From positions 124,001 through 188,000 of the forward strand of contig MHAZ01000021.1 of NCBI GenBank assembly GCA_001803165.1: 64,000 nt of DNA. Direction: 5' to 3'. The position numbers and the translations under genes are program-made. This document shows, one piece after another, positions 1-64,000 of the stretch. A model generated the notes under the pieces. The model saw only the letters and a program-made list of their open reading frames with translations, had not been told where the DNA came from and did not search any database. Within the stretch, counting starts at the first letter, position 1; each line of letters opens with the position of its first letter. This DNA comes from Stygiobacter sp. RIFOXYC2_FULL_38_25. GTDB taxonomy: Bacteria; Bacteroidota; Ignavibacteria; Ignavibacteriales; Melioribacteraceae.

Positions 1-804
1 ATCAGCAGCTTTCACTTCCGGTCTAATTTGGGTTGCATCTGCAATCAGTTTCTCAACTTCATCAAAGTTAGATTCTTTTAATGTTGCTGTAGAAGTGATT
101 GTTATCTGTGTGTTCAGAGCAATTCCAATTGTACTATTAAGCGCAACCATTGCAAGTTTAGCAGCATTCTCTGCTTCAATCTGCTGATACATTACATTCG
201 ACAGCTGAACTTCCAATTTCAGAATATCATTCTTAGTCATCATTCCGGCTTTCTCAAGATTCTTAGCATCTTCAACGTGTGCTTTAATTTGGTCAACAGT
301 TTCATCCATCACTTTTTTGAATTGCGTTGCCTTGAACAAGCTCCAATATGCACTCTTAACATTGAATACAAGTTCGCTCTTATCCTTATTGTATTCTTCG
401 TTAGTTGCATTGGAAAGTTGTTCATTCATTTCTATGTTTCCAATTATTCTAAAACCCATAAACAATGGCTGAGATAAAGATGCTTGCGCGCCCCATGTAT
501 CAAAAATGCCGGGAGCTATAGGGAACGAACCAAACGGTGTGCTAATCACGAACGGATCCACTTCGCTTAGTCTTGTGTAGCGCGCGCTAAGTTTTAACGA
601 TGGGAGCCGCGATGCACTGACTTCTTTAACTTTTGCCTCAGCACCTTTAACCTTCATCAAAGATGAATGAAGCATTTTACTGTTCTGCATTCCAATTTCA
701 ACCGCCTGCTCAATAGTTAGCTGAAGTTTTTCTTGCGCAAACGAAAGCGATGCGGTTACCAGAATAATTGCAATAGTTGTTGCTTTAATTTTACCTAAGA
801 TCAT
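1..804 (-). CDS. TolC-family outer membrane efflux protein (partial, N-terminal 268 residues)
   Basis: The visible part begins with an ATG at 804 and runs off the left window edge with no stop. Residues 1-23 form a signal peptide ending in LSFAQ. The following TolC/OEP-type sequence is rich in helices: LTIEQAVEIGMQNS, then LPSLKLSARYTRL and a QPLFMGFR segment typical of the outer-membrane factor fold. Such proteins are the outer channel of RND or ABC efflux systems. The ATG overlaps the TGA of the upstream TetR gene (ATGA, 801-804), so the two genes are probably translationally coupled. The adaptor and pump would be expected beyond the edge. The family call is firm; the exported substrate cannot be told. 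Confidence 0.88.
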   Translation of the reverse strand, partial: MILGKIKATTIAIILVTASLSFAQEKLQLTIEQAVEIGMQNSKMLHSSLMKVKGAEAKVKEVSASRLPSLKLSARYTRLSEVDPFVISTPFGSFPIAPGIFDTWGAQASLSQPLFMGFRIIGNIEMNEQLSNATNEEYNKDKSELVFNVKSAYWSLFKATQFKKVMDETVDQIKAHVEDAKNLEKAGMMTKNDILKLEVQLSNVMYQQIEAENAAKLAMVALNSTIGIALNTQITITSTATLKESNFDEVEKLIADATQIRPEVKAAD

Positions 805-1436
805 ACAGTTGTTTCTCCGTAATTATCTATTGTTGATTTATATTTTTCTCTGCCTTCGGTTGTAAAAATTCCTTCAAATAAAATTTTGAGAATGTCTCTA
901 AACGCCTGGTCGGCTGAAATAGGCAGTTTCGCCAAAACTTCCGGATTGATTAAACTGTGGATCGAAGCAACATAGCCCACCACAATTACGCTTGTATTTA
1001 CATCCTTCCGGAATATTCCGTCTTCAATGCCCTCTTCAATTAATGCTGATAGATGCTTATAAGCTTTCTTCGATCTAAATTCTTCTATATCTTTCCAAAC
1101 TTCCGGGTTACATTTCATCAAATCGCTAACCATTGGACCCTCAAGCTTTTCGGCTTGCTTGGCAATGAAGTTCATAAAAGTTTTTAACTTTTCTATGAAG
1201 GGCATTGTTTTTTGTGCCATTAGATTTTCAATGAAGTTATCCACTTCGCACTTGTTTGTATGAACAATTTCTTTGAGAAGGTGATCTTTGTTTGAAAAAT
1301 GCTTGTAAAGCGTTTTTTTGCTCATTGCAAGGCTGGAAGCAATCTCTTCCATTGTTACTTTAGAATAGCCAAACTGCCGGAACATCTCGTCAGCTTTTAG
1401 CGCAATCCTTTGCTTTATTTCTTTTTCTTCAGTCAT
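801..1436 (-). CDS. TetR/AcrR-family transcriptional regulator
   Basis: A 211-residue protein with an N-terminal TetR DNA-binding domain (about residues 9-55: RIALKADEMFRQFG, then VTMEEIASSLAMSKKTLYKHF, the family's HTH and signature). The C-terminal two thirds is a variable helical ligand-binding/dimer domain with no recognisable ligand signature. The stop overlaps the start of a TolC gene by four bases, so it is the first gene of an efflux operon and probably represses that operon. A candidate operator lies 50-85 bp upstream of the start. The family is certain; the effector is unknown. Confidence 0.92.
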   Translation of the reverse strand: MTEEKEIKQRIALKADEMFRQFGYSKVTMEEIASSLAMSKKTLYKHFSNKDHLLKEIVHTNKCEVDNFIENLMAQKTMPFIEKLKTFMNFIAKQAEKLEGPMVSDLMKCNPEVWKDIEEFRSKKAYKHLSALIEEGIEDGIFRKDVNTSVIVVGYVASIHSLINPEVLAKLPISADQAFRDILKILFEGIFTTEGREKYKSTIDNYGETTV

Positions 1437-1483
1437 TTCTGTTTTCCGTTGATTTATATCTTAACAACAAAACTATAATTACA

Positions 1484-1521
1484 GTTCCATTGGAAACGAT
1501 ATGTGTTTTAGTCGTTTCCAA
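1484..1521. promoter_or_regulatory. Candidate TetR operator (inverted repeats)
   Basis: A perfect 10-bp inverted repeat, TTGGAAACGA (1490-1499) and TCGTTTCCAA (1512-1521), is separated by 12 bp. The left arm is also part of a second small palindrome, TTCCA-T-TGGAA (1485-1495), giving three related half-sites. It lies just upstream of the TetR-TolC operon, where an autoregulatory operator is expected. The repeat is seen directly; binding is inferred. Confidence 0.55.
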
Positions 1522-1712
1522 ACTTACAAAAGTTCCGTGGCTTAGAAAAAAAATTATTCTGCGAAAATGGCTCTAAAACGGGCATTGGGTATCTTCACTG
1601 GATTTACAAGCACAATAAGTGATACAGTAATAGACGTTTAACTGGTTGGAATATGCTATTAAGCAGATTGCTGTTGAATGGTACTTAAATCTATTCTGTT
1701 GATTTATTTTAA

Positions 1713-2189
1713 TTAGGAATTCAGTATTGATTTCCATTCAAGATTAGATATTTCGCGTCCAAGCTTTCGAATATTAACCACGTGATCTTTTACAGTCTCT
1801 TTTTCCAGTAAATTGTTTGGCCTTGTGTAAACTTCATAGGCAAAAGACGTTACATATTTCAGAAGTTCATGGTGTTTATTGTTCTCGGAATCGAGATATA
1901 GCAAAAGCCTTTCTTCATATAAACTCATTTTACTAACATGCTCTTGGAATAATTTTCTAGCAGTACCAGGCTCCACCATTCTATCGCCTGTTAAGGCAAT
2001 GTCAGTCATTACCATAGCCATATCAGCGCTACTTAAGAAACATGCAAGGTTTTCTCTGAATTCATCAATCCATTTTTGCTTATTGATAGAGGACAATTGA
2101 GACTTGACTTGAAATTTGGAGACGTAATATGCAAATGCAGAACTTAATAGAACTGGTATAATGACCATAAACACATTCAAAATATTCAT
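1713..2189 (-). CDS. Small membrane-anchored protein of unknown function
   Basis: A 158-residue protein. Residues 4-22 form one hydrophobic N-terminal helix, followed by KQKWIDEFRENLACFLSSAD and a long soluble, probably helical tail. Uncharacterised proteins with one or two N-terminal helices and a W-x-x-x-F-R-x-x-(I/L)-A motif are common in bacteria, and I recognise only that general look. It stands alone: about 280 bp separates it from the TetR gene and 300 bp from the antitoxin-like gene, so the context gives no clue. No function is proposed. Confidence 0.6.
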   Translation of the reverse strand: MNILNVFMVIIPVLLSSAFAYYVSKFQVKSQLSSINKQKWIDEFRENLACFLSSADMAMVMTDIALTGDRMVEPGTARKLFQEHVSKMSLYEERLLLYLDSENNKHHELLKYVTSFAYEVYTRPNNLLEKETVKDHVVNIRKLGREISNLEWKSILNS

Positions 2190-2487
2190 TTCTAACCTAG
2201 CAGTTATTTTTGTTTTTCTTTTTTCTCTTTTGAATCTGAATTTTATCTAATCCATTTTTCCATGCACTTCCGGATCAAACCAACGAGGTACCTTGTTCAG
2301 GTTCTCTAGAACATCGAGAGAATCACCTCACATTAATCCGAAATCTTTTGGAAAATTGATATGAAATTATTGCATTAAATTATTATTAACAACTTCGCTG
2401 AAGAAAAGCAACTGTGCGGATAGATATATAAGAATCTTGTTTTAAGATTTCGTATAATTTCATAGTATTGTTTGAAAGGTAGCCAGA
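2190..2487. other. Intergenic region between divergent genes, nothing specific recognised
   Basis: About 300 bp between the divergent small membrane gene and the antitoxin-like gene, so it should contain both promoters. I see AT-rich sequence with no convincing promoter consensus, RNA gene or repeat of the families found elsewhere in the window. Confidence 0.4.
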
Positions 2488-2703
2488 ATGGAATCAAATA
2501 TTAGAGAACAGATAAAAAAACTCAGCGTTTCGGAACGCATTATTCTGGTTGAAGAAATATGGGATGGCATTACCGAAGAAAACATTCAGTTAGAATTATC
2601 TTCAGAACAAAAACAAGAAATCGAGCGGCGCAGTAAGGAATTAAAGACAAATCCGGAGCTAGGCAAAAGCTGGGAAGAAATCATTTCGAAGTTGAAGAAA
2701 TAA
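2488..2703 (+). CDS. Addiction-module antitoxin-like protein (orphan)
   Basis: A 71-residue acidic helical protein with the conserved opening of the putative addiction-module component family (TIGR02574 type): IREQIKKLSVSERIILVEEIWDGI. It continues with LSSEQKQEIERRSKEL and ends with a PELGKSWEEIISKLKK tail. In this family the antitoxin is normally followed directly by a RelE/ParE-like toxin. Here the next 100 bp is a dispersed-repeat-like sequence and then an oppositely oriented porin, so no toxin gene is present. AAAGGTAG upstream of the ATG can serve as ribosome binding site. Probably a solitary remnant, or an antitoxin acting on a distant toxin. Confidence 0.75.
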   Translation: MESNIREQIKKLSVSERIILVEEIWDGITEENIQLELSSEQKQEIERRSKELKTNPELGKSWEEIISKLKK

Positions 2704-2800
2704 AATCCGTTAAATCCGCGTCATCCGCGTCCTATTCGAGTATTATCCATAATAACTTACCAAACTTGGATTCCCTTTAAGAGTTTTCGGGAATGACACT
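2704..2800. repeat. Dispersed intergenic repeat-like sequence
   Basis: Directly after the antitoxin stop is a run of CCGCGTCATCCGCGT-type words, followed by TTGGATTCCC and a GGGAATGAC segment. These resemble low-complexity dispersed repeats common in this lineage. Similar GGAATGAC words occur near 6480-6530 and 26020. They occupy the place where the toxin partner would be expected. Confidence 0.35.
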
Positions 2801-2805
2801 AATAT

Positions 2806-4160
2806 CTAAAAACTCATCTCCACACGTAAACCGGCAACAAGCGCGCGGTTATTTACGCTTTGGTTTGGATTAATTACATACTGAAAGTCCGGCTGAACCC
2901 GCAGCCAGTTTAGCAAATTGAAACTGTATGTTAACTCAAAAATAGTTTCGTTGAACTTTGGTTCTGCTGGATTTGCGGAATTCACCAGCACAAATTTATC
3001 ACTCATGCGTGCGTTAGCTACTGCCAAACCAAGTACTTCTTCCGGATCGTCTGAGAAAACTCCGCTGATGTTCAAACCTAATCCCCAGAAAGTTTGCACT
3101 GCATTAATGTTTCTGTTTGCAAAACCGAGTCTTCCAAAAACAGACAGCCCAAGTTCCGATGAACCGGGCTTAGAGCAAACAAATTTTTCAGCGTTAAGAT
3201 AAAAACCGGCATTGCCAACATGTCGAAGCAGATTTCCCGATTCATCTACTTCTGCCAAATCATCATAAGCTTGCGGATAGTACCAGCCGCCGATGTTATA
3301 TTTTCCGTAGCCCGCCTTTAATTCTTCCCCATCTTCATAATAGCCAAATTCTCCAGCTAGCAAAACTCCATCTTCACTGTGGGCAAAAATGTGTGTCAAA
3401 TAAGGCTCATAATGATTTCCCGGTACTGCATCAAAAACCCCTGCAAGCAGGTAGATGTGCTCTGTTGGATTATACTTTGCCTTTACTGCCAATGAGGTAG
3501 AAGGAAATATCGAGGGACCATTTAAGCCGCTGCGCGCAAAGTCAGCTCCAATTCCAAATGAAGGATTGAGAAACAAACAAGAAGTAGCGCGCGCATCAAA
3601 TTCACAATTGAGATCAACCAATCCAAACACAACCGATAGTGAGTTACCGAAAAACCGCTTACTAATTAATAATTGATAAAGCCGCCATTGCTGCGGCGAG
3701 GCAATATTGCTAATTCCTTGAATAGCGCCAGACCTAACTTCGGGTGCGGTTCCGTTAATACCAAGAATTTGTGCAAAGAAGGTCATGTCTTCCCAGCCCA
3801 AAAGTTCATTGAGATCTAGCGTAGCATTAAAATCAAACATATTCAGATAATCGCTGCCGCTGGTGTTTCCGGCAAATGAAGAATAAACTTCATTCTTCAT
3901 TGTGAAGTTAAACTCATAACCACTTTTATAAAGATTTGTGCGCAGTCCCCACCATCGCCTGAAAGTGAGTTAAATTCAATTTGCTCTTCTACTGCTACAA
4001 CTTTTTGTATTGGTTGGTTGGATTCATTATAGTTTACCGCTACAAGATTTTGAGCTGCCGAAAAAGAAGTTAAAAAGAGGAAAAGAATAAATAAAAGTCT
4101 GTAGGAAAATTTAGCCGGCGTATTTATTACGCATACGATATGTTTTTTAAAAGTTACCAT
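2806..4160 (-). pseudogene. OprB-family carbohydrate-selective porin, broken by one frameshift
   Basis: Two consecutive minus-strand reading frames make one OprB porin. The 5' part (ATG at 4160) has a signal peptide ending near SFSAAQ and reaches the OprB opening SGDG. The 3' part carries the rest of the barrel, including GPSIFPSTSLA, YLLAGVFDAVPGN and a C-terminal aromatic VEMSF end. Read without the upstream frame, the 3' part continues backwards as WGLRTNLYKSGYEFNFT before its first ATG. That is the conserved OprB start (GDWGGLRT-like), so the frames were once joined. The break lies at about 3941-3957, in a G-rich run on the coding strand, and fits loss of one base. It could be a decayed gene, a sequencing error or, less likely, programmed frameshifting. 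Confidence 0.8.
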
Positions 4161-4275
4161 TTGAACGTCCTTTTTCAACTAGTAATTACTTACCAATTGA
4201 TTATCGGAGTGAATGAAGGTTTTTAAAGTTGGGTGTAAGGGTTACGAAGCTATGGCAAAATTCATTTAAAATAAA

Positions 4276-4300
4276 AAAGCCGCACTTTTGATGCGGCTTT
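4276..4300 (-). terminator. Rho-independent terminator after the M16 operon
   Basis: A nine-bp stem, AAAGCCGCA (4276-4284) and TGCGGCTTT (4292-4300), with a 7-nt loop. On the minus strand it is followed by a T-rich tract. It sits just downstream of the second M16 gene. Confidence 0.8.
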
Positions 4301-4340
4301 ATCTAACTACTAAATACTATTTACTCAATACTAAATACAG

Positions 4341-6404
4341 TTATTTGAACATTTCATCGCTAGGATTAGTATTGTACTCTACAGAAGTTACGGTAAGCTC
4401 AATAGAACCCATTGGTGTACCTTGAATAATCTTATGAGCAACTTTAGTTCCCTTTACATCTTTGTAATCTGCAAACTCAGTAGAAATACTCATTGCTCCT
4501 TGTGGAGATTCAACAGTATTTGAACTCTTAACAAGGAATCCGCTTTCAACATCGTAATACTGAGTTGACTTCTTACCGGAAGGGTAAATAAGATTTACTT
4601 TGTAAGCATCTTTACCGTTTAAAGCTTCCATTCCGCCGAGTTCTAACTTAACACCAAGCTTATCGTAATAGAGATAAGAATTAAGCGTTGCTTCAATTTT
4701 CATGGCTTCAAGTTGAGCGCCGGTTAGTTCTTGTTCTTGTCCCATCTGACTTGACTTGCCTTTCTCACCATCAAAAAGAGTTTTCTGCTGTCCAACACCA
4801 AAATCTACTAACTGATACATTTTGTTTGGAGCTTTACGAACCAGAGTAATGTTGATGGTCATGCCTTGCATAGCGCCGCTCATCTTCAAAGTTTCATCTT
4901 TGATTGCTTCAAGATTAGCTTTGCCGCCGGTTGCTTCTACGTACTTTGCAATAACTTGCTCTGCGGTTAATCCTTCCGGTGCTTTCTTTACGTTTGGATC
5001 AAATTTTTCGCCGTAAATATCCAAGTAATCAACCTTGCTGCTAACGCTGAATTTAGTAAGATTTTTGGCAACATCTTCCGCCGAACCAACAACAAGAATG
5101 TTAGCGTTGTTCGGTTTAATATATTTCTTTGCGATTGACTGAACATCATCAACAGAAACCGCGCTAAGGTTCTTTAGATAATTCTTGTAATAATCCTTTG
5201 GCAGATTATAGATAGCGGTATTGATTGCAAAGTTCGCAATTGTAGCCGGTTGTTCTAAACTGCGGATAAAATTTCCGGCAAGTAGATTCTTCGCGTTCTC
5301 AAGTTCTTTCTCAGAAACTTTCTCGTTTCTGATTTTTTTCATCTCAGCTAGAATTTCTGTAATTGCGCTGTCTGTAACGCTTGTTCTAGCTTTTGTTGAT
5401 GCCGAAAAACTTCCAACTAACTTATCCGGATTCAAGCTTGAGTAAGCGCCGTAAGTGTATGCTTTAGCTTCGCGCAAATTCATAAAGAGTCTGCCGGTAG
5501 CGCTTCCGCCTAAAATTAAATTGGCAACTTTTGTTTTCAATGCATCATCACTTCCAATCTTAAGATCAACCGGATAACAAACATTAATTACAGACTGAAC
5601 TGCACCGGCTTTATCAACTAAAGCTACTTTATTTACAACCGGAGCTTTTGGATTTGTGAAAGTGTTTTTAGGAACATCTTTCTTTTCCCATTTGCCGAGA
5701 TATTTTTCAACTAAAGATTTTGCTTTTGATTTGCTGATATCGCCAACGATTGCAAGGTATGCTATATTTGGTCTAAAGTAAGTTTCGTGATAAGCTTTGC
5801 ACATATCAAGCGTAATAGATTTTGTACTTTCTTCCGTTTCAAATTCACCGTAAGGATGTTCTTTTCCGTAAACAAGTGCGCCTTGAACACGGTTAGCAAT
5901 TTGATCCGGATCGTCTTTAGCAAAAGCCAAGCCGGAAAGTGATTGCTTTCTAATTTTCTCCAACTCTTCTTGCTTGAAATCCGGATTAAGAATTACATCC
6001 GCCATCAAATCCATAATTTTTTCCGTGTACTTGGAAAGCCCGGAAGCAAAAACACTTGTGGAAGACGTACTCAAATTTGCGCCGAGAAAATCAACTTCTT
6101 CATCAAGTTTATCTTTGCTGCGTTTCTTTGTTCCGGTGCGCAAAAGCTGTCCGGCTGTAGAAATATATCCGGCATTCTTTCCTTCAACAATTGCGTCTCT
6201 ATCCAGCATCAAGCTGAATGTAACTTTAGGTAATTTGTGGTTTTCTACAACAAAAACTTTCAATCCGTTAGCTAATTCAAATGATTCAGCATCACCAATT
6301 TTCACTTCCGGTGCCGGACCAGGTTTAGGTTTTTGGCTTCTATCAAGCTGAGCAAAATTTGCCGTTAAGCTCAACAAGAGGAAGAAAATCAAAAGACGTT
6401 TCAT
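4341..6404 (-). CDS. M16-family peptidase, non-catalytic subunit, with C-terminal LolA-like domain
   Basis: A 687-residue exported protein (signal peptide to about residue 18, ANFAQ). Residues 35-470 form the two M16 halves. The zinc motif HxxEH is absent: the equivalent region reads AGYISTAGQLLRTGT. The R/Y motif of inactive M16 partners is present in LREAKAYTYGAYS. The last 200 residues (from LTAEQVIAKYVEATGG) look like a LolA/outer-membrane-lipoprotein-sorting beta sheet, also seen in the gene starting at 63726. It follows the catalytic M16 gene by 121 bp and the two probably form a periplasmic heterodimer, as known for bacterial two-subunit M16 peptidases. The fused lipoprotein-type domain is inferred from pattern only. 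Confidence 0.85.
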   Translation of the reverse strand: MKRLLIFFLLLSLTANFAQLDRSQKPKPGPAPEVKIGDAESFELANGLKVFVVENHKLPKVTFSLMLDRDAIVEGKNAGYISTAGQLLRTGTKKRSKDKLDEEVDFLGANLSTSSTSVFASGLSKYTEKIMDLMADVILNPDFKQEELEKIRKQSLSGLAFAKDDPDQIANRVQGALVYGKEHPYGEFETEESTKSITLDMCKAYHETYFRPNIAYLAIVGDISKSKAKSLVEKYLGKWEKKDVPKNTFTNPKAPVVNKVALVDKAGAVQSVINVCYPVDLKIGSDDALKTKVANLILGGSATGRLFMNLREAKAYTYGAYSSLNPDKLVGSFSASTKARTSVTDSAITEILAEMKKIRNEKVSEKELENAKNLLAGNFIRSLEQPATIANFAINTAIYNLPKDYYKNYLKNLSAVSVDDVQSIAKKYIKPNNANILVVGSAEDVAKNLTKFSVSSKVDYLDIYGEKFDPNVKKAPEGLTAEQVIAKYVEATGGKANLEAIKDETLKMSGAMQGMTINITLVRKAPNKMYQLVDFGVGQQKTLFDGEKGKSSQMGQEQELTGAQLEAMKIEATLNSYLYYDKLGVKLELGGMEALNGKDAYKVNLIYPSGKKSTQYYDVESGFLVKSSNTVESPQGAMSISTEFADYKDVKGTKVAHKIIQGTPMGSIELTVTSVEYNTNPSDEMFK

Positions 6405-6525
6405 TTTTAACTCCGTTATAATTTCAAAATTTTTCGTTTATTCTAAACCAAAATTAAATAGATTCTTCAGTCATCCCGGTCTACGACAAAGATTAAACCA
6501 ACGGGATTCCTTCAGAATGACTTCG

Positions 6526-7851
6526 TCATTTCTTTTCCATTGATTTTGGCAAATAGTAAAGAACAACTCTGTTTTCTTTTGTTAGATATTTATTAGCAAC
6601 ACGCTTCAAATCTTCGCGTGTAACTTTCATATAACGCTGAAGTTCTGTGTTGATCAAGTTTGCATCGCCAAAGTAAACAGAATAATTAGCCAGGCTTTCA
6701 CCAATTCCGGCTACAGTAGAGTTTCTTGTTACAAAATCACTCTCAATCTGATTTTTCAATTTCTGGAATTCTGTTTCAGTAACTAAATCTTTTTTAACCT
6801 TTTCGATTTCGGCATCCAGCGCGGCTTCCAATTCTTCGGCTTTACCGCCAACGTTACAAAGTCCAAAAGCCACGAACAAGCCGGGGTCTTCAAGCGCAAA
6901 AGGTACAGAAGCAACTTGTACTGCTTTTTGCTGTTTGTCTTTAATTTCTTTTGTGAAACGCGAGCTTTCTCCGCCGGAAAGAAGAGTTGTTAACATGCTG
7001 AGTGCGTAATAATCCGGTGTGCCCTGTGCCGGCATGTGATATGCTTCGGCAACTAACGGAAGCTGAACTTTATCATAGACTGTTTCGCGGACTTCTGCTG
7101 TTTTTACCGGTTCAACTTCTTTTGGAGTTACAATTGCAACTTTACCTTTTGGAATTTCTGCAAAATATTTCTTCACTAACTCTTTTGTTTTTGCAACATC
7201 AATATCACCCGCAATTGTTAAGGTTGCGTTGTTGGGAACATAGTACATTTTATAGAAAGCTATAAACTCTTCAATCTTAGCCTGATCTATATATTGAGCT
7301 GAGCCAATCGGCATCCATCTATAAGGATGAACTTTGAATGCGTTGCTGAACATTTTTTCTAAAAGCGTTCCGTAAGGTCTGTTTTCCAAACCTTGCTTGC
7401 GTTCTTCTTTAACAACTTTTCTTTGTGTTTCAACACCAACGCTGTCAATTTTCAATTGTAGCATTCTTTCGGATTCCATATACAAACCAAGTTCAAGCTG
7501 ATTTGATGGAAGCGTCTCAAAATAAAATGTGCGGTCAAAATTGGTATTAGCGTTCAAACTTCCGCCGGCAGCTTCTATAGTCTTAAAATACTCGCCGCGC
7601 TTAATGTTTGGCGAACCTTCAAACATAAGGTGTTCAAAAAAGTGTGCAAAGCCGGTGCGCTGCGGGTCTTCGTTCTTACTTCCCACATGATAAAGAATGG
7701 AAACATTAACGATAGGCGTAGTGTTATCTTTGTGAAGAATCACATTTAAGCCGTTATCCAATTTGTACTGCTCATAACTAATCTTTTTGCTTTGAGCCGA
7801 TATGCCGACAAAGCCAAGCAGCGCTAAAAACAAAATGAGTTTGCGTTTCAT
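6526..7851 (-). CDS. M16-family zinc peptidase, catalytic subunit
   Basis: A 441-residue exported protein (signal peptide to about residue 19, GISAQ). It has the inverted zinc motif HFFEH (His70, Glu73, His74) and a distal ligand in VVKEERKQ (Glu150, 76 residues on, the usual M16 spacing). The sequence SLNANTNFDRTFYFE is the family's substrate-cleft strand. At about 440 residues it is a single M16 unit with one active half and one structural half. Directly downstream lies a homologue that lacks the zinc motif, so the pair matches two-gene alpha/beta M16 peptidases that degrade peptides in the periplasm. It is the first gene of the operon. Confidence 0.93.
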   Translation of the reverse strand: MKRKLILFLALLGFVGISAQSKKISYEQYKLDNGLNVILHKDNTTPIVNVSILYHVGSKNEDPQRTGFAHFFEHLMFEGSPNIKRGEYFKTIEAAGGSLNANTNFDRTFYFETLPSNQLELGLYMESERMLQLKIDSVGVETQRKVVKEERKQGLENRPYGTLLEKMFSNAFKVHPYRWMPIGSAQYIDQAKIEEFIAFYKMYYVPNNATLTIAGDIDVAKTKELVKKYFAEIPKGKVAIVTPKEVEPVKTAEVRETVYDKVQLPLVAEAYHMPAQGTPDYYALSMLTTLLSGGESSRFTKEIKDKQQKAVQVASVPFALEDPGLFVAFGLCNVGGKAEELEAALDAEIEKVKKDLVTETEFQKLKNQIESDFVTRNSTVAGIGESLANYSVYFGDANLINTELQRYMKVTREDLKRVANKYLTKENRVVLYYLPKSMEKK

Positions 7852-8077
7852 TAATTACTCCTTTTAGAATTGATTTGAAAAGCCGTTATTGCGGTTTTTT
7901 GATGCGAAAATATTGGGAAATTCTGTTTCATTTGCGAATAATTTGACGTTTCAGCCGCCCGGAAGTTTGGCTTATAGCTAGTAGGGTTGAGAATTTTACT
8001 TAAACAATGTGAGAAAATTAATGGATTTTAATTCAATTTGGATTTTCGTATTTACGCACCAAAATTATTAGGATTAG

Positions 8078-9622
8078 ATGAAACGTTTTTTACTTTTGAT
8101 TTCAGTTTTCGCTGTTACTTCAACACTTTCAAATGCTAACCCGTCAAGGCTATCTCTTGTTCATCAAGATGTTGTTCAGTCCAACTCAACTTCTACCGTT
8201 ATTAACTATAGCATAGAGCCATTTTACGATGTAGAAAGCTTCCGGCTTATTGTTGTTTTAGAATTCAACGGGGACAAAAGCGGACAAACGCGGCTCCGGC
8301 TTCCCAACAATTACGGAAGTAATAACGATTGGGAGGGAGTGAAATTTCTTAAAGCGCTTTCTAACAACACTACCATCGAAGAAACTTCCGAGCGTGATGT
8401 TAAATTTGTTAAGTATCACCCAAACACTGCTGTAAAAATATATTACCAGTTTGAACAAGTAAGGCGAGAAGAAATCGAGCTTGGTAATCATTATATGGCT
8501 ACACTCGATAAAAAATATTTTCACTTTCTAGGCGAAACATTTTTTGTTTATCCCGATTGGGATGCCAATTCTGAGTTCACATTCCGGGTTAGCTGGAATA
8601 AATTTCCGGCAAAGTGGAATCTTGCAAACAGCTTTGGTGTAAATCAAAAATACCAGGAAGTGAAACTTCCGCTTTGGAAATTCCGCCATACTATTTTCAC
8701 CGGCGGCAATTTCAAATTAGAAAAGCGCATGATTTACAATAATCCCGTTTACGTTGCAATTAAAGGCAATTATACTTTTCCAGCCGAGCAGTTCATTGAT
8801 ATGATTCAAACAATTCTGCTTGAAGAAAGAACTTTTTGGAATGATTACAATTTTCCATTCTTTCTAATAACAGTTTTTCCAATTGAAGGAGATAACGACC
8901 AAGGTGGAACCGGCAGGGTGAATTCGTTTTCGTTATTTCTTACCGAGGATAGACAAATTGATTACCGCATGAAACGACTTTTAGCGCACGAGGTTTTTCA
9001 TACATGGCTTGGCGAAAAAATTAATTTAGCCGGACCGGAATCGCTCCTCTACTGGTTCTCGGAAGGATTTAGCGACTACTACGCTCGTTTGCTTTTGCTG
9101 CGCGCCGGTTTAATTTCTTTGGATGAATACATCAATGAATACAACAGAGTTTTGAAGCAATATGGCAAATCACCCGCACGCAATGAGAAGAATGAAAAAC
9201 TTGCAGATGGATTTTGGAACGACGGTGATCTTAACAAACTCCTCTACATGCGGGGAGATATTTTAGCGCATAGCATTAATCTAGCTATTATGAAAAACAG
9301 CGGCCGGAAAAAGAATTTGGACGATCTGATGCGCGATCTCTACAAGCGCTCGCAAGAAGAAGGAATGCTTGTCTCTGCCGGTAGTTTGAGCAACTTAATT
9401 AGATTCTACGGCGGCGATCAAATTCTTGCGGATGTTATGAAGGTTCTGAATTCCGGCGCGGCAATTAAAGCTTTACCGGACGCGCTTGGTCCTTGTGTTG
9501 AAATGGAAATGGAATCCTCCAGAAAATTCTGGCTCTTCGGAGAAAAATTTGATTTCCCGGTTTACAATCTAAAAACAAATCAGTTTGATAAAAGCTGTTA
9601 CGATTGGTTTGGAGTGAAATAG
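8078..9622 (+). CDS. Exported M61-like metallopeptidase
   Basis: A 514-residue protein with a signal peptide (to about residue 20, TLSNA). The N-terminal 230 residues are beta-rich, as in the M61 (glycyl aminopeptidase) family. The catalytic region has HEVFH (His304, Glu305, His308) and the third zinc ligand in WFSEGFSDYY (Glu329). Then comes a helical C-terminal domain, with the PDZ domain of larger M61 members absent. It probably acts as a periplasmic aminopeptidase. It is transcribed divergently from the M16 operon with a 226-bp promoter gap. The last codons (DWFGVK) and the hairpin after the stop reappear at 11890-11982 as a relic second copy. Confidence 0.85.
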   Translation: MKRFLLLISVFAVTSTLSNANPSRLSLVHQDVVQSNSTSTVINYSIEPFYDVESFRLIVVLEFNGDKSGQTRLRLPNNYGSNNDWEGVKFLKALSNNTTIEETSERDVKFVKYHPNTAVKIYYQFEQVRREEIELGNHYMATLDKKYFHFLGETFFVYPDWDANSEFTFRVSWNKFPAKWNLANSFGVNQKYQEVKLPLWKFRHTIFTGGNFKLEKRMIYNNPVYVAIKGNYTFPAEQFIDMIQTILLEERTFWNDYNFPFFLITVFPIEGDNDQGGTGRVNSFSLFLTEDRQIDYRMKRLLAHEVFHTWLGEKINLAGPESLLYWFSEGFSDYYARLLLLRAGLISLDEYINEYNRVLKQYGKSPARNEKNEKLADGFWNDGDLNKLLYMRGDILAHSINLAIMKNSGRKKNLDDLMRDLYKRSQEEGMLVSAGSLSNLIRFYGGDQILADVMKVLNSGAAIKALPDALGPCVEMEMESSRKFWLFGEKFDFPVYNLKTNQFDKSCYDWFGVK

Positions 9623-9638
9623 AAATTGTCGGTCTTTC

Positions 9639-9666
9639 GTAGAGACGCGATATATCGCGTCTTTAC
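9639..9666. repeat. GTAGAGACG-type palindromic repeat, copy 1
   Basis: A 28-nt palindrome with one mismatch, GTAGAGACGCGATA followed by its inverse, 17 bp after the M61 stop. It probably also acts as a transcript end. The family recurs at 11955-11982, 50567-50594 and 59364-59433. Confidence 0.8.
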
Positions 9667-9838
9667 TTGATATTCAAATTTTCAACTGTTATGTTGCTAA
9701 AAGCAACCGGGCTCCATTCAACTACTTCGGGGGAACCGAGAAAACAAGTACGAATTACGATATAAGATTTACGAAGTAACTTCATATAGATTTTTTTTAG
9801 TAAACTAAGTAAAAGTGAGCAGATAATATTCTAAAGAT

Positions 9839-10810
9839 ATGTTATCCGCTCACGGGCAAATTAAGAGTTTTACAACCAATAAAATGGATATAAAAACAGC
9901 CGTAATTGGATTAAAGAATACTTGTGATTCATATTTAATATTGAACGAGAAATATTTGAATGATGCCAAGGTAAATAAAAGAAAAGATCGAAAAATTACT
10001 TTTGAGAAGAATAGATTAGATTTATTAACCGTTCAAAGAATGATTCTTGATTTCGAACTAAGAATTGATAATGAACCAGTTTACTCGTTCAATTATTTTA
10101 ATTATTTCAATAAGTGGTTCTTTCTAAATTCCAAATTAATGCAGAATAATCCAGAAGATTATTTCTTTCCATTTCGTTTCTTCAGTTCATCCTTCTCTGC
10201 GAAAATTTATATTGATACAAGGACTAATTGGGAACAAAATAATAATCTTAATGAAACATTAACGTTTTTATATAACTATGTTCGAAGAAGAGCGTTTTTT
10301 AATAAACTATTGTTCTTATTTGGAATTGTGGAAAGAAACAATTTAACAAAAGATCGCTCCCAATTTATGAACGAAATAAAAAACAATTTTATGTCTAAAT
10401 ATTATCTTTCATCAACTTTAGTAGCGGTAACACAAATAGAAGGCTTGATTTGGGATTTTGCAAAAGCCGTTAATTCCGAAGAATTGAAAATATATTATGA
10501 AAGTAACTCTCAATTTTTTCCTTTCAATTGGGATGAAGAGAATCAAGCTTATTTAAAGAATAAAAAAAGATTGACGTCGGCCCGTTCATTATTAATGGAA
10601 ACTAGATTACAAGAAGTGATCCCATTTGAACTGTATTCTTTTTTGATCTCGGAATTCTGGGATGATCGCAATTCATTGGCTCACGGGGATATTCTAAATA
10701 GAAATTTGAAATCAGATTCAATTGCATCATTACTTTGTCTTATGGCAGTATTGATGTTTCTTGCAAAATATAACAAAAATGATAATGTATATATTCCTGT
10801 TGCAATATAG
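9839..10810 (+). CDS. Protein with C-terminal HEPN-like RNSLAH motif, unknown function
   Basis: A 323-residue, aromatic- and Asn/Lys-rich protein, visibly more AT-rich than its neighbours. No family was recognised from the N-terminal 180 residues. The C-terminal third is helical and contains DDRNSLAHGD. Its R-x4-H spacing (Arg277, His282) and flanking Asn/Gly match the signature of HEPN nucleases and of RNase-like abortive-infection domains. No signal peptide or membrane helix is seen, so it is probably cytoplasmic. The start is uncertain: ATG at 9839 or 9884, neither with a strong ribosome binding site. It lies in an island between two M61 3' ends. A defence or RNA-cleaving role is inference from one motif. 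Confidence 0.6.
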   Translation: MLSAHGQIKSFTTNKMDIKTAVIGLKNTCDSYLILNEKYLNDAKVNKRKDRKITFEKNRLDLLTVQRMILDFELRIDNEPVYSFNYFNYFNKWFFLNSKLMQNNPEDYFFPFRFFSSSFSAKIYIDTRTNWEQNNNLNETLTFLYNYVRRRAFFNKLLFLFGIVERNNLTKDRSQFMNEIKNNFMSKYYLSSTLVAVTQIEGLIWDFAKAVNSEELKIYYESNSQFFPFNWDEENQAYLKNKKRLTSARSLLMETRLQEVIPFELYSFLISEFWDDRNSLAHGDILNRNLKSDSIASLLCLMAVLMFLAKYNKNDNVYIPVAI

Positions 10811-10933
10811 TTATATAACCAGTTTTACAAACCGACAGATTTAAATTGTTTGGCATTTGTTTTCAAAGTTGCATTGCAGTGTTGGGAGACGGCTTAAAAA
10901 CAACGTTGTAAGAGCATAATCATAGCGTTGGAA

Positions 10934-11782
10934 ATGAGATATATAAAATCAAAATTGATTTTCACGGTTTTTACAGTTTTAGTTTTGTTTTCAACTTGCA
11001 TAGCACAATCGCAAACAAAACCACTTCCTGTGCAAGTTACTTGTAGGAAATCTTTATTAGGTGGTTCCTATGTTCTTCAAATAAGGAACACCTCCCCTCT
11101 ACCCATAGAGATATGGCTAGAAGCCAGAGAAAAATATGCAACGTTTATTATTCAAGCGGAGAAAATGAAAGAAATTGGGTGGGTTCAAGGTTTTCGTTTT
11201 GATGCGAACGATGTTTTCTTCATCGGTTCTAATGGATATGATATAATTCGACAAACAATGCCAAGTAATGAACTATCTGAAGTTAGAGTTGATTTCTTGA
11301 ACAATGGAGCTCTTACAGTCAATCTTTCTCAAACATTTTTACAGAAGAAGATTGCTAAATCTTTAAAATTGCCTATTAACAAAAAGTATCAAGGAATTAT
11401 AGAAATAGAAATGAGTAAGGTGCCGGAGATAATTCTAAAAGATAGATCTGATAGGATTCATGCAAATGTTCTATTACAAACTATTACCTTCTCGGGAAAT
11501 GTGAAAATCCCAATCAAAGCATCTATATCATTTCTGCCTTCTTATATTTCATCAACAGGCGAAATATTAGCTTCACAGATTAATGTCGACGACATAAATA
11601 TAAATGGTTTGCAAAATAAGTTGTCCAGTGAAGCAACAAATATTATAAACGGTTTACTTCCTATATGGTTTTCTGAAATTCGGATTTTTCAATTAGACAC
11701 TACTACATTGAAATATCTAAAGTTTCTAAATGTTCGTCAAATTAGTGTTTATAATCGGAGACTTGCGATTGAACTTCTGTAA
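10934..11782 (+). CDS. Exported protein of unknown function (DUF1439/YceB-like C-terminal half)
   Basis: A 282-residue protein starting at an ATG six bases after an in-frame TTG. It has an N-terminal hydrophobic signal segment ending in STCIAQSQ; its Cys is not in a good lipobox. The middle (about residues 30-110) is beta-rich with LQIRNTSPLPIEIWLEA. The C-terminal half alternates strands (VKIPIKASISFLP, then a helix and a final strand), which reminds me of the periplasmic YceB/DUF1439 lipid-binding fold. That resemblance is weak. It follows the HEPN-like gene by about 120 bp on the same strand. AT-rich like that gene, it is probably part of the same acquired island. Confidence 0.5.
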   Translation: MRYIKSKLIFTVFTVLVLFSTCIAQSQTKPLPVQVTCRKSLLGGSYVLQIRNTSPLPIEIWLEAREKYATFIIQAEKMKEIGWVQGFRFDANDVFFIGSNGYDIIRQTMPSNELSEVRVDFLNNGALTVNLSQTFLQKKIAKSLKLPINKKYQGIIEIEMSKVPEIILKDRSDRIHANVLLQTITFSGNVKIPIKASISFLPSYISSTGEILASQINVDDININGLQNKLSSEATNIINGLLPIWFSEIRIFQLDTTTLKYLKFLNVRQISVYNRRLAIELL

Positions 11783-11889
11783 TCATATTAGTACCCTAGT
11801 CGACAATTCAAAGAGAACGCTATTCACAGTAGTTTGCTGTTTAAAGGTTGCAGATAGTTTACTCTAAAGGTCAACAATTATTACATGGT

Positions 11890-11940
11890 TTAGAAGCCAA
11901 GTCGATAAGAACCGCAGTGATTGGTTTGGCGTGAAATAGA
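11890..11940 (+). pseudogene. Relic 3' end of a second M61 peptidase gene
   Basis: In frame the DNA reads FRSQVDKNRSDWFGVK and then a TAG. The intact M61 gene ends KTNQFDKSCYDWFGVK then TAG. The similarity continues past the stop through AGAAATTGT and the hairpin at 11955-11982. Only the last 16 or so codons are recognisable; nothing upstream resembles the peptidase. It is a gene fragment marking the right border of the 9.6-12 kb island. Confidence 0.75.
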
Positions 11941-11954
11941 AATTGTTGGTCTTC

Positions 11955-11982
11955 GTAAAGACGCGATTAATCGCGTCTTTAC
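11955..11982. repeat. GTAGAGACG-type palindromic repeat, copy 2
   Basis: A perfect 28-nt palindrome (GTAAAGACGCGATT and its inverse) placed, as in copy 1, 14 bp after an M61 stop codon. It can form a 14-bp stem and probably terminates transcripts from both sides. Confidence 0.85.
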
Positions 11983-11996
11983 AAAACTATGCAAGT

Positions 11997-12986
11997 TTAT
12001 TTTTTTCTAATCTTTGGATTAATTAACAGCAGGAAAGCTAAGGCAAACAATACTCCCGTTACAACAAACATAGAAACATTAGCGCTTCTTGATTCAATCC
12101 GCATAGCTAAGTCTTCAAATTGGAATCTCTGCGAATCAATTTTCCATTCAACTGTGTTACCTTTAACCGATTTGGAATTCGTTGATAGAATTACTCCCGG
12201 CATACTTATTTGATTTGCGTAAGTTCCGTTCGCAGAACCAGCCCATTCCATTTTACTTTCAATGTTTTTGATGATCAATTCAATATCAGGCTCAACAACT
12301 TTCAAAGATTTCGATTCCAGAGTCTTCTCTAAAAAATTTATTATCTCATTTACATCTTCCCCTTTCTTATCAATTTCTTCCATTAATTGCTGTTTGTGAG
12401 CATTAATAGAAGTCTCGGAAACATCGGTTATATTATGTTTCTTGCATGCTTTCAAAAATTCTGAAAGGAACTGTTCGATATAACCTTTGCCGGCATACTC
12501 ATCTATTCTATTCTTCAGAACCTTGGATGTGTCTCCATCCAAAAACTTCTGGTATTCTTCTTTGCTCAAGAAGTTTTTAAGCGGAGTTAACTTAAAAGGA
12601 TAAAATGATTTGTACGTTTCTTCATATTCATAATAAGTATAGAACCAGCGGAACTTCTTTTCGAAATTGATTTTTACTCCAATCTTGCTTTGGTTTCCAT
12701 ACTCGGCATTCAAATCATTTACATCATTAAATTTCTTCTCGGCTGTGTAAACAACTTTGGTAGAATCCTTTTCAGATTTCTTCTTTTCAATCTTCCATGA
12801 TTTGTCTGTTGGAATTGGGAAAGGCAAGCCGGCAATGTTGGATGTGTCTCCTTCTACAATAACAATTCTCTCGCACGAGCCGTCAGAGTTGATTTTGGTT
12901 TTTGTAGTGTATTCTTTGCAGCCGGCGATAATCAGCAGCAGTATGGCAATATTTATAGCAAATAAATGATTCTTTACATTTTTCAT
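11997..12986 (-). CDS. Lipoprotein with C-terminal membrane anchor, third gene of an ECF sigma operon
   Basis: A 329-residue protein with an N-terminal lipobox (LLLIIAGC, Cys at about 23) and a second hydrophobic segment near the C-terminus (about residues 302-322) followed by NPKIRKK. The body is charged and mixed alpha/beta; I recognise no domain. It lies 26 bp downstream of an anti-sigma gene and a sigma-70 gene on the same strand. It is therefore probably co-expressed with them and may be the regulator's sensory or effector component in the envelope. The double anchoring (lipid plus C-terminal helix) is unusual and seen only from sequence. Confidence 0.65.
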   Translation of the reverse strand: MKNVKNHLFAINIAILLLIIAGCKEYTTKTKINSDGSCERIVIVEGDTSNIAGLPFPIPTDKSWKIEKKKSEKDSTKVVYTAEKKFNDVNDLNAEYGNQSKIGVKINFEKKFRWFYTYYEYEETYKSFYPFKLTPLKNFLSKEEYQKFLDGDTSKVLKNRIDEYAGKGYIEQFLSEFLKACKKHNITDVSETSINAHKQQLMEEIDKKGEDVNEIINFLEKTLESKSLKVVEPDIELIIKNIESKMEWAGSANGTYANQISMPGVILSTNSKSVKGNTVEWKIDSQRFQFEDLAMRIESRSANVSMFVVTGVLFALAFLLLINPKIRKK

Positions 12987-13011
12987 TTTCTCTTCTCCGC
13001 TAAAATTTTTC

Positions 13012-13677
13012 TTATTTCTTAACGTTCATTAACTCGTCAAGAAATTCGTTTTGTTCCTTTGTTAAGCTTTTTCGCAGCTCATCAACTTCTTTCTTCCTCT
13101 CGGGAGTTAATGAATTGTACTCAACCAGCAATGCTTTAATAAAGGTTTTATTTACAACCATCCAATCTTTGGAAAGATTAAGATGCTTTTTCTCTCCGGT
13201 TATAAGTTTGTACGCATCGTAGAAAAAAGATAGATTTGGCAGGTTATCGCCGAAGCTCGCTTCGTACCGAAGTCCGGCATTGTTTAGATTGTTTTCCAGC
13301 ACTACAACACTTTTTAACGCGGTTGCTTCTTCGTAGAAATAAAGAGCAGAGAAAACGAGCATCACCGAATAAATTGCAAGCCTTACTTGACGCAACATGA
13401 ACCAACTTAAAAATGTATCAACCGGTGAAGCTTGTCTTCCGCTTTTCTCTACTTGCTCATTTCTTATTTGATGCAATATTCTGCCCGTCAGCAGTTCCGG
13501 TTCATCAAGAATTGGTTTGTTACTTTTTAGATTGGTAAGCAAACTATTAGCCTTGCTAATGTTGGCTGAAAAAGATTTGCATTCTTTACAGCTCTTTATG
13601 TGTTCGGCTACGCTATAGCTTTGCCAGATATCAAGTTCTGCTTCCAGCATCATCTTTTTAACCGATTCACAATTCAT
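13012..13677 (-). CDS. Anti-sigma factor with zinc-finger (zf-HC2) domain
   Basis: A 221-residue protein. Residues 1-40 form the anti-sigma zinc-binding domain: Cys3 in MNCESVKKMM and the HIKSCKEC (H-x3-C-x2-C) motif. A transmembrane helix lies at about residues 101-118 (LAIYSVMLVFSALYFY). The rest is an envelope-side domain of about 100 residues, ending in a charged helix. Its start overlaps the upstream sigma gene by 11 bases. It should hold the ECF sigma factor at the inner face of the membrane until a signal releases it. The role follows from family and operon; the signal is unknown. Confidence 0.87.
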   Translation of the reverse strand: MNCESVKKMMLEAELDIWQSYSVAEHIKSCKECKSFSANISKANSLLTNLKSNKPILDEPELLTGRILHQIRNEQVEKSGRQASPVDTFLSWFMLRQVRLAIYSVMLVFSALYFYEEATALKSVVVLENNLNNAGLRYEASFGDNLPNLSFFYDAYKLITGEKKHLNLSKDWMVVNKTFIKALLVEYNSLTPERKKEVDELRKSLTKEQNEFLDELMNVKK

Positions 13678-14242
13678 TAGTAACTCTCCACTTAATTAAT
13701 TTTGTTCTAATCGTCTTGCGCGCAATAGAAAGATTTGTTTTTACAGACTCAGCCGAAATATCCATGATTTGCGAAACCTCATCTGTTGTTAACTCTTCCA
13801 AATCTCTCAGCACAAAAACCATTCGCTGTTTTTCCGGCAATCCGTTTGAAACATGTTTTATTATTTCTGCTTGCTCTTTATTTGTCAACTGCTTTTCCGG
13901 ATTATCAAGACCACTTACAAAGTCATCGCCAATTGTTTCTCGTCTCTCGTTTTCCGTTTTACGCGCTCTCAGCTTATCATAACAAAGGTTGATTACGATT
14001 TTGTACATCCAAGTAGTGAACTTCACTTTCTTGTTGTAGCTGCCGAGGTGCTTCCAAATTCTAACAAAAGATTCTTGTACAACATCTTTAGCGTCGTCAT
14101 CATTTGTAAGAACTCTGAACGCGACAGTATAGGCGTAGTATTGATGATTTTTCAAGATCGCTTCAAATGCCGATAAATCGCCTTCCACCGCATTTTTAAT
14201 TAACCTAAACAGTTCTTCTTCAGCAATAATTTTTGAATTCAT
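13667..14242 (-). CDS. ECF-type RNA polymerase sigma factor (sigma-70 family)
   Basis: A 191-residue protein with the two ECF domains. Region 2 is at about residues 25-95 (DDAKDVVQESFVRIWKHL, then FTTWMYKIVINLCYDKLRAR). Region 4 is at about 125-180 (LPEKQRMVFVLRDLEELTTDEVSQIMDISAESVKTNLS, the -35-binding HTH). It heads an operon with an anti-sigma factor and a lipoprotein. This is the standard arrangement for envelope-stress or surface-signalling control, and it is probably autoregulated. Two more operons of the same design occur at 56.4 and 61.9 kb. Confidence 0.93.
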   Translation of the reverse strand: MNSKIIAEEELFRLIKNAVEGDLSAFEAILKNHQYYAYTVAFRVLTNDDDAKDVVQESFVRIWKHLGSYNKKVKFTTWMYKIVINLCYDKLRARKTENERRETIGDDFVSGLDNPEKQLTNKEQAEIIKHVSNGLPEKQRMVFVLRDLEELTTDEVSQIMDISAESVKTNLSIARKTIRTKLIKWRVTNEL

Positions 14243-14389
14243 GAATTCTTTATTGTTTCCATCTATGATACGATTGAAAATAGGAAAAGTTAAATTCTAA
14301 TTGCATAAAAAGAGCACATCAAGAAATAAACAAATCTTAACTAACCACTTTTGCTTTCGATTATTAGCTAAGCATTTAGAGAGGTAATT

Positions 14390-14689
14390 ATGGCAAGCGT
14401 AAATTGTTGGGAATTTAAAAAATGCGGCAGAGAGCCAAACGGATTGAAAGCGATTGAGCTGGGTATCTGTCCGGCTTCTATTGAAAGCAGAACTAATAAT
14501 ATAAATCATGGTTTGAATGGTGGGCGGGCTTGTTGGGCATTAACAGGAACTCTTTGCGGCGGAAAAGTTCAAGGAAGTTTCGCCTCGAGACTAGCCAATT
14601 GTCTTGAATGCGATTTTTACAAGTTGGTGAACAAAGAAGAAGGCGTAAATACTGTTCAATCAAAAACGATTATCGGAATGGTGAAATAA
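14390..14689 (+). CDS. Two-CW domain protein (cysteine-rich)
   Basis: A 99-residue soluble protein with the paired CW pattern of the two-CW family: VNCWEFKKCGRE near the start, GICPAS, then GGRACWALTGTLCGG and a final CLECDFY. Seven conserved Cys with two Trp suggest a small metal- or disulfide-stabilised fold. The molecular role is unknown; homologues are often found beside signalling proteins. AGAGAGGTAATT before the ATG is a good ribosome binding site. The gene stands alone, divergent from the ECF operon, and ends at a strong terminator. Confidence 0.85.
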   Translation: MASVNCWEFKKCGREPNGLKAIELGICPASIESRTNNINHGLNGGRACWALTGTLCGGKVQGSFASRLANCLECDFYKLVNKEEGVNTVQSKTIIGMVK

Positions 14690-14690
14690 A

Positions 14691-14713
14691 AAAGGCGCCG
14701 CATTCGCGCCTTT
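14691..14713. terminator. Bidirectional terminator between convergent genes
   Basis: An eight-bp perfect stem, AAAGGCGC (14691-14698) and GCGCCTTT (14706-14713), with a 7-nt loop, directly after the two-CW stop and before the end of the convergent LamG gene. Confidence 0.85.
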
Positions 14714-14755
14714 AAATAAACACCAACAAAGTTGTCCGGGATAAAAATCACATCT

Positions 14756-17569
14756 TTATTTCATCAGAAGAAACTTTTTTGTAAGCACAAACCCTCCGGC
14801 TTTTAATTGATATAAATAAGTACCGGAAGCTAATTGAGAATTTAGAATGGAGAATTGAGAATTATGTGTTCCCGCTTGTTTGTATTCATCAACAAGTGTT
14901 GCCACTTCCTTTCCCAGCATATCAAAGACTTTTAGCGTTACATGCCCGCTGACCGGCAACTGATATTTTATTGTGGTTTCTGGATTAAATGGATTAGGAT
15001 AGTTCTGCGCTAAGCTAAATTGAGTTGGCATTTCAACTTTAACTTCAACAACATTGCTGTATTCATACTTACCGTCGAAGTCTATTTGCTTTAAGCGGTA
15101 TTGAAGAAGATTAAGATTATGAGCAAGAGCAAGATTATCAGTAAAAGAATAACTCTTTGGTGAGTTACTGTTTCCATGTCCCTGAACAAAACCAATCTTT
15201 TGCCATGTCATGCCGAGCGCAGTCGAGGCACGTTCTTCACTCTTCACTCTACGTTCTACACTGAAGCCGTAGTTGTTCACTTCTGTTGCTGTTTGCCAAT
15301 TCAACAAAACTTTTCCATCGGCAGCAGATGCTGTGAATGAAGTTAACTCAACCGGAAGTGCGCTGGATGTTATTCCATATCTGTTAGCAAGGTAATGTTC
15401 TACTGTGCTTCTATCTGATGTACTTAAATTGGTGTTGTAAAGAATTACTTCCGCAATATCTCCGTTAAAATAATAGTTGCCGTCACTGCGCGCGCCAAGC
15501 TGCAACGCTCCGCTGTTTGATGATAGAATATTCGTGCTTGTTGTGCCGCCGTCATTACCATCAACACGAACCGCGCCGCCGGAAGATGAGGCTCTTGCTG
15601 AAAAGATATGCGCGTTTCCATCTGTGTACGTTCCTGTACTTCCTAAATCTAGGTAAGTACCCGGTGAAGTTTGAAGCGGTATAAACCTCGCGCCTACACC
15701 GTTCAGATGATATTCAAAATTTTCATTTGCATTTCCGCTTATAAGAAACTGAACATCGCTTGAACTTGATTTCGCCACAACAAACATTTCATACGGATTG
15801 CTTTGTATTCCAAGTGTTGAAGAAGTTGGCAAAGTTAGTTTTGAATTCGTTCCATTAAATCTAATTACCGGATTTCCATTCATGGAATTAGAAACAAGTG
15901 TAGGTTGATTCGCACTTGTGCTTTGCGAAGCGTCATTATCAAAACCGGAAACATCTCCCCAATTTGAAACTGCTGAACTCGCCGATGTTACAGCCAAATC
16001 CGAACGAAGATGTAATTTTAGATTTGCTGTTGGGATTGCCGTACTTAGAAAAATTTTCTTTGCCGAACTTTGAGTTGTTGCAGCAACAAGTTTGAAGTAA
16101 TACATTGTTTCGGCGGTTAATCCGGTTACAGTTGCGCTTACATTTAAGCTTCCGCTTGCCGGCACTGTTCCGCTTTGCGTTGCTGAACTTAGATTCAAGT
16201 TGTTCGGGTCGGTTCCGTAAATAAAATGGTAATCTACATCAGCACTTGAAAAAGCACTGTTGGCAATTGCCCCGTTCAATGTTAACGATGTTGAAGAAGC
16301 GATTGATGCAGAACTTACAGAAGGTGTTAAAGCCGAACCGGGTGTTGCAGTGGCTATTTTTAATTTGCCGTTAATGGCATAAACAGGATCGCCAAAAGTT
16401 TCGCCAACACGTATGCTTTCAGCTCCGCCCGAATTCCACTCCTCGGCATTGATATCGTATACCGAGATTAACACATCCCATACTTCGTTCGGAAGGGTAA
16501 CAAGGTAGCTTTGGTGCGCGGGTACACTGTAACTGTGCTCGGTTCCGGCCGCGTTGCGCAGTACGTAAGTATGTGCTACATCGTCGCGGTTGTATAGGTC
16601 GAAGGTGGCTGTAGTTGATGTTGATGAAATAGCGGTAATATCTAACCAGTTTGATTCTTCGTATTCAAAAAGCGAATAACTTGCAATTGCAAATGGTTCT
16701 CCATTATAAGCAATTTGCATGTCCCATAATCCTCCGGTGGCAACATACGCCGCCGACATAGCTGGAATAGTTTGGGTGTAGGTATCGGCATATATTTGAA
16801 CGCTTACTGTAGCGGGATTTGCATTCCGGTTTTCTATTTTATAGAGCTGCGAATAACTGCCATAAAATCGACCTAATGTGTAAATAAGAATATTCTTTTC
16901 GGGAGTTTGCGTTTCTGAACAAAACTGGTTGTTGGCTACTATTTGTTTAAATGTATTAGTTTGATAGGCGAATGTGGTAATTCTATTTTTTTCTACTGAA
17001 TACATAATCAATTCTGTTTGATATGAAGTTAATGTTAAAGTCGACCCAGAATGAATGCCGTCTGTAAAATATACCATAACATCAATATTACTATTAGAAT
17101 TTCTTACTTCATAGGTTGCCCACGTTGGGCTATCGGAGCAGGATGTGCAAATTTTAATTTTGCGTGTGGCATCAAAAGGTAAGGCAATATAGTTTCGCCC
17201 ATAAAAAGTGCCGTTGGCATTTGTAACCACCAGGCGGTAGTTTATTTCTCTATGCTGTTCATAGTTGGTAAATGTATAATTAAGTGTAACCGAGGAGCTT
17301 ACGGCTACATCGGTGCTTCCGGTAACTGTGCCCACTGCTACCGTATTGCCATAGCTTGTGGTATTTCCATATTCAAAACTTACGCTACAATCGGCGCCAT
17401 TGGCGTTCACAACTCCTTGTAAAGTGGCGTAAATAAAAGTATTCGGATTACTCGCAGATGATGAACTTACCCCAGTCGCTTTGAGGGTTAACACAGTTGG
17501 CGTTTGGGCAAAGAACGATAAAGAGGAGAGCAGAATAATTATGGTGGTAAAATAGATTTTGCCTTTCAT
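14756..17569 (-). CDS. Secreted LamG/fibronectin-like protein with T9SS sorting domain
   Basis: A 937-residue exported protein. Signal peptide to about residue 22 (LSFFAQ). An Fn3-like start (about 25-130: FEYGNTTSYGNTV), a middle region of about 270 residues with no recognised family, a second Fn3-like module (about 415-510), and a LamG/concanavalin-like domain (about 515-735: NWGDVSGFDNDASQ, PVIRFNGTNSKL, NGDIAEVILYN). The final 90 residues are the NYPNPFNPETTIKYQLP-type C-terminal sorting domain used for type IX export. Two segments are encoded by dispersed-repeat DNA (KSEERASTALG and HNSQFSILNSQL). Probably a surface-attached or secreted adhesin or binding protein; the ligand is not apparent. 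Confidence 0.85.
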   Translation of the reverse strand: MKGKIYFTTIIILLSSLSFFAQTPTVLTLKATGVSSSSASNPNTFIYATLQGVVNANGADCSVSFEYGNTTSYGNTVAVGTVTGSTDVAVSSSVTLNYTFTNYEQHREINYRLVVTNANGTFYGRNYIALPFDATRKIKICTSCSDSPTWATYEVRNSNSNIDVMVYFTDGIHSGSTLTLTSYQTELIMYSVEKNRITTFAYQTNTFKQIVANNQFCSETQTPEKNILIYTLGRFYGSYSQLYKIENRNANPATVSVQIYADTYTQTIPAMSAAYVATGGLWDMQIAYNGEPFAIASYSLFEYEESNWLDITAISSTSTTATFDLYNRDDVAHTYVLRNAAGTEHSYSVPAHQSYLVTLPNEVWDVLISVYDINAEEWNSGGAESIRVGETFGDPVYAINGKLKIATATPGSALTPSVSSASIASSTSLTLNGAIANSAFSSADVDYHFIYGTDPNNLNLSSATQSGTVPASGSLNVSATVTGLTAETMYYFKLVAATTQSSAKKIFLSTAIPTANLKLHLRSDLAVTSASSAVSNWGDVSGFDNDASQSTSANQPTLVSNSMNGNPVIRFNGTNSKLTLPTSSTLGIQSNPYEMFVVAKSSSSDVQFLISGNANENFEYHLNGVGARFIPLQTSPGTYLDLGSTGTYTDGNAHIFSARASSSGGAVRVDGNDGGTTSTNILSSNSGALQLGARSDGNYYFNGDIAEVILYNTNLSTSDRSTVEHYLANRYGITSSALPVELTSFTASAADGKVLLNWQTATEVNNYGFSVERRVKSEERASTALGMTWQKIGFVQGHGNSNSPKSYSFTDNLALAHNLNLLQYRLKQIDFDGKYEYSNVVEVKVEMPTQFSLAQNYPNPFNPETTIKYQLPVSGHVTLKVFDMLGKEVATLVDEYKQAGTHNSQFSILNSQLASGTYLYQLKAGGFVLTKKFLLMK

Positions 17570-17924
17570 TTTATATTTACTTTTAGTTTGTAATCAATAT
17601 GTAATAAACACACCACAAGCTATTTAGAGGTTGCCGCTAATACAATAGCCAGTTTGGGTAAATGTGATAAAAGCAATTAAAAATGAAAAATTGAAAATTG
17701 AGAATTGTGATTGACCCGCTTGAGTTGAGCGAGGCAAGGAATTGAGAACTTGTCCGCCGTTTTGCTTGCCCGCCGTTTTGTGGCGGGTTTTGCGGATTGA
17801 GGATTATGAATGGAGAAGTAAAAATATTTTAATTGGAGTGCAGCAGAAAAGAATAAAATGTGTGGCTGTTGTTTAAGTGCAGTATAATTTTTAATAACTG
17901 CTCATAGAACAGCCACATGAGCTA
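17570..17924. other. Gap with long dispersed repeat, copy A
   Basis: 355 bp without a gene. From 17641 to about 17820 it carries a repeat of roughly 175 bp whose second copy is at 18730-18905. It opens with TACAATAGCCAGTTTGGG, continues through an AATTGAGAATTG low-complexity part, and holds a CCCGCC/GGCGGG hairpin near 17770-17790. The left part should contain the promoter of the LamG gene. Confidence 0.8.
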
Positions 17925-18596
17925 TTACAACTCGAGCATTAATCCCGCGCTAACAGAAAAAAACGTAACGGTTGAATTTGAAGACTGAGATTCTGAGTAA
18001 CCCGAACTGCTTGAAGACATACTGGTGCCAACCTCCAGTCCATTTCCGCAAATCTTTCCATTAATATCAATGTTCACTTTGGAAGCTACTTTAATAAGAA
18101 ATCCAACGCCAAGTCCCCACCCAAAAGTTGATTTGGATTGTTCAGCCACGGCATTCAAAGTTTCTCCGTTAACTTTGATAGATGATGCGTCGACAGATAC
18201 TAAGTGTAATCCAAGGTTAAGTTCCGAATAAGGTCTAAAATTGGAAGATGAAAAAAGGTATTTTCCGCCAATCATCAACGGAATAATTTTTAGTTTGGAT
18301 TGAATATCAACATTCACTTCGGTGCCGAAAGAGCTAAAGAAAGCGCTCAGTAGTTCATTATACTTTTCATTGTTAAAACTGAATTGGGAATAACCGGCAA
18401 TAGCGGAAAGTTGAAAATTATCCGATACATCGTAAGTTAAGCAGGCATTTCCGCCAAACCCGGATTTGTAAACATCGCCGAAATCTCCGGTTGGACTTAA
18501 GTATGAACCACTAACTCCTAACCCTAATTTTGTTTGAGCCGATAGAAGTGTAACGCTAAGTACCAATAACAATACGGCATAAATCATTTTTTTCAT
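17925..18596 (-). CDS. Outer membrane beta-barrel protein (OmpA-like porin fold)
   Basis: A 223-residue protein with a signal peptide (to about residue 20, LLSAQ). The rest has alternating amphipathic strands typical of an eight-stranded outer membrane barrel: LGLGVSGSYLSPTGDF, FGGNACLTYDV, LMIGGKYLF, GWGLGVGFLIKV and a C-terminal FFSVSAGLMLEL ending in an aromatic/leucine strand. The exact role (adhesion, structure, porin) cannot be told. The gene is bracketed by two copies of a roughly 175-bp direct repeat. Its upstream copy begins with an 18-bp element also found upstream of the LamG gene and of the response regulator gene. Confidence 0.82.
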   Translation of the reverse strand: MKKMIYAVLLLVLSVTLLSAQTKLGLGVSGSYLSPTGDFGDVYKSGFGGNACLTYDVSDNFQLSAIAGYSQFSFNNEKYNELLSAFFSSFGTEVNVDIQSKLKIIPLMIGGKYLFSSSNFRPYSELNLGLHLVSVDASSIKVNGETLNAVAEQSKSTFGWGLGVGFLIKVASKVNIDINGKICGNGLEVGTSMSSSSSGYSESQSSNSTVTFFSVSAGLMLEL

Positions 18597-18729
18597 GTTG
18601 TCCCTCTAGTTGGTTAATAAAGTTTGATGTCTGGTGAATTAATTATCTAAACCTTTGTTGTACTATTCAAATTATTACACCTTAAATAAGTGTTATTGCA
18701 AATCAAAACTATTCAATGTATATGGCGCA

Positions 18730-18905
18730 TACAATAGCCAGTTTGGGTAAATGTGATAAAAGCAATTAAAAATGAAAAATTGAAAATTGAGAATTGTGAA
18801 TTGTGAATGGACCCGCTTGAGTCGAGCGAGGCAAGGAATGAAGGATTGAGAACTTGTCCACCGTTTTGCTTGCCCGCCGTTTTTTGGCGGGTTTGGCGGG
18901 TTGAG
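18730..18905. repeat. Long dispersed repeat, copy B
   Basis: Nearly identical to 17641-17820 over about 175 bp, in the same orientation, with a few short indels (for example an extra AATTGTG unit). It includes the TACAATAGCCAGTTTGGG opening and a CCCGCC-loop-GGCGGG hairpin. Together the two copies bracket the 223-residue barrel gene. Confidence 0.9.
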
Positions 18906-19077
18906 AGTGGAGATTCTCTTCAGTTAATAAAAAAATTTGGTGATGGAAAATTAGTTTTTGAGATATTTTACAACTGCTTCTCTGTGTAATTCCTTAAAAT
19001 CTATTTCACAGAGTTACACAGAGCAAAGCACAGAGTACCACAGAGGGAAGGAATCAAATTTTTGGCAAAGGCAATTT

Positions 19078-19165
19078 GAGGTATTTTACAACAGCTTCAG
19101 TGCGGGAATGCACTTGCAGCTTTTCATAACTTTTAGCCGGATTTCTACAAATATGGTGTGCCTCG
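19078..19165 (-). pseudogene. Relic 3' end of a LuxR-type response regulator gene
   Basis: Read on the minus strand it gives YEKLQVHSRTEAVVKYL, matching residue for residue the C-terminus of the intact regulator encoded at 20190-20816. Upstream the match decays within about 15 codons. A second short fragment of the same end lies at about 18957-18977, on the other side of a CACAGAG repeat. So an older duplicate of the regulator gene has been largely lost here. Confidence 0.7.
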
Positions 19166-19252
19166 ATTGGTTAACTGGTTTTTGCAACAAGGAAAGTATG
19201 CGTTGTTCCTTTTAGTTCTCTAATAATTCATTTATCGCCTTAGAATAATTTG

Positions 19253-19564
19253 CTATTTTATTTTCAGCCCGGTCTGCATTATTTCTTTGGCAAACGGATT
19301 ATCCTCTGTAAAATCATCTGTTCTAAAAGGATGTACTTCAAGATCGGTAGAGGTTTGAAGAATATATTTATTTAACTTTTTCTTATCGAAAAATCTACTG
19401 CCTTCGAATTCATCTGATACAACGGCTAAATCTACATCGCTGTATTCCTTTGCCTTGCCATTAGCATACGAACCAAACAAGTAAACACTCTTCAAAGGAA
19501 ACTCAACCGAAACAAGGCTAATAAACTTATTTATAATGTTATTTATATCAGATTGACTATACAT
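19253..19564 (-). CDS. MNT-type nucleotidyltransferase (HEPN/MNT pair)
   Basis: A 103-residue minimal nucleotidyltransferase starting at MYSQSDINN (ATG at 19564); the longer upstream frame lacks an acceptable start. The catalytic GS-x-D-x-D motif is GSYANGKAKEYSDVDLAVV. The domain is the usual size for MNT proteins. It overlaps the end of the upstream HEPN gene by 22 bases, the classical two-gene HEPN/MNT arrangement. In studied pairs of this kind the MNT partner AMPylates or otherwise neutralises the HEPN protein. That activity is inferred by family. Confidence 0.88.
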   Translation of the reverse strand: MYSQSDINNIINKFISLVSVEFPLKSVYLFGSYANGKAKEYSDVDLAVVSDEFEGSRFFDKKKLNKYILQTSTDLEVHPFRTDDFTEDNPFAKEIMQTGLKIK

Positions 19565-19932
19565 TTGTGCATTTCCTTTATTTTCAAAATATATCCTTCC
19601 GAAAATTCTTTTGTACATTTATGATGAAAGTCGAATTTATAGTCGGGATAGCGCGCTTCAAGATTAAAATCATTTATCTCAAGTAATAATGCTGCCTCAT
19701 CTACAGAAAGCGGGAAATTAGCTTCATCGGCAATTTTTTTGAGGTTATGAGTTTTTGGAGGAATAGTGCCGGAGTTGTTTTTAACCCATAAGGCTTTTAA
19801 AATTTTTTCAAGTGAAAGATGCCCAATGAATAAAGCCCAGTCATAATTACCCAAATTAAAATTACTTTCCATTGAGGATAAATCATTTTTCGATGATTTA
19901 ACCCAATATTCTATGTAATCATTTTTATCCAT
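19543..19932 (-). CDS. HEPN-domain protein (HEPN/MNT pair)
   Basis: A 129-residue all-helical protein of the PF05168-type HEPN family: WVKSSKNDLSSMESNFNLGNYDWALFIG, LEKILKALWV, PPKTHNLKKIADEA and the ARYPDY motif near residue 100. It lacks the R-x4-6-H ribonuclease motif of toxic HepT proteins. It may therefore be the nucleotide- or substrate-binding type rather than an RNase. It is translated just ahead of the MNT gene. A function as a toxin-antitoxin system is possible but not shown by the sequence. Confidence 0.87.
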   Translation of the reverse strand: MDKNDYIEYWVKSSKNDLSSMESNFNLGNYDWALFIGHLSLEKILKALWVKNNSGTIPPKTHNLKKIADEANFPLSVDEAALLLEINDFNLEARYPDYKFDFHHKCTKEFSEGYILKIKEMHKCIVNLI

Positions 19933-20189
19933 AATGCTCTTCTGTAATTCTTAGTCAAACATAAGAATATAGTTTTATCGAATCAAAGTATTGCGGAAAA
20001 CCGTAATGCGTTTATTCTATAGACTTCCGAAAAAATAAGACACTGATAACACACTCGCCTTACACGATCCGCCTCAGCTAACCGAAGGCACTTCAGGCGC
20101 GAGTCAGAGGAGTGCCAAATCTACTCACCAGCGCTCTATTAGTCTGTGCTAACATTTACTTTTTCCAATTTAGAAGAAGTCCTCTCTGC

Positions 20190-20816
20190 TCAATGCCTTA
20201 GATACTTTACAACAGCTTCCGTGCGGGAATGCACTTGCAGCTTTTCGTAAATCTTACGGATATGATTGTGAACTGTATCGGAACTTATGGAAAGCTCGGA
20301 GGCAATTTCTTTATAGAGATAACCTTTTGAAAGTAGATTGAGAACCTGTTCTTCGCGGGTACTTAGTGGCTGTTGACCGCTGCTTGTGCGGGTTTTTTCC
20401 TTTTGAAAAGATTGAACAACTTTGCGGGCAATTTGAGCAGACATAGGTGAGCCGCCAACTGAAACTTCCGTTAAAGCTGTTAAAATATCTTCCGGCTTTG
20501 TTAGCTTAAGCAAATAACCAACCGCTCCGGCTTGAAGTGATTGAAATATTTTACCGGTATCTTCATAAACCGTAAGCATAACAATCAGAAGTTCAGGCAT
20601 TAGTTCTTTCAACTTATGTGTGCATTCAATGCCATCCATACCCGGAAGGTTTATATCCATTAAAACAATTTCCGGAGATTTATTCCGCATATCTTTCAAA
20701 GCAGTTTCAGAATCCGGGTAAGCACCAACACATCTAAAACCCTCCGACTCTTCCAGCAGCGTTATCATGTTACTACGAATTTTTTCATCATCTTCTACAA
20801 GGGCAACACGTATCAT
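20190..20816 (-). CDS. NarL/FixJ-type response regulator (REC + LuxR HTH)
   Basis: A 208-residue protein. The start chosen is ATG at 20816 (MIRVALVEDDEK), because AGGAAAG precedes it and the 17 extra upstream codons do not look like REC. Residues 3-120 are the receiver domain with acidic pocket EDD, phospho-acceptor Asp54 (VLMDINLPGMDG) and Lys in LKLTKPEDI. Residues 145-205 are the LuxR HTH (LSTREEQVLNLLSKGYLYKEIA, then SSDTVHNHIRKIYEKL). It follows the propeller kinase gene by 64 bp, which makes it the cognate regulator. A perfect dyad sits in that gap. Confidence 0.95.
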   Translation of the reverse strand: MIRVALVEDDEKIRSNMITLLEESEGFRCVGAYPDSETALKDMRNKSPEIVLMDINLPGMDGIECTHKLKELMPELLIVMLTVYEDTGKIFQSLQAGAVGYLLKLTKPEDILTALTEVSVGGSPMSAQIARKVVQSFQKEKTRTSSGQQPLSTREEQVLNLLSKGYLYKEIASELSISSDTVHNHIRKIYEKLQVHSRTEAVVKYLRH

Positions 20817-20862
20817 AAACTTTCCTAATTGGTGTTTCAACTTAGCGCAAGGTTCCGCGCCG

Positions 20863-20886
20863 TACAATAGCCAGTTTGGGCTATTG
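20863..20886. promoter_or_regulatory. Dyad element between kinase and regulator genes, shared with two other promoters
   Basis: TACAATAGCCAGTTTGGG (20863-20880) is identical to sequences at 17641-17658 and 18730-18747, each upstream of a minus-strand gene. Here it is extended into a perfect dyad, CAATAGCC-AGTTTG-GGCTATTG (20865-20886), which includes the kinase stop codon. It could be a binding site of the LuxR-type regulator or a short intercistronic hairpin. Confidence 0.5.
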
Positions 20887-23800
20887 AGTTTGGAAAGATT
20901 TTAAAGGAAGAATAATTCTTGTTGTTGTTCCATTATCAATTACGCTTTCCATCGTAACTTTGCCGCCAATGCTTTCAATTCTACGTTGGATATTTTTTAG
21001 TCCGTTTCCAAACATACGCACATTACTCATATCGAATCCGCGGCCGTTATCTTTAACTGTAATTGATAAGGCTTCCTCGTCCGTTGAAAGAACTATGGAT
21101 GCAATGGAAGCATCTGCATGTTTAACAATATTATTCATCAACTCTTTTACAGCTAGAATAATGTTATGCCTAACCTCGGAGGGGATATTATAGCCGGGCA
21201 GTTCGGGCGGAAAATCAAGTCTGCAGCGAATGTCGGCTTTCCCAAGAAATTCCGTTGAGCATTGTCCAATAAAAGATGCTAAGTTTTCGAGCGAATCGTT
21301 TTTAGGATTGAGAGACCATACAATTTCGCTAAATGTTGTTACAACATTTTCCGATGCGGAGGATATTTCTTCCAGCTTTTCCAAAACATCATTAGCACTA
21401 ACATTTTTTTGTTTTGCCATTTCGCTTACAAGCCGTATCTCGGTAAGACGAGAGCCAATTTCATCATGAAGATCGCGAGCAATGCGCAAGCGCTCCCGTT
21501 CCATCGCTGCTTCGTGTTCAGATTTAATAATTCGTTCGCGCACACGTCTCATAATCATAAATCTTATTACAGCAATTACAATTCCTAATGCAATAAGAAT
21601 TACAGCGGCTTTGAACCACCAAGTCATATAAAATGGTGGCAGAACAATAATATCAATAGCGGCTTCATTCTTTCCCCAAACGCCGTCGCTATTGGCGCCG
21701 CGCACACGGAACCGGTACGTCCCGGGATCTAGATTAGTAAACGTTGCTTGGCGAACCGTTCCCGCATTTACCCAATCGTCATTAAATCCTTCCAGTTTGT
21801 ACTGGTACAAGTTGTGTTTTGGAGTAGTGTATTCAAGCGCGGCAAATTCTAATGAAATAACATTCTGAGCATATTCAAGAATAATTTTCTCTGTTGTTTC
21901 AATTGATTGCTTTAACGGCGACGATTCATCTTTGAAGGAAACGAGTTTATTAAACAGCTTAAATCCGGTTAATACAATTTGAGGAGCGTTATTATTTGTA
22001 CGGATATTTTTAGGATAGAAAGCGTTGTAACCAAGAATTCCGCCGAAGTACATTTTGCCGTCCGGTGCTTTGTAATATTCTCTCCGGTTGAACTCGTTGC
22101 TCTGCAGTCCCGCCTCAACATCATAATTTTTAAATGATTTGCTTACCGGGTTAAAACGGCACAAACCTTTGTTGGTACTCATCCAAAGATTGCTTTCATC
22201 ATCTGTTAAAATTCCATACACAACATTGTTTGGCAATCCGTTATCTGTAGTTATATGTTCACACTTTCCCGTTGCTTTTTCAAAATGATTTAGCCCGCCC
22301 CCTTCCGTTCCAATCCATAAATATTTATCCGGATTTTGTACATCTTCAACAATTGAAAGGATGTTATTATTGCTAAGAGAAGAATTGCCGCGCGGTTCTT
22401 GATGATAAGTAGTAGTTATATTTTTCTGCGGATCGTAACGAAGCAATCCTCGGTCCGGAGTTCCAAGCCAAAAAACATTATCATGATCAACTAGAGTAAC
22501 AGAAATATCCGGGTAACCCGCAGCACCTGATTTATTTAAGTATTCGGGAATCATTCTCTTATCTTTGTATAGCCGTATATGTGTAAATTTATTTTTATCT
22601 GTGTTATATCTGTTTACTCCGCCAACAGTAGCTATCCAGATTGTACCGAAATTATCTTCAAACACATCACTTACAGGCCAGACCGGTGCAGCCGGTACGT
22701 TAGAAGGATTTGTGTTTATACGTTCAATAAGTTTGCCGGTTCTATCAATTCTAAAAAGACCCGTGCGCGGAGTAGCAATTAAATATTCTCCAGAATTTGT
22801 TTTTATTATAGGAAGAAACTCCGTGCCCCTTCCATTCAAAAGAGAATTTGAAACACTGCTAAAGTATTTATGAAAAGCTTTTACAGCTATTGGGAATGTT
22901 TCATTCAAAAACACGCCCGGTGTTGAGTGAAACATTTTTGTGTTCGGATTATATTTCATCACTCCCCATCCGCCGGTGCCAAGCCAAAAGATGTCGGATT
23001 TATCTTTACACACTGCGTTTGTAAACCATTTATCTGATGGTTCGCTAAGCACGGTATATTTTTTCTCCAGTATATTAAACGCCGCAAAAAGCTGAAACGA
23101 AGAAATGTATAGAGTGTTATTAACTTCGAGTATATTGCTAATTAAACATGGGTTTCCATTCGAATCACGTACCGGATAATGTAGAATTTTCCCGGAATGA
23201 GTATCGTAAAGATTCAATCCAGACGCAGTACCAAACCAAACCATTCCTTTTTTATTCACCGAAAGAGAGGTAACATCATTCAAGTATTTTAATTCTATTC
23301 CGTCTTTGTCTTTTGGAAGAATATGCGAGAACGATTTGCTTTTCGTGTTGTAGCAATTTAATCCGCCCTGTGCTGTTGCAATCCACAGCAATCCGTCGTC
23401 GGATTCACTAATTGCATGAATGTAATTGGAACTAACGCTGTTAGAATTTGATGCTTGATGAATGAACCGCTGAACGGTAAAAGTTATCGGATTTAATTTG
23501 TTTAATCCTCCGTCAGTAGTACCAACCCAGAGAAATCCATCACTGCTTTCGAATATGCACGTAATGTAATTACTGCTAAGTGTTGTTGTATCCGCACTAC
23601 TTGTAATTTGCACAAACGATTCTTTAGCGCGGTCATATAAATTTAACCCTCCGCCGTTTGTGCCAATCCATAACCGCTGATGAGAATCTTCAAAAACAAT
23701 AGATACATTATTTTCCGATAATGAAGTTGAATCGGCAGGATTATGCCGGTAGCAAATAAATTCATATCCATCGTAGCGGTTAAGACCATCCTTAGTGCCA

Positions 23801-23949
23801 ATCCAGAGAAAGCCCTTTTTATCCTGGCAGATGCTGTAAATGTAGTTTTGCGAAAGACCTTGATCTATAGTTAGAAATTCGGAAGCCGTTTGAGAAAGCA
23901 AAAGAACGGGAAATAATAATATTACGAGCGTGAAGCGTAAAATTCTCAT
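20881..23949 (-). CDS. Two-component propeller sensor histidine kinase (Reg_prop, Y_Y_Y, HisKA_3)
   Basis: A 1022-residue membrane sensor. Signal peptide to about residue 20; about 14 propeller repeats (residues 25-660, with SDDGLLWIATAQGGLNCYN-like units) forming the periplasmic sensor; a Y_Y_Y domain (about 700-770, ending in DPGTYRFRVRGANSDGVWG); one transmembrane helix (about 783-803); the HisKA_3 phospho-acceptor box RIARDLHDEIGSRL; and an ATPase domain (KELMNNIVKHADA, DNGRGFD, GNGLKNIQRRI). Related proteins sense polysaccharide fragments in Bacteroidota, but those are usually hybrid kinases. This one is separate from its regulator, encoded 64 bp downstream. The ligand is unknown. Confidence 0.94.
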   Translation of the reverse strand: MRILRFTLVILLFPVLLLSQTASEFLTIDQGLSQNYIYSICQDKKGFLWIGTKDGLNRYDGYEFICYRHNPADSTSLSENNVSIVFEDSHQRLWIGTNGGGLNLYDRAKESFVQITSSADTTTLSSNYITCIFESSDGFLWVGTTDGGLNKLNPITFTVQRFIHQASNSNSVSSNYIHAISESDDGLLWIATAQGGLNCYNTKSKSFSHILPKDKDGIELKYLNDVTSLSVNKKGMVWFGTASGLNLYDTHSGKILHYPVRDSNGNPCLISNILEVNNTLYISSFQLFAAFNILEKKYTVLSEPSDKWFTNAVCKDKSDIFWLGTGGWGVMKYNPNTKMFHSTPGVFLNETFPIAVKAFHKYFSSVSNSLLNGRGTEFLPIIKTNSGEYLIATPRTGLFRIDRTGKLIERINTNPSNVPAAPVWPVSDVFEDNFGTIWIATVGGVNRYNTDKNKFTHIRLYKDKRMIPEYLNKSGAAGYPDISVTLVDHDNVFWLGTPDRGLLRYDPQKNITTTYHQEPRGNSSLSNNNILSIVEDVQNPDKYLWIGTEGGGLNHFEKATGKCEHITTDNGLPNNVVYGILTDDESNLWMSTNKGLCRFNPVSKSFKNYDVEAGLQSNEFNRREYYKAPDGKMYFGGILGYNAFYPKNIRTNNNAPQIVLTGFKLFNKLVSFKDESSPLKQSIETTEKIILEYAQNVISLEFAALEYTTPKHNLYQYKLEGFNDDWVNAGTVRQATFTNLDPGTYRFRVRGANSDGVWGKNEAAIDIIVLPPFYMTWWFKAAVILIALGIVIAVIRFMIMRRVRERIIKSEHEAAMERERLRIARDLHDEIGSRLTEIRLVSEMAKQKNVSANDVLEKLEEISSASENVVTTFSEIVWSLNPKNDSLENLASFIGQCSTEFLGKADIRCRLDFPPELPGYNIPSEVRHNIILAVKELMNNIVKHADASIASIVLSTDEEALSITVKDNGRGFDMSNVRMFGNGLKNIQRRIESIGGKVTMESVIDNGTTTRIILPLKSFQTQ

Positions 23950-24130
23950 ACAGTGAGTATACTTATAGTCATTTAGGTGTGAATTAATCTAATGGAAGAT
24001 AGACATACCCATTTTGCAGTTCAATATAAAACTAACCGGCAAAGCCGCAAAAAATATTTCTCTGCAAAAACAAAAACTCTGCCGGGTTATAAAGTTTGGG
24101 AGACACAGATAGATGCATCTCCCTAAAAAA

Positions 24131-25576
24131 CTAACGTAGTTTTTCTAAGAGATAAGTCAACAAAGAAGAAATTGAAACTCTTACTTGCTCCATCGAATCG
24201 CGCTCGCGGACTGTAACTGTTTGGTCTTCCATTGTTTGCGTATCAACAGTAATGCAGAAAGGAGTTCCAACCTCATCCATTCTTCTGTAACGTCTGCCAA
24301 CGGCGCCTTTATCATCATAAAATATTCTTAAGTATGGACGGAGATCAGCTTCAATTTTGCGCGCAACCTCCGGCATTCCATCTTTATTTACCAATGGAAG
24401 AATTGCGGCTTTAATCGGTGCAAGTTTAGGATGAAAACGAAGAACGCTTCTCATTTCTCCTTTTACTTCTTCTTCATGATAAGCATCAACCAAAAACGCC
24501 ATAAAAGAACGGCTGGCTCCGGCCGAAGTTTCAATTATGTAAGGAATGAATTTTTCTTTTGCTTCATCATCAAAATATTGCTGGTTCTTGCCGCTGTATT
24601 CTTGGTGTCTGCCTAAATCAAAATCTGTTCTGTTGTGAATTCCTTCAATCTCGCCCCATCCGAATGGAAATTCATATTCAATATCTGTCGCGTTCTTTGC
24701 ATAGTGAGCAAGTTTATCTTTTGGATGATCGTGGAAGCGCAGTTTCTCAGGTGTCATTCCTAATGATTTGTACCAAGCTATTCTTCTTTCTTTCCATTCA
24801 TCATAATGCTGTGTGTCGCTTCCCGGTTTGCAGAAGTACTGCATTTCCATCTGCTCAAACTCTCTTGTTCTGAACAAGAAATTCTTTGTGTTGATTTCGT
24901 TACGGAACGCTTTGCCAATCTGCGCAATGCCGAAAGGAAGTTTCTGACGGCTTGAGTTTTGAACATTCAAAAAGTTAACAAAAATTCCTTGCGCTGTTTC
25001 CGGACGCAAGTAAATTACATTTGCAGTATCATCAACCGGTCCCAAGAAAGTTTTGAACATAAGATTAAACTTGCGCGGCTGTGTGAATGTGCCTTTGTTT
25101 CCGCACTGTGGACAGCCAAGCAATTCCAAAAGTTTAGGGGCGTTAGTATTATCATCCAAAACTTTTTCAAATTTTTCGGAAAGGGTTCCTTCTGCTTGCA
25201 TTATCGAAGAATCTAATTCCTTTAATGCTTTCTCTTTATTCTTATCGGAAATTAATTCTGCCAAAGTATCAACTCTAAAGCGGGCTTTACACTGCTTGCA
25301 GTCAATCATCGGATCGGTAAAGTTTTCAACGTGACCGCTTGCTTCCCAAACTCGCGGATGCATAAGAATGGATGCGTCCAAACCTTCAACGTCTTCGCGG
25401 TAGGTCATTGCTTTCCACCATTCCTCTTTAACATTCTTCAAAAGTTCAACGCCTAATGGACCGTAATCCCAGCAGCCGTTTAATCCGCCATAAATTTCGG
25501 ATGATTGAAATACGAATCCTCTACGCTTTGCGAGCGATACAATTTTTTCTACTGTTTCGTTTTGTCCCTTTGCGAT
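24131..25576 (-). CDS. glyS: Glycyl-tRNA synthetase, homodimeric type, apparent AUC start
   Basis: Class II glycine-tRNA ligase of the single-chain (alpha2) type. It shows motif 2 (GKAFRNEI, RTREFEQMEMQYF), IYLRPETAQGIFVNF, a zinc-like CPQCG, the motif 3 region (GASRSFMAFLVDAY) and the anticodon-binding domain (RRYRRMDEVGTPFC to the end). The first ATG/GTG/TTG in frame is a TTG at 25441, which would cut off about 45 conserved residues. Upstream the frame continues AKGQNETVEKIVSLAKRRGF then VFQSSEIYGGL, the normal GlyRS N-terminus. The codon in the place of the start Met is ATC at 25574-25576, behind AGAGGTG. That gives 481 residues, a normal length. The start is therefore either AUC or a mutated/misread ATG. 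Confidence 0.93.
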   Translation of the reverse strand: MAKGQNETVEKIVSLAKRRGFVFQSSEIYGGLNGCWDYGPLGVELLKNVKEEWWKAMTYREDVEGLDASILMHPRVWEASGHVENFTDPMIDCKQCKARFRVDTLAELISDKNKEKALKELDSSIMQAEGTLSEKFEKVLDDNTNAPKLLELLGCPQCGNKGTFTQPRKFNLMFKTFLGPVDDTANVIYLRPETAQGIFVNFLNVQNSSRQKLPFGIAQIGKAFRNEINTKNFLFRTREFEQMEMQYFCKPGSDTQHYDEWKERRIAWYKSLGMTPEKLRFHDHPKDKLAHYAKNATDIEYEFPFGWGEIEGIHNRTDFDLGRHQEYSGKNQQYFDDEAKEKFIPYIIETSAGASRSFMAFLVDAYHEEEVKGEMRSVLRFHPKLAPIKAAILPLVNKDGMPEVARKIEADLRPYLRIFYDDKGAVGRRYRRMDEVGTPFCITVDTQTMEDQTVTVRERDSMEQVRVSISSLLTYLLEKLR

Positions 25577-25627
25577 GATACACCTCTTACTTTTTTAATA
25601 AACTTTGCTGATAATTTTTATATAAAC

Positions 25628-25990
25628 TTATTCATCTCTGTGTACAGTATCCGGTGAAAATGCCGGTAAACAAACGGCAATATATTCAGCACCATCTTCG
25701 CCGGGAGTGCTATATTGAACCCACTCACCTTTGTTTGTAATTATTGCTTGTCCCGGCAGAACATCAAAAACATTTTCTTCAGTTGTAACACGAAGCATTC
25801 CTTTTAGCACAACCGTGTATTCATCAAACTCCGGAGTTTGACCGGGTTCTACCCAGCCGCCCGGACTTTTCATCTTTGCTACGCTCAAGTCTTTGGTCCC
25901 GGAATTAACACGGCCAATAAACTCTTCAATGATTTTGGGCTTGTTGCCCGCGGCTTCAATGATAGTCGGTTTTTCAATTGTTATTGGCAT
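25628..25990 (-). CDS. Cupin-domain protein
   Basis: A 120-residue single cupin barrel with motif 1 in the PGQTPEFDEYTVVLKGMLRV region and motif 2 as VLPGQAIITNKGEWVQYSTP. The metal-binding His residues of cupin motif 1 are largely absent (PEFDEY instead of HxHxxxE), so metal binding is uncertain. It lies 51 bp upstream of the glycyl-tRNA synthetase frame on the same strand, so the two may be co-transcribed. The substrate or ligand is unknown. A dispersed-repeat-like GGAATGACGC lies just upstream of its start. Confidence 0.82.
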   Translation of the reverse strand: MPITIEKPTIIEAAGNKPKIIEEFIGRVNSGTKDLSVAKMKSPGGWVEPGQTPEFDEYTVVLKGMLRVTTEENVFDVLPGQAIITNKGEWVQYSTPGEDGAEYIAVCLPAFSPDTVHRDE

Positions 25991-26046
25991 TACTTTACCT
26001 AATAATTGTATTTCAAGATACTGGAATGACGCTGAAATTTAGGCGC

Positions 26047-26076
26047 AAATATAGTAAATGAGAAAGGAAGTTAGAA
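26047..26076. repeat. Perfect 30-bp direct repeat, left copy, bordering the TIR-like cassette
   Basis: The 30 bases starting AAATATAGTAAATGAG and ending AAGTTAGAA are identical to 27042-27071. The two copies stand 995 bp apart and enclose exactly two genes. The flanking sequences on the outer and inner sides do not match. Confidence 0.92.
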
Positions 26077-26119
26077 AGTAAGCAACCACATTAAAATGAT
26101 ATTTACCAATTGGCAGAGA

Positions 26120-26713
26120 TTAATTCTTTTCTAACTGAATAAGAATATTGGCCGCAGAAACTATTTTTTCAAATGAGAGCCGATCATAAAGAGAACGATT
26201 TGCCTTTTCGTTTTTAAGCTCTTTAGCATATTCCCAAAGTTTTTTCCAAAGATAATATACAAATGCCGGTTCGGGGTTAACCGATCTCGAATAAAAAACT
26301 CCAAGAATACACTCAATCATTCTACGCGCAGAATCGTTATGAATAAGCGGGTCCCTTCCGTTGACATCACTCAAATTTTTTTGAAGCCTATATGCTTTTT
26401 TATCCAGCATTATTATTTCGTGATTGCCTTTTAATTCTTTTATTGAATAAGCCAGCCCTAGTTCAAAGGGCATATTGAAACGAACAGGTGTTCCGGTTCG
26501 GCTCAAATCATGAACGGAAAATTTACACTGCTGAATTAAGCCAATAAGCCGGTCTAATCTGCCCTCTCCATGTTCGGGGATATGCAATACACTGCGTGGT
26601 ATTAAACCCACAGAAACCAACGAGATAATTAGTGATGTATAGCATTTTTCGTATGACTGATCGAAAGGAATGTTGATGAAAACCCATCTATTATTTTTGC
26701 TGCTAGTGGGCAT
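26120..26713 (-). CDS. TIR-like / deoxyribosyltransferase-like protein, unknown function
   Basis: A 197-residue soluble protein. It starts with a Rossmann-like strand and P-loop-like turn (WVFINIPFDQSYEKCYTSL), then LIPRSVLHIPEHGEGRLDRL, a CKFSVHDLSR segment and RFNMPFELGLAYS. The last motif resembles the N-x-x-FELG-x-A catalytic glutamate helix of TIR-like and nucleoside deoxyribosyltransferase-like NADases. I know a widespread uncharacterised family with HDLSR and RFNMPFELG but no assigned role. It overlaps a small basic gene by 11 bases, and the pair is bracketed by a perfect 30-bp direct repeat. A nucleotide-cleaving defence or toxin role is inference. Confidence 0.65.
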   Translation of the reverse strand: MPTSSKNNRWVFINIPFDQSYEKCYTSLIISLVSVGLIPRSVLHIPEHGEGRLDRLIGLIQQCKFSVHDLSRTGTPVRFNMPFELGLAYSIKELKGNHEIIMLDKKAYRLQKNLSDVNGRDPLIHNDSARRMIECILGVFYSRSVNPEPAFVYYLWKKLWEYAKELKNEKANRSLYDRLSFEKIVSAANILIQLEKN

Positions 26714-26942
26714 ATAATCTACGAATTTGAGCCGCTTTCTTTTCCGGAAGAATTTTTTTCATTTCTTTTTCTATTTCTGCATACTGTTTATCGGTAATTG
26801 ATAAGGATTTACGAATCTCTTCTGCTGTTGCAGATTCTACAAAAAAACGAAGCTTTTTTTTGTTAGCGTTCTTTTTACTGGTTTTCTTCGAATTGCGATC
26901 AGTCAGATTCTTTTTTGTTTTTATAGTCTGTGCAACGGACAT
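26703..26942 (-). CDS. Small basic partner protein of the TIR-like gene
   Basis: A 79-residue protein in two parts: a Lys/Asn-rich, probably disordered N-terminus (residues 1-30, KKTSKKNANKKK) and a helical C-terminus (FVESATAEEIRKSLSITDKQYAEIEKEM) that looks like a small helix-turn-helix. Its stop overlaps the start of the TIR-like gene by 11 bases, so they are translated together. Size, order and overlap are like an antitoxin ahead of a toxin, but the family was not recognised. GAAAGAAGAGAGAAT upstream of the ATG is a plausible ribosome binding site. Confidence 0.6.
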   Translation of the reverse strand: MSVAQTIKTKKNLTDRNSKKTSKKNANKKKLRFFVESATAEEIRKSLSITDKQYAEIEKEMKKILPEKKAAQIRRLYAH

Positions 26943-27250
26943 TTATTCTCTCTTCTTTCTAAAATTTTGTTTCAATTCTCGAGTTTATATTAACATCTTT
27001 TTGCTTTATACACAACAGTTGGATTGTTCCATCTATGTAGTAAATATAGTAAATGAGAAAGGAAGTTAGAAGATGCAAAAAATTTGCTGTAAGAATAACC
27101 ATTTGATTATTACGAATCTGATTTTCCCTAAGAACAAGAATCACTTTGGTATCTAAAGAAAGGCTGTTTATTCTTTTCAAATATTTGGCATTATAAAAAA
27201 CTAACGATTAATTTAACGCATTACTTCTCCAAATATTTTTAGGATTAGCC
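26943..27250. other. Gap between the TIR-like cassette and phoU
   Basis: 308 bp without a supported gene. It contains the right copy of the 30-bp direct repeat (27042-27071) and the AT-rich upstream region of phoU. A 73-codon reading frame on the minus strand runs across the repeat and looks accidental. Confidence 0.6.
27042..27071. repeat. Perfect 30-bp direct repeat, right copy
   Basis: Identical to 26047-26076 over 30 bp and in the same orientation. It lies about 100 bp upstream of the first gene of the two-gene TIR-like cassette. It could be an insertion scar or a recombination border. Confidence 0.92.
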
Positions 27251-27931
27251 ATGCAAGAACATTTCTCAAAGGAAGTAGAATCGTTAAAAAATAATTTAGT
27301 AAAAATGGCTTCAATTGTTGATGAGCAAGTAGAAAAAGCAATTAGAGCTCTGGAAACCGGAAATGTTGAGTTGTGCAAGGGTATTAAATCCAAAGACCTT
27401 GAAGTTGACGCATACGATAATCTAATCCAGACCGAATGCGAAAATATTCTGGCTCTTTTTCAACCGGTAGCCTCCGACTTAAGATTTATAATATCTGCGT
27501 TAATGATTAACAATCAACTTGAACGGTGCGGTGATATTGCAGTTAACATTGCACAAAGAGTGAAAAAAACCGCGGCTTATCACGATATTATTGTAGAATC
27601 GCAAATTATTGAAATGGGTAAAAACGCCCGCGAAATGGTGAAAAACGCAATTGATTCATTTATCCATGCCAGCACAGATTTAGCAAGAAAAGTTTTGGAC
27701 AGTGACGAGGTAGTTGATAATCTAAATAAATCGGCTTTCAAACATCTCATCAGCAAAATGCAATCGGATTCATCAATTATAGAACCGTGCGGTCATTTAA
27801 TTGTGTTAACAAGACAAATTGAGCGGCTTGCAGATCACGCAACAAATATTGCCGAAGATTTAGTTTTTTATGTGGATGCTCAAATTATTTCTCATAGAAA
27901 AAAACTTGAACGTTTGAACGAGGGTAATTAG
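27251..27931 (+). CDS. phoU: Phosphate signalling/transport regulator PhoU
   Basis: A 226-residue all-helical protein with two tandem PhoU three-helix units (about residues 10-100 and 115-210). Metal-contacting acidic/basic signatures are present: QPVASDLRFIISALMINNQLERCGDIAVNIA in the first, and LTRQIERLADHATNIAEDLVFYVDA in the second. PhoU links Pst transporter activity to the Pho kinase and limits phosphate uptake. It is convergent with the pst operon (7-bp gap) rather than being its last gene, so it has its own promoter. No PhoR/PhoB genes are in the window. Confidence 0.95.
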   Translation: MQEHFSKEVESLKNNLVKMASIVDEQVEKAIRALETGNVELCKGIKSKDLEVDAYDNLIQTECENILALFQPVASDLRFIISALMINNQLERCGDIAVNIAQRVKKTAAYHDIIVESQIIEMGKNAREMVKNAIDSFIHASTDLARKVLDSDEVVDNLNKSAFKHLISKMQSDSSIIEPCGHLIVLTRQIERLADHATNIAEDLVFYVDAQIISHRKKLERLNEGN

Positions 27932-27937
27932 AACTGC

Positions 27938-28711
27938 TCAACCATACTTACCGGAGATATATTCTTCGGTAAGTTTATTAGAAGGACGGGTAAATATATT
28001 TACCGTCTTATCGAATTCAATCATCTCACCCAAAAGCATATATCCGGTAAAATCAGAAACACGAGAAGCCTGCTGCATATTGTGAGTAACAATTACTATT
28101 GTGTATTCTTTCTTCAACTCAATCATCAGTTCTTCAATTTTCATTGTAGCAATCGGATCTAAAGAGGAACAAGGCTCATCCATTAAAATTACTTCGGGTT
28201 GAACGGCAAGTAATCTCGCGATGCATAACCGCTGCTGCTGATCCAAAGGTAGTTCCAAACCGGAATGATGTAGTTTATCTTTCACTTGGTCCCACAGCCA
28301 GGCTCCGCGTAAACTTTTTTCGGCAATTTCATCTAACTCTGTTTTATTTCTTACACCGGCAACACGTAATCCGTAAACAACATTATCATAAATCGAAAGG
28401 GGGAATGGATTAGGACGCTGAAAAACCATTCCTACATTTTTTCTTAGTTCTGTTACGTCGGTAGATTTGGAATATATATCAAGATTATTTATTTCGATTT
28501 TGCCGGTTATTATTACGCCCCGAATTAAATCGTTCATTCTATTTAAGCAGCGAAGTAAAGTAGATTTACCGCAGCCCGATGGTCCAATCAAAGCCGTTAT
28601 CATATTCTTTTGGGCAAGCATATCTACGGCAATCAACGCTTGAAACTTCCCGTAGAAGAGATCCAAATTCTTTATGTTAATGATGTATTCAGCCGAATTT
28701 TGCTTTTCCAT
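27938..28711 (-). CDS. pstB: Phosphate ABC transporter ATPase PstB, copy 1 (degenerate signature motif)
   Basis: A 257-residue PstB. Walker A is [10 protein letters not shown]-loop VFQRPNPFP, Walker [13 protein letters not shown] with its catalytic Glu, and the H-loop His is present ([10 protein letters not shown]). The ABC signature normally LSGGQ is replaced by LPLDQ (bases 28241-28252 encode LPLD), although the following QQRLCIAR is intact. Length and all other motifs are normal, so this is not general decay. It lies two bases downstream of a second pstB whose defects are complementary. Together they probably form a heterodimer driving PstC/PstA. Confidence 0.94.
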
Positions 28712-28713
28712 TA

Positions 28714-29469
28714 TTATCCAAACCGTCCGGTAATGTAATCATCCGTTTCTTTTTTTAATGGCGCAGTAAATATTTGTTTAGTTGAGCCGACTTCAATCAT
28801 ATCACCTAATAAGAAGTATGCGGTGTTGTCCGAAATTCTAGCTGCTTGTTTCGTATTATTTGTAACAAGAACTATAGTGTACTTTTCTTTTAATTGATTA
28901 AGTGCATCCTCAATTTTAGAAGTAGATATCGGGTCTAACCCGGAGCTTGGTTCATCAAGTAAAATTGCTTCCGGTTCCATTGCCAAAACTCGCGCAAGAC
29001 ACAAACGCTGCTGCTGCCCGCCGGATATACGCAAGCCGGATAAATTGAGTCTGTCTTTTACTTCATTCCATAAGAATGCTTCGGTTAAACTTTTCTCCAC
29101 AAGTTCATCAAGCTTCTTTTTATCATTAACACCGGAAAGTCTTACCCCGTACACAACATTTTCATAAATACTCATCGGTAATGGAACCGGCATCGCAAAA
29201 ACAATTCCCACCTTCTTGCGTAGATTAATAACATCATAAGTTGAAGAATTGATATCAACACCATCCATCAAAACAGTTCCTTCGGTTCTACAATGTGGCT
29301 CCAATTCATTCATACGGTTTAACGCACCAAGCAATGTTGATTTACCGGAACCGGAAGGACCAATGATACCAAGAATTTTGTTGGCTTCAATTTCCAGATT
29401 TACATTGTTCAGAAATTGTTCTTTACCAAAGTAAACTGAGAGATTTTCTATTTTGAATTTGATATTCAT
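28714..29469 (-). CDS. pstB: Phosphate ABC transporter ATPase PstB, copy 2 (Q-loop and H-loop substituted)
   Basis: A 251-residue PstB paralogue. Walker A is GPSGSGKST, the signature is intact (ISGGQQQR), and Walker B is [12 protein letters not shown] with its Glu. The Q-loop Gln is replaced by Ala (VFAMPVPLP, where VFQ.PNPFP is usual). The H-loop His is replaced by Asn ([10 protein letters not shown], where VTHN is usual). Thus its own ATP site should be impaired while it can supply a good signature motif to the other subunit. It is the fourth gene of the pst operon, 13 bp after pstA. Confidence 0.94.
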
Positions 29470-29482
29470 TTTTTATCTGAGA

Positions 29483-30319
29483 CTAACTTCTTTTTGCAAT
29501 AAAGCGGTGCATTGTATAGTAAGCTAATAAGTTCACAAAAAGTACGGCGATGATTAACGTTGCAGCAGTGCCGTAAGCGTTTTCAGATGATATGCCTTCT
29601 CTTGCTAAAATGTAAAAGTGAACCGCCATTGTTCTGGTAGAATCGAAAACCGAAGAAGGAATTCTTAATGATGATCCGGCTGTAAAAATAACTGCCGCAG
29701 TTTCTCCAATTGAACGACCAACGCTTAGCATAATACCGGTTACAATTCCGGGCAATGCGTTTGGCAAAACAACTTTTTTAACTGTTTGCCAACGGCTTGC
29801 GCCCAACGAAAAACTAACCTTTCTATATGAGTTTGGTACTGCTCTAATTGCTTCTTCCGAAGTTCTGATGATTGTAGGAAGCACCATCACTGCAAGTGTT
29901 AATCCTCCGGAAAGTATAGACCACCCTAATCCTAATGTGATAACAAAAAATATGTAGCCAAATAATCCAAAAATAATTGAGGGAATTCCAGCTAAACAAT
30001 CGGTACCGAATCTAATAACCTTTGTAATCCTTGTTTCCTTTGTGTACTCGGCAAGGTAAACCGACGTACTGATACCCAGAGGAGTGGCTATCAACAAAGC
30101 AAAAACCGGTAGAATGATTGTACCAATTAGTGTTGGAAAAATACCGCCGGCTTTACCCATCTCTTGAGGATTTTCTGTTAAGAAACTTAAGCCTAGTACC
30201 GGCAATCCTTTTTCCAGTATAAAGAAAATAATAAACACCAAAATCAAAATTGTAAAGATGGTTGCACCGGTAAGAATTGTAACTGCGCCCCACTGAGTGT
30301 ATTTAGGATTAACTCTCAT
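29483..30319 (-). CDS. pstA: Phosphate ABC transporter permease PstA
   Basis: A 278-residue inner membrane permease with six predicted helices (first at about residues 14-38). It has the ABC-permease EAA-like cytoplasmic loop (EEAIRAVPNSYRKVSFSLGASRWQTVKKVVLP) that contacts the ATPases, and the PstA signatures TPLGISTSVYLAEY and GRSIGETAAVIFTAG. It forms the channel with PstC for high-affinity phosphate import. Its start overlaps the end of pstC by four bases (30316-30319), so the two are translationally coupled. Confidence 0.95.
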   Translation of the reverse strand: MRVNPKYTQWGAVTILTGATIFTILILVFIIFFILEKGLPVLGLSFLTENPQEMGKAGGIFPTLIGTIILPVFALLIATPLGISTSVYLAEYTKETRITKVIRFGTDCLAGIPSIIFGLFGYIFFVITLGLGWSILSGGLTLAVMVLPTIIRTSEEAIRAVPNSYRKVSFSLGASRWQTVKKVVLPNALPGIVTGIMLSVGRSIGETAAVIFTAGSSLRIPSSVFDSTRTMAVHFYILAREGISSENAYGTAATLIIAVLFVNLLAYYTMHRFIAKRS

Positions 30320-31173
30320 TTCTTAGCGTTCCTATTTCTAATAGCAACGCTCGCAATCGAATTCAAAATCATAATAATGATAAAAAGAATTACACCGGTA
30401 GCAAACAAAGCTTCTCTATGCATTCCGGTAGCGTAGCTCATTTCCAAAGCTATATTTGCTGTTAATGTTCTAACAGAATCGAGCGCTGAATTGGGAATGT
30501 TAACGGAATTTCCGGCAACCATTATAACAGCCATTGTTTCACCAATTGCTCTTCCTAATCCTAAAATTATACTTGCAACTATTCCGGAACGTGCGGCTTT
30601 AATTGTAACCATGTGAGTAGTTTGCCATGTTGTAGCGCCAAGAGCTAACGAACCTTCCCGATATGATCTTGGAACTGCGAGAATTGAGTCTATCGAAATG
30701 CTAATTACTGTTGGCAAAATCATAATACCTAAAATTATACATCCGGCAAGAAGTGAAAGACCCGGACCACCAAGGTTATTTCTAATAATCGGGGCAAGAA
30801 CCATTACACCAATAAATCCATAAACAACCGAAGGAATTGCCGCCAATAATTCTATGGTGGGCTTAACAATCTTCATTATTATTGGACTTGCATACTCGCT
30901 TAAAAAGATTGCGCCGGCAATACCGAGCGGTGCTCCTACAACCATTGCCCCAAGTGTAACCCAGACTGATGACATTATCATCGGGAAAATTCCAAAATGC
31001 CCTGTGCTGGGATCCCATTCATTTGCTAAAAGGAAATTACCAACACCATAATTGAATATAAATGGAAGACCTTCGCTAAAAATAAAAAGGGCAATAAGTA
31101 ACAGCGATGAAATTGCAGACAGCGCTGTTATCATTAAAATTCTTTGAACCCCTTTTTCTCCTACTAGCTTCAC
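30316..31173 (-). CDS. pstC: Phosphate ABC transporter permease PstC
   Basis: A 285-residue permease with six predicted helices. It has the PstC features GAPLGIAGAIFLSEY, ELLAAIPSVVYGFIG and the EAA loop AVPRSYREGSLALGATTWQTTHMV, followed by LGRAIGETMAVIMVAGN. It pairs with PstA to form the phosphate translocation path. It is 16 bp downstream of pstS and overlaps pstA by four bases, giving the order pstS-pstC-pstA-pstB-pstB. Confidence 0.95.
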   Translation of the reverse strand: MKLVGEKGVQRILMITALSAISSLLLIALFIFSEGLPFIFNYGVGNFLLANEWDPSTGHFGIFPMIMSSVWVTLGAMVVGAPLGIAGAIFLSEYASPIIMKIVKPTIELLAAIPSVVYGFIGVMVLAPIIRNNLGGPGLSLLAGCIILGIMILPTVISISIDSILAVPRSYREGSLALGATTWQTTHMVTIKAARSGIVASIILGLGRAIGETMAVIMVAGNSVNIPNSALDSVRTLTANIALEMSYATGMHREALFATGVILFIIIMILNSIASVAIRNRNAKK

Positions 31174-31189
31174 TAAAAATCCTTAATAA

Positions 31190-31984
31190 TTATTTTGCCG
31201 GTAAGAGACCGTTATCTTTAATCGTTTTTTGTCCTTCTACAGAAAGGATGTAATCAATGAAGTTTTTTACTTCGCCTACCATTTCCCCTTTAACCAAAAG
31301 GAAAATCGGTCTAACGAGTTTATACTGTCCCGCGATTATCATTTCGGATGTACATTCTACATCATCAATTTTGATTGCTTTAATTTTTTCGTTTATTAAA
31401 CCGTGAGACAAGTATCCGACTGAGTTTACATCGTTGGCAACTGTTTCTCTAATTGTTCCATTCGAATCTTGAATAAGGGCGTCTTTTTTCAACGTAATAT
31501 TTGTAAGTATCTGCTCAAAAGAAGTTCTGGTCCCTGAGCCAGCTTCGCGGGAAACAACAGTTATTGGTACATCATCTCCACCAACTTCTTTCCAATTAAC
31601 AATTTTTCCATTGAAGATATCTCGCGCTTGGTCTGTTGTAAGATTATTAATTTTATTTTTAGGATTAACTACTATCGCAATACCATCTTTTGCAACTACT
31701 GTAGATGTTAATCCTTTAGCTTCTTCAGGAAGAGTAACTAAATCCGCCATGCCTATTTGGGCTGCACCGGAGCTCGCAGACTGTATTCCAACCGCCGAAC
31801 CGCCGCCTTGTACAGTTACATTTACGTTTGGGTTCTTATCCATAAACTGTTCTGCAAGTTTTTCGGCGAAAGGTTGAAATGCTGTTGAACCAGCTAATGT
31901 AATAGAAGTTTTTCCTCTACCACACCCAACCATATAAATACCCGCCAAAAGAAACATACCAAGCATAAATACTCTTTTGAACAT
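31190..31984 (-). CDS. pstS: Phosphate-binding lipoprotein PstS
   Basis: A 264-residue periplasmic solute-binding lipoprotein. The signal peptide ends in a lipobox (GIYMVGC, Cys about 21). The phosphate-binding signatures are present: LAGSTAFQPFAEKLAEQF, GGGSAVGIQSASSGAAQIGMAD and VVSREAGSGTRTSFEQI. The length is typical for the short PstS family (PBP-like 2). It is the first gene of the pst operon, so the promoter lies in 31985-32200, which contains a possible Pho-box-like direct repeat. Confidence 0.95.
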   Translation of the reverse strand: MFKRVFMLGMFLLAGIYMVGCGRGKTSITLAGSTAFQPFAEKLAEQFMDKNPNVNVTVQGGGSAVGIQSASSGAAQIGMADLVTLPEEAKGLTSTVVAKDGIAIVVNPKNKINNLTTDQARDIFNGKIVNWKEVGGDDVPITVVSREAGSGTRTSFEQILTNITLKKDALIQDSNGTIRETVANDVNSVGYLSHGLINEKIKAIKIDDVECTSEMIIAGQYKLVRPIFLLVKGEMVGEVKNFIDYILSVEGQKTIKDNGLLPAK

Positions 31985-32055
31985 TTTTTACTCCCTATTT
32001 TCTATTATTAATTGGGACAAAAATAGCTAATTAAGAAAGTATTGAACAACCAAAT

Positions 32056-32073
32056 ATTAAGTTTGTGCTAAGT
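32056..32073 (-). promoter_or_regulatory. Possible Pho-box-like direct repeat upstream of pstS
   Basis: On the minus strand, ACTTAGC-ACAA-ACTTAAT gives two 7-bp direct repeats whose starts are 11 bp apart, the geometry of PhoB boxes. It lies 72-89 bp upstream of the pstS start. The base sequence differs from the enterobacterial consensus, and AT-rich DNA makes chance matches easy, so this is weak. Confidence 0.25.
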
Positions 32074-32203
32074 ATTTTTTGTGTACTGTAAAAGCTCAAT
32101 TTCTTCGAAAACTGAATTTTATTTTGGGGTTTTTATCTGGTAGGCAAAAAGAGATCCAAGGTGGCAATTAATACTTTAGAAATCAGCTCTGCTTGTTTAT
32201 TGC

Positions 32204-32245
32204 GAAATTTGCTTTAAAAGCAAACATGCTTTTAAAGCAAATTTC
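32204..32245. terminator. Perfect 19-bp hairpin at the end of the TPR-kinase gene
   Basis: The arms 32204-32222 (GAAATTTGCTTTAAAAGCA) and 32227-32245 are exact inverse complements with a 4-nt loop. The outer base is in the kinase stop codon. No long T-run follows on the minus strand, so it may act as a processing or partial termination structure between the kinase and pstS. Confidence 0.65.
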
Positions 32246-34188
32246 TATTTCGGCAATGTAAATGAGAATGTACTTCCCAGCCCTACTTTGCTTTCAACTG
32301 TAATTATTCCCTTATGCTTCTCAATAAAATCTTTGCAAAGCAATAATCCCAACCCGGTACCGCGCTCATCTTCGGTTCCCCGCATAGTATTTATTGATTC
32401 CATTCTAAATAGAGAATTAATGACGTTGCTATCCATCCCGATTCCATTATCGGAAACCGAAATTTTCCAAGCGCCTTTAGTTTCGGAAGCATTGATGCTA
32501 ACCTTTCCTTCTCTATTCGTAAACTTTACGCAGTTGGATATCAGATTACGTAAAACGGTTTTAATCATTTCGGAATCGCAATAAACCGAGATTACCGGCG
32601 AAATCTTATTTTCAACTTCTATTCTTTTACCGCGAGCTGTCTCGTTTAACACGGAAATCGTTTCTTCGACCATTTCATTTAGATTGTTCATTGCGGGGGA
32701 AAAATCCATGGCATTAACTTGAGACCGGGACCAAAAAAGAAGATTTTCGAGTAGCCTGAGAACCTGCTTACCTGAGTTATTCATCTTCCCAATAAAAGCT
32801 ATTTTTTCCTCATCGCTAATTGAGTCGTAGTTCGTAATCAAAAGATCCGTTAAACCATACATTGCTTGTAAGGGATTTTTTAAGTCATGCGCAATAATGC
32901 TAAATAGTCGGTCCTTCATTGCATTCAATTTCGCCAATTCTTTATTATACTTTTTACTCGCTCTGTACCGACTGTAAATAACTCCGGCAACAATTAAAAT
33001 CATAATTGAAATAACAATTAAATAATCACGCCGTTTTTCTATCAACGATTTTTCTGCAAGAAGTGAATTATATTTTTGCTCTTCCCGGGCTTTTTTAAAA
33101 TCTTTATCCATCTGAGAAATTAAAGCAACAGATTCGTAATCCAGAATTGAATCGCGAAGCGAGTGATATCGGTTATTGTAAATAAGCGCACTCTTGTAAT
33201 CTCCAATGCTTTCGTAAAAATTGGATTGGACTTTTAAGCATTCCAATTTTACCTGAACTTCTTTTGCTTTTGAAGCTATTGAGTATGCCTGATTAAAAAA
33301 TTGAACTGCCAAATTATTCAGACCGAGTTTTGCATAAATTTTACCAAACCGGTTAAGATTTGAAACCTCACCTTCGAAATAAGAAATTTTCTTTGACAGC
33401 TCTAAAGAACGTGTTGTATATAATTTGGCTCTATCAAGATCGTTTTTCGAAAGAAATACTCCCGCAATTCCTCCCCAAGCAGCAGCAAGCCCTTTTTGAT
33501 CATCAATGGCAGAATATTCTTTCTCTACTTGAAGATAATTGTTCAACGCCTCATCTATTTTTCCAATTTCAAAATTTACTTCTGCAATTAAATTTAGAGC
33601 TAACGCTTTACCGGGAAGGTCTTTAATTTCATTTCGTATTTTTAAGGTATAATTCAAATACTTAAGCGCCATTTGAGGCGAGTTTTGCCGCCGGTAAATC
33701 AACCCAATATTAATTGTACAGAACGACATTCCTTCTTTATGATTGTGCCTCTCAAAAATTCCAAGAGATTCTAAGATGTAACGAAGTGCTTCTTCATAAT
33801 TTCCTTCCAGACGGTATATACCGCCCAGATTATTTAACGAGTATGCAATCTGAATTGAATCTTTTATTTTTTCGGAAAGCGTGAGTGCCTGAGTGTACAT
33901 ACTGAGAGCTTTATCATAATCGGTAAGATTACGATAAACCACACCAATTTTATTTAGCGCGTTTGCTTGTCTTTTATAGTCTGGAATTGATTTAGCAATG
34001 CGGGCTGCTTCTTTGCCGCTTGTTAAAGCGAGTTGGGGAATCTTATTTCTATTCTCCCAGCAAAAATCTGTAAGCCGATCAATCTTTACAGTGTCCGGCA
34101 GATTTTTAATTTTTTTCTTGAGCTCATCTAACTGATTTTGTGCAAAAAGTAAAGTTGTACATAGCAGTAAAACGATCAGCAACCGCAT
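32245..34188 (-). CDS. TPR-sensor histidine kinase 1
   Basis: A 647-residue protein. Signal peptide to about residue 16; six or seven tetratricopeptide repeats (about residues 55-340, for example LNNLGGIYRLEGNYEEALRY); a single transmembrane helix (about 394-412); a HisKA domain with phospho-acceptor in FSIIAHDLKNPLQA; and a HATPase domain (LISNCVKFTNREG, DNGIGMD, GTGLGLLLCKDF). The TPR part should face the periplasm. No receiver domain is fused and no response regulator gene is adjacent. It is closely similar in design to kinase 2 at 34948-36918 and may share its partner. Confidence 0.93.
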   Translation of the reverse strand: MRLLIVLLLCTTLLFAQNQLDELKKKIKNLPDTVKIDRLTDFCWENRNKIPQLALTSGKEAARIAKSIPDYKRQANALNKIGVVYRNLTDYDKALSMYTQALTLSEKIKDSIQIAYSLNNLGGIYRLEGNYEEALRYILESLGIFERHNHKEGMSFCTINIGLIYRRQNSPQMALKYLNYTLKIRNEIKDLPGKALALNLIAEVNFEIGKIDEALNNYLQVEKEYSAIDDQKGLAAAWGGIAGVFLSKNDLDRAKLYTTRSLELSKKISYFEGEVSNLNRFGKIYAKLGLNNLAVQFFNQAYSIASKAKEVQVKLECLKVQSNFYESIGDYKSALIYNNRYHSLRDSILDYESVALISQMDKDFKKAREEQKYNSLLAEKSLIEKRRDYLIVISIMILIVAGVIYSRYRASKKYNKELAKLNAMKDRLFSIIAHDLKNPLQAMYGLTDLLITNYDSISDEEKIAFIGKMNNSGKQVLRLLENLLFWSRSQVNAMDFSPAMNNLNEMVEETISVLNETARGKRIEVENKISPVISVYCDSEMIKTVLRNLISNCVKFTNREGKVSINASETKGAWKISVSDNGIGMDSNVINSLFRMESINTMRGTEDERGTGLGLLLCKDFIEKHKGIITVESKVGLGSTFSFTLPK

Positions 34189-34297
34189 TATTTCCTCCCT
34201 ATGTAAAATCCCTAATGAACTTATGAAAAAAACCTCTCGAAAATCAAATTATCTTATGCGAAGATGCTTGTTTATTATTGATTTCTTCCTGAAGATA

Positions 34298-34918
34298 TCA
34301 TTGTTTATCCAAACGAATCAATTCCCATGTTTGGTTCATGAAACTGAAGCCCCATCCTTTACGGTGAAGTTTTAGTATGCCTGCTTGCGGATAGTACCAA
34401 ACTTCCATAATCCCGTACTCGTTTAAGGCGCCCCATTTTTCTTCAAGGTAGAACGCATTGGAATAAGCTGTTTTGCCGACATGAATGCTTTCTTGTTTCA
34501 AAACGCGAACAGTATCATTAATCCATTCCCCTTTCCACTTCATACCGACAGCAAGCGGGAAAACCATGCTCAGTTTGAAATAGCGTTCCCATGAAGTAAA
34601 ATTTGGAACTATTCTAAGCGAATCAAGATGTTTAGAAATGAATACGTAATGTGTGTCTGTATAGTTTTTGAATTTGAGCTGCCAAATGAAAGCGGGAGTC
34701 CTATTATCATACAGCGTTTCACCTAATGGTCTTACTAAAACCGTATCTTTTTCCCCGCTGAGACTATCATAAAATGCATAGGTCCAAACATTATGAGTGT
34801 TGATTAGAAACTCCGGTTCGTTCAGCAAACTTTCCGGTTCAACATTTTTATCTACACAGCTAATCAACCCGGCAAACAAAAAAATAATCGGAAGAATTTT
34901 TTCCAAGATATTTTTCAT
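34298..34918 (-). CDS. Lipoprotein of unknown function between two TPR-kinases
   Basis: A 206-residue protein with an N-terminal signal and lipobox (FAGLISC, Cys about 21). The mature part is rich in Trp, Tyr and beta strands (VWTYAFYDSLSGEKDTVLVRP, MKWKGEWINDTVRVLKQE), suggesting a small beta-barrel or lipocalin-like envelope protein. I do not recognise the family. It lies 29 bp downstream of TPR-kinase 2 and 109 bp upstream of TPR-kinase 1 on the same strand, so it is probably co-expressed with them and could be an accessory sensor. That role is only suggested by position. Confidence 0.7.
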   Translation of the reverse strand: MKNILEKILPIIFLFAGLISCVDKNVEPESLLNEPEFLINTHNVWTYAFYDSLSGEKDTVLVRPLGETLYDNRTPAFIWQLKFKNYTDTHYVFISKHLDSLRIVPNFTSWERYFKLSMVFPLAVGMKWKGEWINDTVRVLKQESIHVGKTAYSNAFYLEEKWGALNEYGIMEVWYYPQAGILKLHRKGWGFSFMNQTWELIRLDKQ

Positions 34919-34947
34919 ACCAATACCTCAAAAAACAAAGCAAATAT

Positions 34948-36918
34948 TTACATGCCAATGCGGTGGGTCGGTTTAACGGGCAGAGAAAAACTAAATGTAG
35001 AACCCTTTCCTTCTTCACTTTCAACCCGGAGTTTACCGCCATTCTTTTCCACAAATTCTTTACAGAGAATTAAACCCAAGCCCGTGCCGCGTTCTCCTTC
35101 GGTGCCGGGAGTAGATGCTACAACATCAATTCTAAATATTTGATCTAAATACTCCGGCGGTATGCCAACTCCATTATCAATAACGCGCACAATTCTTTGT
35201 TCTTTCTTCTTTTCGAGCTCGACCCTAACAGTCCCGCCTTGATTTGTAAATTTTATAGCATTGGAAATCAAATTACGCAATACGGTTTTAATCATCTCTT
35301 CATCGCCATATGCCGCGAAAGAACTTTGAGCTACCGGAACCAAAGTAATATTTTTTGCTTTAGCATTATCAAACAACAAATCGTACGATTCGCGAATCAT
35401 TTCATCTAAGAAAATTTCTTTGGGGTCGTATTCTAACCTTCCAATTTGTGCCCTCGACCAGTACAATAGATTTTCGAGTAACCGGTAAGTTTGTTTGCCT
35501 GCTTTATCTACTGCCTCAATAAGTTCAAGGAGCTCATCTTTACCCATGTCTTTATAATTCTCAATGATCATGGAAGTTAAAGTAAATTGGGCGGTGATCG
35601 GGTTTTTAAGATCGTGAGCAATAATGCTAAAGAACTTATCCTTGGTGGCGTTCAGCTCTCTCAGCTTAACAGTTGTTCTCCTTTTAAGGAAATAGAGAAG
35701 TATTGCAACAATGCTTAAGCCAACAAAAAGAACGCTTATAAGAGTCCAATACTTAATCAGCTGCTGATTTTTCTCCAGATCTTTTTGAACAAGCTCTTTT
35801 TCCCTTTCCTTTTTATTTAGCTGATAAGCAGCTTCTACTTCGCTAATAGCTGTGCTTTTTTCTTTTTTATAGATTGAGTCTTGGTACTGCTTAAGAAGCT
35901 TGGCATATTTATAGGCGTTAGTATAATCCTTTCGAATTTCAAAAAACTCTGCATAGCTTTTATAATTGGTGAGTTTGAGTTCGGATGAATTATATTTTTT
36001 AGCTGTACTTGCACCATATTCAAGAAACTTTTTACCCTCGCTAATATTTCCAGCCAATGCGTAAATAACTCCCATCTCGCTCGCATTGGTAACTATTCCA
36101 ATTACATCGGCAAATTTTTCAGATAATTCGAGAGCATGTTTCCGTTCATACAGTGCCTTTTTCAAATCATTATTTCTTTTATATAGTTCAGCTAATCCCA
36201 TTCTGATGCTTATCAGGCTTCTCTGATCATCAAAATTGCTGTAAGCTTTTTCTACTTCCCGAAAGATTGTTAATGCTTTTTGGTTTTCCCCTTTGCGCAA
36301 ATAGATTTCCGCAATTCTGCCAAGAGCTTTTGTTTTCCCCTCGGCATCGTTCAAGCTCTCACGGATTTTAACCGTTGTTTCAAAGTTTTCCAGCGCTTTA
36401 TCAAAATTTTCCTGCCTCATATAAACAAAACCGAGGTTGTAATAACAGTAACCAATTCCAACTTTATCTTTTATACTTTCAAAAATTTCCAGTGCTCTGT
36501 ATAGTTTTTCCAGTGCCGCCGAGTAATTTCCCATCAACCGGTAAATAGTAGAAATATTATTGTAAGAATACGCTATCTGGGTTTGATCGCTAACGGATTG
36601 TGCCAGTTGCAAACTTCGTGTGCTAAATGCCAGAGATTTTTCATACGCACCCTGATCACGGTAAATAACACTTTGATAATTAAGCGCCTTTGCCTGGAGG
36701 TGTATATCACCAATTTTTTCCGAAAGAGACATAGAGATTTCTGCCGCAAGTACCGCTAGCCGCGGATCAATATCTCTATACTTCCAACAAAAATCATTAA
36801 GTATATTAATTTGTTCCGTAACCGGCTTACTATGTATCGCAGTAACTAGTGAATCAACTTTATTCTGCGCGTTGATAACAGAAACCAGGATGAATAATAA
36901 AAACCATTTTTTATGCAT
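34948..36918 (-). CDS. TPR-sensor histidine kinase 2
   Basis: A 656-residue paralogue of kinase 1. Signal peptide to about residue 17; TPR repeats (about 55-340: YSYNNISTIYRLMGNYSAAL, YCYYNLGFVYMRQENFDKAL); a coiled-coil-like stretch; a transmembrane helix (about 391-411); a HisKA box FFSIIAHDLKNPITA; and a HATPase with NLISNAIKFTNQG, DNGVGIPPEYL and GTGLGLILCKEF. It heads a minus-strand cluster with the lipoprotein and kinase 1. No response regulator is encoded next to it. The stimulus is unknown. Confidence 0.93.
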   Translation of the reverse strand: MHKKWFLLFILVSVINAQNKVDSLVTAIHSKPVTEQINILNDFCWKYRDIDPRLAVLAAEISMSLSEKIGDIHLQAKALNYQSVIYRDQGAYEKSLAFSTRSLQLAQSVSDQTQIAYSYNNISTIYRLMGNYSAALEKLYRALEIFESIKDKVGIGYCYYNLGFVYMRQENFDKALENFETTVKIRESLNDAEGKTKALGRIAEIYLRKGENQKALTIFREVEKAYSNFDDQRSLISIRMGLAELYKRNNDLKKALYERKHALELSEKFADVIGIVTNASEMGVIYALAGNISEGKKFLEYGASTAKKYNSSELKLTNYKSYAEFFEIRKDYTNAYKYAKLLKQYQDSIYKKEKSTAISEVEAAYQLNKKEREKELVQKDLEKNQQLIKYWTLISVLFVGLSIVAILLYFLKRRTTVKLRELNATKDKFFSIIAHDLKNPITAQFTLTSMIIENYKDMGKDELLELIEAVDKAGKQTYRLLENLLYWSRAQIGRLEYDPKEIFLDEMIRESYDLLFDNAKAKNITLVPVAQSSFAAYGDEEMIKTVLRNLISNAIKFTNQGGTVRVELEKKKEQRIVRVIDNGVGIPPEYLDQIFRIDVVASTPGTEGERGTGLGLILCKEFVEKNGGKLRVESEEGKGSTFSFSLPVKPTHRIGM

Positions 36919-36981
36919 AGTTAAGGTTTCTTTGTGCTCAGTTCTATTATCGGATTCTCACTGTATCAGTTTAATAAATTA

Positions 36982-37488
36982 TTAAGGCATTGGCTCCATA
37001 CCATAAGCAGCCCATTCCTCTTTGGAAGGACCGTAAACGCCTGGTACTTTCAAGCCGGCTTGACGCATTAAAACCGTCATTTGCCCACGGTGATGAGTTT
37101 GATGAGCAAGCAAACTTGCCAGCACATCGCCCCGCTTCCAAACTTGTCCATACATATTTAACTCATCATTAAGCATTCCGTCATTCCAATCTCTTTCAAC
37201 TTGAGACGACATTTTTGCGGAGAGCTTTTCATATTCACTCTTAATCTTTTCTACGTCTGCCGGTACCGGTGCGTTTTCATCAAAATTTTCGAACGACAAA
37301 CCGGCTTTAGACATCATCTCACCGAATGATATTGTAATATGCCACGCTATAAAACCAAGTGAACGTCCATTTTCAGTAACTTTTTGATTCAACGATTCGT
37401 TAGTAAGATTACCAAATACTTTAATTGTAGCTCCGCTTTCATACTTCCAAGAAGAAGAAAAATCGTTAATTGATTTTACAATACTCAT
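36982..37488 (-). CDS. DinB-family (DUF664-like) metal-binding protein
   Basis: A 168-residue four-helix-bundle protein of the DinB/YfiT-like superfamily. The expected metal-ligand His residues are visible: IAWHITISFGEM (about His49) and LLAHQTHHRGQMTVLMRQAG (about residues 128-147). Such proteins bind a divalent metal, and some are thiol-dependent transferases; the bacterial DinB name comes from damage-inducible genes of Bacillus, not from polymerase IV. The substrate is unknown. The gene stands alone between GH127 and the TPR-kinases, with a good ribosome binding site (GGAGGAAC). Confidence 0.88.
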   Translation of the reverse strand: MSIVKSINDFSSSWKYESGATIKVFGNLTNESLNQKVTENGRSLGFIAWHITISFGEMMSKAGLSFENFDENAPVPADVEKIKSEYEKLSAKMSSQVERDWNDGMLNDELNMYGQVWKRGDVLASLLAHQTHHRGQMTVLMRQAGLKVPGVYGPSKEEWAAYGMEPMP

Positions 37489-37513
37489 AGTTCCTCCATT
37501 CTCATTTAATTTG

Positions 37514-39916
37514 CTATTTCAACATTATTTCATGCACTCCGCCCGCAAAATCTTTTTGCGATTGGATTTCAATTTTTATTCCCGTTGTTTTTACAGTTTC
37601 AAATTCTACATCGTTATATTTGTCTTTAGCCACACCATAAGGTTTTTCAATAGTAGGATAAACAGCGCGCCATTTTCCGGTTTCTTCCATGTAGAGAACT
37701 TTCCAGAATTCCGGCACACGGCACTCACCTTCGCCGGTATCATCAAACCAATAAGCCATTACGCTTGATACTTCCGTAGGTTTTTCAAAATCAATTTGAA
37801 TCCATTCTTTTTCACCTTTGCTTGGCCACCAATGAAAATAAGGAAGCGAATGATCGTTCGAATTTTTAGGCTGCATCTGATCTTTAATCATCTCCGGATT
37901 CTTTCCGTGCGATGCAGTAATCTTGGCATCTGTTAAAATTGATTTACCCGCCAACGGTCGAACAGCACTTTCTTCTTTTGCAATCCAAACACTCATTTCC
38001 CCTTTACCTCTGTGCGCCCAGGAGTAATATGGAATTGCAACAAAATCTTGCTCGGTTTTTACAAGATTGTTTTTGTCATCAGCTTTATAGCCAAAAGCTT
38101 TTCCGCTAATCGTTTGAACTCCGTTTAGCAAACCTTGCTCAAACTTAGTTGAGAGGCTGGCTAATTCCGGCAAAAGAATATTTCTTACAAAACCATCTTT
38201 GTTATCCTTCCACTCAGCAGCATAAACAAGTGGACCGCGTTGAATAGCAAGTCTTCCTTTATCTGCATCAACTTTTTCGTTGGCGGCAATTCTTCTAATT
38301 TCCATCGGCAAGGTCAGCTCAACAACATCGTTAGCGTTCCAATTTCTTTTGATAGTAGCGAATCCCTTATCAAGATTAAGTGGAGTTAGTTTTCCATTTA
38401 TTGTTAGAAATACTTTTTCTTTGGGATAGTCGGAAAAAGTATAAAGATCACTCGGCATTGCTTTATTTTGTGCCCAGCCGGGGATGCGAAGCTTAAGAAC
38501 AAAATTTTGATTTTCACTTTGCGGTGTTACAGTAATCTTAACGCTGCCGCTCCAGGGATAATTTGTTTCTTGCTGAAGTGTTACTAAGCCCTCTTTAAGT
38601 TCAATTTCCGATTTGTTGCTTGTGAAGAGATTAACATAAATCTGGTTTTCTTTTGAAGCATAAACATAATTACCGAGCGAAGCAATTAAGCGAGCTACGT
38701 TTGGCGGACAGCATGCGCAACTAAACCATTTTGATCTTTCGTGTGTGCCGAAAGACTCCAGCACGTTTGGATAGAAGAACAAATCGCCGCTTAGTCCAAT
38801 GCCGGAAAGCAAAGCATTGTAAAGTGTGCGTTCCAGAATGTCTAAATATTTTGCATCACCCTTTTGCAAAAACATTCTGTGATTCCACATTACGTTAGCG
38901 ATGGAAGCACAAGTTTCGTTGTACCCGCTTGCGTTAGGCAAATCATAGTTCGGTCCAAACCCTTCCCAAGAACCGCTCGCGCCAATTCCGCCTGTTAGAT
39001 AAAGCTTCTTACTTACAACGTTACTCCAAATCTTATCTAATGCACTGATATAACTTTTGTCGCCGGTTAATGCCGCAACATCCGCCATGCCGGTATACAT
39101 ATAAGCGGCTCTAACCGCATGACCAACAGCTTCATCTTGCTTAACTACCGGTTTATGATCTTGATTGTATTCACCCCAAGATTTTCTACCGTTAACATAA
39201 TTGCCGCGCATATCTAAAAAGAATTTGGCAAGCTTTAAATGTTTTTCTTCGCCGGTTAAGCGGTAAAGTCTTACCAAGCCAATTTCAATTTCTTGATGCC
39301 CTGTAGGCAATTGTAATTTTCCCGGACCAAAAACTGAGTTAACTAATTCAGCACTCTTTAATGCAATATCTAAGAAATTCTTTTTACCGGTAGCCAGGTA
39401 ATGTGCAACTGCTGCTTCGTACATGTGACCAACTGTGTAAAGCTCGTGACTTCCCTCTTCGTTGAGCCAGCGTTTATCGCCCGTAACTTTTTCGAACTTC
39501 TTTGTACCTATTGTTCTTGGTGTGTACAAATAACCATCTTGTTCTTGAGCCGCGCCTATCACTTCAATCATTTTATCAAGCTTTGCGCTTAACTCCGGAT
39601 CGGGTTTCAACATTAACGAGTATGAAGCTGCTTCGATAACTTTATAAGCGTCGGAATCATCAAAATAGTAAGGACTGCAAAAATCTCCAGTTGCTCTCTT
39701 AGCGGCAATCTCAAAATTTTTCATCCGCCCGGTTTCTTCCAACAATTTGATAGAGTAAGGAATTGTAACTGTGCGGTTAGTTTCCATTCTATCAAACCAA
39801 AAACCTTCCGTAACATGAACTTTAGTAAACGGAACCGGCTGAATAGGATAATCTTTTTTCATTTGTGCGTAAACAGAAACTGCAAGAAGCAGAATTAGCA
39901 GAATAACTCGTTTCAT
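37514..39916 (-). CDS. GH127 family glycoside hydrolase (beta-L-arabinofuranosidase-like)
   Basis: An 800-residue exported enzyme (signal peptide to about residue 17). The (alpha/alpha)6 barrel covers about residues 20-440. It contains the family's catalytic and zinc residues: Glu and Cys in YNETCASIANVMW and the three Cys of SCACCPPNVARL (C-x-C-C). Two beta-sandwich domains follow. The last about 130 residues (SSVMAYWFDDTGEG onward) look like an added discoidin/F5-8C-like carbohydrate-binding module. GH127 enzymes remove beta-L-arabinofuranose from plant or glycoprotein sugars via a cysteine nucleophile. Its start overlaps the upstream alpha/beta hydrolase stop by four bases, so they form an operon. 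Confidence 0.92.
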   Translation of the reverse strand: MKRVILLILLLAVSVYAQMKKDYPIQPVPFTKVHVTEGFWFDRMETNRTVTIPYSIKLLEETGRMKNFEIAAKRATGDFCSPYYFDDSDAYKVIEAASYSLMLKPDPELSAKLDKMIEVIGAAQEQDGYLYTPRTIGTKKFEKVTGDKRWLNEEGSHELYTVGHMYEAAVAHYLATGKKNFLDIALKSAELVNSVFGPGKLQLPTGHQEIEIGLVRLYRLTGEEKHLKLAKFFLDMRGNYVNGRKSWGEYNQDHKPVVKQDEAVGHAVRAAYMYTGMADVAALTGDKSYISALDKIWSNVVSKKLYLTGGIGASGSWEGFGPNYDLPNASGYNETCASIANVMWNHRMFLQKGDAKYLDILERTLYNALLSGIGLSGDLFFYPNVLESFGTHERSKWFSCACCPPNVARLIASLGNYVYASKENQIYVNLFTSNKSEIELKEGLVTLQQETNYPWSGSVKITVTPQSENQNFVLKLRIPGWAQNKAMPSDLYTFSDYPKEKVFLTINGKLTPLNLDKGFATIKRNWNANDVVELTLPMEIRRIAANEKVDADKGRLAIQRGPLVYAAEWKDNKDGFVRNILLPELASLSTKFEQGLLNGVQTISGKAFGYKADDKNNLVKTEQDFVAIPYYSWAHRGKGEMSVWIAKEESAVRPLAGKSILTDAKITASHGKNPEMIKDQMQPKNSNDHSLPYFHWWPSKGEKEWIQIDFEKPTEVSSVMAYWFDDTGEGECRVPEFWKVLYMEETGKWRAVYPTIEKPYGVAKDKYNDVEFETVKTTGIKIEIQSQKDFAGGVHEIMLK

Positions 39917-40779
39917 TTGTTCGCTCCGTTATCATTAATAAACTCAAGGACTGCTTCGTTTAATAGTTTATTGAACTCATCTGCTTTTTCAAGCATAAGA
40001 AAATGCCCAACTCCGCTCATGTGCTTAAATGAAAATGATTTTACATGTTTTCTGTTTTCTTCGAGAGATAGCGGATACATATCACAGTTGATGGAAATTA
40101 TCGGCAATTCCAGTTTGGATAATGTGGGAAGCGGATCGTAAAAGAATAAATTTCTCATAGCGCTAATTGCTACTGCCGGCGGAGCAGAAGACATATCCTC
40201 GGCAACTTTTTTTACGAGAACAGAATCGGCTCCTTTAGGAAACATTTGCTTAACAAACTCAACAGTAGTTGATTTGAAATCTTTTGTAAACGGTTCTAAA
40301 AATTTTTCCTTCTGCTCGGCTGTCCAATCATCTGTAAAACTTTGATATGTATCAACGCCAATTAAACCAATAACTTTTTGATTCAACAGTTTCGCAGCTT
40401 CAAGTATAACCGACCCGCCCATTGAATGACCAATTAGAATCACCTTATTAAGTTTTAGATCGTTCACCACCGCCGCTACATCACTTCCAAACAATTGCAT
40501 ACTATAATCTTTACGCTCGGTACCGGATTCACCATGCCCTGCTAAATCAATTGTTACTACTTTGTATTGTGAAGAAAATTTTTCTACTTGAGTGTTCCAG
40601 TAAGATTTATCGCAGCTCCACCCATGAATAAAGACTAAAGCCGTCTCAGCGTTGCCGGCAGCAGTATAAACTATTTCGGTTCCATCGGATGATTTTACTT
40701 TGGGATTTACAGACACTGTGGTAGATGCGGCTAAAAGTATAACCGGGAGAAAGGTAAATAAGGCAAGTCGAAGTTTCAT
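39913..40779 (-). CDS. Exported alpha/beta hydrolase 1
   Basis: A 288-residue protein. Start chosen at MKLRLALFTF (ATG at 40779), which has AGAGGAA upstream and begins a signal peptide. The longer frame adds 16 charged residues ahead of it. Alpha/beta-hydrolase features: oxyanion-loop HGWSCDKSYW, nucleophile elbow GHSMGG, an acid residue after the beta-6 region and catalytic His in GVGHFLMLEKADEF. Substrate not predictable. It is followed without gap by GH127 and preceded by a paralogue, suggesting an esterase role on the same polymer; this is inference. Confidence 0.9.
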   Translation of the reverse strand: MKLRLALFTFLPVILLAASTTVSVNPKVKSSDGTEIVYTAAGNAETALVFIHGWSCDKSYWNTQVEKFSSQYKVVTIDLAGHGESGTERKDYSMQLFGSDVAAVVNDLKLNKVILIGHSMGGSVILEAAKLLNQKVIGLIGVDTYQSFTDDWTAEQKEKFLEPFTKDFKSTTVEFVKQMFPKGADSVLVKKVAEDMSSAPPAVAISAMRNLFFYDPLPTLSKLELPIISINCDMYPLSLEENRKHVKSFSFKHMSGVGHFLMLEKADEFNKLLNEAVLEFINDNGANK

Positions 40780-40852
40780 AGCGTTCCTCTTTTTAGACCA
40801 TGCTAAATTAGCTGAACGAGTAATCATTTTCTATTCTAAAGATTCGCATTGG

Positions 40853-40884
40853 CAAAAAAAAGGATCGTTTTGCGACCCTTTTTT
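40853..40884. terminator. Terminator between the two alpha/beta hydrolase genes
   Basis: A-run, GGATCG-TTTTG-CGACCC stem (one mismatch), then a T-run. It is symmetrical and lies right after the stop of hydrolase 2 (minus strand). So hydrolase 2 and hydrolase 1/GH127 are probably separate transcripts. Confidence 0.75.
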
Positions 40885-40889
40885 CTAAA

Positions 40890-41735
40890 CTACTTCGTCA
40901 ATTCATTAATTGCTTCTTGCAAAAGCTCATCAAACCGCTCAGGATTTTCAATCATCGGGAAATGCCCTGTGTCGCGAATTATCTTTGCTGTAAAGCCTGG
41001 CAATATTTTAATATTCTCTGCTTCTTTCACTTTGAACTTCTGTCCGTTCACAGCAATTATTCTTGGCTGAAGTTCGGTTGCTGCTTTCAAAGAGTTATAC
41101 TGGTATATATTTCTAAAAATATCCATTCCAATTTCCGGCGGAAGTTTTTGCATTCTTTTAACCATGCCTTCAACAAAAGCAGAGTCGGCGGATTCCAGAA
41201 ATAAAGTTCTAACATACTCGCGAACACTTCCCAAATAATTTTCTTTAAAAGTTGTTAGATAGTCTTCCGCGCTCTTCGGGTTTTCTCCTTTTTGGAAAAG
41301 CTGATAAGTATCGGCGCCGATTATTCCAACAACTTTATCTTTGATCTGCCGGTAAACTTCCAAATTTATTATTCCACCCATTGAATGACCTACAAGAATA
41401 ACTTTATTGAGTTTCAACTTATTCACTACTGAAACGACATCATCGCTGAAAGCTTTTATTGTAAAGCTTTTTCTCTTCTTTCCAGATTCACCATGACCGG
41501 CAAGATCCAATGTTACAACTTTATACTTGGATGAAAACTTTGCAATTTGCTTTTTCCAAAGTGATTGATCCCAGCCCCAGCCGTGAACAAAAATGAGTGC
41601 CGGCTCTCCTTTGCCGGAAACAGAATATGCAATTTCAACACCGTCGGAGGATTTCACTTTTCCGCCAGCCGCTTGAATTATTGATACAGAAAAGATAATT
41701 ACAGCCGAAAACAAGAGAATTCTACTTTTCATCAA
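40890..41735 (-). CDS. Exported alpha/beta hydrolase 2
   Basis: A 281-residue paralogue of the neighbouring hydrolase. Signal peptide to about residue 22; HGWGWDQSLW; TLDLAGHGESG; nucleophile GHSMGG; catalytic His in DTGHFPMIENPERF. The two proteins share the segments KVKSSDG, FSSKYKVVT and NKVILVGHSMGG. This points to tandem duplication. Each ends in the same lid-cap-His arrangement, so both are likely active. Substrate unknown. A terminator follows the stop codon. Confidence 0.9.
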   Translation of the reverse strand: MMKSRILLFSAVIIFSVSIIQAAGGKVKSSDGVEIAYSVSGKGEPALIFVHGWGWDQSLWKKQIAKFSSKYKVVTLDLAGHGESGKKRKSFTIKAFSDDVVSVVNKLKLNKVILVGHSMGGIINLEVYRQIKDKVVGIIGADTYQLFQKGENPKSAEDYLTTFKENYLGSVREYVRTLFLESADSAFVEGMVKRMQKLPPEIGMDIFRNIYQYNSLKAATELQPRIIAVNGQKFKVKEAENIKILPGFTAKIIRDTGHFPMIENPERFDELLQEAINELTK

Positions 41736-41792
41736 AACTCCGCTATTATAATTACAGCTTACTTCGCTAATTTATTACTGAGCAAAAAAAAT

Positions 41793-41820
41793 CCGCACAG
41801 CAAAATAGTGCTGTACGGAC
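41793..41820 (-). terminator. Rho-independent terminator
   Basis: On the minus strand TCCGTACAGC and GCTGTGCGGA form a 10-bp stem (one G-T pair) with an 8-nt loop, followed by eight T. It lies 24 bp after the DUF6252-like gene. Confidence 0.88.
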
Positions 41821-41843
41821 TGATTGAACAACTTTTTGTATAA

Positions 41844-42359
41844 CTATTTTTTTACAGGTTCTTCAATCTTGTATTGTGTTATCTGAAATTTGCCCTCTTC
41901 AACTTCTAAGGTTTTCTTCGTTTTAGAACCATATTCGGCTTTCTCAACAACAAAATTAAAATTACCGGCTATCGTTTTGTTCGCCGGATCAAATGATGTA
42001 ACGACTAATTCGCCTTCAATTGTATTCCACTGAGGTTGTTCCGGATCCGGAACCCAAATAACTTCTGCATCCGGCGCTGCTTGGTTTTCAGCACTTTGAG
42101 GTACATACTTGAGTGTTAACGGCATGCCAGTATTAAGTTTTGTGAGCTTTATGTATAAATGCATTCCTTGATTTTCGTGCTGGGTGCGTATCTGAATGAA
42201 ATCTTCTTTGCCCATGCTTACTTGCACTGCATCGGCAACTTTGCCGGAAAAATCATCGCCATCTACTTTACAATTAAATGTGGATTGAGCGTTTGTTTCC
42301 ACAGTCAACATTACAACCACACTAAATACAGCAAATTGCAGAAGGAAATTTCTCTTCAT
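41844..42359 (-). CDS. Exported DUF6252-like protein
   Basis: A 171-residue protein with a signal peptide (to about residue 24, ETNAQ). It has the pattern of DUF6252 proteins of Bacteroidota: FNCKVDGDDFSGK near the mature N-terminus and a terminal IAGNFNFVVEKAEYG ... VEEGKFQITQY strand pair. It is probably a small beta-sandwich in the periplasm or on the surface. Function unknown. It is a single gene with its own terminator; GGAGTTAAGC precedes the ATG. Confidence 0.75.
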   Translation of the reverse strand: MKRNFLLQFAVFSVVVMLTVETNAQSTFNCKVDGDDFSGKVADAVQVSMGKEDFIQIRTQHENQGMHLYIKLTKLNTGMPLTLKYVPQSAENQAAPDAEVIWVPDPEQPQWNTIEGELVVTSFDPANKTIAGNFNFVVEKAEYGSKTKKTLEVEEGKFQITQYKIEEPVKK

Positions 42360-42463
42360 GCTTAACTCCTACTTTTTAATAAATTTAAGATCCCTCAGAA
42401 AAGTGGTGCAAAGTAATTTTTTTATCGGATTGCGTCAAGTGAATTCAATGGGGACGGATTTTT

Positions 42464-43696
42464 TCAGAATTCTTTCTCATCATCTTCGACTTCGAGGTCT
42501 GGAATTTGAGTGAAGGCAATTCTCATCGGCGCCGATTTAAGTGCGGTATGCGAAGGCGCATAGTAAGCTGAAGCAAATCCATATTTCTTATTCAGTTTAT
42601 CAACGGCTGAGTTTAAGGATTTTATCTTATCGTAGTCTTCAAAAAATACCGGAGTGTTATCTCCCTCTTCAATCAATTTATATAGTGTAACGCCAACTGC
42701 AAGTGGAGTAAAATTTTCCGTCGGATAATTTTCCCACATTTTCTTTAAGGCATTCAACAACGAGATAGTGTTTTGCGTGTGATTGAAATTCATTTCATCG
42801 CGCCAGCGCTGTGAGCCGAGAAACCGTACGCCAACTGACATTGCGCCGGCAGCATAGCCAAGATAGCGCGTACGCATCGCGGCTTTTTGTAACAGCCGGT
42901 TTAAAACCGCAAACGCTTCATCCTTATTTCTTTGTTCCGGCGGTAGTACATGCGAATGCCCGATTGTTGTTCTGTGAGTCGGCGGTCGTTTAACTATTTC
43001 TCCGCGAAGCTGCGCGTACATTCTATCCCCTTCAATACCGCCCCATACTTCATGAAGTTTTGATTTTGGCGCATTCCATAATTGCTCTACAGTATAAATT
43101 CCATGCTTGCGCAAACGGACTTCCATTCTTCTGCCTACGCCGGTCAAATCATTTGTTTTCAAACTGTAAAGAATTTGCGGCAAATCTTTTTCTTCGATTA
43201 CAACTAAACCATCCGGTTTCTGCATATCGGTCGCTGTTTTAGATAAGAATTTGTTTGGCGCAATTCCAATAGAACATTTTACATACTCGCCAACTTTCTC
43301 CGCAATTTCTTTTTTGATTTTTAACGCGATTGCAACTGCGGTTTGCGGTTCTCTTTCTTTTCCCATCAGCGAGCATACCATTTCATCAATAGATGTAACT
43401 TGATCCACCGGAAGACAAGTGCCAACAGTTTCCACAAGTTTGTGATGAAATTCTATATAGACTCTATGGTTGGCTTCAACAAGTTTTATATCCGGACAAA
43501 TTTTCTTTGCGTCCGATACAAGTGTTCCGGTTTTGATACCAAGCTTTTTTGCTTCATAGCTTGCGGCAATACAACAAGTTCTATCCGTCATAACCGGAAC
43601 AATACCAACGGGTTTGTTGCGCAGTTTTGGGTTTAGCTGCTGCTCAACAGAAGCGAAGTAAGAATTAAAATCTATATATAAGTTGCGAAGCGGCAT
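42464..43696 (-). CDS. Y-family DNA polymerase (DinB/Pol IV-like)
   Basis: A 410-residue translesion polymerase. Catalytic palm motifs: IDFNSYFASVEQ (metal-binding Asp8 and the aromatic gate) and TSIDEM (Asp/Glu pair near residue 102). Fingers SYEAKKLGIKTG, SIGIAPNKFLSKTATDMQKPDG, a thumb HhH-like NDLTGVGRRMEVRLRKHGI, and a little-finger domain from about 235. The C-terminal part is longer and acidic (EVEDDEKEF) and shows no clear beta-clamp box to me. In the family, these enzymes copy past damaged bases. No SOS box is recognised upstream. Named conservatively because DinB and related subfamilies are not separable by eye. Confidence 0.88.
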   Translation of the reverse strand: MPLRNLYIDFNSYFASVEQQLNPKLRNKPVGIVPVMTDRTCCIAASYEAKKLGIKTGTLVSDAKKICPDIKLVEANHRVYIEFHHKLVETVGTCLPVDQVTSIDEMVCSLMGKEREPQTAVAIALKIKKEIAEKVGEYVKCSIGIAPNKFLSKTATDMQKPDGLVVIEEKDLPQILYSLKTNDLTGVGRRMEVRLRKHGIYTVEQLWNAPKSKLHEVWGGIEGDRMYAQLRGEIVKRPPTHRTTIGHSHVLPPEQRNKDEAFAVLNRLLQKAAMRTRYLGYAAGAMSVGVRFLGSQRWRDEMNFNHTQNTISLLNALKKMWENYPTENFTPLAVGVTLYKLIEEGDNTPVFFEDYDKIKSLNSAVDKLNKKYGFASAYYAPSHTALKSAPMRIAFTQIPDLEVEDDEKEF

Positions 43697-43776
43697 TCGG
43701 TAAATCCGGTTAAAAATTTTAGAAGCGTTAAGAGTGTTACCAACTCATGTTATGCAACCAACTTGAAAAAACTTTG

Positions 43777-43875
43777 CCACCAGGGCACAAAGGCACAAAA
43801 TCCTCACAAAATTTTTGTCCCGCTTTACGAAATTTTCTTAGTGAAACCTTTGTGCCTTAGAGTCTTCGTGGTGAA
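43777..43875. repeat. Palindromic dispersed repeat in the gap
   Basis: A roughly 100-bp imperfect palindrome. AAGGCACAAA (43790-43799) pairs with TTTGTGCCTT (43849-43858), and CCACCAGGG with the CGTGGTG end near 43867. It belongs to the class of CAAAGGCAC/GCAGAG-type repeats also seen inside the HTH genes at 48.2 and 48.9 kb. No gene lies in 43697-43933. Confidence 0.65.
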
Positions 43876-43933
43876 TCTTTCCTGTCTCCATAACTGTATT
43901 GTTAAGTTATAAAATTTCGGATAGGTATCAACT

Positions 43934-44752
43934 TCACAAAAATACTACTGCGCTTAAATAACCAACAACTTCAGTATTGTCGCCCGTTGTGTCGCTGGAA
44001 TCTGTGCGCGAAAGTATTTCTACATTGCGAATTCCTTTTAATTCAGCGGTTTTTAGCAGAACTGCAATTGGTCCGCCGCCGCAAGCTTCGCATTTCTGAT
44101 TTTCTAAATCGCTTTGTAAGCCCTCGTAGTCAAAATCAAAAATTCTCTTTTCAACTTTCGAATCTAACTTATCCGCTTTAACTTTCGAATGAAAGTGTGA
44201 GAGATCGGAACTTGCAACAATCAAAGTTTCGTCATCAACAACTTGAGCAAGTTTCTCAGCTAAAGTATCTACAAACGATTTTCTTTGATCTCCCATAACA
44301 ATTGGAACTAGTTCGAATCCTTTTAGAACTGTTTGAAGAAACGGAAGCTGAACTTCGAGCGCGTGTTCTAAGCGGTGACCGTTCATTCCTTCAAAAATGT
44401 AACTCTTCTCCGCAACAAGCTTCGCAATCACTTCTTTATTAATCTCTATTTCACCAAGAGGAGTTTTGTATGCATCGCCATTGTAAACCGATATTCCGGG
44501 AAAGTATTCTCTGTGACTTGGGGAAATTACTACAACGGTTTTATAGTTTTTATTCTCTAATGTTTTGTAAGCGTGCGCTGCCGTTTTGCCGGAATAAGCA
44601 TAGCCGGCGTGCGGCGAAATAATTCCAAAAACTCTTTGGTAAGATTTTTTAAGATGAGCGGAATCTAAGTGATATTTAATTTCTGCTGATAACTTTGCTG
44701 CAGAAGCAGGATAAAAGATTCCCGCTACCGCTGGTTCGCGTACTGCTTTCAT
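43934..44752 (-). CDS. amrB: Memo-like protein (AmmeMemoRadiSam system protein B)
   Basis: A 272-residue protein of the Memo family, related to extradiol dioxygenases. VREPAVAGIFYPA at the N-terminus; metal-ligand-like His in IISPHAGYAYSG and ASSDLSHFH; a Cys in ENQKCEACGGGPI; and a final TGDNTEVVGYLSAVVF. In the three-gene AmmeMemoRadiSam set, it is encoded with an AMMECR1 protein and a radical SAM enzyme. Here it overlaps AMMECR1 by four bases, but no radical SAM gene is in the window. The biochemical role is not established. Confidence 0.93.
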   Translation of the reverse strand: MKAVREPAVAGIFYPASAAKLSAEIKYHLDSAHLKKSYQRVFGIISPHAGYAYSGKTAAHAYKTLENKNYKTVVVISPSHREYFPGISVYNGDAYKTPLGEIEINKEVIAKLVAEKSYIFEGMNGHRLEHALEVQLPFLQTVLKGFELVPIVMGDQRKSFVDTLAEKLAQVVDDETLIVASSDLSHFHSKVKADKLDSKVEKRIFDFDYEGLQSDLENQKCEACGGGPIAVLLKTAELKGIRNVEILSRTDSSDTTGDNTEVVGYLSAVVFL

Positions 44753-45312
44753 TTTAATTCCATCTCCTCTTCAGAAAAAACTGTGGCAGTAAATGCTTTC
44801 AGCTTTAGTTCTTTCTCACGCCAATAACTTCTTGGCAAACCACTCTTTTGGCAAATCGCATCAAGATATTGCTCTTTGTTTAATTTGTGTTCGACTGGAA
44901 CTTGCGGAAGCAGCAAACCGTGTCTTCCTTTCTCTTCCAAAATTAAACCGTGCTTGCCAAGCTCAATTTCATCATAACTGTTTAACGGGAATGGCTCGGA
45001 GAGAATTGAAATCTCAAGCGAAATTTCTTTTAGCTCTGCATGACGGACGGGAGAAAATCTCGGATCATATTGAGCGGCTTGAATTGCGGCTTCGCAAACA
45101 GTTTTGAAAACCGGCTGATCGCCGATGATGTAACCAATGCATCCGCGAAGTTGTTTGTGTTCCGTTAGAGTAACAAATGCGCCCGCGTGAGATTTTAACA
45201 CCGGATGCACTTCGTAATCCGGCACTTCAACTTGCACATTTTCAAAAAGAGAAAAGATTGAATTTCTTGCCGCTGTAAGGAGAATCTTCTTTTCATCGTT
45301 AGTCAATTCCAT
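44749..45312 (-). CDS. amrA: AMMECR1-domain protein (AmmeMemoRadiSam system protein A)
   Basis: A 187-residue single AMMECR1 domain with the hallmark LRGCIGYI and AAIQAAQYDPRFSPVRHAEL, EISILSEPFPL, GKHGLILEEKGRHGLLLPQVP. The function is unknown; the invariant Cys/Gly loop suggests an enzyme or a nucleic-acid-binding role. It is translated just ahead of the Memo-like gene (ATGA overlap at 44749-44752) and follows a DUF4905 gene by 31 bp, so the three may form one transcript. Confidence 0.94.
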   Translation of the reverse strand: MELTNDEKKILLTAARNSIFSLFENVQVEVPDYEVHPVLKSHAGAFVTLTEHKQLRGCIGYIIGDQPVFKTVCEAAIQAAQYDPRFSPVRHAELKEISLEISILSEPFPLNSYDEIELGKHGLILEEKGRHGLLLPQVPVEHKLNKEQYLDAICQKSGLPRSYWREKELKLKAFTATVFSEEEMELK

Positions 45313-45343
45313 TTCACTCCTCCTTCAAATCTTGCTCTTAATC

Positions 45344-46168
45344 TTAATCTTGATCTTGGCGTAATACGTAAACCACAACTTCATTTTTTTCTTTCAGAAG
45401 AAAAAGAAAATCCATGTAAACAAAAAAGGAATCCGTGAGCAAAGCAGTTACATTTTCGTTTAGAGTTTCAGCCATGATTGTCTTTGTTGAATTTTTATTT
45501 AGCGCGACAAACCGGTTTGTGAGTTTTTCATCTTTCTCTTTAGCATGAAATGAAAACATCAGCAGTTCGTTTATGCTAGCCCACTCAATTTCACCCTTCA
45601 CAGAAAAACTCCGGGTGAAGTTCAAGATAGTTTGCATTGTAGTTTCATCGGCAGTAGAAAGATTTAGCTCCGGATAAACGTAACAGCTCCAGTCCTTTGC
45701 GATATCAGATTCCGCACGGAGAGAATTAACCAGTGTGTAATCGCTGCCCAAGTTTTCCTTTTGCTCACCGGACATATAATCCAGTGTAAGGAAATATCTG
45801 TCTTCAAATCCTTGAGTGAATGAATAAACTTTATCCTGATAAGCGAACAAGAAAGCGTTTTCGTTGTTATGCCAGAGAACTTTCTGCGAAGCAATATCAA
45901 GCGCAATTATTTCTTTGTGCCCGGGTAAATCTGGCTTGGGAAATTTGTGAAAGTAAATTACATCTTTATAAATCGCTTCAATCCCAAGCCAGGTCTTTTC
46001 TTCCAGTTGGTAATTGCTGAAAACACAATCACCAGTTTGCAAATCATAGCAATGAAACGAAACTTCCTTTGTTGTTGTGTCGCGCGTTTCAATTAAAAGC
46101 TTGTCAGTTTCAGTAATCAGAATTCTGAAAACTTGTTTATCAGATTTGAATTCAAAATGTTTTTTCAT
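45344..46168 (-). CDS. DUF4905 protein (predicted beta-propeller-like)
   Basis: A 274-residue soluble protein with the DUF4905 look: RILITETDKLLIETRDTTTKEVSFHCYDL, KTWLGIEAIYKDVIYFHKFPKPDLPGH, DIASQKVLWHN. Repeating four-strand units suggest a partial propeller. Function unknown. Its last codons (RQDQD and stop) lie in a CAAGATTAAGATTAAG-type dispersed repeat, so the native end may have been altered. In this group the family is often near metabolic genes; here it precedes AMMECR1/Memo. Confidence 0.75.
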   Translation of the reverse strand: MKKHFEFKSDKQVFRILITETDKLLIETRDTTTKEVSFHCYDLQTGDCVFSNYQLEEKTWLGIEAIYKDVIYFHKFPKPDLPGHKEIIALDIASQKVLWHNNENAFLFAYQDKVYSFTQGFEDRYFLTLDYMSGEQKENLGSDYTLVNSLRAESDIAKDWSCYVYPELNLSTADETTMQTILNFTRSFSVKGEIEWASINELLMFSFHAKEKDEKLTNRFVALNKNSTKTIMAETLNENVTALLTDSFFVYMDFLFLLKEKNEVVVYVLRQDQD

Positions 46169-46170
46169 AA

Positions 46171-46242
46171 AATTCTGAGCGAAGCGAAGAATCCGATCTT
46201 CAAATTAGTTTGAGATTCTTCGTCGCTCTGCTCCTCAGAATT
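46171..46242. repeat. Palindromic repeat between tryptophanase and DUF4905 genes
   Basis: TTCTGAGCGAAGCGAAGAATC and its imperfect inverse (GATTCTTCG ... GCTCCTCAGAA) form a long hairpin filling the 72-bp gap. It could terminate or attenuate the tryptophanase transcript. It reaches the tryptophanase stop codon. Confidence 0.65.
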
Positions 46243-47611
46243 AAATTTTCTTAAACCTTGCCGTAAAGTGTCTCAGCATCGGTGCTTCGTAAGTGAACGC
46301 ATAACCGCGCAGTTCATTTCTCTTTTTGTAAACTTCAATTAAGACTTCGGCTACATAATCAATATGACTTTGAGTGTAAACGCGGCGAGGAATAGCCATG
46401 CGAATCAACTCCATCATAGCCGGAATTAGTTTTCCATTTTCATCTTTCTTACCAAACATTACACTGCCAATTTCGCATGCGCGTATTCCGCCTTCTACGT
46501 ACATTTCGCAAGTGATTGCCTGTCCCGGAAATTGTTCTGCCGGAATATGCGGCGCGAAACGTTTCGCATCAATATAAATTGCATGTCCTCCCGGCGGTTC
46601 AATAATTGGAATTCCATTGCTCAGCATTTTTTCGCCAAGATATTCCGTGCTGCGGATTCTGTATTCTAAGTAATGTTCATCAACAACTTCTTCTAAACCT
46701 TGCGCAATAGCTTCGAGATCGCGTCCGGCTAATCCGCCGTATGTTGGAAATCCTTCTGTAACTATTAACAAGTTGCGGCATAGCATAGCAAGACGGTCGT
46801 TATTTAAGGAAAGCCAGCCGCCAATATTTACCAGCGCGTCTTTCTTTGCGCTCATTGTTGAACCATCCGCGTAAGAAAACATTTCTTGGCAGATTTCCAA
46901 AACGGTTTTGTCTTTGTAACCATCTTCCCGCAATTTTATAAAGTAGGCATTCTCTGCAAAGCGGCATGCATCTAAGAACAACGGAATGTTATTCTTCTTG
47001 CACACAGCAGAAACATCTTTTATGTTCTTCATCGAAACCGGCTGTCCGCCGCCGGAATTATTGGTTACAGTAAGCATAATTAGCGGAATGTTTTCTCTTC
47101 CATACTTTTTGATAAATGCTTCAAGCGCCGGAACATCCATATCGCCTTTGAATGGCGCGCGCTGCTCGGGATGTTTGCCAACTTCATTCAGCAAGTCGTG
47201 CGCTTCCGCTCCGGAGAATTCTACATTAGCACGCGTTGTATCAAAGAAAGTATTCGCGGCAAAATATTTTCCCTTTCCACCTAGAATGGAAAACAAAATT
47301 TTCTCTGCTGCTCTTCCTTGATGAGTTGGAATAATAAACTTATCGCTGGTAATTTTTTTTACTGCCGCTTCGAAGCGGTAAAAACTTCTAGCGCCGGCAT
47401 AGCTTTCATCGCCGCGCATAATCCCCGCCCACTGATCCGAGCTCATTGCGGATGTGCCGCTATCGGTTAGCAAGTCAATCAATACATCATCAGCTTTGAT
47501 TAAGAATGGGTTATAGCCGGCTTCTTCTAAAATTTTTGCGCGCTCTTCTTTAGTTGTAAATCTTATCGGTTCAACGGATTTGATTCTGAAAGGCTCAATA
47601 ATGGTTTTCAT
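46241..47611 (-). CDS. tnaA: Tryptophanase (beta-eliminating lyase, PLP-dependent)
   Basis: A 456-residue PLP enzyme; start set at MKTIIEPFRIKSVEP (ATG at 47611, AAAGAGGAATT upstream). Motifs: LIDLLTDSGTSAMS, MRGDESYAG, THQGRAAE, NNSGGGQPVS, the PLP Lys in MSAKKDALVNIGG, EGFPTYGGLAGRD and the C-terminal APMLRHFTARFKKI. GIRACEIGS resembles tryptophanase (GIRAVEIGS) rather than tyrosine phenol-lyase (GVRSMERG), which guides the call. It splits L-tryptophan into indole, pyruvate and ammonia. No tnaC-type leader or permease is seen. Some related lyases act on tyrosine, so specificity is likely, not proven. Confidence 0.87.
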   Translation of the reverse strand: MKTIIEPFRIKSVEPIRFTTKEERAKILEEAGYNPFLIKADDVLIDLLTDSGTSAMSSDQWAGIMRGDESYAGARSFYRFEAAVKKITSDKFIIPTHQGRAAEKILFSILGGKGKYFAANTFFDTTRANVEFSGAEAHDLLNEVGKHPEQRAPFKGDMDVPALEAFIKKYGRENIPLIMLTVTNNSGGGQPVSMKNIKDVSAVCKKNNIPLFLDACRFAENAYFIKLREDGYKDKTVLEICQEMFSYADGSTMSAKKDALVNIGGWLSLNNDRLAMLCRNLLIVTEGFPTYGGLAGRDLEAIAQGLEEVVDEHYLEYRIRSTEYLGEKMLSNGIPIIEPPGGHAIYIDAKRFAPHIPAEQFPGQAITCEMYVEGGIRACEIGSVMFGKKDENGKLIPAMMELIRMAIPRRVYTQSHIDYVAEVLIEVYKKRNELRGYAFTYEAPMLRHFTARFKKI

Positions 47612-47789
47612 AATTCCTCTTTTTAGTGAGAGAAAATTAAGAATTATCAGCAAGGAATAGAACGCAGATTTAATTGATTAAACTGATTTACACAGATAAT
47701 TCTCTGGAAGCACATGTAAAGCATACTTGACATTTTGTAAAGAATGCTATATGTTGGTTTTGAAATTAATTAACTCATGTGAGAACAAA

Positions 47790-48167
47790 ATGAAACTAGT
47801 TTTTAAAAATTTTTCATTTCCGTACCGTAAGCAAGCAATGTTTGCAAGTATAATTCTTATTCTTTCAATTACATACTTAAAAACCTTCTGGCACTTTTAC
47901 CCAATTTTTGCTTTAATATTTTTCACACTACTAATGTCTTATTCATTTCTTGGTAATTATAAATTACTCGATAAAATGGACGAATTACAAAAATTAATTC
48001 AGTTGGAGCGGGGCTATTTGTTAAGTCAATTCATTCCTCTCATAATCTTTGTTGTATTCCTTATTAATCAATATTATCAAATCAGCATTGATCTAACTAT
48101 CGTTTTCATTTTATTTGCTGTCATCGTTCAAAGCGCACAGCAATACTTAAAGAAGAAATATTCATGA
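47790..48167 (+). CDS. Small membrane protein 1 of the HTH/membrane array
   Basis: A 125-residue protein with four predicted membrane helices. Start set at MKLVFKNFSF (47790), which gives the same size as the other two array proteins (126 and 127). Between helix pairs it has DKMDELQKLIQLE, matching the DE-x(3-4)-I-x-LE position in its relatives. It ends KKKYS and its TGA overlaps the ATG of a broken HTH gene. The pattern resembles DUF2178-like proteins often encoded next to XRE regulators. Function unknown. Confidence 0.65.
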   Translation: MKLVFKNFSFPYRKQAMFASIILILSITYLKTFWHFYPIFALIFFTLLMSYSFLGNYKLLDKMDELQKLIQLERGYLLSQFIPLIIFVVFLINQYYQISIDLTIVFILFAVIVQSAQQYLKKKYS

Positions 48168-48391
48168 AAAACAATCTTCACGTTTTGCGCGCGGAGAGAC
48201 GTTTACCTCAAGATGATTTGGCGAAACTGCTGGAAGTTGCAGAAAGAACTATTATTCACATGCTTCTCTCTGTGAACTTTGCAAATCTGTTTTCACAGCG
48301 CTTTGCGCTCTCTGCGGTAAAGGCCTTTCCGCCTTTGGCGGACGCAAAGGACGTCAAGTTTTCGCAGATAACACAAAGTGAAGATATATAA
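48164..48391 (+). pseudogene. XRE-type HTH gene broken by a repeat, copy A
   Basis: The first 27 codons (MKNNLHVLRAERRLPQDDLAK, then LLEV) match the intact HTH protein at 49022. After LLEV the frame passes into a palindromic repeat (TTCACAGCGCTTTGCGCTCTCTGCG ... style DNA, about 48240-48385), giving an unrelated tail. The recognition helix and the rest of the HTH are missing, so the product cannot bind DNA normally. It starts inside the stop of membrane protein 1 (ATGA overlap). Confidence 0.8.
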
Positions 48392-48408
48392 TTCAGTAAG
48401 GAGACAAG

Positions 48409-48789
48409 ATGAAACAAGATTCAATCAAGAAAAAATACCGCTTTGGTAAAGCCGTCGCATACTTATCATTTCTAATTGGAATCTACGGAACATATTTCGC
48501 ACCAGATTATTTGAAATTTTTTCCAATAATACTTTCTGTTGTTGGAATAATATACTATGTATTAGGCGAACACAATAAAATTGAAAATGGAGATGAGTTG
48601 GAAAAAAAGATTCATCTGGAATCTCTATCTCTTTCATTCAACACCTTAATTGTCGCAATTTGGTTTATAATGCTTATAGATATCAACGTGTACAAATTAG
48701 GGAGTTCAACTTTTACCATTATTTACCTAATAGGTTTTCTCGGAATTTGGCCTTCATGCAAATTCATTGTTAGAAAGAAATATTCATGA
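48409..48789 (+). CDS. Small membrane protein 2 of the HTH/membrane array
   Basis: A 126-residue protein with four predicted helices and the central motif NGDELEKKIHLES. It ends VRKKYS, as membrane protein 1 ends KKKYS, although the rest of the two sequences has diverged strongly. AAGGAGACAAG gives a strong ribosome binding site. Its stop overlaps the start of broken HTH copy B by four bases. The family is the same uncharacterised one as proteins 1 and 3. Confidence 0.68.
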   Translation: MKQDSIKKKYRFGKAVAYLSFLIGIYGTYFAPDYLKFFPIILSVVGIIYYVLGEHNKIENGDELEKKIHLESLSLSFNTLIVAIWFIMLIDINVYKLGSSTFTIIYLIGFLGIWPSCKFIVRKKYS

Positions 48790-49025
48790 AAAACAATTTA
48801 CACGTTTTGCGCGCAGAGAGACGTTTATCTCAAGATGATTTGGCGAAACTGCTGGAAGTTGCAGAAAGAACTATTATTCACATGCTTCTCTCTGTGAACT
48901 TTGCAAATCTGTTTTCACAGCGCTTTGCGCTCTCTGCGTTAAAAGCCTTAACCGCAAAGGACGCAAAGTTCTCGCAGAGAATACAAAGGAGAAATACTTT
49001 TAGCGTAGGTTTTCATATTTCATGA
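48786..49025 (+). pseudogene. XRE-type HTH gene broken by a repeat, copy B
   Basis: Identical in design to copy A: 27 intact HTH codons, then the same junction (LLEV-AERTIIHM) into a palindromic repeat in which CTTTGCGCTCTCTGCG-TTAA faces TTAACCGCAAAGGACGCAAAG-type DNA. As copies A and B share the insertion point, the insertion happened once and was duplicated. The end (GFHIS, stop) overlaps the ATG of the intact HTH gene by four bases. Confidence 0.8.
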
Positions 49026-49219
49026 AAAACAACTTACACGTTTTACGCGCGGAGAGGCGTTTATCTCAAGATGATTTAGCGAAACTGTTGGAAGTTTCCC
49101 GCCAGACTATAAACGCTATCGAGCGTGAGAAGTATGACCCGAGTCTGCCCCTTGCATTAAAGATTGCCAAAGTGTTTGAAAGAAAAGTAGAAGAGATATT
49201 TTTTATGGAGGAAAAATGA
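49022..49219 (+). CDS. XRE-family transcriptional regulator (intact copy C)
   Basis: A 65-residue single HTH_3 domain: LRAERRLSQDDLAKLLEVSRQTINAIEREKY, then DPSLPLALKIAKVF and a short end EEIFFMEEK. This is the minimal Cro/C1-like regulator class that is usually paired with a small membrane protein. Its stop overlaps the start of membrane protein 3 by four bases. The first 81 bases are nearly identical to the two broken copies upstream. It probably represses its own operon. Confidence 0.92.
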   Translation: MKNNLHVLRAERRLSQDDLAKLLEVSRQTINAIEREKYDPSLPLALKIAKVFERKVEEIFFMEEK

Positions 49220-49599
49220 ATCTGACGAAGCAGCTAAAATTGGAATTGTTCTGTGGAATGTTACTATTACTAATTCCTTTTTCCTTAATGTATGTTGGTG
49301 AGATTCCAAGAATTATAGACGGCTTCGTCCAACTCAATATTTTACTATTTGGCTTCAATCGTATTTATGGTATTAATTTCAAGCTGAAGCTCGATGAAAG
49401 AGAGCAAATTATCGTTAACAAAACAAGCGGAGCCGCAGCTTTTATTCTAATCTTTTTGATGCTTGTTTATTTTTCTCTGAGAACGGCTGTTTCAATTTCT
49501 AATGGAATTACAATAAACGAATACTGGGGATACTTTCTCGTTCCGGTTTTTCTTATAGCTCACTCCTCGGCTGGATTAATATTATCAAGTTTTGAATAG
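49216..49599 (+). CDS. Small membrane protein 3 of the HTH/membrane array
   Basis: A 127-residue protein with four predicted helices (first at about 10-30) and the inter-helix motif KLKLDEREQIIVNKTSGAAAF, in the same place as in proteins 1 and 2. DE-R-x-x-x-I after the second helix is a signature of the uncharacterised membrane proteins that accompany small XRE regulators. It is coupled to the intact HTH gene. Function unknown. Confidence 0.68.
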   Translation: MNLTKQLKLELFCGMLLLLIPFSLMYVGEIPRIIDGFVQLNILLFGFNRIYGINFKLKLDEREQIIVNKTSGAAAFILIFLMLVYFSLRTAVSISNGITINEYWGYFLVPVFLIAHSSAGLILSSFE

Positions 49600-49724
49600 A
49601 CGAAGCAATATTTCTTCCGGGAGGCTTTAAGCCTTACTCCCATAAAAAGTTGTATTAATATTTGGTTGGAATTTGCTAATTTGCATCGGTAACCCTCACC
49701 AAATAAGAATCAAGGAGAAATCAA

Positions 49725-50555
49725 ATGGAAGAAATGCAAAACCAGGATGCACCAAAGATGTCCTCCGTTGAAGACGCACAAGAAGAACAAGAACTTTCAC
49801 ACACCGATAAGCTGGTTGGAGTTTTTACAGAACCTGCTGCAATGTTCAGCAAGGCGGCAAAGTTTCCTGCTAAAACTGCCGATTGGATCATTCCGGTTCT
49901 TGTAGTTATTGTAATCTCTATTCTTTCCCAGTTTGTAATGATGAGCAACGCTGAAATTAAACGTCAGCAGCAAGATAAGATAATGGAAAGAATGGAAAAG
50001 CAATTTGATGAAGCTGTTGAAAAAGGGCAGATGACACGTGAACAAGCTGATCAGCAATTAGATACCATGCAAGACAATATGGGCGCCGCTGGTGCTTTTC
50101 AGACAATTGGAATTGTAGTTGGAATTCCAGTAGGGACTTTTATTGTATTCTTTGTGATATCGGGATTTTTCTTTGCGGTCGCAAAATTCGGCCTGAAGGG
50201 AGAAGGCTCTTATAAAGATATTATGGTTGCCTACGGCTTACCATGGTACATTTCCGTAATCGAACTTATAATTACTGTTATTGCCGCGCTGGCAATGAGT
50301 AAGCTAATGACGGGACTTAGCGCAGCAGATCTTATGGGAACAGATAAATCTACAATAACAGGCTTTGTCTTAGGCAAAGTAAATCTGTTCTCAATTTGGT
50401 TTTATGTTGCCTTTGGAATTGGCTTGGCTAAGATGAATAAATCCGATAATGTTAAAAAATATGTTATTGCAGTTTTTGCAATCTGGATTGGTTTTGGATT
50501 ACTCTTCCATTTCTTAACAAAAGCAGTTCCATTCTTAGCAAACTTTGCCGGGTAA
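49725..50555 (+). CDS. Yip1-domain membrane protein
   Basis: A 276-residue protein. An acidic N-terminal tail (residues 1-25) precedes the Yip1 start, LVGVFTEPAAMFSKAAKFP. Five predicted membrane helices follow (about 48-68, 120-145, 165-190, 212-235 and 245-265), with a charged coiled-coil-like loop at about 72-112 (QQQDKIMERMEKQFDEAVEKGQ). Bacterial Yip1 proteins are uncharacterised. AAGGAG precedes the ATG. A single gene, convergent with the pseudouridine synthase across a palindromic repeat. Confidence 0.85.
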   Translation: MEEMQNQDAPKMSSVEDAQEEQELSHTDKLVGVFTEPAAMFSKAAKFPAKTADWIIPVLVVIVISILSQFVMMSNAEIKRQQQDKIMERMEKQFDEAVEKGQMTREQADQQLDTMQDNMGAAGAFQTIGIVVGIPVGTFIVFFVISGFFFAVAKFGLKGEGSYKDIMVAYGLPWYISVIELIITVIAALAMSKLMTGLSAADLMGTDKSTITGFVLGKVNLFSIWFYVAFGIGLAKMNKSDNVKKYVIAVFAIWIGFGLLFHFLTKAVPFLANFAG

Positions 50556-50561
50556 ATAGAT

Positions 50562-51158
50562 TTAGCGTAGAGACGCGGCATGCCGCGTCTTTACATTTAA
50601 TTCTCGTTCTGAAATCTCTTTTACTTCCCCAACTTTCAAATTACCAAGATATAAATTTTCTATTCTCACTCGGACAAGACGCAAGGTTGGAAAGCCAACT
50701 GCGGCGGTCATCTTTCTAACTTGCCGGTTTCTTCCTTCTATCAGCGTAAGCGAAATCCAGCTTGTTGGAATATTCTTTCTTTCTCTAATTGGCGGAACGC
50801 GCTGAGGAAAGTTAGGATCATCAATTAACTTCGCTTTAGCCGGAAGAGTCTTCTTTCCTTCAATTATAATTCCTTCGCAAAATTTTTGCAGAGCCTCTTT
50901 AGTTGGAATTCCCTCTACTTGAGCAAAGTATTCGCGCTCATGTTTTTGTTTTGGATTGAGCAGATAATTTGTTAGCGGTTTATCATTCGTAAGCAAGAGC
51001 AAACCTTCGCTGTCCATATCAAGTCTGCCAACCGGATAAACATCTTCCGAAAAGTTATAAAGCGAAGCAAGCGTAGGGCGGTTTTCATCATCGGTGAATT
51101 GTGTTAACACACCATAAGGTTTATTGAGAATGTAATATTTTAATTTTGAGTTGCTCAT
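50562..51158 (-). CDS. RluE/RsuA-type rRNA pseudouridine synthase
   Basis: A 198-residue enzyme without an S4 domain; start taken at MSNSKLKYYILNKPYG. The catalytic Asp lies in VGRLDMDSEGLLLLTND, and GRNRQVRKMTAAVGFPTLRLVR is the RsuA/RluB/E/F signature. It converts a uridine of rRNA to pseudouridine; RluE (23S) is the closest type by size. The last nine residues (KTRHAASLR) and the stop are encoded by the GTAGAGACG-type palindrome at 50567-50594, so the end of the gene has been extended or replaced by a repeat. Confidence 0.9.
   Translation of the reverse strand: MSNSKLKYYILNKPYGVLTQFTDDENRPTLASLYNFSEDVYPVGRLDMDSEGLLLLTNDKPLTNYLLNPKQKHEREYFAQVEGIPTKEALQKFCEGIIIEGKKTLPAKAKLIDDPNFPQRVPPIRERKNIPTSWISLTLIEGRNRQVRKMTAAVGFPTLRLVRVRIENLYLGNLKVGEVKEISERELNVKTRHAASLR
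50567..50594. repeat. GTAGAGACG-type palindromic repeat, copy 3 (inside a coding end)
   Basis: A 28-nt palindrome (GTAGAGACGCGGCA and its inverse, one mismatch) between two convergent genes. It overlaps the C-terminal codons of the pseudouridine synthase and can serve as a bidirectional terminator hairpin. Confidence 0.85.
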
Positions 51159-51240
51159 AAATGTATCTAAGCACAAAATTCCAAATTCAAAATCCAAACA
51201 AAAACGTTTTGAGTTTTGGATTTAGTGCTTTGAATTTGCC

Positions 51241-53703
51241 TTATATTATGCTCTGCGGATCTACATCAATTATTAGTTTCACATCGCGGTAGCGGGATTT
51301 TTGATTGAACTCAATCATCGAATTCAGCAATGCAGTACGCAAAACTTTACCGGATGGATCAAACTTCTTGCTGCTCTTAATCAAAATCTGCCAGCGGTAA
51401 AAACCTTTTATCTTGTAAATGATTGCTTCCGTAGGCGGAGTAAGCTTCAATCCTTTCGATTCCCGTTTCAAAATTTCGAACAAATCCTTAATAGCGCCGC
51501 GTGACTTATCTTCCTTTTCATCCTTAACTTCAATTAATCCAATTCTTGTAAAAGGTGGATACTCCCCTTGTTCTCGCAGCGTAATTTCTTTTTGATAGAA
51601 AGCATTGTAATCCGTTGCTAAAACCTTTTGCAGTACAAAATGTTTCTGGTTCTGAGTTTGGATTATAACCTCGCCTTCTTTCTCGCTTCGCCCGGCTCTT
51701 CCGGCAACTTGAGTAAGAAGCTGAAACGTTCGCTCATCGGCACGGAAATCGGGAATCCACAAAGAAGTTTCTGCGGCAACAACGCCAACCAAAGTTACAT
51801 CACCAAAATCCAATCCTTTGGAAACCATTTGTGTTCCGACAAGAATTTGTATTTCACCTTTGCGGAAACGGTTTAAAATTTCTCCCAAACTTCCCTTCTT
51901 GCTTATCGAGTCGGAATCAATTCTTTCTATGGAAACATTTGGAAAATAATAACCGAGCTCATCTTCAACCCGCTGCGTTCCGGTTCCAAAAAATTTAAGC
52001 GAAATAGATCCGCATACTGGGCAAGCTTTTGGCACCGGCTGAACAATGTTGCAGTAATGGCATTGCAAAATATTTTTGTTGATGTGATGAACCATCGCCA
52101 CGGAACAATCCGGGCACATTAGCACTTCGCCGCAATCGTTGCAGAAAACTTGCGTTGCAAATCCCCTCCGGTTTTGTAAAATGATCACACTTTCTTTCTT
52201 CTTAATTCGCTCGCCGATTGCTTCCAGTAAACTTTGAGAAAAAATGCCTTCCATCTTCTTGCGCTTCTTTTCAATTGTTACATCAACAAGACGAATGCGC
52301 GGAAGCTTTGCGTTATCAACACGCTCAGGCAATTCAAGAAGAGTAAACTTTCCATTAAGCGCGTTGTACATACTTTCAACCGCGGGTGTAGCAGAGCCAA
52401 GCACAACCGGACAGTTACTAAACTTTGCGCGAATTATTGCCGCGTCTCTTCCATTATACTTTGGAACAAGATCACTCTGCTTGTAGCTCTGGTCATGTTC
52501 TTCATCAACCACAATTAGCCCAATGTTTTTTAGCGGCGCGAATAAAGCTGAGCGAGGACCAATTACAAGACTATATTTTCCGGCAATAATTCCGCGCCAA
52601 GAATCGTAGCGTTCGCCAAGAGACATGCGGCTGTGAAGAACCGCAATCTTATCCTTAAAGTGATTATAAAACCGTGAGGTGATTTGAGGCGTAAGAGAAA
52701 TTTCCGGAACAAGAATAATTGCCGATTGTCCTTTTGCCAGAGCTTTCTTTGCGAGTTCAATGTAAACTTGTGTCTTGCCGCTTCCGGTTACACCGTGCAA
52801 CAGAAAAGTTTCAAACTCATCGTTATCAATTTTTGCCCCAACTTTCTCAACTACATTTTTCTGCGCTTCGGTTAGATCAAACTCTCTTGCCGCTTCGGTA
52901 TATGTTTCCGAATAAACTCGCTCAACTTCTTTATCAACTACTTCAACAAAACCTTTTTTCTCCAGGCTCTGAATTGTAGCTTGACTGAGATTTGTTTTCT
53001 TCAGCAGTTCCGCTTGCTGAATCGCTTCTTTCTTTGCAATTAATTCCAGTAGAATTACAATTTGCTTTGGAGATTTTCTTTCCAGCTCAGGCATAACTTC
53101 GTAAATCTCATCAACCGATTTTGCAAGCTGAACAAACTTTGCTTTCTTAACTCTAACTTTGCTTTGTTCAACAAGATCAAGAATTGAGAGCGCGCCTATT
53201 TTTTCCAATGAGCGAAGCGATGTGTAAATACTTTTTGTTTTCAACCGTTTCTGAAGCTGCGATATGTAGTGAACTTCTTTTTCTGCGAGAACGCTTAACA
53301 GTTTTGCGCGGGGAGAACTCTTTTTCATTTCTTGATCGTAAAGCTGAGCACAAAATTTCATATCTGTTACAACTTTACGCTTGGATTCAACATCGCTACC
53401 GTAAGGAACAGAATTACGCAGCGCCTCACCAAGCGAGCTTATATAGTAATCCGAAATCCATTCGTAAAATTTTAGTGAGGTTTCATCAAATATAGGAAGT
53501 TCATCCAGTACATCGCGGACCGGTTTTATTTTCTCCTTAACGTCGGTTGTTTCAGAGAGCCCGGTTACAAAACCGGTTAACACTCTTTTGCCGAAAGGCG
53601 CAACCACTCGCACACCAATTTTTATGGATGAGCGGAACTCATCCGGTATTGAGTAGGTAAAAGAATTTCTAAATGGTAAAGGAAAAACGACTTGACAAAA
53701 CAT
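51241..53703 (-). CDS. priA: Primosomal protein N' (replication restart helicase PriA)
   Basis: An 820-residue superfamily 2 helicase. An N-terminal 3'-DNA-binding domain (VFPLPFRNSFTYSIP), winged-helix part, Walker A HGVTGSGKTQVY (about residue 305), DEEH box VVDEEHDQSYKQSD, zinc-binding Cys cluster (CNDCGEVLMCPDC, CHYC, CPVCG), motif V/VI (VGTQMVSKGLDF, LLTQVAGRAGRSE) and a C-terminal domain. PriA reloads DnaB at stalled forks. Complete, normal length, with intact Cys pairs. Its end is 43 bp from the upstream region of the pseudouridine synthase gene, so the two may be co-transcribed. Confidence 0.96.
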   Translation of the reverse strand: MFCQVVFPLPFRNSFTYSIPDEFRSSIKIGVRVVAPFGKRVLTGFVTGLSETTDVKEKIKPVRDVLDELPIFDETSLKFYEWISDYYISSLGEALRNSVPYGSDVESKRKVVTDMKFCAQLYDQEMKKSSPRAKLLSVLAEKEVHYISQLQKRLKTKSIYTSLRSLEKIGALSILDLVEQSKVRVKKAKFVQLAKSVDEIYEVMPELERKSPKQIVILLELIAKKEAIQQAELLKKTNLSQATIQSLEKKGFVEVVDKEVERVYSETYTEAAREFDLTEAQKNVVEKVGAKIDNDEFETFLLHGVTGSGKTQVYIELAKKALAKGQSAIILVPEISLTPQITSRFYNHFKDKIAVLHSRMSLGERYDSWRGIIAGKYSLVIGPRSALFAPLKNIGLIVVDEEHDQSYKQSDLVPKYNGRDAAIIRAKFSNCPVVLGSATPAVESMYNALNGKFTLLELPERVDNAKLPRIRLVDVTIEKKRKKMEGIFSQSLLEAIGERIKKKESVIILQNRRGFATQVFCNDCGEVLMCPDCSVAMVHHINKNILQCHYCNIVQPVPKACPVCGSISLKFFGTGTQRVEDELGYYFPNVSIERIDSDSISKKGSLGEILNRFRKGEIQILVGTQMVSKGLDFGDVTLVGVVAAETSLWIPDFRADERTFQLLTQVAGRAGRSEKEGEVIIQTQNQKHFVLQKVLATDYNAFYQKEITLREQGEYPPFTRIGLIEVKDEKEDKSRGAIKDLFEILKRESKGLKLTPPTEAIIYKIKGFYRWQILIKSSKKFDPSGKVLRTALLNSMIEFNQKSRYRDVKLIIDVDPQSII

Positions 53704-53870
53704 TCTTAGCTCTCGGGTTTCAGCTTTCAGTTCTTAGCCCAATATTTCGATTACTGACGGCTGAGTGCTGATAGCTTTTTTACAAATATAAACATTGGTA
53801 AACCGGATTGCTCGGAATCGTTACTTTAGCTTAAATTGGCACAACAAAAAAATCAATCAATGGAGAAATC

Positions 53871-54392
53871 ATGAAAAAATACTTTGTTTTATTATTAATT
53901 CTGGCTGTAACCCTAACAAATGCTGCCGATCTTAAACTCGGAAAATCAATCACAGTAAAAGATAAATCTTCCGTTTCTAAAATCTTGAGCAATCCGGCAA
54001 AGTTTGAAGGCAAAACAGTTCTTGTTGAAGGCAAAATTTTGGAAGTTTGCCAGGACAGTGGCTGCTGGATTGAATTAGCGGGCGATAAAGCCGGACAAAA
54101 AATTAAAGTGCAGTTTGAAGAGGGAAAAGTTTCTGTTCCTAAAGACAGTAAGGGCAAAATGGTTTCTGTTCAAGGAATTGTTGAAGAAGTAACTCCGGAA
54201 AATTCTTGCAGCGACGATCATAAAAAAGAATCTAAGAGTGACAAAGTAATTATTAAAGATGAAGCTAAGAGTGATTGCGGCGGATGTGCTAGCGCTAGTT
54301 CCTGTGGTGATGAAGCTAAGAGCGATTGCGGCGATGGCGAAAAAACTGCTAAGGTTTATCAGATTAAAGGTCTTGGCGCAGTAATCAAATAG
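53871..54392 (+). CDS. Exported DUF4920 protein with Cys-rich insert
   Basis: A 173-residue protein with a signal peptide (to about residue 19). The OB-like DUF4920 domain carries FEGKTVLVEGKILEVCQDSGCWIELAG and the GIVEEVTPE strand. A linker of about 45 residues holds two copies of a short unit (DEAKSDCGG and DEAKSDCGD) and six Cys, then the sequence returns to the terminal strand VYQIKGLGAVIK. The Cys pair in VCQDSGCW is the family hallmark. Function unknown; metal or redox binding is plausible, the more so with thioredoxin convergent next door. A strong terminator follows. Confidence 0.83.
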   Translation: MKKYFVLLLILAVTLTNAADLKLGKSITVKDKSSVSKILSNPAKFEGKTVLVEGKILEVCQDSGCWIELAGDKAGQKIKVQFEEGKVSVPKDSKGKMVSVQGIVEEVTPENSCSDDHKKESKSDKVIIKDEAKSDCGGCASASSCGDEAKSDCGDGEKTAKVYQIKGLGAVIK

Positions 54393-54420
54393 TATTTAGT
54401 AATTAGTATCGAGTATTTAG

Positions 54421-54453
54421 AAAGAACCCCGCCTAAGCGGGGTTCTTTTTTTT
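54421..54453. terminator. Strong bidirectional terminator
   Basis: A perfect 12-bp stem (AAAGAACCCCGC and GCGGGGTTCTTT) with loop CTAA and a T-run on the plus strand, shared by the convergent DUF4920 and thioredoxin genes. Confidence 0.93.
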
Positions 54454-54787
54454 AGTTCACACTTGTTAAATGTGGTTCAATCTTGCTTACCAAATGAGAT
54501 TTTGGAACAGCACCAATTACAGAATCAACCAACTTGCCGCCTTTGAATATTCCCAAAGTAGGAATGCTCATGATGCCATACTTAGAAGCTACACCGTAGT
54601 TTTCATCTGTGTTTACTTTTACAACTTTTAATTTGCCGGATAAATCGTTAGCAATTTCTTCTACAACCGGAGCTACCATGCGGCATGGTCCGCACCATGG
54701 TGCCCAGAAATCCACCAACACCGGTGTTTGAGATTGTAAAACTTCCTGCTGAAAATTAGAATCCGTTCCTATCACTACATTATTCAT
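54452..54787 (-). CDS. trxA: Thioredoxin
   Basis: A 111-residue thioredoxin with the active site [11 protein letters not shown] (residues 30-40), the buried Asp in VLVDFWAP, the cis-Pro in [12 protein letters not shown], and normal length with no signal peptide. So it is cytoplasmic. It reduces disulfides of many proteins. AAAAGGAGAAC before the ATG is a strong ribosome binding site. Single gene. Confidence 0.97.
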
Positions 54788-54922
54788 TTTGTTCTCCTTT
54801 TTGAAATTAACTGATAATAGGATGCATAAACTTTAGAAAGGATTCACGTAGAAAAGTTTAAGAGCATGAGCACGATCAAGAGCAAAAGCAAAGATTCTTT
54901 TAGCTCTAAATATGTCTGCACT

Positions 54923-56317
54923 TTATTTCATCAGCACCATCTTTTTCGTTATCGAATTTGTTGGGGTAACCAAACGATAGAAATAAACTCCACTAGCTAT
55001 CTCTCGACTTCGCTCGAGATGACGTGCGTTAAATGTAATATTGTAATCACCGGCTTGTTTGTATTCATCAATGAGAGTTGCTACTTCTCTTCCAAGCACA
55101 TCATACACTTTTAGACTTATGTTGCTTGCCGCTTGTAACTTATAGCTAATAGTAGTTTCCGGATTAAAAGGATTTGGATAATTCTGACTCAGTGAAAACT
55201 CACCTGGAATATTTTCCTCAGCCAAATTACTTGTGTTGTCAATTATTCCATACTTCTTCTTTAGCTCAATTATTCTATTATAAGATTCATCAATTCTACT
55301 TACTGGAATTTTCCCTTGATTAATTTTTTGTTCGATGATATCTATAATTTGACGCACCAACGATTTGTTATTCTTCAAATTGTACTCGTACAAAAGAATA
55401 TCAACCCCGGCATTCACCGCAAACTCAATTGATTCTTCAAAGCCATAGTTGTTTGTAATTGCTTGCATAGACATCCCGTCTGTAACAGTTACACTTTTAA
55501 AGCCAAGCTGATTTCTCAGCAAGTTTGTAACAACACTTTTAGATAGCGATGCCGGATAAACCGGATCGAGATTCTTGTTGAACAAATGCCCAAGCATAAC
55601 CATTCCGTTGAAGTTGTTGGCAATTAAAGATTTGTATGGAATTAATTCGGCTTCGCTCCATGTGTTTGTGATATCCGTAAAACCAAGATGAGAATCTACG
55701 TTCGCGCTACCATGACCCGGAAAGTGTTTTAAGCTGGTGAGGATTTTCTGCTTGTTGAATTCATCTATAAACCAACTTGTGTGATAATAAACCGAATCGG
55801 GATTCTTGGAAAAGCTCCGCTCCAATTTTCCAATTGCCGGGCTTGCCGGATTAACATTTACATCTGCAACCGGCGCAAGATCAATATTGAAGCCGCCATC
55901 CTTTAACCATTTAGCCATTGTTGCGGCGGTTTTTCGTGTTGAATCTTCCCTACCTATAACTCCTAATCTGTATGCCGAATTTGTTGCTTTGTAACCGTTG
56001 TTCACGGAAAGTCGTGCTATTCTTCCACCCTCCTGATCAACCGCAATGAACGGCTGAGTTTTGGAAAACATCTTGATTGTATCATTCAATAGTTTTACTT
56101 GCGTAGGATTTTTAATATTTCCGGCAAACAAAATAATTCCGCCTAAATTCCGTTTCTGCAAATCTACTTTAGTTGTATCGTGAAGCCTCGAGCCGGAAAA
56201 GCTTGCCCAAATCATCTGCCCGATTTTTTCTCTTAACGTTTGCGCTTGCAGATTTATTGTTAAACCAATTAAAAAGAGGAACAGAAGGAAAGGAATCTTG
56301 CGGGAAAAGTAACTCAT
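54923..56317 (-). CDS. GH3-family beta-hexosaminidase-like enzyme with T9SS sorting domain
   Basis: A 464-residue exported protein (start at MSYFSRK, ATG at 56317; signal peptide to about residue 26). Residues 30-370 are a single-domain GH3 barrel with KHFPGHGSANVDSHLGF and the nucleophile Asp in VTVTDGMSMQAI, as in NagZ-like N-acetylglucosaminidases. The end has the NYPNPFNPETTISYKLQ sorting domain, so it is exported by type IX secretion rather than acting in the cytoplasm like NagZ. The loop before the last strands contains HLERSREI, encoded by dispersed palindromic-repeat DNA (55001-55024). The expected substrate is a chitin- or murein-like glycan. Confidence 0.9.
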   Translation of the reverse strand: MSYFSRKIPFLLFLFLIGLTINLQAQTLREKIGQMIWASFSGSRLHDTTKVDLQKRNLGGIILFAGNIKNPTQVKLLNDTIKMFSKTQPFIAVDQEGGRIARLSVNNGYKATNSAYRLGVIGREDSTRKTAATMAKWLKDGGFNIDLAPVADVNVNPASPAIGKLERSFSKNPDSVYYHTSWFIDEFNKQKILTSLKHFPGHGSANVDSHLGFTDITNTWSEAELIPYKSLIANNFNGMVMLGHLFNKNLDPVYPASLSKSVVTNLLRNQLGFKSVTVTDGMSMQAITNNYGFEESIEFAVNAGVDILLYEYNLKNNKSLVRQIIDIIEQKINQGKIPVSRIDESYNRIIELKKKYGIIDNTSNLAEENIPGEFSLSQNYPNPFNPETTISYKLQAASNISLKVYDVLGREVATLIDEYKQAGDYNITFNARHLERSREIASGVYFYRLVTPTNSITKKMVLMK

Positions 56318-56391
56318 TATCTCTCTTGGTAAACTCAATGTTTTTAGTAGTTGAAAAATTACTGCTTTTCAAAGCAACTTTTTGAGTAAAA

Positions 56392-56937
56392 TTGCATCTG
56401 TTTAGAAAGATTATTCCGGCGGGCACGTTGAAAGAAAACATTATTGATTTTACTCTTGTTTACAACAAGTACAAAAAGCCGCTTTACAATTATTTATTCA
56501 AGATTGTAAGAGCGGAAATGCTTGCCGAAGACATAATGCAAAATGTTTTTTTGAAACTCTATGATAATATGTCCCGTATCCGTCACACCGAATTTATCGA
56601 AGTGTGGATTTTCCGCACCGCGCGAAACGAAGCCTTTACTCACTTCAGAAGAACTAAAAATAAAGTTGAAGAAGATATAAGCGATTACGAATCGGTACTT
56701 CCATCATCCAACCTAATTTATGATTTAGAACAGCAAGAGCTTATAGACTTAATAGAAGAAGAGCTAAAACAAATGGATTCCGCGCAGAGCGAAGTTTACT
56801 ACTTAAAAGAATACAGTGGACTTAGCTACAAAGAGATTGCGGAAATAATGGAAATAACAGAAGACCTTGTACGCAGCCGTATTTTTAAGGTTAGACAAAA
56901 ATTAAGAACAGCAATAATAAAATTGGAAAGAGGTTAA
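56392..56937 (+). CDS. ECF-type sigma factor (second operon)
   Basis: A 181-residue ECF sigma: region 2 AEDIMQNVFLKLYDNM and IEVWIFRTARNEAFTHFRR; region 4 MDSAQSEVYYLKEYSGLSYKEIAEIMEITEDLVRSRIFKVR. The frame opens with a TTG at 56392; another TTG follows near LKENIIDF. No ATG occurs before conserved sequence, so a TTG start is required. It is one base from the following anti-sigma gene, with a TonB-C lipoprotein third. Likely autoregulated envelope-response operon. Confidence 0.9.
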   Translation: MHLFRKIIPAGTLKENIIDFTLVYNKYKKPLYNYLFKIVRAEMLAEDIMQNVFLKLYDNMSRIRHTEFIEVWIFRTARNEAFTHFRRTKNKVEEDISDYESVLPSSNLIYDLEQQELIDLIEEELKQMDSAQSEVYYLKEYSGLSYKEIAEIMEITEDLVRSRIFKVRQKLRTAIIKLERG

Positions 56938-56938
56938 C

Positions 56939-57412
56939 ATGAATTGCGATGATATTAAACTTATGATTAGCGAATATCTTGACGGGGAGCTTGTGAAAGA
57001 GAAAGAAGCATTTTTGTTCACGCATCTTTCTGCCTGCGGCGATTGCCGGGAAGAATTTAAGATTCAGAATTCTATCCAACACCAGACCAAAATAAACCAG
57101 CGGGAAGTAAGTGATAGATTTGAGAAGAAATTATTTAGCACTATAGAAAACAGAAACAAAACATTTGCTCACCGCTGGATAACCAAACCAACTCCGGTTT
57201 ACATTAACTATCTGCTTGGAATTATAGTTATTGCAATAACTTTGTTTTCGTTTCTGCAGACAGCCTCTTTACGTAATGAATTATATGCTTTCCAAATGAG
57301 GTACGAAAACTCTCTTCAGCAGATTAACTATCAGGCTATGCAAATGTACAATATGATGAACAGCTTGCCGGCTGTTGAAATCCAACCAATAAAAACATCA
57401 GTCATTAATTAG
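56939..57412 (+). CDS. Anti-sigma factor, zf-HC2 type (second operon)
   Basis: A 157-residue protein: Cys3 in MNCDDIKLMISEYLDGEL, then FLFTHLSACGDCREEF (H-x3-C-x2-C zinc motif), a transmembrane helix at about 88-106 (YLLGIIVIAITLFSFLQ), and a short periplasmic part. The short outer domain is smaller than that of the first operon's anti-sigma. It is tightly linked to the sigma gene on one side and a lipoprotein gene (12 bp) on the other. Confidence 0.9.
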   Translation: MNCDDIKLMISEYLDGELVKEKEAFLFTHLSACGDCREEFKIQNSIQHQTKINQREVSDRFEKKLFSTIENRNKTFAHRWITKPTPVYINYLLGIIVIAITLFSFLQTASLRNELYAFQMRYENSLQQINYQAMQMYNMMNSLPAVEIQPIKTSVIN

Positions 57413-57423
57413 GGGAAAACACT

Positions 57424-58683
57424 ATGAAAAACTTAATAGTAATTATTAGCGCTTGTTTAATTGTTTTTTTTGCATGTAATGGCGAAAACAAAAAAAACGA
57501 GCCCGTTCAGAAAAAATCTAAAAGCGGAGGGGAAAAATATCTTTACTACGATGACGAATTGGATGTTAAATCAACGGCAAAGGTTGACACGGTTGAGTTC
57601 AGAAAAGAAATGAACAAAATTCTTCCGCAAAAAAGAATTGTAGAATTATTCGGTTCTGGATATAAAGTTTTCTATTTACTTTTAGAAATTAATCCCGATG
57701 GAACAAATTATTTTAAAATATCTCCGGAAGCTAGTTCTTGGTTTATAGGTTGGAACCGCTCCGAGCGTGGACCTCTCGAGGAAGACTTTGAAATAACAAA
57801 TGAACATGCAGTAGTCACATCTAGGGAAAGAGACTCAAAGGCCATTAATCTGAAAGATTTTTTTCTCAAGAAGTATTCAGTTATAGATAAAAACCTTTTC
57901 AATGCTTTGGCTGGTATTTTGAACGGAAAGAAAGTCCGTTCCGGCAAAGCATTTCAAATAGATATTAGTCTTCTAGCTAATGGAGAAATATCTTCTCCTT
58001 GGAATATTAAAGAAATTGATCTTTCTTTTTTTATACCGCACATTAAAGGAAACCAAACCAAAGAGAATTTTCTTGGTTTCTTTCCAGCAGTGTTAAAAAA
58101 TGATTATAAACTGTTAAAGGATAGAATAAATATCCCCAAAGAAGCTATAGAGCGTAAAGTGAGCGGAAAATTATTCGTTGAAATATTTTTTGATGAAGAC
58201 GGCAATTACGCAGGCTATCAACTAATAAAAGGTCTTGGTTATGGAATTGATGAAGAAGTAATTAAAGCAATTAAAGAATTTCCGATTTCAAGCTATCCTT
58301 CCGGTGAAAAAACATGCACAATCATTCCATTTAATTTTGGTATTAGCAAAGATACTCCGGTTGATATTGCAGTAAAGTCATTTATTTACAACTCTACAAC
58401 AAAACATAAAAATCTTGAACTGACACTCACAAATAAAAAGCCCACTTCTTCATTGATGAACGTAAGGTATAATGTACTAATATATTTAGATAACAAAATT
58501 GTAATGGCTATTAGATTAGCCGATATAAATTGGGCTCAGCAAAAGGGTCCTCATTTTTATTATGGCGTTAAATCTATTAAACCCGGCGAACATGAATACA
58601 GAATCTCAATAGATCCGGAAAATGTTTTAAACGATGTTGATAGAAGCAACAATACGGTACGGGGTAAATTGGTAATTAAGTAA
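57424..58683 (+). CDS. Lipoprotein with TonB C-terminal-like domain
   Basis: A 419-residue lipoprotein (lipobox IVFFAC, Cys18). Residues 20-230 are not recognised. About 235-310 is a TonB C-terminal-like alpha/beta unit (IPKEAIERKVSGKLFVEIFF, GYGIDEEVIKAIKEFP, TIIPFNF). The last 100 residues are beta-rich and CARDB-like (NVRYNVLIYLDNK, GEHEYRISIDPE, NNTVRGKLVIK). There is no TonB transmembrane/Pro-rich spacer, so it is a TonB-like module on a lipid anchor, not a classical energy transducer. It is the third gene of an ECF operon. Confidence 0.78.
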   Translation: MKNLIVIISACLIVFFACNGENKKNEPVQKKSKSGGEKYLYYDDELDVKSTAKVDTVEFRKEMNKILPQKRIVELFGSGYKVFYLLLEINPDGTNYFKISPEASSWFIGWNRSERGPLEEDFEITNEHAVVTSRERDSKAINLKDFFLKKYSVIDKNLFNALAGILNGKKVRSGKAFQIDISLLANGEISSPWNIKEIDLSFFIPHIKGNQTKENFLGFFPAVLKNDYKLLKDRINIPKEAIERKVSGKLFVEIFFDEDGNYAGYQLIKGLGYGIDEEVIKAIKEFPISSYPSGEKTCTIIPFNFGISKDTPVDIAVKSFIYNSTTKHKNLELTLTNKKPTSSLMNVRYNVLIYLDNKIVMAIRLADINWAQQKGPHFYYGVKSIKPGEHEYRISIDPENVLNDVDRSNNTVRGKLVIK

Positions 58684-58689
58684 AGCTAA

Positions 58690-58780
58690 GAATAGATTAA
58701 GAATAAGAGTACGATCAAGAGCAAGAAGCCAAATCCAAACATTTTCTTGATCTTACTCTTAATCTTGTTCTTGATCTGAG
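58690..58780. repeat. AAGATCAAGA-type palindromic repeat
   Basis: AGATTAAGAATAAGAG and ACGATCAAGAGCAAGAAG face TTCTTGATC, TTACTCTTAATC and TTGTTCTTGATC across about 25 bp: an imperfect hairpin after the lipoprotein stop. Related words occur at 45312-45360 and 54866-54890. Confidence 0.65.
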
Positions 58781-58823
58781 GTTCTAATCGCATCGTCGGC
58801 AGTATTAAGTTACAACCAAATTT

Positions 58824-59246
58824 CTATTTCGTCTTTAGCTTTATTTCAATTAACTTTTTTGCCGCTTCAATATTCTTTTTGTTGTTCATCACTAAAGTAA
58901 TTCCCCGGATTTTGCCGTAGCGTTTTCCTTCCATAAAATCCTTTTTAACTTCATCGGGAAACGCGGATTCCATAATAGCCGGCTCGGCTTTATCGCCAAA
59001 GTAAAAAGTAACTCGAAAAGTTTTGGGTATAATCGAAAGCCAAAATATTGTTTTCTTTTTGTGAGTTACTTTCATCAGCCAGCTTTTGCCATCGTTGTAA
59101 TAGCGCCACTCCTCATTAAAATCCGGATGCTCGGAATGAATGTGTTTGAATAAAGATTCCCAATGTGTTTTAGTTTTGCCGATGTGTGAGAAAATAACTT
59201 CTTCGGTTGGAAATTGATCTTTGTTGGTAAGGATTAAGTCGTTCAT
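58824..59246 (-). CDS. DUF3788 protein
   Basis: A 140-residue soluble protein with the DUF3788 pattern: WESLFKHIHSEHPDFNEEWRYYNDGKSWLMKVTHKKKTIFWLSI, FRVTFYFGDKAEPAI, KYGKIRGITL-like end (RYGKIRGITLVM). This is a small alpha/beta fold (YdhG/DUF1801-like superfamily), function unknown. Single gene between repeats. Confidence 0.88.
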   Translation of the reverse strand: MNDLILTNKDQFPTEEVIFSHIGKTKTHWESLFKHIHSEHPDFNEEWRYYNDGKSWLMKVTHKKKTIFWLSIIPKTFRVTFYFGDKAEPAIMESAFPDEVKKDFMEGKRYGKIRGITLVMNNKKNIEAAKKLIEIKLKTK

Positions 59247-59363
59247 CAGTACACCTAAAAAAACTTACATGCAAACTATCGGCTATAGTTTTGAGAAGCA
59301 AGAAGGAAAATTTTTTCGGCTATCAGCTTTCAGCAATCTGCTCTTGCGTATAAAGAAGTTAAT

Positions 59364-59433
59364 GTAGAGACGTTCCGGTGGAACGTCTGCTTTGACTGCA
59401 TATTTTTGAGACGGCTCACCGAGCCGTCTCTAC
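59364..59433. repeat. Compound GTAGAGACG-type palindrome, copies 4 and 5
   Basis: Two hairpins in a row: AGACGTTCC-ggt-GGAACGTCT (59368-59388) and GAGACGGCTC-acc-GAGCCGTCTC (59408-59430). They are bounded by GTAGAGACG on the left and CGTCTCTAC on the right, which can also pair with each other. It lies downstream of the DUF5916 gene and upstream of the DUF3788 gene start. Confidence 0.8.
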
Positions 59434-59442
59434 GTTAAATCA

Positions 59443-61695
59443 TTAAATGCCCAACAAATACTGAACCTTTACAAAGTATTGCTGGGTTGTGTTCTTCAAA
59501 CCAATTTCGTTGTACTCCGCATAGTTGGATGAAGCGCCGGCGTAGAATGTTGTAAACGCGTTGAGCTTGTAACTGAATAGCGGATAAAGATTGAATGATT
59601 TATCGAATGTATTATACTGCGTTATTATTCTTACAAACATTTCCGAATTGAACTGGTAAATACCAACAAAGCGGTAAATGTTGCCATCGTAAAATAGGTT
59701 TCCCGTAGCTTCGCTCGATAGTCTGGCGCGGGAATAATCAAACGACAAATTAAATTGAGAACTTGGACGAACAGTAATGCCGGCGTAGAAATTATGCCCG
59801 TTACCCATCTCCGGTTTTGATGATCTGAAAATGAATTTACCTACCTGTCCGTTAGCGTAAAACGAAAGTTCTTTAAGCGGACGGGTATTGATATTAAAAA
59901 CCACTCTATTAATTTTATCGAACCAGATACCGCCAAAGCGTTCATCATTTAACAATAAATAATTGACCGAAATATTTGTCTGCCCTTTTAGAGTAAAGTA
60001 AATTTGCGGCATTAAAAACTGTTCTCTTTTAACTCCGCTGAAATTAAACTGAAGACCGCTCTGCATTGAAATTCCCCAGTTATCAATAAAAGAATCTGTA
60101 GGATAAAACTCAAATTCATGTTCCATATAAAACTGACGGTAGTTTACTTGACCGAATAAGCCGTTGTAGGTTTGATATGTCGGCGAAAAATTGTTAAACA
60201 CAGTTGAAAAAGAATAATTGCGGCTGTTATAAGAAAGTAAAAGATGAATGCCCTCGCCCGAATAACTTTCGCCGTCAAACGCAGCAGTGTGATTTGTGCT
60301 ACCGAGCTTTCTTGTATTGCCAAACAGTGCCGTATTGTTCAACTCTTTAGTCTTGCTGTAAAATCCTTCTCCGCTAAAGTACCAGTTGCTCCAAAATTTG
60401 TATGTCCAATCGAAGCCTAAAACATAATTGCCCGCGTCTTCTAAATTACGGCTAAGACCTAACAAGCCGAGATAACTTTCATCACCAAAATCGTAGCGCA
60501 GTCTTCCAATAGTTGCAAGCGATTTCATATCGGTAGAAACAAGATTGCTTCTCTCCTCACCGGGAACTTCGATAACGGTATTTCTATCATAAGCAGAAAG
60601 TAATAAGTAAGAAAGTTTACCGCTCTTACCTAAAATTCTTCCGGCACCAAGAGGATTGTTAATCGAACGCGAGTAATACATTGGCGTTTGAAGCAAATCA
60701 TTTCCGGTTAAGAAGAATGGACGCTTCTCATCATAATTCAATGCAAAAGTTGTGTTGATTTCAATCTGCTCGGCATCGGCTTCAATCTGACTGAAATCCG
60801 GATTTATAACACCTTCGAGAGAAAAATTCTGGCTTGGCGAATATTTTATTCCCGCACCAATTCTCCCTTTCAGCGGATCAAACTTGAAATTAGATTTTGG
60901 ATCGGAAAAATCTGTTAACTGCCCAAAACTTTGTCCAATTGCATAAGGAAGAAGTTCTACAGAGCCTCCGCTTTTAATGTCTTTCAATCCGGTAAGCAAT
61001 CCGGCTTGCGGCATAAAGGTTGGAATATTTCTATCAATTTTCATCCAGGAAACTTGATAGCGGCTTTCTCTTGGAATTGTTCTTATCACATGAAGTGCCC
61101 ATGTGTGTTCATCTTTTTCCGTAAAAGCTAAACTCTTAAATGGAATTTTCATTTCAGCTGTCCAGCCATGATCATTTAACGAAGCTGCCGAGTACCAAAT
61201 GTAGTCCATCGAAGCATCTTCATTTCCCATGGTGGCCAAAAGATCACCTTGATTGCCGTATGGGTTTACGGCAAACTCGTAAGATTTTTGATAATCGCCG
61301 TAAGTATCAAACACAACAATTACAAAATCATCATTAAATATTTTATCTCGGTCGGAAACATTAGCGCGTATGCTTTTGGGATCGTCATCAAAACAATCGA
61401 ACCCGAAGTAAAGAAATTCGTTATCGTATAGAATCCGTGCAGAAGTTTTTTGTTTTGATTGAGTATTATCACCGGGGCGGATTTCATAGTTCAGTTCTAC
61501 AGGCTTAGCTTTATTCCAAGCGGGATTATCTAACTTTCCCGTCAGCTCAATTGGAGAATCAATTCTTACTGCATTTATTGTTGGTTTCTGATCAGCAACA
61601 GCCTGCTGAGCGACCGCGCTTGAACAAAGAAGAAAAATAATAAACAGAATACCCCATAAAGCCTTAGAATAGTAAACACTTTGTTTCATCAGCAA
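59443..61695 (-). CDS. DUF5916 outer membrane protein with CBM9-like N-terminal domain
   Basis: A 750-residue exported protein (signal peptide to about residue 29, SSAVAQQ). Residues 38-240 form a CBM9-like sandwich (IELTGKLDNPAWNKA, ARILYDNEFLYFGFDCFDD, DDFVIVVFDTYGD, GWTAEMKIPFKSL). Residues 250-750 are a large predicted beta-barrel (DUF5916) with many aromatic-ended strands, FSLEGVINPDFSQIEADAEQIEINTTF and a short C-terminal strand YFVKVQYLLGI. Many such proteins occur in Bacteroidota and are thought to be surface-associated, with substrate unknown. No partner gene; it is divergent from the third ECF operon. Confidence 0.85.
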   Translation of the reverse strand: MLMKQSVYYSKALWGILFIIFLLCSSAVAQQAVADQKPTINAVRIDSPIELTGKLDNPAWNKAKPVELNYEIRPGDNTQSKQKTSARILYDNEFLYFGFDCFDDDPKSIRANVSDRDKIFNDDFVIVVFDTYGDYQKSYEFAVNPYGNQGDLLATMGNEDASMDYIWYSAASLNDHGWTAEMKIPFKSLAFTEKDEHTWALHVIRTIPRESRYQVSWMKIDRNIPTFMPQAGLLTGLKDIKSGGSVELLPYAIGQSFGQLTDFSDPKSNFKFDPLKGRIGAGIKYSPSQNFSLEGVINPDFSQIEADAEQIEINTTFALNYDEKRPFFLTGNDLLQTPMYYSRSINNPLGAGRILGKSGKLSYLLLSAYDRNTVIEVPGEERSNLVSTDMKSLATIGRLRYDFGDESYLGLLGLSRNLEDAGNYVLGFDWTYKFWSNWYFSGEGFYSKTKELNNTALFGNTRKLGSTNHTAAFDGESYSGEGIHLLLSYNSRNYSFSTVFNNFSPTYQTYNGLFGQVNYRQFYMEHEFEFYPTDSFIDNWGISMQSGLQFNFSGVKREQFLMPQIYFTLKGQTNISVNYLLLNDERFGGIWFDKINRVVFNINTRPLKELSFYANGQVGKFIFRSSKPEMGNGHNFYAGITVRPSSQFNLSFDYSRARLSSEATGNLFYDGNIYRFVGIYQFNSEMFVRIITQYNTFDKSFNLYPLFSYKLNAFTTFYAGASSNYAEYNEIGLKNTTQQYFVKVQYLLGI

Positions 61696-61945
61696 GCCTT
61701 TCGAAAATTTTAGTGAATGGAATTTTCTTACAGTTTTTAGACGCAGTTAGAGAGTAAATCGTTACAAACAGAAAGAAATAAATTTCAGTAAAAGCAATTT
61801 ATATACAAAATCGCTTTACGGTTTCACTTTGGTATGGTAATAACATTGTTGGTGATCGGATAATTTAAAAGTAAATATATTTTGCGAAGTTGTAATTTTT
61901 GGCAAACATAAAAGTCTATTTATTAATTGATTTGGAGATTTTCTG

Positions 61946-62428
61946 ATACCGAAAAAGAACTTAAGCTCGCTTAAAGAGTTATATAAATTGTATTCTACTG
62001 ATATATATAGGTACTCTTTGAGCTTATTAAAGGACACAGAAGACGCAAAAGATGCTGTTCATGAAACTTTTATCAGATATAGTGAAAATGAATCTCAATT
62101 TCGTGGGGAATCTTCTCAAAAGACATGGCTTTTGGTTATTGCAAGAAATTACTGTTATTCAAAAATGAAAAAAGCAGATAGAGCCAATGTTAGAATTGAT
62201 GACAATGATCCAATAATGTATAATCCAGAATACGATGTGGGTTTAACGCTTAAAGCCGCCATCAATAACTTATATCATGAACAAAGCGAACTATTATTTC
62301 TTAAGGTTTATTATAATTATTCATATGTGGAAATAGCAGAAATAACAAATCAGACTGTAGAAAATGTTGCGATTAAATTATACAGAATCAGACAAAAACT
62401 AAAAAAAATATTAGAGACCCAAATATGA
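61946..62428 (+). CDS. ECF-type sigma factor (third operon), start codon uncertain
   Basis: A sigma factor of about 150-160 residues. Region 2: DTEDAKDAVHETFIRY and KTWLLVIARNYCYSKMKKAD. Region 4: LYHEQSELLFLKVYYNYSYVEIAEITNQTVENVAIKLYRIR. The first conventional start is TTG at 61988, which trims the first helix. The frame remains open upstream (KKNLSSLKELYKLYSTDIYRY) back to a stop near 61929. GGAG at 61934-61937 fits a start at ATA (61946) or CTG (61943), neither usual. Its stop overlaps the next gene by four bases. A genuine sigma factor; N-terminus unresolved. Confidence 0.85.
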   Translation: MPKKNLSSLKELYKLYSTDIYRYSLSLLKDTEDAKDAVHETFIRYSENESQFRGESSQKTWLLVIARNYCYSKMKKADRANVRIDDNDPIMYNPEYDVGLTLKAAINNLYHEQSELLFLKVYYNYSYVEIAEITNQTVENVAIKLYRIRQKLKKILETQI

Positions 62429-62883
62429 AAGACATCGAATATTTACTAAGCAAATTTATTGATGGGGAGATAGACGCGGACGAAGAACAAAAATTATTTT
62501 CTTTTTTAAGCGCTGACAAAGATGCAAGAAAAACACTTTATAATTTTATCAAACTTAATTCGGAAGCATCTGGGGTTTTTAGATCAAATTTTGATTTTTT
62601 GCCGGATGATTCAAAACTTGCAAAAAGCACAGATTATTCTTTCTTCAAGCGTAGATCAATCATCCTCAAGTTTCAGCCACTTAAATACGCGGCAATTTTT
62701 ATTCTTGTAATTATTTCTCTTTTTCTCTTTACAAAAATGCAAGGTTACTCTAGTCAATTGGAATTAATTTCGAAAAACATGAAGCAACAATCAGAGCTAA
62801 TAGAAATATTGAAAAATAGCATCCCGCCTGTTCGCGTCACATCTCAAGACGGGAATAAAATTGTAATAAGAACGAACTTGTGA
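62425..62883 (+). CDS. Anti-sigma-factor-like membrane protein (no zinc motif)
   Basis: A 152-residue protein coupled (ATGA) to the sigma gene. It opens with YLLSKFIDGEIDADEEQKLFSFLSADKDA, the usual start of anti-sigma N-terminal helices. It lacks the H-x3-C-x2-C zinc site found in the other two operons. One transmembrane helix at about 91-108 (AAIFILVIISLFLFT), then a coiled-coil-like outer part (LELISKNMKQQSELIEILKN). The anti-sigma role is inferred from position and layout. Confidence 0.78.
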   Translation: MKDIEYLLSKFIDGEIDADEEQKLFSFLSADKDARKTLYNFIKLNSEASGVFRSNFDFLPDDSKLAKSTDYSFFKRRSIILKFQPLKYAAIFILVIISLFLFTKMQGYSSQLELISKNMKQQSELIEILKNSIPPVRVTSQDGNKIVIRTNL

Positions 62884-62890
62884 GCAAATC

Positions 62891-63682
62891 ATGAAACGAA
62901 CTATTTTATTATTGATCCTACTTCCTTTCGTAATTTTTTGTCAATCCTCTAAACGTAAGGTTCAGCTCATTGAAGATTTGGATGCTAAATACGAATTGCT
63001 TCAAGAAGATGTCGTCACAACATCGTTATTCCTAACTGGAACTAATATTGAAAACATTCTCAAGATATTTAACCAAACGTTTAGCAATTATTGGACGGAT
63101 ATTTCTAGATTAAATCGAATTATCACAATCAGATATGTTTTCTATATAAATGAAGAAGGGAAAATTGATAAAATAAAGCGAATGGATGTTTCATATCAAC
63201 CGAATCTACCCGGATTATTTTATGATAAAATAGAACCGAAGTTATTAGAACGTTTTGCACTAATAAAACTTACCTCTTTCTCTGATAATAATAAGGTCAA
63301 ATATCGCTTCGCTTTTGAGTATCACGTTGGAAATGGTAACAATAATAAAATGGAATCATCATTTTCTCTTGGTTTAAAAAACAGTGATGAAAGCACTAAA
63401 AGCATTGCCGAACTAAACGAATTGCCCCGCTTGATAGAAATGCCAACCCCCAGAGTTCCATCTCAGAAAAAAGGCAGCTTACGTGGAAAAACCTTTTTGA
63501 AAGTTACTGTTGATGAAAAGGGGAAAGTTGCTAAATCACTGATCATTGAAAGTGCTGGTGAAATTTTGGATAAAGCGGCGATGGAAGCAATGAAATCAGC
63601 AAAATTTAAACCTGGCATTAAAAACGGGAAAGCACATAAAATGGACGTTATAATTCCAATTGAATTTGATATGGGAAAATAA
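62891..63682 (+). CDS. Exported TonB C-terminal-domain protein
   Basis: A 263-residue protein with an N-terminal signal (to about residue 18; FCQSS could be a poor lipobox). Residues 20-160 are not recognised. About 185-263 is a TonB C-terminal domain (PTPRVPSQKKGSLRGKTFL, VTVDEKGKVAKSLIIESAGE, LDKAAMEAMKSAKFKPGIKNG, VIIPIEFDM). Without a membrane helix plus Pro-rich spacer it is not a classical TonB. It follows the anti-sigma gene by seven bases, paralleling the 57424 gene in the second operon. Confidence 0.85.
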   Translation: MKRTILLLILLPFVIFCQSSKRKVQLIEDLDAKYELLQEDVVTTSLFLTGTNIENILKIFNQTFSNYWTDISRLNRIITIRYVFYINEEGKIDKIKRMDVSYQPNLPGLFYDKIEPKLLERFALIKLTSFSDNNKVKYRFAFEYHVGNGNNNKMESSFSLGLKNSDESTKSIAELNELPRLIEMPTPRVPSQKKGSLRGKTFLKVTVDEKGKVAKSLIIESAGEILDKAAMEAMKSAKFKPGIKNGKAHKMDVIIPIEFDMGK

Positions 63683-63725
63683 CTCTTTGCAGCGAAATAA
63701 TTCAGGAAGCCCCTAAGGAGGAAAC

Positions 63726-64000
63726 ATGAAGCATATAAGAATCATTGTAACAATAATTTCAATATCAGTTCTCTTTTTCTCGAGTATTTATTCTCAACAA
63801 CCGACGGCAGAAGAAATTATCGAACGATATATATCTGCAATTGGTGGACGCGAAGCAATCGAGAGAATTTCTAACTTAAGAATTGAAGGTGCTTTCGTTG
63901 CCAGAAGTGGGGAGAGCGGGAAATGGTTAGTAAATGGATCGTTCGAAGAAATCAAAACGACAAATGATCTGTATGGGTTCTTTGCTAAATATAACGGCAA
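63726..64000 (+). CDS. Exported LolA-like protein (partial, cut by the window end)
   Basis: The first 91 residues are visible: signal peptide to about residue 23 (SSIYSQ), then PTAEEIIERYISAIGGREAIERI and a strand. It starts at ATG 63726 after a strong AAGGAGG site. The opening matches the fused C-terminal domain of the inactive M16 subunit (LTAEQVIAKYVEATGG), typical of LolA/LppX-like outer-membrane lipoprotein-sorting folds. It is probably the fourth gene of the third ECF operon (43-bp gap). Confidence 0.75.
   Translation, partial: MKHIRIIVTIISISVLFFSSIYSQQPTAEEIIERYISAIGGREAIERISNLRIEGAFVARSGESGKWLVNGSFEEIKTTNDLYGFFAKYNG

Follow-up and report, generated by a model that had tools for sequence, protein, structure and literature searches.

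In a 64,000-nucleotide stretch of Stygiobacter sp. RIFOXYC2_FULL_38_25 (contig MHAZ01000021.1, positions 124,001 to 188,000; hereafter the window), we found that a row of small membrane protein genes with a single XRE-type (HTH) regulator is a real and variable locus that carries probable scars of gene displacement. We read it as an autoregulated operon resembling CylR1/CylR2, whose membrane genes would have been added serially at the HTH gene, each addition leaving a stub of that gene as its scar, and we put the probability of this reading at a little under 60%.

An optional insert at a fixed genomic site

Within the Melioribacteraceae (Ignavibacteria), the array is present in some genomes and absent from others at a site flanked by a lyase gene and a Yip1 gene. 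On its left lies a divergently transcribed beta-eliminating lyase gene (46241–47611, minus strand; tryptophanase-like; PF01212, 3e-79) and on its right a Yip1-domain membrane protein gene (49725–50555, plus strand). The six neighbouring genes that we examined encode the beta-eliminating lyase, DUF4905, AMMECR1, Memo, Yip1 and pseudouridine synthase proteins, with no lantibiotic gene among them, and Rfam gave no match in 46000–50500. Searches of 79 genomes of the family retrieved the Yip1 protein in 70 (E to 1e-20), the HTH protein in 35 (E to 1e-10, the weaker of which may be other XRE proteins) and the downstream membrane protein, mem3, in 11 (E to 0.01, the weakest of these matches containing stop codons or falling in other genes). 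Ten Yip1 loci without an HTH match were inspected; the lyase gene adjoins the Yip1 gene in seven of them, including four from the same genus as the window, while the remaining three have a contig end or other genes at that place. Since the two anchors are adjacent at most of these loci, the array is an optional insert at a fixed site. At locus L092 (genome G066) the Yip1-adjacent lyase gene is apparently split into two frames.

Layout of the array and its membrane proteins

The gene order given in the earlier note, mem1–HTH(A)–mem2–HTH(B)–HTH(C)–mem3, all on the plus strand, was correct when coordinates were read in the window, as were its ATGA overlaps, which occur at four of the five junctions, with a gap only between HTH(A) and mem2. 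The membrane proteins are mem1 (47790–48167, 125 aa, motif MDELQKLI, C-terminus KKKYS), mem2 (48409–48789, 126 aa, motif GDELEKKI, C-terminus RKKYS) and mem3 (49216–49599, 127 aa, motif LDEREQII). All three are predicted four-helix membrane proteins, and mem2 and mem3 were modelled as such with a mean pLDDT of 87 and 81, respectively. We also recovered the DE-x(3-4)-I motif in all three; in the mem2 and mem3 models it falls where the third membrane helix begins. An alignment position that never varies among 20 upstream proteins, drawn from several phyla, is E63 of mem2, while D62 is almost invariant there; in 10 downstream proteins the same holds for E61 of mem3, which is invariant. As had been claimed, the membrane proteins are otherwise strongly diverged, mem1 and mem2 being 34% identical over 101 aa.

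Profile searches linked these proteins to no Pfam family. Mem3 had no match in Pfam, and the best matches of the 20 upstream proteins were at about 3e-4, to families matched by at most two members. When PDB structures were searched with the mem2 model, the best E was 4.3 and all 37 chains stayed below a Z of 8, so that no fold was assigned; a profile of the upstream family against PDB sequences found no related protein (best E 0.015). Comparison of the upstream and downstream membrane profiles returned a probability of 30%, too low to show a common origin.

One complete regulator and two stubs

The earlier note described three HTH genes with almost identical first 81 bases. The shared start itself held up, as 78 nt on the plus strand beginning at 48161, 48783 and 49019, with A 95% and C 92% identical to B, while the count of genes did not. 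HTH(C) (49022–49219, 65 aa) alone passes a Pfam cut-off (HTH_3, 5e-14), and the products of A and B fall below every one; as A and B are also truncated, the three genes are one gene and two stubs of 25 codons each (48164–48238 and 48786–48860). About 25 codons into both stubs, DNA begins that is shared between them and is not of HTH origin, followed by a CTTTGCG/CGCAAAG palindrome. This palindromic sequence occupies 48239–48378 behind stub A, where it contains an extra TCCGCCTTTGGCGG-like stretch, and 48861–49021 between stub B and HTH(C), where its right half can be aligned with a relative from the same genus (G068), all on the plus strand. Stub and repeat together form a block of 175 nt that is 97% alike between A and B. 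A genome search with the HTH start gave no other good match elsewhere in the genome.

HTH(C) is a CylR2-like protein of the XRE/HTH_3 group. Its nearest solved proteins are a PbsX-family regulator (9k3w, 5e-19) and CylR2 (1utx, 1.5e-16), and phmmer aligned it with CylR2 over residues 3–61 (1utx, 1.5e-16; 2xiu, 2.9e-16). XRE antitoxins often adjoin small toxins, and a type II toxin–antitoxin or defence module, in which a membrane toxin is held by an XRE antitoxin, would account for such a neighbourhood; PADLOC matches of the HTH protein to HTH_VI (2e-12) and capH (3e-9) also point in this direction. Such a module is nevertheless very improbable here, given that the closest solved relatives are the PbsX regulator and CylR2, that several membrane genes accompany one HTH gene and that the best PADLOC match of a membrane protein is only 0.044. 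For the array proteins, no match of useful strength to a toxin or immunity family came from Pfam, NCBIfam or PADLOC, and all the NCBIfam antitoxin models listed for the HTH protein were under their curated cut-off.

The substitutions separating the stubs from HTH(C) point to a recent origin of the stubs. Within the first 75 nt, A and B differ at four positions, B and C at six, and A and C at eight. Over these 25 codons, all six differences between B and C are synonymous, as are seven of those between A and C, which also show one other change, compared with a nonsynonymous share of 0.77 expected for random changes. Because nearly all changes are synonymous, stubs A and B were probably severed recently, having first diverged while still functional. 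Stub B is about as far from C (6 of 75) as C is from the HTH gene of G068 (5 of 75), and both stubs are closest to HTH genes of their own genus, with 6–9 differences per 75 nt compared with at least 17 to others. A comparison of 5' and 3' divergence was made to look for homogenisation: between HTH genes, close pairs differ less in their 5' than in their 3' part (for example, 6.7 versus 13.2%) and distant pairs more, giving no clear mosaic.

An excess of synonymous change could also mean that the stubs are retained because they encode short functional peptides, incomplete HTH proteins able to pair with HTH(C) or to compete with it. All differences between B and C being synonymous agrees with this, as do the open, ATGA-coupled reading frames of stubs A and B (75 and 79 aa). 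We consider it improbable, however, since the stubs lack most of the HTH domain, the stub found in the related genomes G030 and G027 (described below) has many replacement changes and a candidate third stub in G027 is only 10 codons long.

Variable membrane genes in relatives

We inspected 20 stretches around HTH matches in relatives, some of which are cut by contig ends. The locus that the earlier note proposed to look for in relatives is present there, in the form of one complete HTH gene accompanied by one to several four-helix membrane genes that vary in kind and order. Genome G018 has no membrane gene upstream of the HTH gene. A membrane gene of about 141 aa (the A type) abuts the HTH gene in G013, G019, G021, G029 and G047, and likewise at loci L133, L136, L140 and L141. 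In G028, G030 and G027 the A type heads the row and a different gene abuts the HTH gene, namely a 128-aa type in G028, another 128-aa type in G030 and a 260-aa type in G027. A '133' type abuts the HTH gene in G024 and is internal in G030 and G027 (94% identical between these two), and the 260 type, which abuts the HTH gene in G027, is internal in G024. Both occur exclusively at this locus, the 133 type in 3 of 79 family genomes (E to 1e-6) and the 260 type in 2 of 79 (E to 1e-8). Nearly all upstream membrane types end, at the HTH start, in a basic K/R-x-K/R-Y-x tail. In close genomes the HTH proteins are 78–94% identical to HTH(C), and six whole-length matches to mem3 are 28–60% identical. In G029 (L077:6576-7830), the first mem3-like frame downstream of the HTH gene has twice the length, at 274 aa, and may be a fusion.

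In G030 and G027 the row begins with the A-type gene, an HTH stub of about 22 codons, a piece that resembles the 3' end of a further membrane gene and leads into ATGAAAA, and the 133-type gene, and it ends with the 128 type (G030) or 260 type (G027), the complete HTH gene and mem3. In G027 the stub lies at a contig end. The piece behind the stub in G030 aligns over 26 bases to that genome's own junction of membrane and HTH genes, with 23 matches. This stub is closest to the HTH genes of G027 and G030 themselves and, given its many replacement changes, it looks old. The same HTH gene accompanied by differing membrane genes, together with a stub in another genus, fits entry of genes at the HTH start.

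An unlikely alternative is that whole pairs of membrane and HTH genes were duplicated in tandem, the spare HTH genes then decaying and the membrane genes diverging fast, with no insertion from outside. This would explain why the stubs derive from the HTH gene of their own lineage, why mem1 and mem2 are homologous and why the regions of stubs A and B, repeat included, are 97% alike over 175 nt. Two observations argue against it: the 133 and 260 types are shared between species in a different order, unlike local duplicates, and the stubs have diverged much less than the membrane genes that adjoin them. The HTH starts are out of step with the membrane genes, as the earlier note had proposed, stubs A and B being identical at 71 of 75 nt compared with the 34% identity of mem1 and mem2.

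Probable scars at membrane-gene junctions

Serial addition at the HTH gene would leave HTH remnants behind displaced membrane genes, and we tested ten junctions at which the element behind a membrane gene is not a complete HTH gene. Homology to the HTH 5' end was clear at four: at stubs A and B of the window, behind the A type in G030 (49 of 60 bases matching) and in G068, where the stub is short (14 of 16 bases, with none of 175 other start codons as good) and the contig starts within the last codons of the preceding membrane gene. The signal was mixed behind the 133 type in G027 and absent at the five others (behind the 133 type in G030, at two junctions of G024 and at one each of G028 and G039). 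The stub cases that are strong beyond chance are only those of the window and of the G030/G027 lineage. The idea of a cassette array, put forward in the earlier note, thus survives in that the HTH start marks the entry point; it does not in that there is one regulator and that half of the junctions carry no recognisable stub, with one mixed. Nor was a site-specific recombination system seen among the features examined. A role of the HTH segment as recombination repeat is a reading drawn from these scars.

Two candidates gave divided results. One is the mixed junction of G027, where a candidate third stub following the 133-type gene ends after 10 codons; in the DNA test, it was equalled by 3 of 284 start codons and by 152 of 500 shuffles, and in the peptide test 2 of 291 were, against a null that still contained the stub itself and the complete HTH gene. 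In G029, a 30-base match to the HTH 3' end lies directly before the second downstream membrane gene. At the DNA level, none of 2000 shuffles and none of 2619 other windows were as good once HTH genes had been removed, compared with 22 of 2617 windows in a control still holding them. In an HTH profile scan, the G029 relic scored 28.5 bits and the G027 stub 21.3 bits, with an antisense null reaching 21.0 bits and a 27.6-bit match 4.3 kb outside the array, and neither candidate was accordingly accepted on profile score; the DNA-level result for the G029 relic nevertheless speaks for displacement. The 155-base gap between membrane gene and HTH gene in G039 gave no stub signal (18 of 210 as good); despite this negative test, it contains (L084:816-974) GTTTTACGCGCGG, which recurs unchanged within the HTH start of the window. 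The gap before the A gene at L141, when read, held no evident relic. Among the genomes compared, we saw no pair of strains representing the states before and after an insertion.

The CTTTGCG-type palindrome stands behind both stubs of the window and behind that of G068, and its 16-base core is dispersed in the genome, with 29 matches at up to two mismatches compared with 4 for a reversed control. These two facts would be expected if the array had been built by a mobile palindromic repeat that carried HTH 5' fragments along, the membrane genes being incidental. We give this explanation very little credence, because the stub junctions in G030 and G027 have no such repeat and none of the five other copies inspected in the window's own genome has an HTH fragment beside it, nor did the genome search find any. 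The insertion reading has its own difficulty here: in the window, stub B runs through the palindrome into HTH(C) with no intervening membrane gene, which insertion explains only through a lost gene or a separate event. Elsewhere in the window, two stretches about 1.1 kb apart (17617–18905) share blocks of 94 bases (51 of them identical), 61 bases and 33 bases, possibly a duplicated repeat, and an identical 30-base direct repeat occurs at 26047–26076 and 27042–27071, 995 bases apart.

A candidate operator at the array promoter

The motif TGTAAAGCATACTTGACATTTTGTAAAGAATRCTATATGTT, or a variant of it, is found upstream of the first gene of the row, whatever that gene is, in all 11 lyase-linked regions, the window included. 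It joins a TTGACA/TATGTT promoter match, with a 17-base spacer in the window, to two TGTAAAG sites. In the window, the promoter with its double operator lies at 47715–47755 on the plus strand and reads TGTAAAGCATACTTGACA, then TGTAAAG, with TTGACA at 47727 and TATGTT ending at 47755. The motif is weaker in G018, L085 and G062 (37–41 bits compared with 56–60), and that of G062 contains a perfect palindrome, GACAAAATGTAAATAATACTTTACATTTTGTC. A scan for promoters overall found no excess of sites over shuffled sequence (7 versus 6.9), and the promoter assignment consequently rests on conservation.

A weight matrix built from the 11 lyase-linked sites, window included, was applied to other loci. 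In the 16 Yip1 loci without an HTH match there was no operator match at 10 bits or more. Twenty-five further loci, taken from 42 by leaving aside training genomes, siblings cut by contig ends and the weakest HTH matches, gave matches at 20 bits or more in seven, all upstream of the operon, with none in shuffled loci; six of these lie within 600 bases of the HTH start and that of L141 at −926. The other 18, mostly from other phyla, had no match at this threshold. Thirteen additional loci of the family, whose HTH genes are more distant, gave 12 matches with the threshold set at 18 bits, in each case, by coordinates, upstream of the HTH gene or of the membrane gene preceding it. A conserved palindromic motif at the operon promoter thus co-occurs with the HTH gene, whose product would be expected to bind it. 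Weaker forms were seen upstream of HTH–membrane gene pairs at L150 (24.8 bits; Methanolobus vulcani, an archaeon) and L148 (22.8 bits; Kordiimonas aquimaris, a proteobacterium), which suggests an old operator shared by CylR2-like regulators.

The 18-base operator site occurs at one place in its own genome at up to two mismatches, and a reversed control also gave one match; a single site points to a regulator that governs its own operon and little else. The candidate operator falls within 47611–47790, a region that the divergent lyase gene shares with the array, and the HTH protein might therefore affect the lyase gene too.

Discussion

In the working that we propose, HTH(C) would repress the array by binding the two TGTAAAG sites that overlie its promoter, the array would be read as one transcript, and the four-helix proteins would sense something at the membrane and alter HTH binding. 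A new membrane gene would arrive with an HTH 5' end and recombine into the HTH gene. The older membrane gene would thereby move one position upstream, still served by the same promoter and now followed by a truncated HTH 5' stub, so that the last HTH gene alone remains whole. The newest membrane gene would then be the one beside the HTH gene, a direction that we infer from the A type standing first in the row where other types are present. Since displaced genes lie between the promoter and the HTH gene, their inputs may add up.

CylR1/CylR2 of the Enterococcus faecalis cytolysin and Bib1R1/R2 of bibacillin 1 resemble the array in having an HTH protein of 65–66 residues related to CylR2 beside a small membrane protein gene. 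CylR2 is described as binding in the promoter region of its own operon and as acting with CylR1, a suspected membrane protein required for induction, by a mechanism given there as not known (PMC3709268; PMC11343131). The array differs in its Ignavibacteria host and in having several membrane partners per HTH protein, both upstream and downstream; CylR1 is described with three predicted helices (PMC3709268), whereas the array proteins have four and the DE-x(3-4)-I motif. As there is no lantibiotic gene among the six neighbours examined and the sole matching site in the genome is the array's own, we say that the array works like CylR1/CylR2 and do not file it as a member. Pairs in Heyndrickxia coagulans, Bacillus siamensis and Methanolobus vulcani, with HTH proteins 56–63% identical to HTH(C) beside a membrane gene with a DER motif, have one such membrane gene listed each within about 2.6 kb upstream and 1.4 kb downstream.

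Orphan CDI (cdiA-CT/cdiI) and Rhs modules offer a parallel for the scars: displaced variable modules are described there as retaining a fragment of the conserved gene, and their tandem arrays as a fossil record (PMC4927057). The HTH 5' stubs are likewise fragments of a conserved gene at the edge of displaced variable modules. Unlike in those systems, the conserved gene here is a regulator and the variable genes encode membrane proteins, displacement leaves genes downstream of the original promoter but ahead of the HTH gene, and no toxin domain was found. An integron cassette array would have an attC site at every junction and an integrase; in G030 and G027 the junctions lack the palindrome. 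In the literature searched, CylR1/CylR2-like regulators led to one paper and arrays of this kind to none, and searches on Melioribacter XRE proteins and XRE–membrane protein pairs returned nothing on this locus, as judged by titles and the beginnings of abstracts.

We suggest tentatively, and with more doubt than confidence, that the HTH 5' end might be a standing docking point for foreign membrane-sensor genes, through which one repressor would gather exchangeable receptors and the stubs would record the order of acquisition. If true, the locus would be a sensor-acquisition array, the signalling counterpart of the orphan toxin arrays. With one regulator, an operator-like motif and natural, exchangeable membrane partners, it would make CylR1-type signalling to an HTH protein testable, and it would suggest that module displacement, known from toxin loci, also acts on signalling genes.
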